This document shows positions 1-40,395 of a stretch of 40,395 nucleotides of DNA, piece by piece. Each line of letters begins with the position of its first letter. Within the stretch, counting starts at the first letter, position 1. This DNA is from Clostridiales bacterium (GTDB lineage Bacteria > Bacillota > Clostridia > Saccharofermentanales > Saccharofermentanaceae): assembly GCA_017550385.1 (NCBI GenBank), contig JAFZPJ010000046.1, forward strand, positions 1-40,395, in the 5' to 3' direction. The notes below the pieces were generated by a model that did not search any database, was not told where the DNA came from, and saw only the letters and a list, made by a program, of their open reading frames with translations. Position numbers and translations under genes: made by a program.

Positions 1-385
1 AGATGCCGAGAACGTTCTCGGAGAAGTTCGTCATCATGCCGAAGAACGCAGCGATCCACATCCAGAACACCGCGCCGGGGCCGCCCAGGCAGATGGCTGC
101 GGATACGCCTGCGATGTTGCCCGTGCCGATGGTCGCCGCGAGCGCCGTACAGAGCGCCTGGAACTGCGATACGCTGCCCTTCTCTTTCTTGTTGTGGCTC
201 TTCTTATCGAAAACGCCGCCGCCGGTCTTCTTCCACCAGTGCGCGAAATGCGTTACCTGGAAGCACTTGGTGACGATGGTGAGCAGTATGCCCGTACCGA
301 TAAGAAGTACGAGTCCTATCTTGACCCATACGAATGAATTGACGATGTCGTTGATCTCTGTGAGTTTGGCTAAGAATGTATCCAT
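1..385 (-). CDS. Sodium:alanine/glycine symporter (AGCS family), N-terminal part
   Basis: Leftward gene cut by the window edge; about 128 residues are visible from ATG at 385-383, preceded on its strand by a good AAAGGAG site. The product starts MDTFLAKLTEINDIVNSFVW and contains a first membrane helix (about residues 19-36), a basic loop, and then the family hallmark GTGNIAGVSAAI (about residues 86-97) followed by GGPGAVFWMW. That glycine-rich segment is typical of the Na+-coupled alanine/glycine carriers that import small neutral amino acids. The full family protein is about 450-480 residues, so roughly the first quarter is here. It is divergent from the acetyltransferase gene. Which amino acid is carried cannot be told from this part. 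Confidence 0.93.
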   Translation of the reverse strand, partial: MDTFLAKLTEINDIVNSFVWVKIGLVLLIGTGILLTIVTKCFQVTHFAHWWKKTGGGVFDKKSHNKKEKGSVSQFQALCTALAATIGTGNIAGVSAAICLGGPGAVFWMWIAAFFGMMTNFSENVLGI

Positions 386-458
386 CTGCGCGGCTCCTTT
401 GTTATTACGCTATAAAAATAAATAAAAAGCGCGCTGAATGCAAGTTATGTAAGGGAGA

Positions 459-488
459 TGTCATATCCGGAGTATTGTGAGATATAAT
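459..488 (+). promoter_or_regulatory. Probable promoter of the acetyltransferase/methyltransferase pair
   Basis: A perfect TATAAT lies at 483-488, with a weak -35-like TGTCAT at 459-464 (18-base spacer). Transcription would start around 495, just before GGAGG at 500-504 and ATG 512. The -10 is clear; the -35 is inferred. Confidence 0.45.
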
Positions 489-511
489 AAAAGATATCGG
501 AGGAAACATTC

Positions 512-1072
512 ATGGCTATCAATATGTGCGGAACGAAGACGATCGAGACGGAGAGACTTGTCTTGAGACAATTCGTGATAGAAGATGCAGAGTCTGCCAT
601 GCGTAACTGGGCGGGCGACGACCATGTCCAGAAGATGTACGGCGAGCCTTCGTACAAGACGGTCAAGGCGGCTGAGAGGCTGCTTGCCAAATACATCAAG
701 AGCTACGACAAGGGCAATTATTACCGCTGGGCAGTGATAGAGAAGACCTCCGGAGAATGCATCGGTCAGGTAGCGTATTTTCTCGTGGATACGAGTAATA
801 GCTTCGGTGAGATAGAATACTGCATCGGCACCGCCTTCCAGGGCAAAGGATATGCTACCGAGGCGGCCAGAGCCGTCATAGATTACGGCTTCAAGAAAAT
901 CGGGTTCCATAAGGTGCAGATCTGCGTAAGGCCTTCGAACGCACCGTCCAAAAAGGTCATAGAGAAGTGCGGCTTCACATATGAAGGTACGCTCAGAGAC
1001 TACTTCTTCATTGACGGCAAATACGAAGACAGGATGTTCTTCTCGATATTGGAAGACGAGTATGGGAAATAA
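512..1072 (+). CDS. GNAT-family N-acetyltransferase (RimJ/RimL-like)
   Basis: A 186-residue protein of usual length for the RimJ/RimL branch of GNAT acetyltransferases, which use acetyl-CoA to acetylate amines, often protein N-termini or small molecules. The N-terminus TERLVLRQF (about 13-21) is characteristic of this branch. The acetyl-CoA motif A reads GTAFQGKGYATEA (106-118), giving the Q-x-x-G-x-A/G pyrophosphate loop, and motif B is seen in SNAPSKKVIEKCGF (142-155). ATG 512 follows GGAGG at 500-504. The substrate is unknown. It sits 3 bases before the SpoU methyltransferase gene, so the two are probably cotranscribed; a ribosome-linked role is possible but is inference. Confidence 0.9.
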   Translation: MAINMCGTKTIETERLVLRQFVIEDAESAMRNWAGDDHVQKMYGEPSYKTVKAAERLLAKYIKSYDKGNYYRWAVIEKTSGECIGQVAYFLVDTSNSFGEIEYCIGTAFQGKGYATEAARAVIDYGFKKIGFHKVQICVRPSNAPSKKVIEKCGFTYEGTLRDYFFIDGKYEDRMFFSILEDEYGK

Positions 1073-1075
1073 ACT

Positions 1076-1921
1076 ATGAACCTGATAGAGATCAAGGACA
1101 TCAACGCACCCAAACTGGATATATTTGCCAGGGTAACCGAGCCGCAGATGCGCGCATACTATGAGGGCGAGCCGGGGATCTTCCTCGCGGAGACTGCGAA
1201 CGTCATAATCGACGCGCTTAATGCAGGATATGAACCGCTGTCGATGCTCGTCGAGACAGCAAGGCTTGAAGCGGAGGCAGCGCCTGTCTTTGAGGTACTC
1301 GAGAAGTGTCTTGGGAAGGAAAGAGCAGACGGCATTCCCGTATACATCGCTGATCAGCAGGTCATGATCGAGATGACCGGACACCACCTGGCGCGGGGAC
1401 TATGGGCTGCGTTCAGAAGAAAGCCCGAACTTACCGTGGAAGAGCTCTGCCGTGATGCGAGACGCATTGCAGTATTGTACGACGTGTTGAATCCTGCGAA
1501 TGTCGGCGCGATAATACGTTCCGCCGCTGCGCTCGGAATGGACGGCGTACTGCTCACGCATCCTTCTGTTGACCCTCTCACCAGACGTGCGGCGAGAGTC
1601 AGCATGGGAACCGTGTTCAAGATACCCTGGGCCAAGGCTCCGCTCGAAGATTCAGAGGGAACCAGACTCATAGACATCCTTCAATATTACGGATACAAAA
1701 CAGTCGCTATGGCTTTGACTGAGGATTCTACCAGCGTCGACAATGACGAGATCCGTGCGAATGAGAGGCTTGCGGTCATACTCGGCACCGAAGGCACCGG
1801 CCTGCCGAAGGACGTAATATCTGCGTGCGACTACCGGGTGATGATCCCGATGATGAGAGGCGTGGATTCATTGAACGTCGCCGCAGCCAGCGCGATAAGC
1901 TTCTGGGAGCTGATGAAGTAA
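1076..1921 (+). CDS. SpoU/TrmH-family RNA 2'-O-methyltransferase
   Basis: A 281-residue SPOUT enzyme expected to methylate a ribose 2'-OH in rRNA or tRNA using S-adenosylmethionine. The trefoil-knot motifs are all visible: motif 1 NPANVGAIIRSA (139-150, with the catalytic Arg148), motif 2 LGTEGTGL (236-243) and motif 3 MIPMMRGVDSLNVAAA (256-271). About 120 N-terminal residues precede the catalytic domain and probably act as the RNA-binding substrate domain, as in TsnR/RlmB-type enzymes. The start has only a weak ribosome site and is 3 bases after the upstream stop, suggesting translational coupling. The target nucleotide cannot be predicted. A strong hairpin terminator follows at once. Confidence 0.93.
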   Translation: MNLIEIKDINAPKLDIFARVTEPQMRAYYEGEPGIFLAETANVIIDALNAGYEPLSMLVETARLEAEAAPVFEVLEKCLGKERADGIPVYIADQQVMIEMTGHHLARGLWAAFRRKPELTVEELCRDARRIAVLYDVLNPANVGAIIRSAAALGMDGVLLTHPSVDPLTRRAARVSMGTVFKIPWAKAPLEDSEGTRLIDILQYYGYKTVAMALTEDSTSVDNDEIRANERLAVILGTEGTGLPKDVISACDYRVMIPMMRGVDSLNVAAASAISFWELMK

Positions 1922-1928
1922 AAACAAA

Positions 1929-1952
1929 AGAGCGGACTTTGCAGTCCGCTCT
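1929..1952. terminator. Bidirectional intrinsic terminator
   Basis: A 10-bp stem (AGAGCGGACT, 1929-1938, with AGTCCGCTCT, 1943-1952) closes a 4-base loop. Rightward it is followed by TGTTTGCTT and leftward by CTTTTGTTTT, so it can end both the methyltransferase transcript and the leftward TM2 gene. Confidence 0.85.
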
Positions 1953-1982
1953 GTTTGCTTAAGTTGACTCAACTGTTAAGGA

Positions 1983-2222
1983 TTACTTAGCGTAGTTACC
2001 GTCGATGAATACGATCTCTTCGTCATCCTTGAAAGCCTCACCGTAAGCCTTGGAAAGGCTGATGATCCAGTCGATAAGGCACCATACGCCGCAGCCGCCG
2101 CATGTGATGAGCTTAACTACACCGAGTCCGATCTGGCCTCTTACGAAACGGTCAACGCCGAGGTAGCCGAGAAGGAAGTTGAATACCCAAACGAACAGGT
2201 GCTTATTAAATCTTTTTTCCAT
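1983..2222 (-). CDS. TM2-domain small membrane protein, copy A
   Basis: A 79-residue protein made of little more than a TM2 domain: a helix near residues 8-22, the signature [20 protein letters not shown] (21-40, a GxxRFxxG-x-xxGxxK type loop), then GGCGVWCLIDWI with a second helix and an acidic tail ending DGNYAK. TM2 proteins are widespread small integral membrane proteins of unclear biochemical role. It is about 80% identical by eye to copy B at 2821-3060, and promoter, leader and 3' end are also alike, which indicates a local duplication. ATG 2222 follows GGAGGG on its strand. Confidence 0.9.
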   Translation of the reverse strand: MEKRFNKHLFVWVFNFLLGYLGVDRFVRGQIGLGVVKLITCGGCGVWCLIDWIISLSKAYGEAFKDDEEIVFIDGNYAK

Positions 2223-2260
2223 ATAGAAAACCCTCCATTTGATTTTTTGGAACTACATCT

Positions 2261-2288
2261 AATATATAGAAAAAATGTTTTGTTTCAA
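2261..2288 (-). promoter_or_regulatory. Promoter of TM2 copy A
   Basis: Read leftward, TTGAAA (2288-2283) and TATATT (2266-2261) are separated by 16 bases. Upstream of the -35 lies a long A-rich run (about 2290-2320) that looks like an UP element, suggesting strong expression. The same -35, -10 and spacing occur before copy B. Confidence 0.65.
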
Positions 2289-2344
2289 GGGATTTTTACA
2301 ATTTTTTTGTTTTTTTGCCGGGGGAAAGAAGCGCAAAAGCACAG

Positions 2345-2359
2345 TGTAACAATGTTACA
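2345..2359. promoter_or_regulatory. Short perfect inverted repeat TGTAAC-AAT-GTTACA
   Basis: A 15-base palindrome between the DUF2752 stop (2380) and the TM2 copy A promoter. It has no U-tract, so a protein-binding site is more likely than a terminator, but nothing shows which protein. Confidence 0.4.
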
Positions 2360-2379
2360 AAGCTTGATTTATAAGGATT

Positions 2380-2751
2380 TCAGTACACCAGAGTCCCCGT
2401 ACACATCCTGATGACGTAAACGGCCAAAAGCAGGATTCCTGCTATGATCAGGATGACGTTATTGACCTTGGCGGGGATCTTGATGCCGCCCAAAGCGTTC
2501 AATAACTCGACCAGAACGAGCGGAACGGCGACTATCCACAGCGGATGGTAGTGGAATGCCCCGCTGAAATCGCCTCTGCAGGCTGACAGAACTGCTCTGG
2601 TCATTCCGCAGCCGGGGCAGGGGATGCCTGTAACGGCTTTGAAAGGGCATCTGTAGATATCCAGGAGCATCAGAGCGGCAAGCAAAGCCATGACCGCGAC
2701 GAATATCACGATCGATACTATCTTTGATTTGGTACTGCTCTTCTTGCTCAT
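2380..2751 (-). CDS. DUF2752-family membrane protein
   Basis: A 123-residue protein with the DUF2752 hallmark: a first helix (about 11-30), then PCPGCGMTRA (44-53; Cys45 and Cys48), then FHYHPLW (66-72) leading into further helices (about 72-85 and 96-112). The family is found beside TM2 proteins in many bacteria, but its biochemical role is not known to me; the CPGCG pair could bind metal or form a disulfide. No clear ribosome binding site precedes ATG 2751. Instead the U-rich tail of a terminator hairpin (2766-2789) runs right up to it, so its expression may depend on read-through from TM2 copy B. Confidence 0.85.
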   Translation of the reverse strand: MSKKSSTKSKIVSIVIFVAVMALLAALMLLDIYRCPFKAVTGIPCPGCGMTRAVLSACRGDFSGAFHYHPLWIVAVPLVLVELLNALGGIKIPAKVNNVILIIAGILLLAVYVIRMCTGTLVY

Positions 2752-2765
2752 AAAGACTAAAGAAA

Positions 2766-2789
2766 GACCCGCCCTCTTCAGAGCGGGTC
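2766..2789 (-). terminator. Terminator or attenuator between TM2 copy B and DUF2752
   Basis: Stem GACCCGC (2766-2772) with GCGGGTC (2783-2789), further closed by TCT/AGA inside. On the leftward strand it is followed by a T-rich run (TTTCTTTAGTCTTT) that reaches the DUF2752 start codon. Confidence 0.75.
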
Positions 2790-2820
2790 GGTTTCTCTTG
2801 TTAAATATCCGTGTTAAGGA

Positions 2821-3060
2821 TTACTTAGCGTAAGCACCATCAACGAATACGACTTCTTCGTCAGCCTTGAAAGGCTCGCCGTAAACCTTCATGAGGCAGA
2901 TGATCCAGTCGATCATAGCCCAGATGCCGCAGCCGCCGCATGTAATAAGCTTTACAACGCCGAGTCCGATCTGGCCTCTGATGAAACGGTCAACACCGAA
3001 AACACCAAGGATCCAGCAGAAAACCCAACAATAAAGGTGCTTATTAAATCTTTTTTCCAT
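2821..3060 (-). CDS. TM2-domain small membrane protein, copy B
   Basis: A 79-residue paralogue of copy A with the same plan: MEKRFNKHL start, TM2 signature [20 protein letters not shown] (about 18-37), [12 protein letters not shown] and acidic tail DGAYAK. Identity is spread over the entire length; most changes are in the first helix (FVWVFNFLLG against [10 protein letters not shown]). ATG 3060 is preceded by GGAGGG on its strand. The copy has its own promoter and its own downstream hairpin, so the pair looks like an intact duplicated transcription unit with the DUF2752 gene between. Confidence 0.9.
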
Positions 3061-3096
3061 AGTTAAACCCTCCGTTATAGTTTTAGGACTATTATT

Positions 3097-3124
3097 AATA
3101 TATATTAATCACATATTTTTTCAA
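3097..3124 (-). promoter_or_regulatory. Promoter of TM2 copy B
   Basis: Read leftward, TTGAAA (3124-3119) and TATATT (3102-3097) with a 16-base spacer, the same as copy A. Confidence 0.65.
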
Positions 3125-3164
3125 GAGATTTTTAGATTTTTATAGACCAAAAACCTGACAAATC

Positions 3165-4850
3165 TCACTTTCGTCCCAAAAACACCGGCAGCAACAGCGA
3201 TACGAGGAATCCCGTGACCGCGTTCATCAAGGTTCCGATCAGGAGTGCAGGCACGATCATGTTGAAGTACACGCCTGCGAAAACGACGCATGCCGACGGG
3301 CCGAGACCGAAGTACAGGAAGAGCATCTGCAGGACGAACTTGATGGTCTGCGCTCCCTCAGTCGGGACGGCCAGCGCGATGAGCGTTCCCACTACCGTAG
3401 CAAAGAAGCTGATCGACAGTATGAACACGAACCACATCAGTATCACGAGCGGATTCGTGCCAAGCATTATCCCTGCGATCACCATGGGTACTGCGAGGTC
3501 TATCGCTGTTACCGTGAGGCAGCCGAGGAGAGACCAGATGATTTTCGAGTAGGGCTTGTCCGGGATGAGTATGAAGAACTCCCTGGAAGTGTCCTCTCTT
3601 ATAGGATCGCCGAGCGTGCGGTAGAAGGCGATGATGCCCATTGCACACGCGGGGATCATAAACTTGTCGATGCCTTCCGGAGCGTACCTTCCCGCGAAGA
3701 ACGACGCGAAAACGCCCATTACCAGATACACGAGCATCGTGGTCGAGAAGATCTTCAGCTTGGCAAACCTGAACCTGTTGAAGACCGCCTTGTAGAAGAA
3801 GACGTTGGCGCCGTTGCCGTAACGGAAGCCCTCACGGTCGATGTTGCCCTTGCGCTCTTTCTCGCGGACGACGGTCGCGCCGGAAGAAGCCCTGTGCGCA
3901 TTCTCGATCTGCTCGGCCCTGCGCTCAGCCGCGAACATAGCATCCTCATAGAAGTCCGCCTTCATCTTCCAGATAAAGACGATGAGGAGGATGCAGGACG
4001 CCGCGAAGAGTCCCAGGTAGATGCCGGACATCTTAAGGTCGCCGTTGACCGCATAGTAGGATATGCCTCTGAGCCAGCCCCAGAAGGGTACCCAGTGCGT
4101 GGCGGGGCTCGCGAAATAATCCTTCACGGCAGGGATGAGCTCCTTGCCGCCGAGCGTTACATATGCAGCGAAGCCTGCTGCGAGAAGTCCGTAGAAACCG
4201 ATGAGGAACTTGTTGAACTTATCGGTAGGATTGTTGAGTTTGGATGCGATCGTGTAGAACGTTACCTGGATGAGCGTGCTGAACATCAGGATGAGCATGT
4301 ATACGACGATGCATGACAGTGCGCCCCAGAATCCGAGACCTGCGTTGATCATCAGGTTCGGCATCTGGAATACCATGAACAGCGAGACGAAGAACGATGA
4401 TCCAAGCGAGCACGTTAGTCGGAACAGCAGTACCGACTGCGGTTTGAGCGGTGATGCGAACATCATCGGCACGTCTGCGGGCAGGAAGATCTTGCCCGAG
4501 TTCTGTGCGTTGGATACGTTGGTCGCAAGTATAAGGAAGAATACGGCCGAGATGCAGAAGTCCACGATGTTCGCAGGCGTCAGGTCGTACTTCTTCATGT
4601 ATTTCTCGACGTCGGCAGTGAAGGAGAAGATCTCTTCGTCGTCATCTTCGTCCTCTGAATCGTCTTCGATCTCGACGGTCTCAGTATGAGATTCTTCCTG
4701 GTCGGCAACGGCGGAGATGACTGTTCCGATGATGCCGCCCAAGAGTCCTCCTGCTACCATGAGCACGAGGAATACCGCGACCCAGGTCTTCAGCAGTTTC
4801 TTAAGCGTGTTAAGAACTGAGTGGAAGACATAATATGCAAACAGTCTCAT
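3165..4850 (-). CDS. Putative ABC exporter permease
   Basis: A 561-residue polytopic membrane protein resembling the putative ABC exporter membrane subunits of Firmicutes. Hydrophobic segments occur near residues 22-50, 95-112, 140-165, 175-200, 218-235, 268-290 and in a C-terminal cluster from about 375 to 558. A very acidic stretch (about 58-75, rich in Asp and Glu) lies between the first two membrane segments. The start codon overlaps the stop of the upstream ATPase gene by 4 bases (ATGA), so the two are translationally coupled and surely form one transporter. The substrate is unknown; drug, lipid or peptide export are all possible. Confidence 0.82.
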   Translation of the reverse strand: MRLFAYYVFHSVLNTLKKLLKTWVAVFLVLMVAGGLLGGIIGTVISAVADQEESHTETVEIEDDSEDEDDDEEIFSFTADVEKYMKKYDLTPANIVDFCISAVFFLILATNVSNAQNSGKIFLPADVPMMFASPLKPQSVLLFRLTCSLGSSFFVSLFMVFQMPNLMINAGLGFWGALSCIVVYMLILMFSTLIQVTFYTIASKLNNPTDKFNKFLIGFYGLLAAGFAAYVTLGGKELIPAVKDYFASPATHWVPFWGWLRGISYYAVNGDLKMSGIYLGLFAASCILLIVFIWKMKADFYEDAMFAAERRAEQIENAHRASSGATVVREKERKGNIDREGFRYGNGANVFFYKAVFNRFRFAKLKIFSTTMLVYLVMGVFASFFAGRYAPEGIDKFMIPACAMGIIAFYRTLGDPIREDTSREFFILIPDKPYSKIIWSLLGCLTVTAIDLAVPMVIAGIMLGTNPLVILMWFVFILSISFFATVVGTLIALAVPTEGAQTIKFVLQMLFLYFGLGPSACVVFAGVYFNMIVPALLIGTLMNAVTGFLVSLLLPVFLGRK

Positions 4851-5593
4851 TTGTCTTCTACCGCCTTATCCTCTTCGCCGCTGATCTGGTCCTTCTCGAT
4901 GCCTTCTGTTACTTCGAAGAAGACATCCTCAAGTGACTTGCCGCTTCCGTCGACGTCGCTTCTCGTGACGTTGGCCTTGATCTGTCCGCCCTGCATGATG
5001 ATGGTCCTGTCCCAGAGCATATCGACGCTGTCGATGATGTGCGTACTGATGAACAGGGTCTTGCCTGCCTGGCGAAGCTCTTCGATGTAATTCTTGAGCT
5101 CCTTGATGGCGTGCGGATCGAGACCCAACATAGGCTCGTCGAGCAGGATGATGTCGGGGTCGGGAAGAAGACCGAGGCAGAGGTTCAGCTTCTGCTGCAT
5201 ACCCTTGGACAGCTCGTCGCCGAACTTCTTGCGCTTGTCGTCAAGCTCGAATCTCTTGAGGAGCGTGTCGATGCGGTCCTTATAGTCCGTGAGCCTGTAT
5301 GCTCTGGCGATGAATTCCATGTGCTCTACGACCGTAAGGTTAGGGTAGAGCGAAGGAAGCTCCGGGATATATCCCAGATACTTACGCGCCTCGGGCGTCT
5401 TGTTGTTAACGCCGTTGACCGTGATGGATCCTTCGAACTTCAAGAATCCTATTATGGACTTGATGATCGTACTCTTGCCCGCGCCGTTGGGTCCTAAGAG
5501 GACCGTGAGCGAGCCGGGCTCCAATGTGAATGAGACATCATTGCATGCAAGGTTCTTGCCGTAACGCTTGGTTACGTTCTTGACTTCTAACAT
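4847..5593 (-). CDS. ABC transporter ATP-binding protein
   Basis: A 248-residue ABC ATPase of the CcmA/multidrug-exporter type that would power the permease encoded directly downstream. Visible motifs: Walker A GPNGAGKS (34-41), Q-loop region YIPELPSLYP (75-84), signature LSKGMQQKL (128-136), Walker B IILLDEP (148-154), D-loop LGLDP and the switch His in ISTHIIDS (about 183-190). The C-terminal about 25 residues are acidic and extend past the core fold. ATG 5593 follows a GGGGG run on its strand. The 4-base overlap with the permease gene shows a two-gene operon. Confidence 0.95.
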   Translation of the reverse strand: MLEVKNVTKRYGKNLACNDVSFTLEPGSLTVLLGPNGAGKSTIIKSIIGFLKFEGSITVNGVNNKTPEARKYLGYIPELPSLYPNLTVVEHMEFIARAYRLTDYKDRIDTLLKRFELDDKRKKFGDELSKGMQQKLNLCLGLLPDPDIILLDEPMLGLDPHAIKELKNYIEELRQAGKTLFISTHIIDSVDMLWDRTIIMQGGQIKANVTRSDVDGSGKSLEDVFFEVTEGIEKDQISGEEDKAVEDK

Positions 5594-5696
5594 AATCTTA
5601 TACCCCCAACATCTCGGTATTCTAGAGAACTACCGCCAAATATTTAATCATTTTGGAGTTACGAATTCAAGACGTGATGAGTTGTGAGTAAACGAT

Positions 5697-5741
5697 GTAG
5701 TAAACAGGCTGACTCCCGAAGGAATCAGCCTGCTGAACTAC
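5697..5741 (-). terminator. Hairpin terminator with UUCG tetraloop
   Basis: On the leftward strand CAGGCTGATTCC and GGAGTCAGCCTG (5732-5705) pair over 12 bp around a TTCG loop, and GTAG(T)/(A)CTAC pairs outside it. The U-tract is weak (TTTACTAC), so this may act as a terminator or as an mRNA-stabilising 3' hairpin for the small gene 5762-6148. Confidence 0.7.
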
Positions 5742-5761
5742 ATAAATTATATCTTATCGAA

Positions 5762-6148
5762 TTACAGACCCATCTTGTTGAGCTCTGCAACGACTTCGTC
5801 AACCTGCTGCTGAGCGAGCTGGTTGTTCTTGCCGCCGAGCTTGCCGAGTCCTGTGATACCGCCGGTGAGATCATCGAGGAAAGCGTTCTTGACCATGTTG
5901 CCGACGCCTGCTTCTTCGTTCCTCATGACGGTGAACTTGTTGCCTTCAGCGCCCTTGAACCAGCCCTGTGTGATCTGGCACTGATTGTTCTTGTCGATAG
6001 CAGGGAAAGCTATGATCTTGGCAAAACCCTGAGAAACGAGCTCGGGCTTGCCGGGTGTGAATTCATGATCCTTGATTGCCTCGTAGAGAGACTCCATTGA
6101 ATAGTTCTTTGATGTTGTTACCTTGACCTGCTTAATACCAAAAGCCAT
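5762..6148 (-). CDS. Small soluble protein of unknown function
   Basis: A 128-residue protein I do not recognise. It has no signal peptide or membrane helix. It begins MAFGIKQVKVTTSKNYSMES, carries a Gly-rich stretch GGITGLGKLGGKN (about 96-108) and ends in a short amphipathic helix rich in Gln and Glu. The first two thirds look like alternating strands and one helix (sensor-like or PH-like fold are guesses only). It has its own strong ribosome site (GGAGGT) and a strong 3' hairpin, so it is a genuine monocistronic gene, probably well expressed. Neighbours give no functional hint. Confidence 0.8.
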   Translation of the reverse strand: MAFGIKQVKVTTSKNYSMESLYEAIKDHEFTPGKPELVSQGFAKIIAFPAIDKNNQCQITQGWFKGAEGNKFTVMRNEEAGVGNMVKNAFLDDLTGGITGLGKLGGKNNQLAQQQVDEVVAELNKMGL

Positions 6149-6173
6149 AAATACCTCCTGAGATTATTGATAT

Positions 6174-6185
6174 TTGATATATCAA
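6174..6185. promoter_or_regulatory. Palindrome TTGATATATCAA before the small gene
   Basis: Perfect 12-base palindrome, with a further half-like ATTGATAT beside it, 26 bases upstream of the leftward ATG at 6148. On that strand a TTGATA (about 6205-6200) with GATATA about 17 bases on could form the promoter, so the palindrome would overlap the -10. It may be a repressor site; inference only. Confidence 0.35.
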
Positions 6186-6283
6186 TTTCTTTTAACATCA
6201 TATCAAACGGGTCTGCTTTTGTTAATCCTGTCAGGCGTTTTTAATGATAGAATTTTTGAGAGTAATAGAAGGGAGTTCTCTTT

Positions 6284-7114
6284 ATGATCAAAGGTCTTCA
6301 GAAAATCGTTGACGGCAAGGTATTCCAGGGCATCATACTGTTCGTTATCGTCTTCAACTCGGTCATCATGGGCGTCGAGACGATCAGGAACTTAAGTGAC
6401 GGCGCAGTATCCGTTCTCGCGACCATCAACACGGTCTGCCTCTGGATATTCATCATCGAGATAATCGTTAAGCTGCTGGCTTACGGCCTGGCTTACTTCA
6501 AGGATCCTTGGAACTGGTTCGACATCATAATCGTCGGCGTGTCCATGGCTTCCGGTCTGGCATTCATGTCCGCGTTCCGTGCGGTAAGAGTGCTGCGCGT
6601 ACTCAAGTCGCTCAAGGCTCTGCGCGGCACCAAGCTCATCGGTTCCGTCAAGCACCTGCAGGTCATCATCAATGCCATCGTCAAGTCCATCCCGAGCATA
6701 CTGTGGACGGGGATACTGCTGATCCTGATCTATTACATTTTCGCGCTGATCGGAGTGAACCTGTTCGGCGAGACGTTCCCCGACTGGTTCGGAACGATAG
6801 GCAAGGCGATGTATACTCTCTTCCAGGTAATGACGCTCGAGAGCTGGTCCATGGGCATAAGCAGGCCCGTCATGGAAGCGTTCCCGTATGCGTGGGCGTA
6901 TTTCGTGCCGTACGTACTGCTGTCGTCCTTCGTGGTCATGAACGTCGTCGTCGGCATTGTGGTCAACTCTATAAGCGAGGTCACCGCCGAGAGCAATGCA
7001 GAGGACAAGGTGGAGGCTTCCTCGGAGGTCTCGCGAACGGAACTCCTCGAGGAGATGCGTGCGCTCAAAGAGCAGCTCGACCGCATGGAGAAGGCAATGG
7101 CTCAGGGCAAGTGA
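6284..7114 (+). CDS. NaChBac-like voltage-gated sodium channel
   Basis: A 276-residue six-helix ion channel of the bacterial voltage-gated sodium channel family; four subunits would assemble a pore. The S4 voltage sensor has positive charges at every third residue: R99, R102, R105, K108, K111, R114. The pore loop carries TLESWS (184-189), the selectivity filter sequence known from NaChBac, in which Glu186 gives Na+ preference. S5 is about 138-160 and S6 about 205-228. A charged C-terminal helix (about 245-275) looks like the usual tetramerising coiled coil. ATG 6284 follows GAAGGGAG. It is monocistronic or followed by a separately promoted membrane protein gene. Role in motility, pH or ion homeostasis is not shown here. 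Confidence 0.93.
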   Translation: MIKGLQKIVDGKVFQGIILFVIVFNSVIMGVETIRNLSDGAVSVLATINTVCLWIFIIEIIVKLLAYGLAYFKDPWNWFDIIIVGVSMASGLAFMSAFRAVRVLRVLKSLKALRGTKLIGSVKHLQVIINAIVKSIPSILWTGILLILIYYIFALIGVNLFGETFPDWFGTIGKAMYTLFQVMTLESWSMGISRPVMEAFPYAWAYFVPYVLLSSFVVMNVVVGIVVNSISEVTAESNAEDKVEASSEVSRTELLEEMRALKEQLDRMEKAMAQGK

Positions 7115-7123
7115 TTTCCGCTA

Positions 7124-7152
7124 TTGTAATTAAGTAAACTATATTTTATTAT
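7124..7152 (+). promoter_or_regulatory. Promoter of the 247-residue membrane protein gene
   Basis: TTGTAA (7124-7129), 17-base spacer, TATTAT (7147-7152). The leader then holds AAAGGAG about 12 bases before ATG 7189. Confidence 0.55.
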
Positions 7153-7188
7153 TTACACCAATGGCTGTTATGAAAGGAGAATTTTACT

Positions 7189-7932
7189 ATGGCTGACGAA
7201 CAGAAGACAGTAGCTGCCGAGGAGGTCGCAGTTAGCGAGGCAGCTCCCAAGAAGGGCGGTATCAGCGAGGCAAAACTCGAGATCATCATCGCTATACTTC
7301 TCGGTGTTACGGCAATACTTATGGCATGGGCAGGCTGGATCAGCTCGCTGCACGGCGGCAACCAGGCTACCAACTACACACAGAGCAACAACCTCTCCGC
7401 AATGGGTAACTCCATGTACAACGAGGCAGCTCAGTACTATATGCAGGACATGCTCCTCTGGAACCAGATCTACGATTATGCTTTCGACGCTGAGATCGCT
7501 AACATGAAGGGCGAGACAGACGAGGCAGACATGATCTATGCCAAGATCGAGACCCTCATGAACGACAACTGCACGGAGGAGTTCTATGATGCGATCGAGT
7601 GGGCATGGGACCAGGATTATGACGCAACGCCTTTTGACAAGGAAGGTTATGTTGATTCCTACTTCGCAGAAGCAAACGCAGTCCTCGATGAGGCAGATGC
7701 GCTCCTCGAGCAGGGTAAGACAGATAATGCAAACGGCGACGCTTACGGCCTCGTATCCGTTATCTACTCTGTAGTCCTGTTCCTCTTAGGTATCGTCGGT
7801 ATCTTCAAGAAGATCCCGAACCGCGTCGTCATCACGATCTTCGCAGTCGTGCTGCTCGTTATCGCAACGATCTTCATGCTTACGATCCCGCTGCCGACAG
7901 GCTTCAACATCATGAGCTACTTCGTACACTGA
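7189..7932 (+). CDS. Membrane protein of unknown function (DUF4337-like layout)
   Basis: A 247-residue protein with an Ala/Glu/Val-rich cytoplasmic N-terminus (1-25), one helix (about 28-48), a long hydrophilic, acidic, mostly helical stretch (about 55-185) and two closely spaced C-terminal helices (about 186-205 and 213-233). This resembles the layout of DUF4337-type membrane proteins, but I see no diagnostic motif and do not assign a function. The middle region is rich in Asp, Glu, Met and Tyr. It has its own promoter and terminator. Its codons favour GCA and GAG strongly, suggesting high expression. Confidence 0.8.
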   Translation: MADEQKTVAAEEVAVSEAAPKKGGISEAKLEIIIAILLGVTAILMAWAGWISSLHGGNQATNYTQSNNLSAMGNSMYNEAAQYYMQDMLLWNQIYDYAFDAEIANMKGETDEADMIYAKIETLMNDNCTEEFYDAIEWAWDQDYDATPFDKEGYVDSYFAEANAVLDEADALLEQGKTDNANGDAYGLVSVIYSVVLFLLGIVGIFKKIPNRVVITIFAVVLLVIATIFMLTIPLPTGFNIMSYFVH

Positions 7933-7957
7933 TACGGGTTGGCAATGCAAGCACACG

Positions 7958-7985
7958 AAAAGGGCTGCTCCGGCAGTCCTTTTTT
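7958..7985 (+). terminator. Intrinsic terminator of the 247-residue protein gene
   Basis: Stem AAAAGGGCTGC (7958-7968) with GCAGTCCTTTT (7973-7983), one G-U pair, TCCG loop, then a run of T (7980-7985). Confidence 0.9.
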
Positions 7986-7995
7986 GTTGGGTGTT

Positions 7996-8231
7996 ACTGC
8001 GACTGTACCGCACGGCAGTACAACTGTAGTAACAAACAGGCGTTTTCGGGGCGAAAATCACTACAACTGTACCGCACGGCAGTACAACTGTAGTAACAAA
8101 CGGGCGTTTTGGGGGCGAAAATCACTACAACTGTACCGCACGGCAGTACAACTGTAGTAACAAACGGGCGTTTTGGGGGCGAAAATCACTACGACTGTAC
8201 CGCAGAGCAGTACAACTGTAGTAACAAACAG
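7996..8231. repeat. Tandem repeat array 1, 64-bp unit, about 3.7 copies
   Basis: Units start at 7996, 8060, 8124 and 8188 (last one incomplete); the period is exactly 64 bases and units are nearly identical. Each unit holds a long inverted repeat, ACTACAACTGTAC...GTACAACTGTAGT, followed by a second hairpin region; in the first unit this is a perfect TTTTCGGGGCGAAAA (8043-8057). The array lies between the terminator of the rightward gene at 7189 and the stop of the leftward histidine kinase (8240). The stretch has no gene. The same 15-base hairpin occurs, reverse-complemented, in a second array at 21047-21308. Confidence 0.95.
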
Positions 8232-8239
8232 CGGAACCG

Positions 8240-10636
8240 TCAGTCATCCGACCCGGGCGCGAACTCCAGAATCTCATCTTCGCCGCCCCGGGCGCCGAAC
8301 TCGAGTATCCCGTCGTCTTCGGTCGAGGGCGATGAGTGCACCGCGTCTGCGATGGCCATCACGGCGGTGTTGTATCTGGCGAGCATGTCGTCGTGCTCGT
8401 GAAGGATCGCAGAGGTATCACCGGAATTTGCCGCCTGCTCGAGCCTTGCGCAGATCTCGGACAGAGAAGTCGCGCCGATCATTTTCGAGGAGCTCTTGAG
8501 GGAGTGCACGTTGATAGCGTAGTTGTTCCAGTCGGACTCTGCGTAGTACTTCTTGAGGACGGCTTCCTTCTCGGGCTTGGCGTGTGCGTACTCGGCGAGC
8601 ATCGAGCGGTAGAAGGCGTTGTCGTTCTGGCAGTAGGTGAGGCCGACCTTGGGGTCTATGCCTGCTTCGCGGAGAGAGTCGAACTCGTCTGATACTGCGG
8701 CATCTTCGGACGATGCGATATCTTCTTCGGACAGGCGTTCGACCTTGTCCTCAGGCAGGTACTTGATGATCATCTTCTCAAGCGCATAGCTGTCGACTGG
8801 CTTTGTCAGGAAGTCTGTAAAACCTTCCGCGAGGTAGCGCTCCTTGGCGCCGACGACCGCATCCGCAGTCAGGCAGATCACAGGGGAGTCCTTGCTCGCG
8901 CCCGTCTCTGATCCGCGTATCAGGTGGAGCGTCTCGGTGCCGTCCATCTCGGGCATGCGCTGGTCCATGAGGATCAGGTCGTAACGGTTGATCTCACAGA
9001 GCGCGATCGCACCGGGACCCGTGTATGCCGTATCAACTTTCATCTTGGTGTTCTTCAGGAGATTTACGACGACGGCGAGGTTCATCTTGGTATCGTCAAC
9101 GATGAGGATATGCGCATCGGGCGCGCGGAAAGATTCGCGGTATACGCCTGCGCTAAGGACGTTGTCTTCGAACCTCTTCTGGAAGTCGCCGACGGGAACG
9201 TCCTTTACTATCTTCTGCGGGATCGTCACGGTGAAGGTGGAACCCTTGCCGTACTCACTCTCGACCGCGATCGTGCCGTGCATCATGGCCAGCAGGCGCT
9301 GCGTGATGGGCAGGCCGAGGCCGGAACCGGGGTTCGTGCTGTTGCGCTCGAGACGCTCGAAGTTCACGAAGAGCTTCTCCTTATCTTCCGTCTTGATGCC
9401 TATGCCGGTGTCCCTGACCGCGGCAACGAGCGTGATCATGCCGTCTTCGTTCCTCTCGCCGCGCAGACGGAACCTGATGATGCCGTGCTCTGTATATTTG
9501 ACTGCGTTGTTCAGGAGGTTGGTGAATATCTGCTTGATGCGCAGCTCGTCGCCGAAGAGTTCGTCCGGCAAAGATCCATCAACATCTATAACAAACTCGA
9601 GGCCCTTGTCGCGCGCCTTGTAGAGCGTCATGTTGCTCAGGTCGTTAAGCATGGAGCTGAGCTGGTAGGGCGACTCCATGAGGTCCATCTGTCCCGCCTC
9701 GATCTTGGAGAAGTCCAGGATATCGTTTACTATCGCGAGCAGGTTGTGCCCCGCGTTCTCGACGTCGCCTGCGTAGAGCACGATGTTCTTCATCGCTTCC
9801 TTGCGCGCCTGGATATCGTTATCGGACAGCTCCTGCGCGGTCCTGCCTTCTCTAAGGATCATCTCGTTCATGCCGAGGACGGCGTTGATCGGCGTCCTTA
9901 TCTCGTGCGACATGTTGGCGAGGAAATCGCTCTTGGCGTGGTTCGCGCTCTCGGCTCTCGTCTTATCTTCAAAGAGCTTGCCCTGCGCTCTCACGTACGG
10001 TCTGACGACGAAGAACGCCAGCAGTGCCGCGACGATCTGCGAGAGTATGAGGATTATCAGGTAGCTTATGACTATCTCGGTGGTCTGGTCGGATATCTGT
10101 GTCTCGAACCAATCTGCTGCGAAATCGACTACGACGATGCCGACGATATTGCCGGATGAGTCGCGGACGGGGCTGTACGCACTGTAGAACTCGCCCCACT
10201 TGTCTGTGTACGGCTCGTCGTCTACTGCGGCCGTTCCTCTGCCTGCAAGGTAGAGCGCATCGGTGGATTTGGCGATGTCACCATAGGCAGCAGGTTCGTC
10301 CGGATCCGTGTCCAGCACGAAAATAAACGCCGCCGCATCTTCTCTCAAGACATACACATATTCGAGCTCGACGTTGTCCCTGAATATCGTGAGTTCATCG
10401 TAGATCTTGTTGTACTCCGCGCTGCCGACCGCGTCATCGTCGATCGAAGCGAGTGCGTCGCCGCTGATCGAGTTCGCCGCGCAGTTTGCGATGTCCAGCA
10501 TTCGCTGCTGGACCGCCTTGCGGATACCTATCCTGGATATGTAGATCGCGATGGAGCAGAAGAGGATGCCGGTGATCAGGATGATCGCTTCGACCATCAG
10601 TATTACTTTGGTGGACAGTCTGCTTTTTGTCCCCAC
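8240..10636 (-). CDS. Hybrid sensor histidine kinase with receiver and HPt domains
   Basis: A 798-residue membrane phosphorelay protein. Order: TM helix (11-33), extracellular Cache/PDC-like sensor (about 34-185, with the late motif SPVRDSSGNIVGIVVVDF), TM helix (189-211), HisKA with phosphoacceptor His244 in NMSHEIRTP, HATPase (N-box N376, G1 DTGIGI at 409-414, G2 SGLGL at 438-442), receiver with phospho-acceptor Asp558 and Lys612, and C-terminal HPt with His711 in VHSLKSSSK. All catalytic residues are present, so it should pass phosphate His-Asp-His to an unlinked regulator. The tail (about 764-798) is acidic with ILEF twice. The start is GTG at 10636, chosen because AAGGGGGTG lies 7 bases before it. 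It is divergent from a second hybrid kinase. Confidence 0.95.
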   Translation of the reverse strand: MGTKSRLSTKVILMVEAIILITGILFCSIAIYISRIGIRKAVQQRMLDIANCAANSISGDALASIDDDAVGSAEYNKIYDELTIFRDNVELEYVYVLREDAAAFIFVLDTDPDEPAAYGDIAKSTDALYLAGRGTAAVDDEPYTDKWGEFYSAYSPVRDSSGNIVGIVVVDFAADWFETQISDQTTEIVISYLIILILSQIVAALLAFFVVRPYVRAQGKLFEDKTRAESANHAKSDFLANMSHEIRTPINAVLGMNEMILREGRTAQELSDNDIQARKEAMKNIVLYAGDVENAGHNLLAIVNDILDFSKIEAGQMDLMESPYQLSSMLNDLSNMTLYKARDKGLEFVIDVDGSLPDELFGDELRIKQIFTNLLNNAVKYTEHGIIRFRLRGERNEDGMITLVAAVRDTGIGIKTEDKEKLFVNFERLERNSTNPGSGLGLPITQRLLAMMHGTIAVESEYGKGSTFTVTIPQKIVKDVPVGDFQKRFEDNVLSAGVYRESFRAPDAHILIVDDTKMNLAVVVNLLKNTKMKVDTAYTGPGAIALCEINRYDLILMDQRMPEMDGTETLHLIRGSETGASKDSPVICLTADAVVGAKERYLAEGFTDFLTKPVDSYALEKMIIKYLPEDKVERLSEEDIASSEDAAVSDEFDSLREAGIDPKVGLTYCQNDNAFYRSMLAEYAHAKPEKEAVLKKYYAESDWNNYAINVHSLKSSSKMIGATSLSEICARLEQAANSGDTSAILHEHDDMLARYNTAVMAIADAVHSSPSTEDDGILEFGARGGEDEILEFAPGSDD

Positions 10637-10689
10637 GAGACGGCACCCCCTTGTTTTTAATATATAGATATTACAAAACTAAATAATTC

Positions 10690-10717
10690 TTTACAATACC
10701 GCCAATTACAGTAAAAT
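10690..10717 (+). promoter_or_regulatory. Promoter of the second hybrid kinase, apparently leaderless
   Basis: TTTACA (10690-10695), 16-base spacer, TAAAAT (10712-10717). The ATG at 10725 lies 7 bases after the -10, about where transcription should start, and no ribosome binding site is present. Confidence 0.5.
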
Positions 10718-10724
10718 CTACGAT

Positions 10725-13295
10725 ATGAATAATCAGTTGAAGACACTTATTCTGAACCTCACCGCGACATTTATCCTGATGGCGCTGCTCGTCACTTATA
10801 CGACGATGCAGATGTACAGATCTTCATATAAACACGTCTACGAGCTCGGCAACGATAAGACGGCTGCGATATCCGCAGACCTCGAGAACTACCTGGAGAC
10901 CGCGCGCTCGGTGCTCTGGGTCGCTGCCGATACGGTCGACCACATGTATACCGAAGGTGCGACGAACGACGAGATCCGCGAGTATCTCATCCGCGAGTCG
11001 ACCAACACCGCATCACAGTTCGATGAGACATACACGGGCATCTACGGTGTCATCGACGGCGAATTCGTCGACGGCGTCGGCTGGATACCTCCGGATGATT
11101 ACGACCCTACGGTAAGGGACTGGTACAAGGATACGGTTGCCGCGGGCGGACAGCCTCTGGTCGTATCGCCGTATGTCGATGCGCAGACCGGCAATGTCAT
11201 CATCTCGGTATGCAAAGCGCTCTCGAATAACGACAACGTTCTCGGTCTTGACCTGACGCTCACGGGCGTCCAGGAGACAGTAGAGCAGACACAGATAGAC
11301 GGCAACGGATATGCGTTCATCCTTAATTACGACGGTACGGTCGTGGCGCATAAAGACGCCGGAGAGAACGGCAAGAACTACAGCGAGATCGCCGACAAAT
11401 CCGAGCTGTTCAAAGAGATAATGGAGACCGGCAAAGGCAACTTCGAGATGGAGATAGACGGCAAGATGTGCACGGTCTTCGTCGATGACGTCTCGGACCA
11501 GTGGCACCTGGCGATCGTGGTCGAGTCGGATGCTCTGTTCAGGCCGACGAGGAACGTGCTCGTGGTGAGCGTTCTTGTGGGACTGCTCGTTTTCGCGCTG
11601 CTGTCGACGTTCTATATCCTGAACTTCAGGCACGAGCATAAGATCAACATGCGTCTCGAGGAGATGAAGGCGAACGAGCGTCAGAGGGAGTACGAGGCGA
11701 AAGTGCTGGCGCTCGAGAAGGCTGCCGCCGACAGCGCGAACAAGGCCAAGAGCGACTTCCTCGCGGACATGTCGCACGAGATAAGAACGCCCATCAACGC
11801 AGTCCTCGGCATGAACGAGATGATCCTCAGAGAGTCGGACGACGACCAGATCCTGGAGTATTCCTCGAACATCAAGAGCGCAGGCAACAACCTGCTGTCG
11901 ATCATCAACAACATACTAGATTTCTCGAAGATCGAAGACGGCAAGATGGCGCTGGTTCCGGTGGAGTTTGCGACGAGCGAGCTCATGTATAACCTGGTGA
12001 ATGCGATAAGCGAGCGTGCAAGATCCAAGGGGCTCGAATTTAATATAGACGTAGATGAATCTGTTCCGTCAAAGCTCTACGGCGACGATGTCAGGATAGG
12101 TCAGGTCGTGGTGAACCTCCTTACCAATGCGGTCAAATACACAGAGTCGGGAAGCGTTACGCTGCGCGTGAAGAACAACGGCACATCTGACGGCAACGTC
12201 AAGCTGAGGTTCGACGTCATCGATACCGGCATCGGAATCAAGGAAGAGGACTTAGACAAGCTCTTCGAGTCGTTCAAGAGGATCGAGGAGAAGCGTAACC
12301 GCCACATCGAAGGCACGGGTCTCGGCATCTCAATAGTGTGTAAGCTCCTTGAGATGATGGACAGCAAGCTGGAAGTGGAGAGTCAGTACGCGATAGGTTC
12401 GACATTCGGCTTCGACCTGACGCTCAAGGTGGTCGATCCCGAGCCGGTCGGCAAGATCGACGACAGGAGGAAGAATGTCCGCAGGGAGAGGGATGATACA
12501 AGGCACATCTACGCTCCGGACGCGAGAGTCCTGATCACTGACGATAACGGAATGAACCTCAAGGTCGCCATTAACTTCATGAAGATCTTCGGCATCACGC
12601 CCGTTACATGCTCGTCCGGAACCGAGGCGATCGAGCTGGTGCGTAAGGACAGGTTCGATATCATCTTCTTGGATCACATGATGTCGCACATGGACGGCAT
12701 CGAGGCGCTCGGCGTGATGAAGCAGGAGAACATCCTGAACGGTGCTGCCGTCATCGCTCTTACCGCGAACGCAGTCGTCGGTGCAGAAGAGCAGTACCTG
12801 GCAGCAGGGTTCGACGGATACCTGTCCAAACCGGTCACGATAGAAGACTTTGAGAAGACGCTCAAGCAGTATCTGCCGGAAGGCCGCATCGTCAGGAAGG
12901 ATGATATCCCGGAAGATCACTTAAATAATAAAGAAATTAAGAATATGACAATTGACACAGCCCGGGAAATAGGGCTTAATGTTGATAGTGCACTTGTCTT
13001 TGCATATGGGGATGAAGACTTCTATCTGGAGTTGCTTACGGATTATGCCAAGGAAGCTTCGGATAGGTGCGCTGAGCTGACCTCGTACCTTGAGCAGGGT
13101 AATCTCAAGGATTACGAGATACTGGTGCATTCGATCAAGAGTTCTTCCAAGACGGTCGGAGCAGATGATCTGTCCGAGCTTGCCAGAGATCTTGAGATGG
13201 CTGCTAAGAGAGGCGATCTGGATTACGTCAGGCAGCATCACGACGCGCTCGTATCAGGGTCAGAAGAGTTGACAGTAAGGATAATAGGAAACTGA
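10725..13295 (+). CDS. Hybrid sensor histidine kinase with dCache sensor, receiver and HPt
   Basis: An 856-residue phosphorelay protein. Order: TM (7-29), extracellular dCache domain (about 35-272), TM (275-299), coiled linker (about 305-340), HisKA with His351 in DMSHEIRTP, HATPase (DTGIGI 500-505, GTGLGI 530-535), receiver with Asp650 and Lys702, and HPt with His802 in VHSIKSSSK. The distal Cache module has Y126, R131, W133, Y134, Y150, D152 and D176, matching in order and spacing the amino-acid-binding motif I recall for dCache_1 receptors, so an amino acid ligand is predicted. No Shine-Dalgarno precedes the ATG. The linker before HPt (about 730-745) is AT-rich compared with the rest. Confidence 0.95.
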   Translation: MNNQLKTLILNLTATFILMALLVTYTTMQMYRSSYKHVYELGNDKTAAISADLENYLETARSVLWVAADTVDHMYTEGATNDEIREYLIRESTNTASQFDETYTGIYGVIDGEFVDGVGWIPPDDYDPTVRDWYKDTVAAGGQPLVVSPYVDAQTGNVIISVCKALSNNDNVLGLDLTLTGVQETVEQTQIDGNGYAFILNYDGTVVAHKDAGENGKNYSEIADKSELFKEIMETGKGNFEMEIDGKMCTVFVDDVSDQWHLAIVVESDALFRPTRNVLVVSVLVGLLVFALLSTFYILNFRHEHKINMRLEEMKANERQREYEAKVLALEKAAADSANKAKSDFLADMSHEIRTPINAVLGMNEMILRESDDDQILEYSSNIKSAGNNLLSIINNILDFSKIEDGKMALVPVEFATSELMYNLVNAISERARSKGLEFNIDVDESVPSKLYGDDVRIGQVVVNLLTNAVKYTESGSVTLRVKNNGTSDGNVKLRFDVIDTGIGIKEEDLDKLFESFKRIEEKRNRHIEGTGLGISIVCKLLEMMDSKLEVESQYAIGSTFGFDLTLKVVDPEPVGKIDDRRKNVRRERDDTRHIYAPDARVLITDDNGMNLKVAINFMKIFGITPVTCSSGTEAIELVRKDRFDIIFLDHMMSHMDGIEALGVMKQENILNGAAVIALTANAVVGAEEQYLAAGFDGYLSKPVTIEDFEKTLKQYLPEGRIVRKDDIPEDHLNNKEIKNMTIDTAREIGLNVDSALVFAYGDEDFYLELLTDYAKEASDRCAELTSYLEQGNLKDYEILVHSIKSSSKTVGADDLSELARDLEMAAKRGDLDYVRQHHDALVSGSEELTVRIIGN

Positions 13296-13308
13296 CAAGA
13301 GGTGTTTT

Positions 13309-14745
13309 ATGGCTGAAATGATGGGCGGTATAACCGGCTGGTTTATCGCGGACAAGATCGTAGCTTATCTTTTTATTGTTCTTTTCATCTGGGGCGCGTC
13401 GAACAAGTTCGGCAAGAAGGGCGAATTCAACGATGATTTTACCAGCCTCGACAACATGAAGTCCCTTCAGGGTTTTGCAGCGCTCGGCGTCATACTTCAC
13501 CACATATCGCAGGAATATTTCTTCCAGGAAGAAGGCGTGCTGTCGCTCTTCGTCAATGCGGGCGCATACTTCGTCGCACTGTTCTTCTTCTGCTCGGGAT
13601 ACGGCCTTATCAAGAGCCTTGATACCAAGAAGGATTACCTCAAGGGATTCATAGGCAAGAGAGTCGTCAAGTCTCTCGTTATCCCGTTCTATGTCAACGT
13701 CATCTTATACGGCCTCATGATGTTCATCGTCAAGTGGCCGCTGGAGCCCTTGCAGTGGGTAACCAACTTCCTGGGCATCACCATGATGAACAGATATGCG
13801 TGGTTCCCGATCGTTCTTGCGCTTCTTTACATCGTGTTCTATATACACTTCAGGAACTTCAAGAACCGCAAAGCCGGCTTTATCGTCATTGGCATATTCA
13901 TCATATGCCTGGGCATCCATACATGTATCTGCGGACACGTCGCATGGTGGGCCGGACCGGATAACTGGTGGATGGACGATAATTTCTGGGAGACTGATTT
14001 CAAGTGGTGGATGGATGAGCAGATCTTCTGGTTCAACGGTGAGTGGTGGGCCAACTCGGCGCCCGCGTTCCTTACGGGACTTATTTTCGCGAACTACGAG
14101 AAGAAGATCGTGGCGTTCTTCAAGAAGAAGTATGTCCTCAAGCTGCACATTCTCATCGTGATAACGCTCCTCCTCGGAATGCTGAACAATTACGGTCAGG
14201 CTGAATTCGGTTACTGGACTGAGTGGGAGGGGAACGGACCTGCGATCGGCGATAAGATCGTCACGTACTTTACGCAGATCCCGCTCCTGTTCGTGTTCCC
14301 GCTGCTCGTGTTCGTTGTCATGATGAAGTACCACGTAAGCAACCCGGTATCAAGATTCTTCGGCAAGTATTCGCTGCACACATATCTCATGAACCTGGCG
14401 GCCATAACCATGTGCCGTTTCATCGAGGTGCCTGATGCGCTCGTAATGGTAGGGGACGTGAAGAACAACCTGTTTATCTTTGCGATCGCCGTCATCGTTC
14501 TGTCGGTGCTCCTCGGTATGCTCGAGCACAAGATCACGACTGCCGTGCAGAGCCTGATCTACCGTAAGCCCGCGCCGGTTGCCGTTGCAACATATGTCAG
14601 ACCTTCGCTCCTCGAGGAGGACGGCGAACATACGACAAAGACGAGCCTTGCAGCTGAGATCAAATCTGATGATGCTGCTGATAAGAAAGCTGAAGAGAAG
14701 GTCGAAGCCGAGCCTGCAAAGAAGGCTGAAGAGAAGAAGGAGTGA
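13309..14745 (+). CDS. Acyltransferase-3 family membrane protein (OafA-like)
   Basis: A 478-residue polytopic protein of the acyltransferase-3 family, which O-acetylates surface sugars or other envelope molecules. Helices fill about residues 10-430. Family signs are the early His pair in VILHHIS (61-67), the FFFCSGYGL segment (about 92-100) and the basic GKRVVKSLVIPFY loop. The region about 195-250 is very rich in Trp. The last about 35 residues form a Lys/Glu/Ala-rich charged tail. ATG 13309 follows AAGAGGTG and lies 13 bases after the kinase stop, so it may be cotranscribed with it. The acceptor is unknown. Confidence 0.85.
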   Translation: MAEMMGGITGWFIADKIVAYLFIVLFIWGASNKFGKKGEFNDDFTSLDNMKSLQGFAALGVILHHISQEYFFQEEGVLSLFVNAGAYFVALFFFCSGYGLIKSLDTKKDYLKGFIGKRVVKSLVIPFYVNVILYGLMMFIVKWPLEPLQWVTNFLGITMMNRYAWFPIVLALLYIVFYIHFRNFKNRKAGFIVIGIFIICLGIHTCICGHVAWWAGPDNWWMDDNFWETDFKWWMDEQIFWFNGEWWANSAPAFLTGLIFANYEKKIVAFFKKKYVLKLHILIVITLLLGMLNNYGQAEFGYWTEWEGNGPAIGDKIVTYFTQIPLLFVFPLLVFVVMMKYHVSNPVSRFFGKYSLHTYLMNLAAITMCRFIEVPDALVMVGDVKNNLFIFAIAVIVLSVLLGMLEHKITTAVQSLIYRKPAPVAVATYVRPSLLEEDGEHTTKTSLAAEIKSDDAADKKAEEKVEAEPAKKAEEKKE

Positions 14746-14759
14746 TCGTAACGATCACT
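14741..14759. terminator. Hairpin across two convergent stop codons
   Basis: AGTGATCG (14741-14748) and CGATCACT (14752-14759) pair around TAA. The stem contains the TGA of the acyltransferase gene (14743-14745) and the complement of the TGA of the leftward permease gene (14755-14757). U-tracts are short, so it is a weak bidirectional terminator or end-protecting hairpin. Confidence 0.6.
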
Positions 14760-15555
14760 TCTTAACGCTTCCCAGCGCGACTCCTTCTACGATGAATCTC
14801 GAGCAGATGAAATAGACGATGAGCGGGATGCCTATCCTTAGCAGATTAGTGTCTGAATAGGTCATCGCAAGCGTCGCGCAGTCACCGTCGATAAGGATGA
14901 TGGACGGGACATATACGTCGTACCAGCTGGATACGAACAGGAAGATGACCTGTGTCGCGATGGCCGGCTTGAGCATCGGGAGCACGAGCTGGTTGAATAT
15001 CCTGAACTCGCTTGCGCCTGCGATCCTTCCCGATTCCACGATCTCCATCGAGAATGTCGCCTGCAGATAGAGCTTCATGAAGAATACCGTCAGCGGTGTG
15101 GCGATGGCGGGGAGGATAAGCATAACGATATTGTTTGTCATGTGGAACTTCCAGACCAGCTGGTAGTAGCCTATTACCGAGATAGTTGTGGGAAGCATCA
15201 TGAATCCGACGATGACGTTATTGAATACCGTCTTGAGCTTCCATTCATAAGCTGTGATCGCATATGCCGTGAGTGATGAGAAATATATATTGAGAGTTAC
15301 CGACGTGACGCTGACGATCATGGAACGCATGAAGGGTCCTACGAGATAGGCGTGATTTTTGAAGTATTTGGGTATCCTCTTGGCAGGGTCGGCGATGATC
15401 TTCGTCCAAGTCTCTCCCTCAAGATCGATGACCATCATCACAAGAGGATACAAGATGATGAGGATGAGTATGGCGAGCACGGCATAAGTCGTGATCTTAA
15501 GATTACGATCACGCTTCCTGAGCATAGTCTGAGTTGTTATCTGATTCTCGCTCAT
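14755..15555 (-). CDS. Sugar ABC transporter permease, MalG type (pair 2)
   Basis: About 266 residues with six predicted helices. The EAA loop that contacts the ATPase is ESGRIAGASEFRIFNQL followed by VLPMLKP (about 175-198), and the C-terminus VEGVALGSVKK is typical of MalG/carbohydrate-uptake-1 permeases. I start it at ATG 15555 (MSENQITTQ); a longer reading frame from 15618 would overlap the upstream gene and lacks support. Only 1 base separates it from the stop of its partner. It is a close paralogue of 16539-17375. Confidence 0.93.
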   Translation of the reverse strand: MSENQITTQTMLRKRDRNLKITTYAVLAILILIILYPLVMMVIDLEGETWTKIIADPAKRIPKYFKNHAYLVGPFMRSMIVSVTSVTLNIYFSSLTAYAITAYEWKLKTVFNNVIVGFMMLPTTISVIGYYQLVWKFHMTNNIVMLILPAIATPLTVFFMKLYLQATFSMEIVESGRIAGASEFRIFNQLVLPMLKPAIATQVIFLFVSSWYDVYVPSIILIDGDCATLAMTYSDTNLLRIGIPLIVYFICSRFIVEGVALGSVKK

Positions 15556-15556
15556 A

Positions 15557-16537
15557 TCATGCCGTCTTCCTTGCTTCCCTGAGCTCTTTCTTTCTGATCT
15601 TCCTGGCCTTGGCTTCATCCTTATCCCACAGGAATATGAAGTACAGTATTACCGCAAAGATCACACAGATGACGAGCATTATCACGCTGGCAGCAGATGC
15701 CCTGTCATACAGATATGCTCCCATGAAGGCCTGATTCTTCATATAATTCGACAGTGTAAGATTCTTCCTGTCAACGTTAAATGATCCGAAGAAAGACGGA
15801 ACATCTGCCATGCCGATACCGTCGACAACGCTGATAACAGTAATGAAGAACATTATCGGACGCATATTGGGGATCGTGATGAAGAAGAATGTCTGCAGTC
15901 TGTTGGCACCGTCTATCTCGGCCGCCTCGAAAACTTCCATCGGGATCCCGGTAATGCCTGCCACGGCATAGATGAAGGTTACGCCGAAATGCATCAATGC
16001 ATAGACCACGACGATAAGGAAACCTACCGACATAAAGAATTTGAGATCTTCTTCGGTGATCCCGAAGCCGTTGATCATGGCGGCAATATAGGTGAAAACG
16101 ATGATGCTCTCTACTGAACCCAGGATGTATAATGCCGCGGAGCTTCCGGAGAAGAGGTGAGGGCACATGAAGGTCAGCTTGAACAACCACCTTCCTTTTA
16201 TCTTAAGACGTCTGTCGGTAACCAGCGCGGCGAGCCAGAATGCCAGTAACCATTCGGGTATCGTCGCACATATCCAGTAAAGGAAAGTATTCCCGAGAGA
16301 GAGCTTGAATGATTTGGAACCTAAGACATCCGCAAAATTCTTGAACAGAGGCTCACCTATTGCCGGCAGGAACTTCGGATCCGTATTGCCCGCATGCTTC
16401 AGATCGCAGAAAGCAAAATACAAAGTGCTTCCCAACGGATAGAAGTTGAACAGCAGGAATGCAACAGTAAACGGGATAATGAAGATGTATGCCCATTTGG
16501 TGTAATGTCTCGCGATGTGGTTTCTGTTGTTTGACAT
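15557..16537 (-). CDS. Sugar ABC transporter permease, MalF type (pair 2)
   Basis: A 326-residue inner-membrane permease. The N-terminus ARHYTKWAYIFIIPF is the usual MalF/UgpA-type entry to helix 1, followed by FNFYPLGSTLYFAF. The EAA loop reads EAAEIDGANRLQTFF then ITIPNMRP (about 218-241). The C-terminus is a basic tail (KARKIRKKELREARK). It pairs with the MalG-type permease immediately downstream and is paralogous to 17377-18375. The substrate is probably an oligosaccharide, by family; nothing here says which one. Confidence 0.93.
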   Translation of the reverse strand: MSNNRNHIARHYTKWAYIFIIPFTVAFLLFNFYPLGSTLYFAFCDLKHAGNTDPKFLPAIGEPLFKNFADVLGSKSFKLSLGNTFLYWICATIPEWLLAFWLAALVTDRRLKIKGRWLFKLTFMCPHLFSGSSAALYILGSVESIIVFTYIAAMINGFGITEEDLKFFMSVGFLIVVVYALMHFGVTFIYAVAGITGIPMEVFEAAEIDGANRLQTFFFITIPNMRPIMFFITVISVVDGIGMADVPSFFGSFNVDRKNLTLSNYMKNQAFMGAYLYDRASAASVIMLVICVIFAVILYFIFLWDKDEAKARKIRKKELREARKTA

Positions 16538-16538
16538 G

Positions 16539-17375
16539 TTACTGTTTGACGCTCCCTAACGCTACACCCTCGACTATGTGCCTGGCACAGAACAGGTAGA
16601 CGATTATCGGAGGCGCTACGGTGATGACTATCGGCTTGATTATATATACGTTCCAGGCAACCGCATAGGTGCGGAATTCTTCCTTGATCAGAAGGATCGA
16701 CGGGAGGTATGTGTCATACCAGCTCTGCGAGAAACAGAATATGAGCTGCGTCGCGACCGCCGGCTTGAGCATCGGAAGTATCAGCTGATTGAAGATCCTG
16801 AATTCACCGGCGCCGTCTATCCTTGCCGACTCCACGAGTTCCTTCGAGAAAGTCGCCTGCAGATACATCTTCATGAAGAATACGGTGATGGGAGATGCGA
16901 CGGCAGGGAGGATGACCATGGCGAGATTGTTGATCAAGTGGAGATCCTGGACCATCTTATAGTATCCGATGTAAGACATCGTCGGCGGGAGCATCATTAC
17001 TATTATCACGAAAGTAGAGACGGCCTTCCTGAACTTCCATTCATATGCGGTAAGGCCGTAAGCCGTAAGTGCCGATATGTACATGCATCCGACGCAGGTC
17101 GAACCGGTAACGATGGCCGAATTGCCGAGGCTAACGAACAACGGCGATTCGCAGAAATCCACCGTCTGCTTCCAGTATCTTAAGACTCTCTTCAAAGGAT
17201 CCTTGAGGAACTTCTGAAGCTCCGAAGTCTCTGAATCGATCCCTGCCGTGGTCAGCCAGATCACGAAGGGCGATAAGACCAGGATCGTAATGAGGATCGT
17301 AACGATATAAGTCGCGGCCCTGAGCTTCAAGTCTCTTTGCTGAAGTATGGTTCTCTCATGGCGGATCTCACTCAT
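16539..17375 (-). CDS. Sugar ABC transporter permease, MalG type (pair 1)
   Basis: A 278-residue permease, six helices, EAA loop ESARIDGAGEFRIFNQL followed by ILPMLKP (about 187-210), C-terminus VEGVALGSVKQ. ATG 17375 is 1 base after the stop of the partner gene. It shares layout and long identical blocks with the pair 2 MalG protein (for example TVFFMKMYLQATFSKE against TVFFMKLYLQATFSME), so the two pairs came from one tandem duplication of a two-gene unit. Its extracellular loop after helix 1 is longer (about 45-80). Confidence 0.93.
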   Translation of the reverse strand: MSEIRHERTILQQRDLKLRAATYIVTILITILVLSPFVIWLTTAGIDSETSELQKFLKDPLKRVLRYWKQTVDFCESPLFVSLGNSAIVTGSTCVGCMYISALTAYGLTAYEWKFRKAVSTFVIIVMMLPPTMSYIGYYKMVQDLHLINNLAMVILPAVASPITVFFMKMYLQATFSKELVESARIDGAGEFRIFNQLILPMLKPAVATQLIFCFSQSWYDTYLPSILLIKEEFRTYAVAWNVYIIKPIVITVAPPIIVYLFCARHIVEGVALGSVKQ

Positions 17376-17376
17376 A

Positions 17377-18375
17377 TCAAGCAGTCTCCTCCAATCTCTT
17401 AGCTTCGCGCTTCTCTTTCCTGATCAGCTTCCTGAGCTGTGCTTCATCCTTATCCCTTATGAAGGCAAAGTAGATGATCAAGGCACCAATGCCCATCAGT
17501 CCGAGCAGGAATATGCTCGCGGCAGATGCGCGGTCAAAGATATCTGCGCCCATGTAAGCCTGATTATTGATATACATATTGATCGTCAGACACCGTCTCA
17601 GGGTATCGTACATACCGAAGGCAGAAGGCACGTCGCTCAAGCCGAGACCGTCGACCAGGGTGACAACGCTTATGAAGAACATGATGGGCTTCATGCAGGG
17701 AAGTGTTATGTGGAAGAAGGTCTGCAGCCTGTTTGCACCGTCCATCTCCGCGGCCTCGAAAACTTCGACAGGGATACTCGTGATGCCTGCCACTGCATAG
17801 ATGAACGTTATTCCGAAATGTATTACCACTGATATCACTATGACAAGGAACCTGTTCGAGAAGAAGAACTTGAAGTCCTGCATGTCCAGACCGAATCCGT
17901 TGATCATGGAAGCAACATAGACGAATCCGACAGCAGAATACGTGAACAACATGAGATGTTCGAGCAGCAGTCCGCTCAGAGTTGAGCCGGATATGAGCTT
18001 AGGGAAGATGAACGCCGTCTTATACAGAGTCTTGCCCTTGATGCCGAGCCTTCGGTCGGTGATCGCAGCCGCGAGCCAGAATGCCAGTATCCACTCGGGG
18101 ATCATCGTTGCGAAGAAGAACATCAATGTGTTCTTAAAAGCATCGTGGAAAGAAACGGCTTCCAACACTTCCTGGAAGTTCCTGTACCAGGGCTCACCGA
18201 TGGAAGGCAGGAACCTGGGTCCGGGACACCCCTTGCCTCTCAGATCGCAGAATGCATACCATAAGGTGCAGAACAGCGGATAGAAGTTGAATAATAAGAA
18301 GATGACCAAAAAAGGCAATACAAAAATGTACCCCCACTTGGTGTAGCGCCTCGAAATCTTATTCCTATTTGCCAT
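17377..18375 (-). CDS. Sugar ABC transporter permease, MalF type (pair 1)
   Basis: A 332-residue permease and first gene of a four-gene leftward operon. N-terminus SRRYTKWGYIFVLPF, then FNFYPLFCTLWYAF; EAA loop EAAEMDGANRLQTFF then ITLPCMKP; basic C-terminal tail. ATG 18375 follows AAGGGGA on its strand. No solute-binding protein or ATPase gene is next to the operon, so those subunits must be supplied from elsewhere (a shared MsmK-like ATPase is common in Firmicutes). A strong near-palindrome (18397-18422) sits just upstream. Confidence 0.93.
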   Translation of the reverse strand: MANRNKISRRYTKWGYIFVLPFLVIFLLFNFYPLFCTLWYAFCDLRGKGCPGPRFLPSIGEPWYRNFQEVLEAVSFHDAFKNTLMFFFATMIPEWILAFWLAAAITDRRLGIKGKTLYKTAFIFPKLISGSTLSGLLLEHLMLFTYSAVGFVYVASMINGFGLDMQDFKFFFSNRFLVIVISVVIHFGITFIYAVAGITSIPVEVFEAAEMDGANRLQTFFHITLPCMKPIMFFISVVTLVDGLGLSDVPSAFGMYDTLRRCLTINMYINNQAYMGADIFDRASAASIFLLGLMGIGALIIYFAFIRDKDEAQLRKLIRKEKREAKRLEETA

Positions 18376-18396
18376 AAGTCCCCTTATGTGACTATT

Positions 18397-18422
18397 TTGT
18401 CAGATATCCCCATATATGACAA
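18397..18422. promoter_or_regulatory. 26-base near-palindromic operator of the permease operon
   Basis: TTGTCAGATAT-CCCC-ATATATGACAA; the two 11-base arms match at 10 positions. It lies just downstream of a leftward TTGACA (18428-18423), in the position expected for a repressor site covering the promoter, 22 bases before the ATG at 18375. Confidence 0.6.
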
Positions 18423-18428
18423 TGTCAA
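18423..18428 (-). promoter_or_regulatory. Likely -35 of the permease operon promoter
   Basis: A consensus TTGACA on the leftward strand. A -10 of the form TATCTG follows after 16 bases and falls inside the palindrome at 18397-18422. The -10 is weak. Confidence 0.45.
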
Positions 18429-18434
18429 GAACAG

Positions 18435-18464
18435 TTTAACACACATATTTTGTATTGCTATAAT
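18435..18464 (+). promoter_or_regulatory. Promoter of the zinc-ribbon protein gene
   Basis: TTTAAC (18435-18440), 18-base spacer, TATAAT (18459-18464) preceded by TGC, an extended -10. Ribosome site GGGAGGT at 18506-18512. Confidence 0.6.
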
Positions 18465-18518
18465 AATTCTGATAATTATCTGATTAATATTGTAAGTTCT
18501 GTCACGGGAGGTACGACT

Positions 18519-19571
18519 ATGAAATGCAGCAGCTGCGGCGGTACGATGATCTATGATGTCGCCAAACACGGCCTGGTGTGCGACCACTGCGGTTCGCTTC
18601 AGGTCCTTCCGGGTCCCGGCGAACAGGGCGGGGCAGCGGAGAACGATATCGGACCCGCCATCAAGAGAGCCAACACCGACTGGGGCGCATCAAAGACGCT
18701 GGTAACCTGCCAGAGCTGCGGCGCCCAGCTGTTCTGCGACGAAGATAAGATGTCCGGTCTGTGCCCGTTCTGCGGTTCTGCCGTAGTGCTCACGCTGGAG
18801 AATGCGAATTTCGGTGTCGCGCCTTCTGCGATCATACCGTTCTCCGTGACCAGGGAGCAGGTCGAAGCGAATTTCTACAAGTGGAACAAGTTCGCGTTCT
18901 GGTCTCCCGAGAAGTTCCGTACGGGCAAGGTCTTAGGCAACCTCACGCCTGTATATGTTCCGTACTGGACTTTCGATGCCGATGCGGAGACGACGTACAG
19001 CGGCAGGTTCGGAGACATACAGGATTATCAGGACGGCACCAAGACGAACTGGTCGAACGGGAGCGGCGTTGTGAAGACGCATATCAATGATTTCAGAGTA
19101 TGCGCCAGCAGGAAGTTCGCCACCGACAAGCTGCTCAATTCGGTCGTGCAGTTTACTGCAGAGGAGATGGTCCCGTATCAGCCCGAATATCTGGCAGGCA
19201 TGACCGCAGAGAAATACACCATAGGCATAGAAGAAGCCTGGAATTCCGTTCAGGAAGGCGAACTCAAGAAGATGGCGATAGATGCTGCCCAAAGGAATGA
19301 GCACGCCGACTGCTGTGAGAATGTTACTACCTCGACAACATATTCCAATGTCACCTACAAATGCGTTCTGGTCCCGGTCTGGCTGACCGGATGCAAGTTC
19401 GGCGGCAAGGTGTACAACGTCGTGGCAGGCGGCCACAACATGAGGGGCAATTGCAAGAGACCCGTATCGATCCCGAAGATCGCCATTCTCATCGGTCTGG
19501 TATTACTGCTGTTCAGCTTCGGTAATATCATGTACCTGATAATGCTCATAATAACGCAGTTGATGCAATAA
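18519..19571 (+). CDS. Double zinc-ribbon protein with C-terminal membrane anchor
   Basis: A 350-residue protein beginning at ATG 18519 (GGGAGGT 6 bases upstream; an earlier in-frame ATG at 18450 lies before the promoter -10). Two zinc ribbons are visible: C3/C6 with C21/C24, and C64/C67 with C82/C85. A mainly beta-rich soluble region follows (about 90-315), with Trp/Tyr-rich segments such as PVYVPYWTFDADAETTY that occur in TFIIB-type zinc-ribbon-containing proteins of Firmicutes. One or two hydrophobic segments (about 320-346) end the protein. Biochemical function is unknown. It resembles proteins of double-ribbon type that bind zinc structurally, not DNA; this is inference. Confidence 0.85.
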   Translation: MKCSSCGGTMIYDVAKHGLVCDHCGSLQVLPGPGEQGGAAENDIGPAIKRANTDWGASKTLVTCQSCGAQLFCDEDKMSGLCPFCGSAVVLTLENANFGVAPSAIIPFSVTREQVEANFYKWNKFAFWSPEKFRTGKVLGNLTPVYVPYWTFDADAETTYSGRFGDIQDYQDGTKTNWSNGSGVVKTHINDFRVCASRKFATDKLLNSVVQFTAEEMVPYQPEYLAGMTAEKYTIGIEEAWNSVQEGELKKMAIDAAQRNEHADCCENVTTSTTYSNVTYKCVLVPVWLTGCKFGGKVYNVVAGGHNMRGNCKRPVSIPKIAILIGLVLLLFSFGNIMYLIMLIITQLMQ

Positions 19572-19577
19572 GCACTT

Positions 19578-19672
19578 GCAACTTCAGGTTGACAAAGTTC
19601 AAGCCGCGGTTGGTGGAGATGTAATGAAAGCATAAGTTACATTGAACCCATCAAACGCAGGAGGTAGATACA
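19578..19672 (+). repeat. Leader repeat, copy 1 (before the XRE gene)
   Basis: About 95 bases that match 20064-20158. The first 44 bases (GCAACTTCAGGTTGACAAAG... through GGTGGAGATG) differ from the second copy at only a few positions. Similarity resumes in TTGA..CATCAAAC..GGAGG and ends at the start codon. Copy 1 lacks the ACCGCGG that would complete the hairpin seen in copy 2 and instead has TGTAA...TTACA. Confidence 0.75.
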
Positions 19673-20053
19673 ATGAATGTAGCAGACAGGATACAGGCAC
19701 TGCGCAAGCAGCACGGCATGTCCCAGGAGCAGCTCGCCGATGCGGTGGGCGTCTCGAGGCAGGCCGTCTCCAAATGGGAGAGCGAGCAGGCTTCCCCCGA
19801 TCTCGACAAGGTCGTCATCATGAGCGACCTGTTCGACGTGACGACGGATTACATCCTCAAGGGAATCGAGCCGGCCGAAGTGCAGGACCACAAGACAATG
19901 GCCGACGTTATCGACGAGAAGGTGCTCACGGAGAAGAACGGCAGCCGGCTCAAGACGGTCTTCAAGGTCGCCCTGATAATCGCCGCCGCGTTCGTCGCGA
20001 TCGATGCACTGGTGATGCTGATATGCCTGCTGACGGGCAATTTCCCCGTCTGA
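19673..20053 (+). CDS. XRE-family regulator with C-terminal membrane helix
   Basis: A 126-residue protein. Residues 5-60 form an HTH_3 DNA-binding domain (MSQEQLADAVGVSRQAVSKWE is the helix-turn-helix region, 20-40), the linker is charged (65-92), and residues about 97-120 are a single hydrophobic helix. Membrane-anchored XRE regulators of this type occur beside membrane proteins in Firmicutes. The downstream gene encodes a CPBP intramembrane protease, and both genes have the same type of leader, so autoregulation together with control of the protease is a reasonable inference. ATG 19673 follows AGGAGG. Confidence 0.92.
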   Translation: MNVADRIQALRKQHGMSQEQLADAVGVSRQAVSKWESEQASPDLDKVVIMSDLFDVTTDYILKGIEPAEVQDHKTMADVIDEKVLTEKNGSRLKTVFKVALIIAAAFVAIDALVMLICLLTGNFPV

Positions 20054-20063
20054 TAGCGGGATC

Positions 20064-20158
20064 GCAACCTCAGGTTTACAAACTTCAAGGCCGCGGTGGT
20101 GGAGATGCTACCGCGGTCTTTCTTATAGTTGAGGCATCAAACCAAACGGAGGCCTTAT
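20064..20158 (+). repeat. Leader repeat, copy 2 (before the CPBP gene)
   Basis: Second copy of the leader at 19578-19672. It ends at the ATG of the CPBP gene and contains a terminator-like hairpin at 20091-20124. Confidence 0.75.
20091..20124 (+). terminator. Intrinsic terminator or attenuator before the CPBP gene
   Basis: CCGCGGT (20091-20097) pairs with ACCGCGG (20110-20116), followed by TCTTTCTT. It could end the XRE transcript or act as an attenuator of the downstream protease gene, because it lies inside the repeated leader. Confidence 0.7.
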
Positions 20159-21076
20159 ATGACTGTCAAAGAAAGATTCCTCAACAAAGAAAGGTCCTGG
20201 ACCGACATCCTGCCGCTCGTCTTCGTACAGGCTTACCTGTGGATGAACGCAGGCGGCATACTCTCACACCTGATACAGGCTGACAAGTGGAGCAGGCTGT
20301 TCGTAAACCGCATCAAGATCGCCACGGATATGGGCGATTACATGTTCTCGATAGGCTTCTGGGCCGCCATGATCGCTGCTCTAGTCATCTTCAGGAAGAA
20401 CAGGCCGCTGCTGCGGGTGCTTTGTCCTGAGCGCAAGATCCGCATCCTGACGGGTTCTGTCATTGGCCTTGTGCTCGGCTTTGCGCTCAACGCATCTGTT
20501 ATCGCAGGCGCAGTCCTCACCGGATGCCTGACGCTTACTCCCGCCAATGCCAAGCCGCTCACCGTGATCGGCTACCTGATAGCGATCTTCTTCCAGGCTG
20601 GCGGCGAAGAACTCATCTGCAGGATGTACATCATGGGCAAGTTAAGGAGAAGATATAAGAGCCCGGCAGTCGCCATCGTCGGCAACGCACTCTTCTTCCT
20701 GATATTCCACCTCGGCAATCCCGGCATCAACGCGGCGAGCATAATCAACCTCCTCGCTGCCGGTATCATGTTCTCGCTCATAGTCTATTACTCCGGGAAC
20801 ATCTGGACCGCCATCGGTCTGCACACCGCGTGGAACTTCACTCAGGTGGTCCTTTTTGGTCTGCCCAACAGCGGCGTCGAGTCCGTGTACTCCATATTCA
20901 AAGTGGAGCAGGCTTGTGACGGGTTCTTCTTCGACAGCGGATTCGGAGTCGAGGGCACATGGGCGGCAGCTATCCTTATGTGCGTAGTGGCGGCTGGTGT
21001 GATCTTGTTTGCGAAGACGGGCAGGAAAGGTCTTTCGAACCGTTATGACAGCAAGTTGGACTGCAGCGCTGTCTGA
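20159..21076 (+). CDS. CPBP-family intramembrane glutamic protease
   Basis: A 305-residue polytopic protein of the CPBP (CAAX protease and bacteriocin-processing, Abi) family. The catalytic motifs are complete: E150-E151 with R155 in GGEELICR (148-155), His184 in LIFHLGN and H222/N226 in LHTAWNF. The start at 20159 is chosen for ACGGAGG 6 bases upstream; an in-frame ATG 30 bases earlier has no ribosome site. Substrates are unknown; family members process prenylated proteins or peptides, or confer immunity. The last codons (RYDSKLDCSAV) are encoded by the first unit of repeat array 2, so the C-terminus may have been altered by repeat insertion. Confidence 0.9.
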   Translation: MTVKERFLNKERSWTDILPLVFVQAYLWMNAGGILSHLIQADKWSRLFVNRIKIATDMGDYMFSIGFWAAMIAALVIFRKNRPLLRVLCPERKIRILTGSVIGLVLGFALNASVIAGAVLTGCLTLTPANAKPLTVIGYLIAIFFQAGGEELICRMYIMGKLRRRYKSPAVAIVGNALFFLIFHLGNPGINAASIINLLAAGIMFSLIVYYSGNIWTAIGLHTAWNFTQVVLFGLPNSGVESVYSIFKVEQACDGFFFDSGFGVEGTWAAAILMCVVAAGVILFAKTGRKGLSNRYDSKLDCSAV

Positions 21077-21308
21077 GGTGCTGTATTTTGACCGGCAATA
21101 AGGGTGTTCTGACAGCATACCGCACTGCGCCGCTGTCCTTACTGCTGTATTTTCGCCCCGAAAAGAGTTGTTCTGACAGCAAGTTGGACAGCACCGCTGT
21201 CTGTACTGCTGTATTCTAACTGCCGGAAAGGGCAATTTGACAGCAATCCGCACAGCAACGCTGTTTATATTTATAGACACATATCAATGTGTTAAGTTGC
21301 TGTCAAAT
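21047..21308. repeat. Tandem repeat array 2, 64-bp period, four diverged units
   Basis: Units begin with GACAGCA at 21047, 21111, 21175 and 21239, spaced exactly 64 bases. Conserved parts are GACAGCA, then GCxxCGCTGTC, then CTGCTGTATT; the roughly 20 bases after CTGCTGTATT differ between units. Unit 2 contains TTTTCGCCCCGAAAA (21150-21164), the exact reverse complement of the hairpin in array 1. Within each unit ACAGCA...TGCTGT and ACAGC...GCTGT can form nested stems. Unit 1 overlaps the 3' end of the CPBP gene; unit 4 blends into the promoter of the next gene. Besides the array and promoter, this 300-base gap has no gene. Confidence 0.9.
21235..21308. repeat. Long structured inverted repeat in unit 4
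   Basis: ATTTGACAGCAA (21235-21246) and TTGCTGTCAAAT (21297-21308) are a perfect 12-bp inverted repeat. Inside are two smaller perfect hairpins, ACAGC/GCTGT and ACACAT/ATGTGT, so the 74 bases can fold into a junction with two arms. Confidence 0.8.
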
Positions 21309-21327
21309 ATCAAATAAGTGTTATAAT
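21297..21327 (+). promoter_or_regulatory. Promoter of the second CPBP gene
   Basis: Extended -10 TGTTATAAT (TATAAT 21322-21327) with TTGCTG at 21297-21302 as a weak -35 (19-base spacer). The -35 lies in the right arm of the 12-bp inverted repeat, so folding or protein binding there could affect initiation. Confidence 0.6.
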
Positions 21328-21379
21328 TATCCCGTTCGGCTCAAGCAGCCGGGCGGGATCTTAACCTTTGGAGGGGAAT

Positions 21380-22243
21380 ATGAAAACTAAGAAACATGCA
21401 GTTCTCGATCATCCGATACTTGCATATGCTTTGTTCGCACTGTTGGTTGTCATCGTATCATCGACAGCATCGACTCTTATCGACACACCGCTTGCCTATG
21501 TCCTTCCCGGATACGGCTCGGAGCTCGAATACAACGGGATCAAGGTGATGTCGGCATCCGGCGTCGGCACGGCGGTCGGCGCAGTATTATGCGTTCTTAT
21601 CTTTTGGCTTATCTTCCGCAAGGAATTCAACGGCATGCTCAGGGGCAAGTACCTGCTTACGGGACTTCTCCTTCTCCTGCCGTTCCTGATCTTCCACTAC
21701 TCCGGAAGCGTCGTCAGCTGGGTACAGTTCGGTACTGCCAGCGTATTCATCGCATTCCTCAGGGCAACCGCTCCCGGCTTTATGGAGGAGATAGCCTTCA
21801 GAGGCTTAGGCGTTGCCAACTACATGCGCGTCAAGAACAATGATTCCGGCATCATCAAGATCTTCTGGATCTCATCCGCCGTGTTCGGTTTTGTACACAT
21901 GCTCAATGTCTTTGCCGGCGCGCCGCTTCTCATCAGCATTATCCAGTCCGTCTATGCGATGGGCGTCGGAATGACATTATGTGCCGTATATCTGCGCACG
22001 GGCAATCTCTGGACGACCATCATCGCTCACCTTACGGTCGACTTCATGGAGTTCATCCGTGCCGACCTCGGTTCCAGCGGCGGCGTCATGCTCGGCATGG
22101 GCATCGGCGACTGGATCACGATCGCAGCAGGTGCTTTCGCCGCGTTCTGGGGTCTCTACCTCATCAGGAAGTCCAAGCGTCAGGAGATCATCGACCTCTG
22201 GAACGAGAAGTGGCCGAAAGCAGAGGAGACTGCTGCTGCCTGA
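21380..22243 (+). CDS. CPBP-family intramembrane glutamic protease
   Basis: A 287-residue polytopic protein of the CPBP/Abi family. Motifs: E136-E137 with R141 in MEEIAFRG (135-142), His173 in FVHMLNV and H217/D221 in IIAHLTVDF. About seven helices. The start at 21380 (MKTKKHAV) follows GGAGGGG; an ATG 12 bases earlier lies on top of that site and is less likely. It is only distantly similar to the CPBP protein just upstream, so this is not a recent duplication. Substrate unknown. It is followed by a hairpin and then the PadR promoter, so it is monocistronic. Confidence 0.9.
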   Translation: MKTKKHAVLDHPILAYALFALLVVIVSSTASTLIDTPLAYVLPGYGSELEYNGIKVMSASGVGTAVGAVLCVLIFWLIFRKEFNGMLRGKYLLTGLLLLLPFLIFHYSGSVVSWVQFGTASVFIAFLRATAPGFMEEIAFRGLGVANYMRVKNNDSGIIKIFWISSAVFGFVHMLNVFAGAPLLISIIQSVYAMGVGMTLCAVYLRTGNLWTTIIAHLTVDFMEFIRADLGSSGGVMLGMGIGDWITIAAGAFAAFWGLYLIRKSKRQEIIDLWNEKWPKAEETAAA

Positions 22244-22264
22244 CCTGTTCCCGAAAAGGCTTAC

Positions 22265-22292
22265 AAGGGCTGTCCCTGTCGGGGCGGCCTTT
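22265..22292 (+). terminator. Intrinsic terminator after the second CPBP gene
   Basis: AAGGGCTGTCCC (22265-22276) pairs fully, with G-U pairs, to GGGGCGGCCTTT (22281-22292) around TGTC. The U-tract is short (TTTATAATT). Confidence 0.7.
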
Positions 22293-22346
22293 ATAATTGC
22301 GCAAAAAGTCTCTGTTTTAGTCTTCATTCCGTACCAAAGCGAGACC

Positions 22347-22388
22347 AATACCTCGCGACCAATAATACCTCTTGACACACAATACCTC
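22347..22388 (+). promoter_or_regulatory. Three AATACCTC boxes spaced 17 bases
   Basis: Boxes at 22347, 22364 and 22381, each start 17 bases apart, and an inverted copy GAGGTATT at 22413-22420 that overlaps the ribosome site. The third box is also in a palindrome, ACAATA-CCTCG-TATTGT (22379-22395), between -35 and -10. This looks like a PadR operator array for autoregulation. Confidence 0.6.
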
Positions 22389-22400
22389 GTATTGTATAGT
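22372..22400 (+). promoter_or_regulatory. Promoter of the PadR operon
   Basis: Consensus TTGACA (22372-22377), 17-base spacer, TATAGT (22395-22400). The spacer contains the palindromic candidate operator. Confidence 0.85.
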
Positions 22401-22424
22401 ATCCCACAACAGGAGGTATTAGGC

Positions 22425-22742
22425 ATGGATGCACAGTTCAAAAGAGGCATACTTGATATCCTGGTACTTGCCGCCATCAAGAACGAAGATTCGTATGGCT
22501 ACAAGATCATCAAGGACATCAAACCCTATATGACGATATCCGAATCGACGCTGTACCCGATCTTGAGAAGGCTTGAAGAGGGCGGATCCCTCACGGTCAA
22601 CTCCCAGGAACACAACGGAAGGCTTCGCAAGTACTACCACATAACGGATGTGGGAAGGAAGAGGATCGAAGATTTCGCGAATGAGTGGAAGGAGATACTT
22701 GAGATCTATGAGTACGTTGTAAGAGAGGGGGATGCCGCATGA
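22425..22742 (+). CDS. PadR-family transcriptional regulator
   Basis: A 105-residue winged-helix protein. It begins MDAQFKRGILDILVLAAIKN with the usual PadR helix, then DSYGYKIIKDI (22-32), the recognition region SESTLYPILRRLEEGG (39-54) and the wing NSQEHNGRLRKYYHIT (58-73). PadR proteins usually repress their own operon and respond to small ligands or envelope stress. Its stop overlaps the start of the DUF1700 gene by 4 bases. The PadR, DUF1700, DUF4097 order is a well-known Firmicutes arrangement. The start is fixed by AGGAGG just before it; the long upstream open frame is chance. Confidence 0.95.
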   Translation: MDAQFKRGILDILVLAAIKNEDSYGYKIIKDIKPYMTISESTLYPILRRLEEGGSLTVNSQEHNGRLRKYYHITDVGRKRIEDFANEWKEILEIYEYVVREGDAA

Positions 22743-23344
22743 AAAGAAATGAATTTATGGAAGCCGTCAGGAAGAAGCTCAAGGGCCTGAGCGAGGAAGA
22801 CATCAATAAGGCGCTGGAGTTCTATGACGAGATAATCAACGATAAGGTAGAAGACGGTGTACCGGAAGACGAGGCTGTAGACGCCCTCGGAACACCCGAC
22901 GAGATAGCAGAGCAGATCATGATGGGCATGTCCCTTCCGAAGCTCGTCAAGGCGAAAGCAAAGCCTTCAGGCGGCTTTAAGGCATGGGAGATCGTTCTTC
23001 TCATCCTGGGCTTCCCGCTCTGGTTCTCGCTCCTGGTCGCAGCTGCAAGCGTAGTATTTGCATTCTTTATAGTGATACTGTCGCTCGTCATCGCTTTCTT
23101 TGCAGTAGTGATCAGTTTCGGATTTGGCGGCCTGGTGCTCATAGCAGCAGGATTCATGAGCCTCATCACAGGCGGCGGTGTTTCCGCGATATACCAGTTA
23201 GGCGTGGCATTAATGCTCATCGGTCTCGCAGTGCTCTTGTTCACACCTGCCAAGGCAATGGCGCTCTGGATGGTGGAGATGTGCAAGAAGTTCGGAAGAT
23301 GGGTAAAACTTAAGGTTATTAACATGAGGAAGAAGGGAGAATAA
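22739..23344 (+). CDS. DUF1700 (HAAS domain) membrane protein
   Basis: A 201-residue protein with an N-terminal HAAS helical domain (about 1-65: MKRNEFMEAVRKKLKGLSEE, then EDINKALEFYDE, and the EDEAVDALGTPDEIA signature) and then helices at about 83-105, 108-135, 137-158 and 160-180, with a basic C-terminus. HAAS domains work as partners of PadR regulators at the membrane, relaying or titrating signals. ATGA overlap with padR and a 1-base gap to the DUF4097 gene show a tight operon. Confidence 0.93.
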   Translation: MKRNEFMEAVRKKLKGLSEEDINKALEFYDEIINDKVEDGVPEDEAVDALGTPDEIAEQIMMGMSLPKLVKAKAKPSGGFKAWEIVLLILGFPLWFSLLVAAASVVFAFFIVILSLVIAFFAVVISFGFGGLVLIAAGFMSLITGGGVSAIYQLGVALMLIGLAVLLFTPAKAMALWMVEMCKKFGRWVKLKVINMRKKGE

Positions 23345-23345
23345 G

Positions 23346-24284
23346 ATGTTAAAGCTTACAAAAATATTACTTATAACAGGCGGTGCGATCTTTGCACTCG
23401 GAGTAGTGATTACTGTCGGAAGCGTTTTTGTTATTCGCAAATCCGCAGCTAAGAAGACAGAAGTTGTTTATGAGAAGCAGGAGGTAGTGATCACTGATGA
23501 TGTCTCCGCGATCAAGGTCGGTGAGGTCTCGCAGGACGTTGAGATCAAGCCCTCTGAGGACGGCGAGATCAAGGTCGAGTATTATGACGCAGATAATTAC
23601 ATTCATAAAGTGGATGTAATAGGCGACACCCTGACGGTCGAAGTTAATTCATACTCAGAAAACATACAGTGGTGGGAAATGGTATCGATCAGTATGGATT
23701 GGTTCAATGACAGCCAATCCTTCGATCACCCTGTAGTTATCTATCTGCCTGAGGGCACTTATGACTCCGCTCAGATCGACAGCGTAAGCGGCGATATCAC
23801 ACTTCCTGAAGGTTATGTCTTTAATGACATCAAGATGGACACGACAAGCGGTGATATCACATCCTTATGCGGATCGGCAGGCGAGATCGTTGTAAATACG
23901 ATCTCAGGCGAAGTTAAGATCGCTAACTGCACACCTTCAAATATCTCGGTCAACACGACCAGCGGTTATATTTTCTTTGATGATATGACTGTAGGAGGAA
24001 ACACAGATCTCGATACCATCTCCGGTGAAGTTACGCTCACAAATCTTGAGACAAAAGACATCTCTGTCAGTACGACAAGCGGTGACATCATCCTCAAAAA
24101 CCTGACGACCGGAAATGCCGACTTCGATACTACGAGTGGTGAAGTATCAGGTACTGTAACAGGCGATCACGAATTCGATGCAGATACTGTCTCCGGTGGT
24201 ATCGATATCGCTTCAAACATCAAGGGCGAGCCCGAGTTCAGCATCTCGACGGTAAGCGGTGACATCACGATCGACGCGGCATAA
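23346..24284 (+). CDS. DUF4097-family beta-repeat protein, membrane anchored
   Basis: A 312-residue protein with one N-terminal helix (about 8-30), an extracellular region and a right-handed beta-helix-like C-terminal part. From about residue 140, nine repeats of the form T-x-S-G-[DEYG]-[IV] are seen (SVSGDI, TTSGDI, TISGEV, TTSGYI, TISGEV, TTSGDI, TTSGEV, TVSGGI, TVSGDI), the DUF4097 signature. Spacing is about 18-22 residues. Such proteins are thought to be envelope sensors or adhesin-like, and are encoded with PadR and HAAS partners; the exact role is unknown. Confidence 0.92.
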   Translation: MLKLTKILLITGGAIFALGVVITVGSVFVIRKSAAKKTEVVYEKQEVVITDDVSAIKVGEVSQDVEIKPSEDGEIKVEYYDADNYIHKVDVIGDTLTVEVNSYSENIQWWEMVSISMDWFNDSQSFDHPVVIYLPEGTYDSAQIDSVSGDITLPEGYVFNDIKMDTTSGDITSLCGSAGEIVVNTISGEVKIANCTPSNISVNTTSGYIFFDDMTVGGNTDLDTISGEVTLTNLETKDISVSTTSGDIILKNLTTGNADFDTTSGEVSGTVTGDHEFDADTVSGGIDIASNIKGEPEFSISTVSGDITIDAA

Positions 24285-24303
24285 TTTCAGGCTTTTGATG
24301 TGG

Positions 24304-24309
24304 TAGAAT
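24304..24309 (+). promoter_or_regulatory. Likely -10 of the HD-GYP gene
   Basis: TAGAAT 10 bases before ATG 24320, with no clear -35 at the expected place and no ribosome binding site; transcription would start within about 4 bases of the ATG. Confidence 0.35.
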
Positions 24310-24319
24310 TCACTTAAAT

Positions 24320-25999
24320 ATGACTGTACTTTTTTACGACATCAGTTTTGCAATATCGGTAGTGCTCATGCTGTCATATGTCTTCATATGGCAGAAGCAC
24401 TTCGATGCGCATCTGTCGCTTATATTCCTGACGATCCCGTTAGCGAACTTAGGCTACTGTTTCATGGCCCGCGCGACGAATATCCAGGAGGCACTGCTCG
24501 GCAATAAGATATGCTATTTCGGAGGGTGCTTCCTGCCACTGTTCGTTACTCTTGCGATCTTTGGCATCTGTAAGATCAATCTCAACAAGCATCTCAGGGT
24601 AATAATCCTGCTGTCGGGTGTTGTATCGTATCTGTCGGTGCTGTCCATTGGATATAACAGATGGTTCTATACCTCCGTAAGCAAGGATGTCTCGGACGGC
24701 TATCTGGTCCTTGAGAAGACTTACGGCCCGATGCACACGGTCTACTATGTGTTCGTCATAGCCTATATGCTTATCGGTCTGTCGGCACTCATATATGCCC
24801 TCTTCTTTAAGAAGGATATTTCCAACAAGATCGTCTCGGTGCTGTTCATCCCCGAGCTCGTCACGATGATCTCTTACTTCGCGGTAAAGATCTTCAATCT
24901 CAAGGTCGAGCTCGTGCCGTTAACTTACGACATCGCGATGGTGGTGTTCCTCATCGTCGCTTACAGGATAGCAATGTACGATGTTGCCGATGCAGCGATA
25001 GATTCCATCGTCGAGAAGGGCAACACAGGTTTTGCTTCGTTTGACTTCAAGCACAGGTTCCTCGGCAGCAACAGCGTAGCAGGTGAGATGCTGCCGTTCC
25101 TTAATAACATCAAGGTCGACAGCGTGGTCAAAGAGCAGACTCTGATCAAGTGGCTCGAAGATTTCAAGGCTGACGAGAACAAAGACAAGATATCGTTCAA
25201 GCAGGACGACAAGATAATCCTTATCAACATCAACTACCTCGTAAGCGGCAAGAAGAAGGTCGGCTACCAGCTTCTCATCACGGACGATACCGAAGAGCAG
25301 AAGTACAAGGAGATGCTCGAACACTTCAATTCAAAGCTCGAGCAGGAGGTCGACCAGAAGACCCGCAACATCGTCGAGATGCACGACAGGCTCATTATCA
25401 GCATGGCAACCATGGTCGAGAGCCGCGACAACTCGACGGGCGGTCACATCAGGCGTACGAGCGACTGCATGCGTTTCCTGATCGGTGCGATGCAGGAGGG
25501 CGGATATCCCGGCCTCACAGAGAAATTCTGCCATGACATCATCAAGGCTGCCCCGATGCACGACTTGGGCAAGATCGCGGTCGACGACGCCATCTTAAGG
25601 TTCGAGGGACGATACAACGACGAGCAGTATGCCAAGATGAAGATACATGCGGCAGAGGGTGCGCGGATCGTTCACGAGATCCTGAAGGACACGGACGATT
25701 ACGACTTCCATATCCTCGCCGAGAACGTTGCCCACTACCACCACGAGCGCTGGGACGGCTCCGGATATCCGGAAGGTCTTAAGGGCACGGCAATCCCGTT
25801 CGAGGCGCGCATCATGGCTATCGCGGATGTCTACGATGCCCTCGTAAGCAAGAGGTGCTACAAGGACAGCATGCCTTTCGAGAAGGCGGATGCGATCATA
25901 ATGGACGGGTTCGGCACGCAGTTCGATGCATCGCTCAAGCCGTACTACGTCGCGGCGAGGCCGAAGCTCGAGGAATACTACCGTAAGGAAGCCAATTAA
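24320..25999 (+). CDS. 7TM-sensor HD-GYP domain protein (c-di-GMP phosphodiesterase type)
   Basis: A 559-residue protein. The first about 220 residues hold seven helices in a pattern like the 7TM sensor region of histidine kinases. A PAS-like segment (about 225-335) and a coiled linker (about 335-365) lead to an HD-GYP domain: GGHIRRT with its His (about 373-379), metal-binding His414-Asp415 in MHDLGK, the HHERWDGSGYP signature (from His475) and FDASLKP near the end. All residues known to be needed for c-di-GMP hydrolysis appear present. Ligand of the 7TM part is unknown. With the GGDEF protein at 38767 it suggests active c-di-GMP signalling. Confidence 0.92.
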   Translation: MTVLFYDISFAISVVLMLSYVFIWQKHFDAHLSLIFLTIPLANLGYCFMARATNIQEALLGNKICYFGGCFLPLFVTLAIFGICKINLNKHLRVIILLSGVVSYLSVLSIGYNRWFYTSVSKDVSDGYLVLEKTYGPMHTVYYVFVIAYMLIGLSALIYALFFKKDISNKIVSVLFIPELVTMISYFAVKIFNLKVELVPLTYDIAMVVFLIVAYRIAMYDVADAAIDSIVEKGNTGFASFDFKHRFLGSNSVAGEMLPFLNNIKVDSVVKEQTLIKWLEDFKADENKDKISFKQDDKIILININYLVSGKKKVGYQLLITDDTEEQKYKEMLEHFNSKLEQEVDQKTRNIVEMHDRLIISMATMVESRDNSTGGHIRRTSDCMRFLIGAMQEGGYPGLTEKFCHDIIKAAPMHDLGKIAVDDAILRFEGRYNDEQYAKMKIHAAEGARIVHEILKDTDDYDFHILAENVAHYHHERWDGSGYPEGLKGTAIPFEARIMAIADVYDALVSKRCYKDSMPFEKADAIIMDGFGTQFDASLKPYYVAARPKLEEYYRKEAN

Positions 26000-26002
26000 G
26001 AT

Positions 26003-27487
26003 TCAGAGAACGGCGATGAACTTCATGAAGTCATCGTCGTTTTTGTATACGCCCGCACAGCCTAAGATCTTCGCGAAAGTCTTGCCTATCTCGGTCTTGA
26101 GAGCTTCGTGGATCTTGTCTTCCGATGACAGGTCATATCTGTCTTTCCATTCATCGATCCAGTCGGCGTGTGATGCGATCTGCTCGATAGTGCGGATGTC
26201 TTTGCCGCTTGCTATCGCATCTTCCATAAGTGCCATCTCGGTCTTGAGCCTTGCGGGGAGGACCGCCAGGCCCATTACTTCGATAAGGCCGATGTTTTCT
26301 TTCTTGATGTGATGGTATTCGGCGTGCGGATGGTAGACGCCCATCGGGTGCTCGCCGGTCGTGATGTTGTTGCGGAGCACGAGGTCCAGTTCAAACTTTC
26401 CTTCCGCGTTCTTCCTCGCGATAGGGGTGATCGCGTTGTGACGCTCACCGTCAGTCTCGGCGAAAATGAAAGCGTCCTCGTCCGTGTATCCTTTCCACTT
26501 ATCGAGTATCATGTCCGCGCAGTCCGTAAGGCGCTCGATGTCATCTCCCTGAAGCCTGATGACCGACATCGGCCAGTTGATGATTCCTGCTGTGAGGTCC
26601 TCGTATCCGGGGATGATAAAAGTGCACTTGTATCCTGCGCGTGCCATCGGGAAGGTATAAGCTCCGCCCTGGAAATGATCGTGGCTTAAGATAGAACCGC
26701 CGACGATCGGAATGTCAGCGTTGGAGCCTGCGGTATAGTGCGGGAACTGTTCGACGAAAGAGAGTAACTTCTTGAACGTCGAGCGGTTGATCACCATAGG
26801 GATATGATTCTTATTCAAGATAATGCAGTGCTCGTTGTAGTAGACATAAGGTGAGTACTGCAGGAAGTATTCGTCGCCGTCTAATAGGATGGGTATTATC
26901 CTGTGGTTCTGTCTCGCGGGATGCGCGAGCGTGCCGGCGTAGCCTTCGTTCTCGGGACAGAGAAGACACTTGGGGTATGACGTGCTCTTCGCTTTTCCTG
27001 CCGCTGCGATATCTCTCGGATCCTTCTCGGGCTTGCTGAGATTAATGGTTATATCGATGTCTCCGAACTCGGTAGGCGAGAGCCACTTTACGTCCTTGAC
27101 GATGCGGTCGGTGCGGATATAGTTTGTGGCTTTTGAGAAAGCATAGTACCAGTCGGTCGCTTCCTTGGCTGATACCGCGCGGAGCTCGTCGAACTTCTTT
27201 ATGACTGCGGAAGGGGGAGGCGTTAGTGCTCCCATAAGTTTTGTATCGAAGAGATCTTTGCTCGCATTCGTATCGCTCTTCATCACGCCGTGCTCGTAAG
27301 CCCAGTTCATCATGTCTTCGAGTATGAGGTGCAACTCTCTCGTTTCGGGTGAAGCCGCAGGCGTGATATATTCATCTATGCCTAACAATTCTGCAAGCCT
27401 GTTGGTCGTGTATATACGGTCACTCTCCTCTATAAGACCGCTGCGAATGCCGTAGTTTACGAGTTCCAGGATATATATATTAATCAT
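26003..27487 (-). CDS. galT: UDP-glucose--hexose-1-phosphate uridylyltransferase, Firmicutes type
   Basis: A 494-residue protein of the second GalT family, found in Firmicutes and clearly longer than E. coli GalT (about 350). It transfers UMP between UDP-glucose and galactose-1-phosphate in the Leloir pathway. C174/C177 in CLLCPENEG fit the family, and the active-site His pair is in GGSILSHDHFQGG (263-275; His269 and His271). ATG 27487 follows GGAGGT on its strand. It lies 14 bases after galK in the same direction. Its last about 14 codons contain the terminator of the convergent HD-GYP gene. Confidence 0.97.
   Translation of the reverse strand: MINIYILELVNYGIRSGLIEESDRIYTTNRLAELLGIDEYITPAASPETRELHLILEDMMNWAYEHGVMKSDTNASKDLFDTKLMGALTPPPSAVIKKFDELRAVSAKEATDWYYAFSKATNYIRTDRIVKDVKWLSPTEFGDIDITINLSKPEKDPRDIAAAGKAKSTSYPKCLLCPENEGYAGTLAHPARQNHRIIPILLDGDEYFLQYSPYVYYNEHCIILNKNHIPMVINRSTFKKLLSFVEQFPHYTAGSNADIPIVGGSILSHDHFQGGAYTFPMARAGYKCTFIIPGYEDLTAGIINWPMSVIRLQGDDIERLTDCADMILDKWKGYTDEDAFIFAETDGERHNAITPIARKNAEGKFELDLVLRNNITTGEHPMGVYHPHAEYHHIKKENIGLIEVMGLAVLPARLKTEMALMEDAIASGKDIRTIEQIASHADWIDEWKDRYDLSSEDKIHEALKTEIGKTFAKILGCAGVYKNDDDFMKFIAVL
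26009..26044 (+). terminator. Terminator of the HD-GYP gene inside the 3' end of galT
   Basis: AACGGCGATGA (26009-26019) pairs with TCATCGTCGTT (26031-26041); inside, CTTC and GAAG pair around AT. TTTTT (26040-26044) follows. The hairpin starts 10 bases after the rightward stop and is within the leftward galT coding sequence. Confidence 0.75.
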
Positions 27488-27501
27488 AAATAGACCTCCG
27501 T

Positions 27502-28752
27502 CTATATTACTCTGATGCCGCCTTGATTACGTATCGCGAGTATCTCACAGGCGCCTTCGCCGAAGACCTTATCCATGCTCTCACGGTACTTTGATGCGTT
27601 TTCTTTCTTCACGAAAGCCTGTATCGTGCCTGCAAACCCGCCGCCGTGAACTCTCGCCGCTTCATCAGATCCCAGCACTGAGTCGCTGACTGCGAGCGCG
27701 AGGGAGACGTTCTGAACGCGGACGTCCTTGTTTGTGTAGACGTTCTGCAGGTACTTGAATGACGAGTTACCCGATCTTCTGACCAGGTTTAAGAACCCGT
27801 TTAAGTCGTTGTTATTGAGTGCTGCCGCTTCTTCGTGAGCGCGGACTGTCTCGTTTGCAAAATGTATCGCTCTTAAGACTGCGCGGTCGCCTGCCTTGGC
27901 TCTCAGATCATCCATGTTATCCAGGATGTCATCAAGAGTAACGGGGCGAAGGACATCGTGTCCGAGAAGGTTCGCGATCTGCTTCATCTCAGCAGGAACA
28001 GCTGCATAATCGTCCGTCAGATCGGCGTGCGAACCCTTCGTATCTGTGATGCAGAGCGCGTAATCAGTCTTAGTAAAATCGAAATCAACTCTTTCCACCA
28101 CGGGATCAGCAGGATCTTCAAAATCGATATGCACGAGACCGCCCACGGAGCATGCCATCTGATCCATGAGTCCGCATGGCTTGCCGAAATAAGTGTTTTC
28201 TGCGAACTGTCCTATCTTGGCGATCGTAACGGGGTCAATGCTCATATCGTTATAAAGACCTGACACGATGGTTCCGATCAAGGTCTCAAATGCTGCAGAA
28301 GAGGACAGGCCCGCGCCGATAAGTACGTCGCTCGTGATATAAGCGTCGAATCCGCCCAGGGAATAACCATTATCCTTAAGACCTGCAAGCACACCGCGGA
28401 TAAGAGCTGCGGTAGTCTCTTTTTCTTCTTTGCGCAGAGCAAGGTCACTTAAATCTATGCAAGTCTTGCCGAATCCTTCAGCCAGTACATTCACCTGACC
28501 GTCTTCGCGGGGAGAGACAACAGCGATAGCGTCTTTGTTGATGGATGCTGCGAGCACTTCGCCATGCTGGTGGTCGGTGTGGTTGCCGCCGACTTCCGTT
28601 CTGCCGGGAGCGGAGAAGATGGCCTGGGGAGACGCCGTTTCGAACGCTGCGCCGAATGCCTTAACGGCAGAAGCGTATCTGTCGCCCTGACGGGCAGCAG
28701 CTTCATCGGTACAGTAGATATCTTTGTAACCAATTGCAGACAGATCGAGCAT
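27502..28752 (-). CDS. galK: Galactokinase
   Basis: A 416-residue GHMP kinase that phosphorylates galactose at C1 with ATP, feeding GalT. The galactokinase signature reads APGRTEVGGNHTDHQHGE, a variant of GRVNLIGEHTDYNxG seen in the longer Firmicutes enzymes. The ATP-binding GHMP motif is GAGLSSSAAFE, and motif 3 is VHGGGFAGT near the C-terminus. I start it at ATG 28752 (MLDLSAIGY) because GGAGGCG lies 4-10 bases before it; an in-frame ATG 18 bases earlier overlaps that site. It is the first gene of the leftward galK-galT operon, divergent from the galactoside operon. Confidence 0.97.
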   Translation of the reverse strand: MLDLSAIGYKDIYCTDEAAARQGDRYASAVKAFGAAFETASPQAIFSAPGRTEVGGNHTDHQHGEVLAASINKDAIAVVSPREDGQVNVLAEGFGKTCIDLSDLALRKEEKETTAALIRGVLAGLKDNGYSLGGFDAYITSDVLIGAGLSSSAAFETLIGTIVSGLYNDMSIDPVTIAKIGQFAENTYFGKPCGLMDQMACSVGGLVHIDFEDPADPVVERVDFDFTKTDYALCITDTKGSHADLTDDYAAVPAEMKQIANLLGHDVLRPVTLDDILDNMDDLRAKAGDRAVLRAIHFANETVRAHEEAAALNNNDLNGFLNLVRRSGNSSFKYLQNVYTNKDVRVQNVSLALAVSDSVLGSDEAARVHGGGFAGTIQAFVKKENASKYRESMDKVFGEGACEILAIRNQGGIRVI

Positions 28753-28781
28753 AGTACGCCTCCAAATCACCTTTTGCCTTG

Positions 28782-28787
28782 ATTATA
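28782..28787 (-). promoter_or_regulatory. Likely -10 of galK-galT
   Basis: TATAAT on the leftward strand, flanked on both sides by GGCAAA repeats (GGCAAAAGGCAAAC...AAGGCAAAAGG), with another TTTGGCAAA at 28810-28818. No good -35 lies at the right distance, which suggests activator dependence or a repressor acting through the GGCAAA repeats. Confidence 0.5.
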
Positions 28788-28832
28788 GTTTGCCTTTTGC
28801 CGGCGGTCATTTGGCAAACCTGCACAAGTCTC

Positions 28833-28860
28833 GGAAACTAATTTTGTCAAATCAGTTTCC
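28833..28860. promoter_or_regulatory. Candidate TetR operator 1
   Basis: GGAAACT (28833-28839) and AGTTTCC (28854-28860), inverted, in the galK/tetR intergenic region. Cores GGAAAC and GTTTCC are separated by 16 bases. Confidence 0.5.
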
Positions 28861-28904
28861 AAACAAAAATACCCTCCAACCCTTTATCCTGCTATTATTA
28901 GGGT

Positions 28905-28933
28905 GGAAACGCAAAAGACTATAATCAGTTTCC
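28905..28933. promoter_or_regulatory. Candidate TetR operator 2 with -10 inside
   Basis: GGAAAC (28905-28910) and GTTTCC (28928-28933), inverted, 17 bases apart, and ATCAGTTTCC is identical to part of operator 1. TATAAT (28920-28925) of the rightward promoter lies between the arms, so a bound regulator would block it. Confidence 0.55.
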
Positions 28934-28949
28934 GAGGAGATCAGTGACC

Positions 28950-29516
28950 ATGATCAGCGAGATTAGGGAAAAGATATTGATAGGTACTATACAGGTCTTC
29001 AATAAGAAGGGCTTGAAGCTCACGATGGACGACGTCGCTGACGAGCTCAAGATCTCCAAGAAGACTATCTATAAGGAATTCGACAGCAAGGAAGAGATGT
29101 TCGAGACGATGGCGGACTATGTGTTCGACAATATCAAGGTAAGAGAAGAAGAGATCATTGACTCAAAAGAGTACTCGACCGAAGAGAAGATCAGGCTCCT
29201 TCTTTCCGCGATGCCCGAGAGTTATAGGAACATCAACTTCCAGGAACTGCATCCTCTGAAGGACAAGTATCCGAAGGTTTATAAGAAGCTCCAGAGAAGG
29301 CTCGAGACCGGCTGGGAGCCCACGATGAAGCTCCTTGAGCAGGGCAAGGAAGAAGGCATCATCAAAAAGGACGCCGACCTCAAGATATTCAAGATCATGA
29401 TGGAAGCATCCCTCGAGAGATTTTTCGAGCAGGACGTAATGAAAGGCGGCAGCAGAAAGTACAACGACTACCTCAACGAAGTAGTAGATATTCTCTTAAC
29501 GGGCATTTCAGCCTGA
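28950..29516 (+). CDS. TetR-family transcriptional regulator
   Basis: A 188-residue regulator with an N-terminal TetR HTH: MDDVADELKISKKTIYKEFD (about 25-44) followed by KEEMFETMADYVFD. The C-terminal ligand domain is helical and rich in Lys and Glu. ATG 28950 lies 10 bases after GAGGAG; a GTG at 28944 is only 4 bases after it and would add two residues, so the start is uncertain. As first gene of the galactoside operon and next to two inverted repeats, it probably controls this operon and maybe galK. TetR control of sugar operons is less usual than LacI or AraC control. Confidence 0.92.
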   Translation: MISEIREKILIGTIQVFNKKGLKLTMDDVADELKISKKTIYKEFDSKEEMFETMADYVFDNIKVREEEIIDSKEYSTEEKIRLLLSAMPESYRNINFQELHPLKDKYPKVYKKLQRRLETGWEPTMKLLEQGKEEGIIKKDADLKIFKIMMEASLERFFEQDVMKGGSRKYNDYLNEVVDILLTGISA

Positions 29517-29529
29517 CAGGTACTAACAC

Positions 29530-30996
29530 ATGGAAAAGTCAAAAGTAATCTTTAATAACGTTCAGCCCGCTTCGGTCTACAACAAGGCCGTGAAGTCCAA
29601 GGCAAAGTATGCAAAAAAGTTCGGAGACGACTCCGATAAAAACTATTCAGCAAGGGTGGTAGAAAACGGATACATCGGGGACATCCTGGGTGTCAGGAAT
29701 ATCGCTGTGGGTGATGGCGACCCCGGTGTATCCGAAGGGTTCGATACTGACAAGGGCCTCATCGTAGGCAACATCAGGATGGGCTTCGGTCACTACCGCA
29801 TCTCGATGGCTATCGCATCCGCTGCAAATTCCATGGGCTACATCCCTTACTGGATGGACCTCAATTCATACAAGCAGACGACCTGCACCAAGGTCATCTC
29901 CGCGCAGAACGATCTGTACTCGAAGGGTTCGAGGATCTCGCAGAAGTCGAAGCTCTTCAACAAGATCGTCTGGGAGCCTCTTAACTACGAAGGCTTCAGG
30001 AAGCTGTCCTACAATTCTTCCGACCAGAAGAACGCAGAACTCATGGCACCCGTTTATGAGAACGTTCCCAAGGACATCCCCGTAGTCGCCACACACGTCT
30101 GGCCCGCGCAGGCAGCTATACACGCAGGCATGAAGCACGTCGTGAACGCGATCCCCGACAACTGGCCGATGGCGCTTCATTACGCAGAGGGAAGCATCCA
30201 TACGGTCCAGACACATTACGCTTATCAGGGCTACCGTATCTGCAACGGCATGGACGGCAAGAAGGTCTTGAACCCGATGCCCGAAGACAGCCTCAAGTAC
30301 ACAGGACATTATATTGACCACGAGCTCGTTGCAAACATTGAAGAAGACTGCGCACGACGCCTCGCCAGAAAAGCATCCGGCAAGCCCATGCGATTCCTCC
30401 TTACCATCGGCGGGGCAGGTGCGCAGAAAGAGATCTTCGCAGCTATCATCAATGAGCTCATGCCCGACATCAAGGCGAACAAGGCAATGCTCTACGTCAA
30501 TATCGGCGACTACCAGAACGTCTGGGAAGACCTGAAGAGGATGGTCCCCGGCATCAGTGATATCGCCAGGACGCACTTCAACGACTGGGAAGAGACCAAG
30601 CAGTTCTGTAAGGACGCGATAGACGGCGAAGTCGAGGGAATACACCTGTTCTGCCACGAGAACATTTTCGAGGCGGTGTACTGCACGAACCTTCTGATGA
30701 GGTCCTGCGACGTCCTCGTTACCAAGCCGTCGGAGCTTGCTTTCTACCCCGTCCCGAAACTCTTCATCAAGCGAATCGGCGGCCACGAGCAGTGGGGCGC
30801 GATCCACTCGGCAGAGATCGGCGACGGCACATTAGAGTGCAGGGACATCCCGCACACGCTGCAGATGATAAGACTGTTCAAAGACGACGATACAACGCTT
30901 AAGGACATGTGCGAGAACATAGTAAGAAACAAGTCGCTCGGGATCTACGACGGCGCATACGAAGTCGTTAAGATCGCGATGGGAATGAAGGCATAA
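29530..30996 (+). CDS. GT-B glycosyltransferase-like protein of unknown function
   Basis: A 488-residue soluble protein I cannot assign to a named family. The layout suggests a GT-B fold like MGDG synthase/diacylglycerol glucosyltransferases: an N-terminal Rossmann start with RMGFGHYRIS (83-92, comparable to the GxGH acceptor loop), a middle segment VVATHVWPAQAAIHAG (185-200), a second Rossmann start RFLLTIGGAGAQKE (288-301) and a late VTKPSELAFYPVP...GGHEQ block (397-421) placed like the nucleotide-sugar site. No signal peptide. It lies 13 bases after tetR and 13 before the GPH symporter gene, so it is part of the galactoside operon. Acceptor and donor are unknown; it may also be a non-catalytic homologue. 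Confidence 0.65.
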   Translation: MEKSKVIFNNVQPASVYNKAVKSKAKYAKKFGDDSDKNYSARVVENGYIGDILGVRNIAVGDGDPGVSEGFDTDKGLIVGNIRMGFGHYRISMAIASAANSMGYIPYWMDLNSYKQTTCTKVISAQNDLYSKGSRISQKSKLFNKIVWEPLNYEGFRKLSYNSSDQKNAELMAPVYENVPKDIPVVATHVWPAQAAIHAGMKHVVNAIPDNWPMALHYAEGSIHTVQTHYAYQGYRICNGMDGKKVLNPMPEDSLKYTGHYIDHELVANIEEDCARRLARKASGKPMRFLLTIGGAGAQKEIFAAIINELMPDIKANKAMLYVNIGDYQNVWEDLKRMVPGISDIARTHFNDWEETKQFCKDAIDGEVEGIHLFCHENIFEAVYCTNLLMRSCDVLVTKPSELAFYPVPKLFIKRIGGHEQWGAIHSAEIGDGTLECRDIPHTLQMIRLFKDDDTTLKDMCENIVRNKSLGIYDGAYEVVKIAMGMKA

Positions 30997-31009
30997 GGAG
31001 GCAAAGGCT

Positions 31010-32842
31010 ATGGAAAACAAGAAAGGTCTTTCCGGACTGGAGAAATTCGCTTACGGCATAGGCGCTGTCGGCAAGGACATGGTCTACATGCTGTCTGCAT
31101 CGTATGTCCTCTACTACTTCCAGGACATCATGGGAGTAAGTGCGATCGCCATGGGTATCATCCTGCTCGTCGCGAGAGTGTTTGACGCCTTCAACGATCC
31201 CATCATGGGCATCATCGTCGCGAAAACGAAGACCAAGTGGGGCAAGTTCCGTCCCTGGCTTCTCATCGGTACCATCACCAATGCGGTCATCCTCATCATG
31301 ATGTTCGCCGCACCTCCGTCGCTCGATGCCAAGGGCCTCGTCGCTTACGCTGCGGTCACATACATCCTCTGGGGCATAACATACACCATGATGGACATCC
31401 CTTACTGGTCGATGATCCCCGCATTCACTGAAGGCGGCAAGGAGAGAGAAGGACTGTCCGCACTTGCAAGGTCATGCGCAGGCGTCGGTTCAGCACTCGT
31501 TACGATCTTTACCGTCATGAGCGTGGCTTTCCTCGGCAGCGCTCTTGCAGGCAAGACTACAGAAACTATTACCAAGACTTACAGCACGGCTGATATAAAC
31601 ACCACGGCTTTTATCGTATATCTTGACGAAGACGGCAACGAGACCGGAGAAGTCTCCGAGTACACGGATTCAAGCCTTGACCTTACCATCAACCTGACAG
31701 GCTCTGAGAAACTCTTTGAGGGCTTTGAGGCAAAGGAAGGCGAACAGGTTAAGACAGGCATCATCTCCGTATCTTCCGACAGCGCTGACGTGACATACGA
31801 TATCAGCGGTCTCGATATGACTAACGGCAAGATAACCGTATCTGCGGACAGCAGCGATCCTTCCGAGATGACTGTTGTCATTTACGGTCAGGGTGAAAGC
31901 GTTGCAGCCGTCAGCGGCACGATTGATATGACTTCGACGCTCGAGGTGGAGAGAGTTGGTTTCAAGTATTTCTCTATCGTCATCGGCGTGCTCTTCGTTA
32001 TCTTCACAGTCATCACATGTCTGTGCATCAAGGAGAAGTCCTCCGTCGACATGCAGACCGCATCCGTTGGACAGATGTTCAAAGCACTCATCCAGAACGA
32101 TCAGGCGATGACAGTCGTACTCACGATCGTCTTATTCAACACGGCAACATACATCACATCGAACCTTCTGATCTACTTCTTCAAGTACGATCTCGCAGGC
32201 AAGAACTGGCAGGGCAACTACACGCTGTTCAATATGTTCGCCGGCGGCATTCAGATCCTCGCGATGATGCTGTTCTTCCCGCTGCTGCGTAAGGCTTTCG
32301 ATACCATGAAGATCTTCTATATCGGAGTATTCTCCGCTATCGGCGGATATGTGATCTTGCTCGTGCTGGCGCTCATGGGACAGACCTCCGTATATCCGTT
32401 CTTCGTACCCGGATTCTTCATCATGGGTTCTGTCGGAATACTTAACGTCATCTGCACGGTATTCCTCGCGAACACTGTTGACTACGGCGAACTCAAGAAC
32501 AGAAGAAGAGACGAGTCGGTCATCTTCTCGATGCAGACTTTCGTCGTCAAGCTCGCTTCAGGCGTCGCTGCACTCGTGGCATCGATCTGCCTTGCGGTAT
32601 TCAACATCCAGGAGAATTCCGACGGTGTCGCAACACCTTCCGTTCTTGCGAAGACCATAAGGGACATCGCATCCGGCGCGGATCAGGCAGTCGACAATTC
32701 TTCGGTCGTAGGCCTGAGGCTCGTAATGACGCTCGCACCCATCATCGTCCTTGTTGTGGCATTGCTTATCTTCAAGGCAAAGTATATTCTGACAGATAAG
32801 AAGCTCGAAGAGATCTCTAGTGAACTTAAGTCAAGGAGCTGA
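31010..32842 (+). CDS. GPH-family sugar:cation symporter with large extracellular insertion
   Basis: A 610-residue transporter of the glycoside-pentoside-hexuronide family (MelB/LacS relatives), usually about 450-500 residues. Family marks are DAFNDPIMG (59-67), TKWGKFRPWLLIG (75-87) and helices throughout. The extra length is one block, about residues 182-313, between helix 5 and helix 6 (FKYFSIVIGVLFVIF, 318-332), a loop expected outside the cell. The block is rich in Thr, Ser, Asp and Val and looks beta-stranded, without Cys. The C-terminus has no IIA domain. ATG 31010 follows AAGGAGG. It should import the galactosides cleaved by the next two enzymes. Confidence 0.92.
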   Translation: MENKKGLSGLEKFAYGIGAVGKDMVYMLSASYVLYYFQDIMGVSAIAMGIILLVARVFDAFNDPIMGIIVAKTKTKWGKFRPWLLIGTITNAVILIMMFAAPPSLDAKGLVAYAAVTYILWGITYTMMDIPYWSMIPAFTEGGKEREGLSALARSCAGVGSALVTIFTVMSVAFLGSALAGKTTETITKTYSTADINTTAFIVYLDEDGNETGEVSEYTDSSLDLTINLTGSEKLFEGFEAKEGEQVKTGIISVSSDSADVTYDISGLDMTNGKITVSADSSDPSEMTVVIYGQGESVAAVSGTIDMTSTLEVERVGFKYFSIVIGVLFVIFTVITCLCIKEKSSVDMQTASVGQMFKALIQNDQAMTVVLTIVLFNTATYITSNLLIYFFKYDLAGKNWQGNYTLFNMFAGGIQILAMMLFFPLLRKAFDTMKIFYIGVFSAIGGYVILLVLALMGQTSVYPFFVPGFFIMGSVGILNVICTVFLANTVDYGELKNRRRDESVIFSMQTFVVKLASGVAALVASICLAVFNIQENSDGVATPSVLAKTIRDIASGADQAVDNSSVVGLRLVMTLAPIIVLVVALLIFKAKYILTDKKLEEISSELKSRS

Positions 32843-32847
32843 CTGCC

Positions 32848-35238
32848 ATGATCACAGTAAAAGGGGAGAATGCCCCGCTGTTTATCCTTAATACCGCACA
32901 CACCACGTATGCGATGAAGGTAACGGATACGGGTCACATCGAACATCTGTATTACGGACGTAAGATCCACGCGGATGACGCGGACGGCCTTACCGAGCAG
33001 CATGAGTTTGCCCCGGGCACGTCTTCGGTCTATTCACAGGAAGCGTCTAACTACTCTCTGGACGATATGCGTCTCGAGATGAGTTCTTACGGCAAGGGCG
33101 ATCTCAGGGAAGCGTTCCTCGAGGTCATCAATCCCGACGGAAGCATGACGTCCGATTTTCTTTACTCCGGATATACCGAGAGTAAGGGCAGGGACGGAGG
33201 CACGGAAGGCCTTCCGACTTCTTACGGTGAGAATGCTGAAGTGCTGACTCTTACTCTGACAGATAAAGATAATTCACTCAAGCTCGAACTCATCTACTGT
33301 ATCTACGAAGATACTGACGTCATCACAAGATCCGCTCGCCTCATCAACGAGAACGAAGGTGATATCAAGATCAAGAAGATCATGAGCGCGCAGATCGACT
33401 TCGATCCGGGCGATTATACCTTCAGCACATTTACGGGCGCATGGGCAAGGGAGATGAAGAAGACCGATATGCCCGTATCTTCCGCTCGCCTCGTGAACTC
33501 CAGCTTCACGGGCAATTCTTCCAACCGCGCGAACCCGTTCGTGATGATCTCATCGCGCAACGCGACAGAAGAGTACGGCGACGTCTACGGCTTAAATCTT
33601 GTGTACAGTGGCAATCACTACGAGTCGGTGGAGAAGAGCCCCTTTGGGAAGGTGAGATTCCTGTCCGGCATCAACCCCACAGCTTTTGAATGGAAACTGT
33701 CGAAAGGAGAGTCCTTCCTGACCCCGGAAGCGGTCATGACATATTCCCATGCGGGATATAACGGAATGAGCGGGCAGATGCACGACTTCGTGTCAAAGCA
33801 TATCCTGCGCGGTCCGTGGAAGGACAGACTTCGGCCCGTTCTTCTGAACTCCTGGGAAGCATCCTACTTCAAGATCTCTGAGGCCAAACTGATGCGCCTC
33901 GCCCGCAAAGCAAAAGAGGCCGGCATCGAACTCTTCGTCATGGACGACGGATGGTTCGGCGAGCGTAACGACGATACCACTTCGCTGGGCGACTGGTTTG
34001 CCGATACCAAGAAGCTGCCACGCGGCGTAAAGGGCATCTGCGACAAGGTCAGATCTTTGGGATTGGACTTCGGCATTTGGGTAGAGCCCGAGATGGTGAG
34101 CCGCGAGAGCGGACTGTATCTCGCGCATCCCGAATGGGCGATGGAGATACCCGGCAAGGCTCACTCCGAAGGCCGCAACCAGATGGTGCTGGACCTTGCG
34201 AATCCTGAAGTGCAGGACCACCTTATCAAGGTAATGAGCCATGTGTTCTCATCGGCTGATATCTCATATGTTAAGTGGGACATGAACCGCAATTTCTCCG
34301 ATATATTCTCGGGTTCTCTTCCTTCTGACAGGCAGGGCGAAGTAACTCACAGATACATACTTGGACTGTACCGCGTGATGCGTGAACTGACAGAGAAGTT
34401 CCCGAATATCCTCTTTGAAGGATGCGCATCGGGCGGCAACAGGTTCGACCTCGGCATACTCTGCTACTTCCCGCAGATCTGGGGAAGCGACAACACCGAT
34501 GCCGCGTGCCGCGCCGAGATCCAGAACGGCTACAGCTACGGCTATCCGATGAGGACCGTGACTGCGCATGTATCAGACTGCCCGAATCACCAGACATTAA
34601 GAAGGACTCCGATAGAGACCAGGTTCAATGTTGCCGCATTCGGCGTGCTCGGATACGAATGCAATCTTGTTGATATGAGCAGCGACGACTTTGAAGCGGT
34701 CAGAGCGCAGATCGCCATGTACAAGAAGTGGCGCGAAGTGATGCAGCACGGCAGATTCTATAGATCCGTATCAATGAATGATTCGGCCGGATGCGGCGTA
34801 AGCACGTTAGAGCCGCTCCCCGGCAACGATATCTCCTGGACGGTCGTGTCTGATGACAAGACAAAAGCGGTATCGATGACGATGCAGCTGCTCACACATC
34901 CGAATGCGCAGTGGGGCATCTTAAAGCCCGTTGGTCTGGATGAAGAGACCAAGTATCACATAGAAGGCAGGAAGATGAAGTTCGACCTCCGCGAGTTCGG
35001 AGGACTCATCAATTACGTCGCGCCGATCCACGTTAAGCAGGACAGCCTGCAGCACAGGACGATCGCAAGGTTCTACAAGATGAAGGCCGAGAGCGAGTCC
35101 CACGATATGTACGGCGATGCCATGATGTACGCAGGCGTGCACCTCAGGAGCGCGTTCGCATCGGGCGGATACAACGAGAACATGAGATACTATCCGGATT
35201 ACGGTTCGAGGATATACACGATCGAGAAAGCAGGGTAA
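32848..35238 (+). CDS. Alpha-galactosidase, GH36
   Basis: A 796-residue cytoplasmic enzyme (no signal peptide) that cleaves terminal alpha-galactose from melibiose, raffinose-type sugars or galactomannan pieces. An N-terminal beta-sandwich (about 1-330) precedes a TIM barrel. The nucleophile is Asp478 in YVKWDMNR and the acid/base is Asp548 in WGSDNTDA; the numbers match those I recall for Geobacillus AgaA/AgaB. FVMDDGWFG (about 364-372) and FEGCASGGNRFD (about 523-534) are further GH36 marks. The protein is longer than the usual about 730 residues. It is 5 bases after the symporter gene and 4 bases before the beta-galactosidase gene. Confidence 0.96.
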   Translation: MITVKGENAPLFILNTAHTTYAMKVTDTGHIEHLYYGRKIHADDADGLTEQHEFAPGTSSVYSQEASNYSLDDMRLEMSSYGKGDLREAFLEVINPDGSMTSDFLYSGYTESKGRDGGTEGLPTSYGENAEVLTLTLTDKDNSLKLELIYCIYEDTDVITRSARLINENEGDIKIKKIMSAQIDFDPGDYTFSTFTGAWAREMKKTDMPVSSARLVNSSFTGNSSNRANPFVMISSRNATEEYGDVYGLNLVYSGNHYESVEKSPFGKVRFLSGINPTAFEWKLSKGESFLTPEAVMTYSHAGYNGMSGQMHDFVSKHILRGPWKDRLRPVLLNSWEASYFKISEAKLMRLARKAKEAGIELFVMDDGWFGERNDDTTSLGDWFADTKKLPRGVKGICDKVRSLGLDFGIWVEPEMVSRESGLYLAHPEWAMEIPGKAHSEGRNQMVLDLANPEVQDHLIKVMSHVFSSADISYVKWDMNRNFSDIFSGSLPSDRQGEVTHRYILGLYRVMRELTEKFPNILFEGCASGGNRFDLGILCYFPQIWGSDNTDAACRAEIQNGYSYGYPMRTVTAHVSDCPNHQTLRRTPIETRFNVAAFGVLGYECNLVDMSSDDFEAVRAQIAMYKKWREVMQHGRFYRSVSMNDSAGCGVSTLEPLPGNDISWTVVSDDKTKAVSMTMQLLTHPNAQWGILKPVGLDEETKYHIEGRKMKFDLREFGGLINYVAPIHVKQDSLQHRTIARFYKMKAESESHDMYGDAMMYAGVHLRSAFASGGYNENMRYYPDYGSRIYTIEKAG

Positions 35239-35242
35239 TGCC

Positions 35243-37600
35243 ATGAGAACGGACATCAACAACGGCTGGCTGTGGTCACCCGTCTTCTGCGAAGAGATGG
35301 TAAAGCCTGACTATAAAGATGCAGTCATGGAAAGCGTACGCATCCCTCATACGGTCAAGGTCACGCCCTTGAACTTCTTCGACGAGCACGAGTACCAGAT
35401 GGAGTCGTGCTACAGGAAGAGTATTGATGTCCCTGCAGAGTGGGAAGGCAAGCGCGTGTTCGTTACATTTGATGCGGTCGCGCACGAAGCGGAAGTGTAC
35501 ATCAACGGCACTTCGATCGCACGGCATTCCTGCGGCTATACAGCCTTTGCTGCAGAACTGACGGATCATCTTAAGTACGGTGAGAAGAATGTGCTCGCAG
35601 TAAGGTGCGACAGCCGCGAGTCCCTAAACATTCCGCCGTTCGGTTTCGTCATCGACTACATGACGTACGGCGGCATCTACAGAGAAGTGCATCTCGATGT
35701 AAAAGAGAAGGATCACATCAGGGACGTTTTCGTGAGCGCGGGCGCAGACAAGAAGGTAAAGATCAAGACCGAAGTCGAAGGCGAGGGTGAACTCGTTGCG
35801 ACGATAACTAGCGTCGATACAGGCAAGGTCTTGTTTGCAGAACCTTGCGGCGCAGACGCCGAGATCGAAGTAAAAGACGCGGAGCTCTGGAGCCTCGATA
35901 AGCCTCATCTTTATGAGCTTACGATGACTCTCAGAAACGGCGGTAAGGAAGATACATTCACCACCAGATTCGGCTTCCGCGACGCAGTGTTCAAGACCGA
36001 TGGATTCTACCTCAACGGCGAGAAAATAAAGCTACGCGGACTTAACCGCCACCAGTGCTGGCCGTATGTCGGATATGCAATGCCGAAGTCCATGCAGATG
36101 ATGGATGCAGACGTGCTGAAGAACGAACTCGGCGTCAATGCCGTGAGGACCTCGCACTATCCGCAGTCGCATTATTTCGTGGACAGGTGCGATGAGATCG
36201 GACTGCTCGTGTTTACCGAGATCCCCGGCTGGCAGAATATCGGCGACGATGAATGGAAGACCCAAGCCGTCGTCAACACGCGCGAGATGGTTACGCAGTA
36301 CAGGAACCATCCTTCGATAATCCTTTGGGGCGTTAGGATCAACGAGTCAGTCGACTGTGATGAACTCTATCTTAGAACGAACAAGGAAGCGCATGACTTA
36401 GACCCCACAAGGCAGACTTCAGGCGTCAGGTATCTCAAGAAGAGTTCGCTGTTGGAAGATGTCTATGCGTACAACGACTTCAGTCACAGTGGTAAGAACC
36501 CCGGGTGCGAGAAGAAAAAAGACGTCACTTCCGATATGAACAAGCCGTACTTCATAAGCGAGTACAACGGCCACATGTTCCCGACCAAAGCATATGACTC
36601 CGAGCTTCACAGGCAGGAGCACGCGCTAAGGCACTGCAACGTCTTGGACAGCGTGATGGCAAACGGAGACATCGCGGGCTCGTTCGGATGGTGCATGTTC
36701 GATTACAACACGCATAAGGATTTCGGTTCCGGCGACAGGGTGTGCTACCACGGCGTTACCGATATGTTCAGGAACCCGAAGATGGCGGCAGCAGTCTATG
36801 CGAGCCAGAACCTGTCAGGCGAGCCGGTCCTCGAGATCAGCTCTTCGATGGACATCGGCGAGCACCCGGCAGGAAACAGGGGCGAGATCTATATCTTCAC
36901 GAACTGCGACAGCGTGAAGATGTATAAGAACGATACATTCATCAAGGAATACACACGTGCGGATTCGCCCTATAAGAACATGATCTCTCCGCCGATGCTC
37001 GTAGACGATTTTATCGGCGATCAGATGAAGGAGGAGGAGGGCTTTACCGACAGGCAGAACAAGATCGTCAAGGACGCGCTGAACTTCTCCGCAGTGTACG
37101 GCATGGACAAGATGCCGCTCAAGATGAAGCTTTCCATGGTCGAGGCCATGACGAAGTACAAGATGAAGTTCGATGATGCGTATATGCTTTTCGGGAAGTA
37201 CATAGGCAACTGGGGCGGAGAGTCGACGCAGTTCAGGTTCGAAGGAATCCGCGGCGGGGAGGTCGTAAAGACCGTCACCAAGTGCGCGATGACAAAGCTC
37301 TGTCTGAATGCCGCTGTATCTTCTTCCGAGCTTGTCGAAGGAGACACTTACGACGTCGCAGCGATCAGGATCAAGGTCACGGACGAATACGGCAACGTTA
37401 TGCCGTTCTACAACCGTCAGGCCATGGTCGAAGTTACAGGCGAGATAGAACTGCTCGGACCTTCGCTTGCCGACATTAACGGCGGCATGGGCGGCGTTTA
37501 TGTGCGCAGCATGGGCAAAGAAGGCAGGGGAACTGTCAAGATAACCCTTCCCGAACAAGGCTTATTCTCCGAGACCGGGTTTACCGTCAGAATAAAATAA
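35243..37600 (+). CDS. Beta-galactosidase, GH2
   Basis: A 785-residue GH2 enzyme without signal peptide. N-terminal sugar-binding sandwich (about 30-150, with CYRKSIDVPAEWEGKRVFV), immunoglobulin-like domain (about 155-250), TIM barrel with LRGLNRHQ (about 267-274), acid/base Glu368 in WGVRINES and nucleophile Glu440 in FISEYNGH, then a C-terminal region (about 530-785) with Ig-like strands similar to those of GH2 enzymes with extra DUF4982-type modules. It is named beta-galactosidase by family and by location beside GalK, GalT and alpha-galactosidase, but other GH2 activities cannot be excluded. No clear terminator follows. Confidence 0.9.
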   Translation: MRTDINNGWLWSPVFCEEMVKPDYKDAVMESVRIPHTVKVTPLNFFDEHEYQMESCYRKSIDVPAEWEGKRVFVTFDAVAHEAEVYINGTSIARHSCGYTAFAAELTDHLKYGEKNVLAVRCDSRESLNIPPFGFVIDYMTYGGIYREVHLDVKEKDHIRDVFVSAGADKKVKIKTEVEGEGELVATITSVDTGKVLFAEPCGADAEIEVKDAELWSLDKPHLYELTMTLRNGGKEDTFTTRFGFRDAVFKTDGFYLNGEKIKLRGLNRHQCWPYVGYAMPKSMQMMDADVLKNELGVNAVRTSHYPQSHYFVDRCDEIGLLVFTEIPGWQNIGDDEWKTQAVVNTREMVTQYRNHPSIILWGVRINESVDCDELYLRTNKEAHDLDPTRQTSGVRYLKKSSLLEDVYAYNDFSHSGKNPGCEKKKDVTSDMNKPYFISEYNGHMFPTKAYDSELHRQEHALRHCNVLDSVMANGDIAGSFGWCMFDYNTHKDFGSGDRVCYHGVTDMFRNPKMAAAVYASQNLSGEPVLEISSSMDIGEHPAGNRGEIYIFTNCDSVKMYKNDTFIKEYTRADSPYKNMISPPMLVDDFIGDQMKEEEGFTDRQNKIVKDALNFSAVYGMDKMPLKMKLSMVEAMTKYKMKFDDAYMLFGKYIGNWGGESTQFRFEGIRGGEVVKTVTKCAMTKLCLNAAVSSSELVEGDTYDVAAIRIKVTDEYGNVMPFYNRQAMVEVTGEIELLGPSLADINGGMGGVYVRSMGKEGRGTVKITLPEQGLFSETGFTVRIK

Positions 37601-37619
37601 CGAATCCTTAAGATTACAT

Positions 37620-37650
37620 TATCGCAAATATCAAACTCACGCGATATAAT
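37620..37650 (+). promoter_or_regulatory. Promoter with inverted repeat before the cNMP-binding protein gene
   Basis: TATAAT (37645-37650) is preceded by the inverted repeat TATCGC (37620-37625) / GCGATA (37641-37646), 15 bases apart, which overlaps the -10 and the expected -35 position. No consensus -35 is present, so the site may bind a regulator. Confidence 0.45.
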
Positions 37651-37704
37651 AAAAGAGTATCTGAACGGCACAGTAGTATTCTGTACTGAGTGGGAGGTAG
37701 TCTT

Positions 37705-38607
37705 ATGGGTATGGTCGAGAAGGATTACAGAAGCGGCGAAGTCATCGTTAAGGAAGGCGAGACAGGCAAGAGTTTCTTCCTGCTTCTGGAGGGCAATGCC
37801 AGTGTATATGCCGATTACGACAAGAAGGATCCGCTCCGCCTTGCAGTTCTTGAGCCGGGTGAATTCTTCGGTGAGATGGCTATCATCGAGGACTATACCA
37901 GAAGCGCTACCGTAGTCGCCAAGACCAATGCCAAGGTGGTAGAGATCCCGGGTGACGAGTTATATGAATTCTTCTCCGAGAACCCCGATCAGATCCTCGA
38001 GCTCATGAAGCACCTCGCGGCAAGAGTCGAGAACATGACGGCCGATCTCAACAATGCGCACAGCCTCCTCGAAGAGCTCCGCGCATCTGACGAAGGCAAG
38101 AAGAAGTCCCTGTTCTCCAAGATCAAGAAGCACATGGACATCTACCAGAACAATAAGAGCAAGATCCCCGAGGTAAGCCCCGAGACGCTCAAGGAAGCGT
38201 TCGCTGCGATCCCCGCAGGCCCGAATGCGAAGAACTTCAGGAAGGGCATGATCATCTTCAAGGAAGATACCGAGGGCGACTGCATGTACATCCTGCATAA
38301 GGGCAGAGTCGGTTTCTATACCGCTTACAGGAGCAGGGATGAAGAGGAGGTCACGGCTTTGGATGCCGTATCGTTCTTCGGCATGATGGGCCTCATCGAA
38401 GGCGAGAGCAGAAGGTTCTCCGCCGTATCCGAGTCCAACGATACGCTCGTGGAGAGTGTCCGCCAGGAAGACCTCGAGCAGATCTTCAAGGATACGCCCG
38501 ATAAGGTCATCCTCATCCTCCGCCACCTCTCCAACCAGATCAGGCGTACGAACTACGACTTCCTCTCCACTTGTAAGGAGATCACGGAGACTTACAATAA
38601 CAAGTAA
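37705..38607 (+). CDS. Tandem cyclic-nucleotide-binding-domain protein
   Basis: A 300-residue protein with two cNMP-binding domains and no DNA-binding or catalytic domain. Domain 1 (about 5-110) has a full phosphate-binding cassette, FFGEMAIIEDYTRSATVVA (about 59-77), with the Glu and Arg used to bind cAMP or cGMP. Domain 2 (about 180-285) has FFGMMGLIEGESRRFSAVS, in which the Glu is replaced by Met, so ligand binding may be lost. A basic helical linker (about 118-150, KKKSLFSKIKKH) joins them. ATG 37705 follows GGGAGGT 6 bases upstream. It may act as a regulatory subunit or scaffold for the signalling proteins nearby; partner unknown. Confidence 0.9.
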   Translation: MGMVEKDYRSGEVIVKEGETGKSFFLLLEGNASVYADYDKKDPLRLAVLEPGEFFGEMAIIEDYTRSATVVAKTNAKVVEIPGDELYEFFSENPDQILELMKHLAARVENMTADLNNAHSLLEELRASDEGKKKSLFSKIKKHMDIYQNNKSKIPEVSPETLKEAFAAIPAGPNAKNFRKGMIIFKEDTEGDCMYILHKGRVGFYTAYRSRDEEEVTALDAVSFFGMMGLIEGESRRFSAVSESNDTLVESVRQEDLEQIFKDTPDKVILILRHLSNQIRRTNYDFLSTCKEITETYNNK

Positions 38608-38633
38608 GGTCTTCAAAGACAGAGAATACCAAG

Positions 38634-38668
38634 ATGCCGGCATGAAGTCTGCCGGCATTTTTGTTTGT
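38634..38668 (+). terminator. Intrinsic terminator of the cNMP-binding protein gene
   Basis: ATGCCGGCA (38634-38642) pairs with TGCCGGCAT (38650-38658) around TGAAGTC, followed by TTTTTGTTTGT. Confidence 0.93.
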
Positions 38669-38726
38669 ATATTTTTTTACGGTTTGTTAATACCGAGGAA
38701 AAATAACACTTCACAAATTCGTGTAT

Positions 38727-38732
38727 TATAAT
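38727..38732 (+). promoter_or_regulatory. Likely -10 of the GGDEF gene
   Basis: TATAAT 34 bases before ATG 38767; the -35 place (TAACAC, 38704-38709) is weak. The leader has only GAGAGTG as a ribosome site. Confidence 0.5.
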
Positions 38733-38766
38733 TAGCATAATCATTCATTTTTGAGAGTGTGCGCAC

Positions 38767-40395
38767 ATGACGAGACAGGACGATGTATTCAAGAAGATCG
38801 CAGAGTCACTGCTGGTAGATTATTCCAGTGTCTACTATGTCAATGCCGTCACGAATGAGTATTTCTGGTATTCCGTCAATCCCGAATTCCATTCGCTTAG
38901 TCTCGAACAGGGCGGAGATGATTTCTTCAAGAACATCGTAAGAGACTGCAAGAAGGTCATCTACGAAGAAGACCAGCACATCTTCACGGAAGACATGCAG
39001 AAGGATAAGCTCCTTGCAGCCATGAAGAAGGGCAGCACCCAGAGCATTGAGTACCGCCTTATGATAAACGGCGTCCCCACGTGGCATTCGCTCAGGGTCA
39101 TACGCGGTCTCGATGAAGACGACGGGAACGATTACATCATCCTGGGCGTATTGAATATCGACGAAGAATACCACCGCAGGGAGCAGGAGAAGGAGACTGC
39201 ACGTGAGCGCGAGGTCTACAACCAGATTACGGCCAGCCTCGCAGGACAGTACGATACCCTGTACTATATTGACCTCGATACTAACACTTATGTCGAGATC
39301 TCTTCCACGGACGATTATAAGAAACTGAACGTTCCTGCGACGGGAAGCGATTTCTTTGCCGAGAGCAGAAGGAGCATACGTAAGTATGTCCATCCTGAAG
39401 ACCAGGAGAAAGCACTGTCTCTTCATTACAAGGATGCGATGCTGAAGAACCTGAAGCACAGGAATTCTTATTCGCTCTCATGGCGTCTTGTCGTTAATGA
39501 GAATGTGCAGCACATAAGACATACCGAGATCATGGCCAGCGACAAGAAGCACATCATCGTGTGTATCGAGAATATCGATGAGGAAGTCAAGGCCAGACAG
39601 GAGATGGCGGAGACCAGGCAGAAGAGCATTACGTTCACGCAGATCGCGGAGAGCCTTGCCACTCAGTATGACCTCATCTATTACGTTGATATCGATACCA
39701 CATACTACAAAGAGTTCGCTACCCATAAGCTCTATGGCGAACTTGAGATCCAGGAAGAAGGAGAAGACTTCTTCGGTACTGCGGGTCTTAATGCTGAGAG
39801 GATCATCCATCCGGAAGACAAGGAGAGGCTCAAGCTCTTCCTTGATAAGGATCATCTCATATCAGAACTCGAGAATAACAGACAGCTGACTCAGGATTAC
39901 CGCATGGTCGTGGGCAACGATGAGCCCCAATACACCAAGATGACGGTAAGCTGGGCATCTGATAAGAAGCATCTCATCATCTGTATCGAGAACCGCGATG
40001 AAGTCGTCAAGAAGGAACAGGAGCATCTTGATGCCCTTAAGATGGCAAATGAGACAGCAAGACGCGACAGTCTTACCGGAACAAGGAATAAGACGGCATA
40101 TCAGGAATTCGAGAAAGATATACAGGCGATCATCGACGAGCAGCGTGACGAACCGTTCGGCATCGCTGTCTGCGATCTTAACGACCTTAAGCTGATCAAC
40201 GATACGCAGGGCCACAAGGCCGGCGATGAATACATCAGGACTGCCTGCAGACTTATCTGCCAGACCTTCGCTCACTTCCCCGTATTCAGGGTCGGAGGCG
40301 ATGAATTCGTGATCGTCCTCAAGGGTCAGGATTATGCTATACGCGACGATCTTATCGATTCGTTCAGAAGACAGGTCGAAGATAATATGCGTATC
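38767..40395 (+). CDS. Diguanylate cyclase with three repeated PAS-like units, partial
   Basis: About 543 residues are visible; the gene runs off the right edge. There is no membrane segment. Three related sensory units (about 5-135, 152-280 and 288-415) each start with a QIAESLxxQYD/YYxD pattern and end with a strand of the form DKKHxIICIEN; they look like PAS-fold repeats. A GGDEF domain starts at about 430 (RRDSLTGTRNK) with VGGDEF at 509-514, so c-di-GMP synthesis is expected. The inhibitory RxxD site that would precede it by five residues is FAHF, so product inhibition is probably absent. Only the C-terminal end of the GGDEF domain is missing. Confidence 0.93.
   Translation, partial: MTRQDDVFKKIAESLLVDYSSVYYVNAVTNEYFWYSVNPEFHSLSLEQGGDDFFKNIVRDCKKVIYEEDQHIFTEDMQKDKLLAAMKKGSTQSIEYRLMINGVPTWHSLRVIRGLDEDDGNDYIILGVLNIDEEYHRREQEKETAREREVYNQITASLAGQYDTLYYIDLDTNTYVEISSTDDYKKLNVPATGSDFFAESRRSIRKYVHPEDQEKALSLHYKDAMLKNLKHRNSYSLSWRLVVNENVQHIRHTEIMASDKKHIIVCIENIDEEVKARQEMAETRQKSITFTQIAESLATQYDLIYYVDIDTTYYKEFATHKLYGELEIQEEGEDFFGTAGLNAERIIHPEDKERLKLFLDKDHLISELENNRQLTQDYRMVVGNDEPQYTKMTVSWASDKKHLIICIENRDEVVKKEQEHLDALKMANETARRDSLTGTRNKTAYQEFEKDIQAIIDEQRDEPFGIAVCDLNDLKLINDTQGHKAGDEYIRTACRLICQTFAHFPVFRVGGDEFVIVLKGQDYAIRDDLIDSFRRQVEDNMRI

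Follow-up and report, generated by a model that had tools for sequence, protein, structure and literature searches.

Two arrays of 64-bp units lie in opposite orientation within one 40,395-nucleotide stretch of DNA from a Clostridiales bacterium (contig JAFZPJ010000046.1 of assembly GCA_017550385.1; this whole stretch is referred to as the window), and they raise the question of what such arrays are and what holds their period. The initial annotation had assigned both to one undescribed family, and had read the joint change of both stem sides between them as a sign that a structure is selected, in DNA or RNA. Our analysis revealed a real family of gut bacteria, confined in these searches to one genus and apparently undescribed, which is best placed as a variant among the extragenic palindromic repeats. 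The reading we prefer, at a probability of about 0.48, is that of extragenic REP/BIME-like DNA elements made of phased candidate protein-binding sites, which gain and lose units by recombination.

Two arrays of one family

The features of the window are as follows.

7993..8229, minus strand: array 1 (type T1), four inner dyads; matches to profile R1 at 8034-8097, 8098-8161 and 8162-8225
20159..21076, plus strand: upstream gene, Rce1-like (CPBP-type) membrane protease (Pfam PF02517, E=2.1e-19)
21043..21308, plus strand: array 2 (type T2), made of three full units and a degenerate fourth; matches to profile R2; its first word recurs, inverted, at the end
21046..21109, plus strand: T2 unit 1, AGTTGG form, R2 match
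21110..21173, plus strand: T2 unit 2, CCGC form, R2 match; TTTTCGCCCCGAAAA at 21150-21164
21174..21237, plus strand: T2 unit 3, AGTTGG form, R2 match
21238..21280, plus strand: T2 unit 4, right half degenerate, placed by inner-dyad centres
21297..21305, minus strand: closing word TTGCTGTCA of array 2, the inverse of TGACAGCAA at 21046
21380..22243, plus strand: downstream gene, second Rce1-like membrane protease (Pfam PF02517, E=4.7e-16)

Tandem Repeats Finder reported a 64-bp period for both arrays (array 1, 8002-8229, 3.6 copies, 96% matches; array 2, 21079-21264, 2.9 copies, 73% matches), and the inner-dyad centres gave four units in each, 64 bp apart. As first described, TTTTCGCCCCGAAAA of array 2 is the exact reverse complement of 8043-8057 in array 1, and the outer words are ACTACA/TGTAGT in array 1 and ACAGCA/TGCTGT in array 2. 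The shared 15-mer is not an isolated coincidence: it sits at the equivalent place of the unit, 32 chosen full units could be aligned with few gaps, and R1, a profile of array-1-type and T3 units, also detected array-2-type units (C26:155734, E=2.4e-5). The alternation of AGTTGGAC and CCGCAC forms in array 2 was present as well, since units 1 and 3 were identical at 48 of 64 positions and adjacent units at only 42 and 41. A 128-bp higher-order structure was found both in array 2 and at C26:155643.

Array 2 starts at about 21043, inside the final codons of the upstream gene, and the initial 31 bp of its first unit form the last codons and stop of that gene, so that the repeat has turned coding at this site. 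Its closing word overlaps a box which by consensus match is promoter-like (-35 box CTGTCA at 21300-21305, with the last base of TATAAT at 21327), ahead of the following gene. Array 1 begins a few bases beyond the T-run of a terminator-like hairpin that follows the gene at 7189-7932; this hairpin came from a purpose-made scan and was not listed by the other terminator scan.

Unit architecture and distribution

Each unit holds four copies of a word of about 5-6 bp, two direct and two inverted, together with a spacer. The order is word, about 12 bp, word, 3-base loop, inverted word, about 12 bp, inverted word, and a spacer like TTTTCGCCCCGAAAAGGGCCGTTT; the spacer, of about 22 bp, is conserved within a type, and the units stand head to tail in the arrays that were printed and aligned. 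The words go by lineage, being ACTGC/ACAGC in the window's genome (G000) and ACGGC, CAGGC or ACAAGC elsewhere. Type T1, that of array 1, has the words ACTAC, ACTGC, ACCGC and ACTAC, T2, that of array 2, has ACAGC, ACTGC, ACAGC and ACAGC, and T3 has ACTGC/ACCGC. The 57 ACGGC-type units carry ACGGC, ACGGC, GCGGC and then GCGGC or ACGGC, CAGGC-like words occur in G033, G074 and G084, and the word of G023 is GTACAAGC. Conservation of the words within a lineage was high: T2 outer pairs were intact in 22-23 of 24 units, and among ACGGC-type units, which were picked by the profile of that type, LI was kept in 57/57 and LO in 54/57.

The window's genome comprises 1.85 Mb in 61 contigs and is 84.6% complete. 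BLAST with each array returned more arrays on other contigs, and R1 and R2 profile matches gave 15 loci, of which nine are T1 or T1/T3, four are T2 and two resemble T2. Printed in one orientation, all arrays form one family with the three local types, and T3 mixes with T1 inside single arrays (C23, C5, C9). One of the nine T1-group loci, at 35 kb of C17, is a weak and diverged two-unit array (L178:15200-15360) with GTTACTGC/GCAGTAAC words and 65-bp spacing. The T2-type arrays found in this genome lie on contigs C26 and C61 (220,674 of 1,853,307 bases), and T1 elements lie on eight contigs.

Of 85 genomes of the genus, counting the window's own, 6 had matches to R1 and 9 to R3, a model that derives from the ACGGC-type units in G033 (E<=1e-5), or 13/85 for either; since the searches rest on R1, R2 and R3, types with other words were missed, as G023 (R1, 2.1e-5) shows. 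R2 matched 4 of 59 relatives including its own genome (1e-3), with one weak match in G005. In an order-wide sample of 118 genomes that includes genus members, R3 occurred in 5, all of the same Saccharofermentans-like genus (1 of 29 genera), and had no match outside it. An R1 match in G052, a member of another genus (E=0.006, cut-off 0.01), was rejected by eye, as were weak R1 matches in G008 and G052 generally. G033, G074 and G084 hold 14, 10 and 13 dispersed loci; these counts may be lower bounds, because contigs end in or beside arrays (G033:C55 ends at 13863, G074:C17 at 22045) and near-identical copies probably split the assemblies. Rfam 15 gave no match at gathering score in the window, and the open-licence literature searched yielded nothing on arrays like these. 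The protein beside one array is Mbeg1-like (PF11187); by this protein the window's genome falls beside RUG12736 and Saccharofermentans MAGs, classified as Oscillospiraceae.

The 64-bp pitch

We then measured the intervals between units. Among 49 intervals between inner-dyad centres, drawn from five species, 48 measured 64 bp and one 63; the 49 consist of a main set (46/47) and two C23 intervals, with the weak C17 array outside it. Model-boundary intervals below 200 were 64 in 57 of 67 from eight genomes, the others being 59-66 and one 127, for 126 of the 129 R3 matches (the G000 match and two opposite-strand G020 duplicates were left out). All three T1/T3 junctions keep 64. In six composite arrays of ACGGC and CAGGC blocks, 12/12 CAGGC-type and 13/13 ACGGC-type within-block intervals were 64, while the block junctions, with centres taken from anchors, were off it, at about 61, 40, 51, 51, 41 and 41. 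These lengths of about 40-41, 51 and 61 differ from one another by roughly one helical turn, a pattern that is suggestive only because the composite arrays are not independent. Composite arrays of this kind were seen at L189, L185, L216, L223, L227 and L228.

This regularity coexists with great divergence. Over 76 units (78 minus two cut-short ones), the mean difference was 33 of 64 positions, with 19 inside T1 and 23 inside T2. An alignment of 25 orthologous spacers between the window's genome and its relative G006, including a single array-bearing one, covered 2634 bases with 393 mismatches and 113 gap openings, or about 2.7 gap openings per 64 bases. Units so different that nevertheless keep their pitch suggest a length constraint, for unconstrained arrays should have drifted. 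Intervals within an array are not independent, owing to common descent, and the roughly two dozen arrays therefore weigh more than the count of intervals.

A word-blind scan for the four-word geometry gave 37 close pairs in the window's genome, 22 at 64 and 11 at 128; the figures were 5 and 3 of 10 pairs in G006, and 8 and 3 of 22 in G033. By comparison, 467,358 bases of other genera gave 5 pairs, none at 64, 49,343 bases from seven Saccharofermentans-like or allied loci gave one, at 74, and shuffles gave no pair at 64. The geometry was fixed after the arrays had been seen, and most G000 and G006 stretches were picked for holding arrays, C26 being nearly whole; tightened thresholds were used, as loose ones gave many chance pairs. 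The conserved 64-bp pitch with changing words is the best-supported distinguishing trait of the family.

Location and orientation

In the window's genome and G006, with genes from a purpose-made caller, 22 elements with both flanks lay in 16 tandem, 5 convergent and 1 divergent spacers, and 14 of the 16 tandem ones were nearer the 3' end of the upstream gene. Three of 25 listed elements, having no flanking gene, were left out of this count, and the single copies at C17:35251, G006 C19, C4 and C8:17976 never entered it. Five further genomes (G033, G074, G084, G025 and G020) added 18 elements, 13 tandem, 3 convergent and 2 divergent, with 10 of the 13 tandem ones nearer the 3' end and one tie; here 2 of 20 loci lacked a flank, and split rows were merged per locus by eye. 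Pooled, 24 of 29 tandem elements were nearer the upstream gene's 3' end (P=0.0003), and 3 of 40 elements were divergent, as compared with 22.9% of G000/G006 spacers (P=0.010). The sets contain five or more orthologous pairs; with one of each pair removed, seven duplicates in all, the values were 21/25 (P=0.0005) and 3/33 (P=0.038). Judged by spacer length, the divergent deficit among the first 22 elements was weak (P=0.065). Like REP sequences, the arrays are thus extragenic, downstream of genes and rare between divergent ones. Many arrays give the impression of adjoining terminators, but terminator targeting was rejected, since a terminator lay within 40 bp of 9/25 elements, no more than for gene ends generally (89/249).

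Elements occur in both orientations; of the 16 tandem elements scored for this, 8 ran in the same direction as the gene upstream. With respect to GC skew, T1 elements of the window's genome lay opposite the skew strand in 9/9 cases and strict T2 elements with it in 4/4. In G006 strict T2 elements were with the skew strand (3/3) and T1 elements opposite in only 4/8; T2 variants were with it in 1/2. The G000 pattern, all T1 arrays against and all strict T2 arrays with the skew strand, hints at a link with replication.

Phased candidate binding sites

Near-constant spacing, combined with words that change across species, resembles a series of sites for a binding protein more than it does a folded RNA. 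In the preferred reading, each 64-bp unit would present four half-sites to a sequence-specific DNA-binding protein, namely a word, a second word about 12 bp on, and two inverted copies equally spaced. Same-type units lie about six helical turns apart, which would align the bound complexes, perhaps cooperatively, on one face of double-stranded DNA. The mismatch pattern (see below) and the word conservation fit double-stranded half-sites, AC-N-GC in the window's genome, better than an RNA fold, and among mechanisms we infer protein binding to double-stranded DNA to be the best supported. BIMEs are bound by gyrase, IHF or Pol I, and a role in local topology or nucleoid organisation after transcription units has been proposed for them; that would be the likeliest purpose here too.

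Unequal recombination or slippage would add and remove units, one or two at a time. Orthologous arrays differ in unit number: beside pgi the window's genome has three (L009) and G006 one (L032), L010 has three T1 and two T3 units where L035 has one, and L002 has four where L160 has three. At the site of array 1, G006 carries a single T2 unit. In the G006 stretch between the aligned blocks that flank the array 2 site no unit was found, and the flanking genes differ there too.

Several observations count against binding arrays. The ACGGC/CAGGC junctions are off 64 and the weak C17 array is at 65; an array-1 unit folds well as RNA in one strand, and inner mismatches lean towards G-T. Where a genome has several words, either a single tolerant protein or a set of paralogues would have to bind them, and a symmetric site would not need the strand bias of the T1 elements in the window's genome.

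Possible mobile elements

A less likely alternative is that the arrays are selfish miniature elements, REP- or MITE-like, whose four words are recognised by an enzyme encoded elsewhere that copies arrays or units to new places. The many dispersed loci per genome (10 to 14 in the three genomes above) speak for it, as do two further cases. Two loci on different contigs of G084 share a 350-bp composite array, 90% identical, of three ACGGC-type units and CAGGC-type units, as though whole arrays were copied. In G006 contig C11 (end of L170 and L171:33-2530), two T1 copies flank a solute-binding-protein gene, and the neighbours of this locus adjoin in the window's genome, which lacks the gene and both copies.

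Against mobility stands the age of the arrays, as many of them are orthologous between species, and neither a target-site duplication nor a clean empty site could be defined. When ACGGC-type units were compared across loci, mean identity was 0.743 within a genome and hardly lower, 0.729, between genomes. Gene adjacency was broken at 5 of 7 scorable array spacers in G000 and 5 of 7 in G006, versus 34/74 and 31/71 of the others; these counts are few and partly concern the same sites, so we do not claim the arrays as hot spots of gene gain or loss.

Nor did a partner enzyme emerge. The linked transposase of REP type that had been suggested was not borne out: Y1_Tnp (PF01797) was found neither in the window's genome, which is 84.6% complete, nor in any of the 11 array-bearing genomes examined, several of them incomplete, and was present in 16 of 48 genomes outside these 11 (Fisher P=0.026). 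Among six array-bearing genomes, none had an integron integrase (TIGR02249) over the cut-off, only weaker matches such as all 14 controls gave, and none had RTP (PF02334), for which B. subtilis alone rang among the 14 controls. RAYT/Y1, integron integrase and RTP were accordingly dropped as partners in the array-bearing genomes examined.

A possible mutational by-product

It is improbable that the arrays are a functionless by-product of mutation, in which palindromes repair themselves by template switching, tandem copies arise by slippage, and words and unit length are passive. Template switching would change all four words together and slippage would suit the variable unit number of orthologous sites; the clade also has other nested-palindrome repeats, of 50, 53 and 74 bp, and type junctions can lose 64. 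However, the period persists across dissimilar arrays at a rate of gap opening in aligned spacers that should have disturbed it, and the three T1/T3 junctions keep it as well.

RNA fold or double-stranded sites

We compared two-sided changes with shuffles. The T1/T3 set had a two-sided change in 1 of 19 pairs (shuffle mean 1.2), and 447 of 500 shuffles were as high; the covariation score was reached by 76/500 shuffles, and the percentage paired, 90.9 vs 90.3, by 33/500. The T2 set had none in 11 pairs, with 500/500 shuffles as high on every measure (alignment A6, which replaced A5 because five rows were out of phase). RNAalifold on T1/T3 favours a different pairing. RNA covariation was therefore rejected, being without excess inside either set: compensatory changes above background, which mark a structured RNA, were not found within T1/T3 or T2. 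The joint change of both stem sides is a single contrast between two types and loses its force as evidence of selected pairing; what stands of the original proposal is the common family, which R1 and the aligned units connect, and the lack of an Rfam or literature match.

In the outer stem G-T and A-C mismatches were about equal (10 and 11), as were distinct mismatch states over both stems (13 each). Inner-helix cells were G-T in 57 and A-C in 17, and 33 of the G-T cells are one fixed T-G pair of T1/T3; ACGGC-type edge pairs are mostly A-C, in the opposite sense to that pair. Of 24 T2 units, 18 have T-T or C-T as the middle inner pair, and of 31 T1 units, 11 have A-A or T-T in place of an inner A-T pair.

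Folding energies were mixed. The array-1 unit had z -4.7 on one strand and -2.5 on its complement, and both strands of array-2 unit 3 fold (z -3.8 and -4.0), whereas array-2 units 1 and 2 reached only z -1.3 and -1.5, and 0 on the other strand. For these two units, 20 and 14 of 200 shuffles folded as well on the plus strand, and 91 and 97 on the minus strand. A family of structured RNA or of single-strand DNA, in which outer and inner stems with a TTTTCG hairpin form on a transcribed or exposed strand and pairing is selected, is thus improbable despite the strong folds, the stem partners that differ together between types and species, and one terminator-like hairpin per array (shuffle mean 0.6 and 0.5 per region), given the mismatches, the want of two-sided changes within types, the poor folding of array-2 units 1 and 2, and an orientation that follows the upstream gene in only half of the cases.

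Relation to known repeats

Integron attC sites consist of two inverted repeats, one nested in the other, have boxes about 12 bp apart, and stand at gene 3' ends. Our arrays share all three traits, but they have tandem units without genes between them, their GTT/AAC ends stand in reversed order, and no integrase passed the cut-off in 6/6 genomes. RTP-Ter sites of Bacillus are oriented and offer four half-sites to two dimers; the arrays resemble them in both respects, yet are dispersed, and RTP was absent from 6/6 genomes. CRISPR arrays combine a constant repeat with unrelated unique spacers, while here the spacer itself is conserved within a type. MIRU-type repeats are intergenic and tandem, with a unit length similar to 64 bp and a variable unit number. 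The arrays are alike in being intergenic, tandem and variable in unit number, but they are built from double inverted repeats that hold their pitch as the words vary (MIRU-type intergenic tandem repeats are named in a passage of PMC2267715).

The closest likeness is to REP/BIME sequences, which PMC3733652 describes as short, palindromic, extragenic, dispersed, able to cluster, and placed for the most part 3' of coding regions, where the flanking genes run in tandem or converge. The arrays have the same features, being short, palindromic, extragenic, dispersed, clustered and mostly 3' of genes. They differ in that their units, with four words each, stand head to tail at a 64-bp pitch and do not alternate in orientation as in BIMEs. 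They also lack the constant unpaired GTAG/CGTC tag at the palindrome end: the GTAG of T1 lies inside the outer word (ACTAC/GTAGT), and T2 and the ACGGC-type have neither tag as a constant feature. The cognate Y1/RAYT transposase of the GTAG class was not found in the 11 array-bearing genomes, and the arrays belong to a genus of Clostridia and have words that vary between species.

A wider reading

A wider reading, which we regard as rather unlikely, would make the family a genus-wide, undescribed chromosome-organising system: 3'-end arrays of four half-sites at about six turns, read by a fast-evolving DNA-binding protein, with words replaced at all four places in each lineage while pitch, spacer and orthologous sites are kept. 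The usual explanation for extragenic palindromic repeats is a RAYT transposase or an RNA hairpin. This family shows neither signature in the tests run, and conserves its pitch and not its word, so that comparison of species offers a natural experiment on what selects such repeats. It also predicts a lineage-specific DNA-binding protein, which could be retrieved with the arrays as bait.

Nested palindromes of other kinds were also seen in these genomes. At about 101 kb of contig C26 of the window's genome (L131:1034-1132) there is a 50-bp tandem repeat of nested palindromes with the different word TTAGCAAA, and G019 has, at a contig end (L147:8442-8662), a 53-bp tandem repeat with TCATCCCAAA/TTTGGGATGA arms. 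Gene spacers of relatives contain further repeats of this sort, with TTAGAGT, with TTCGCT at 74 bp, and with AGTCTWC (L052 about 2850-2960, L053 about 2840-2960 and L177 about 12860-12990).
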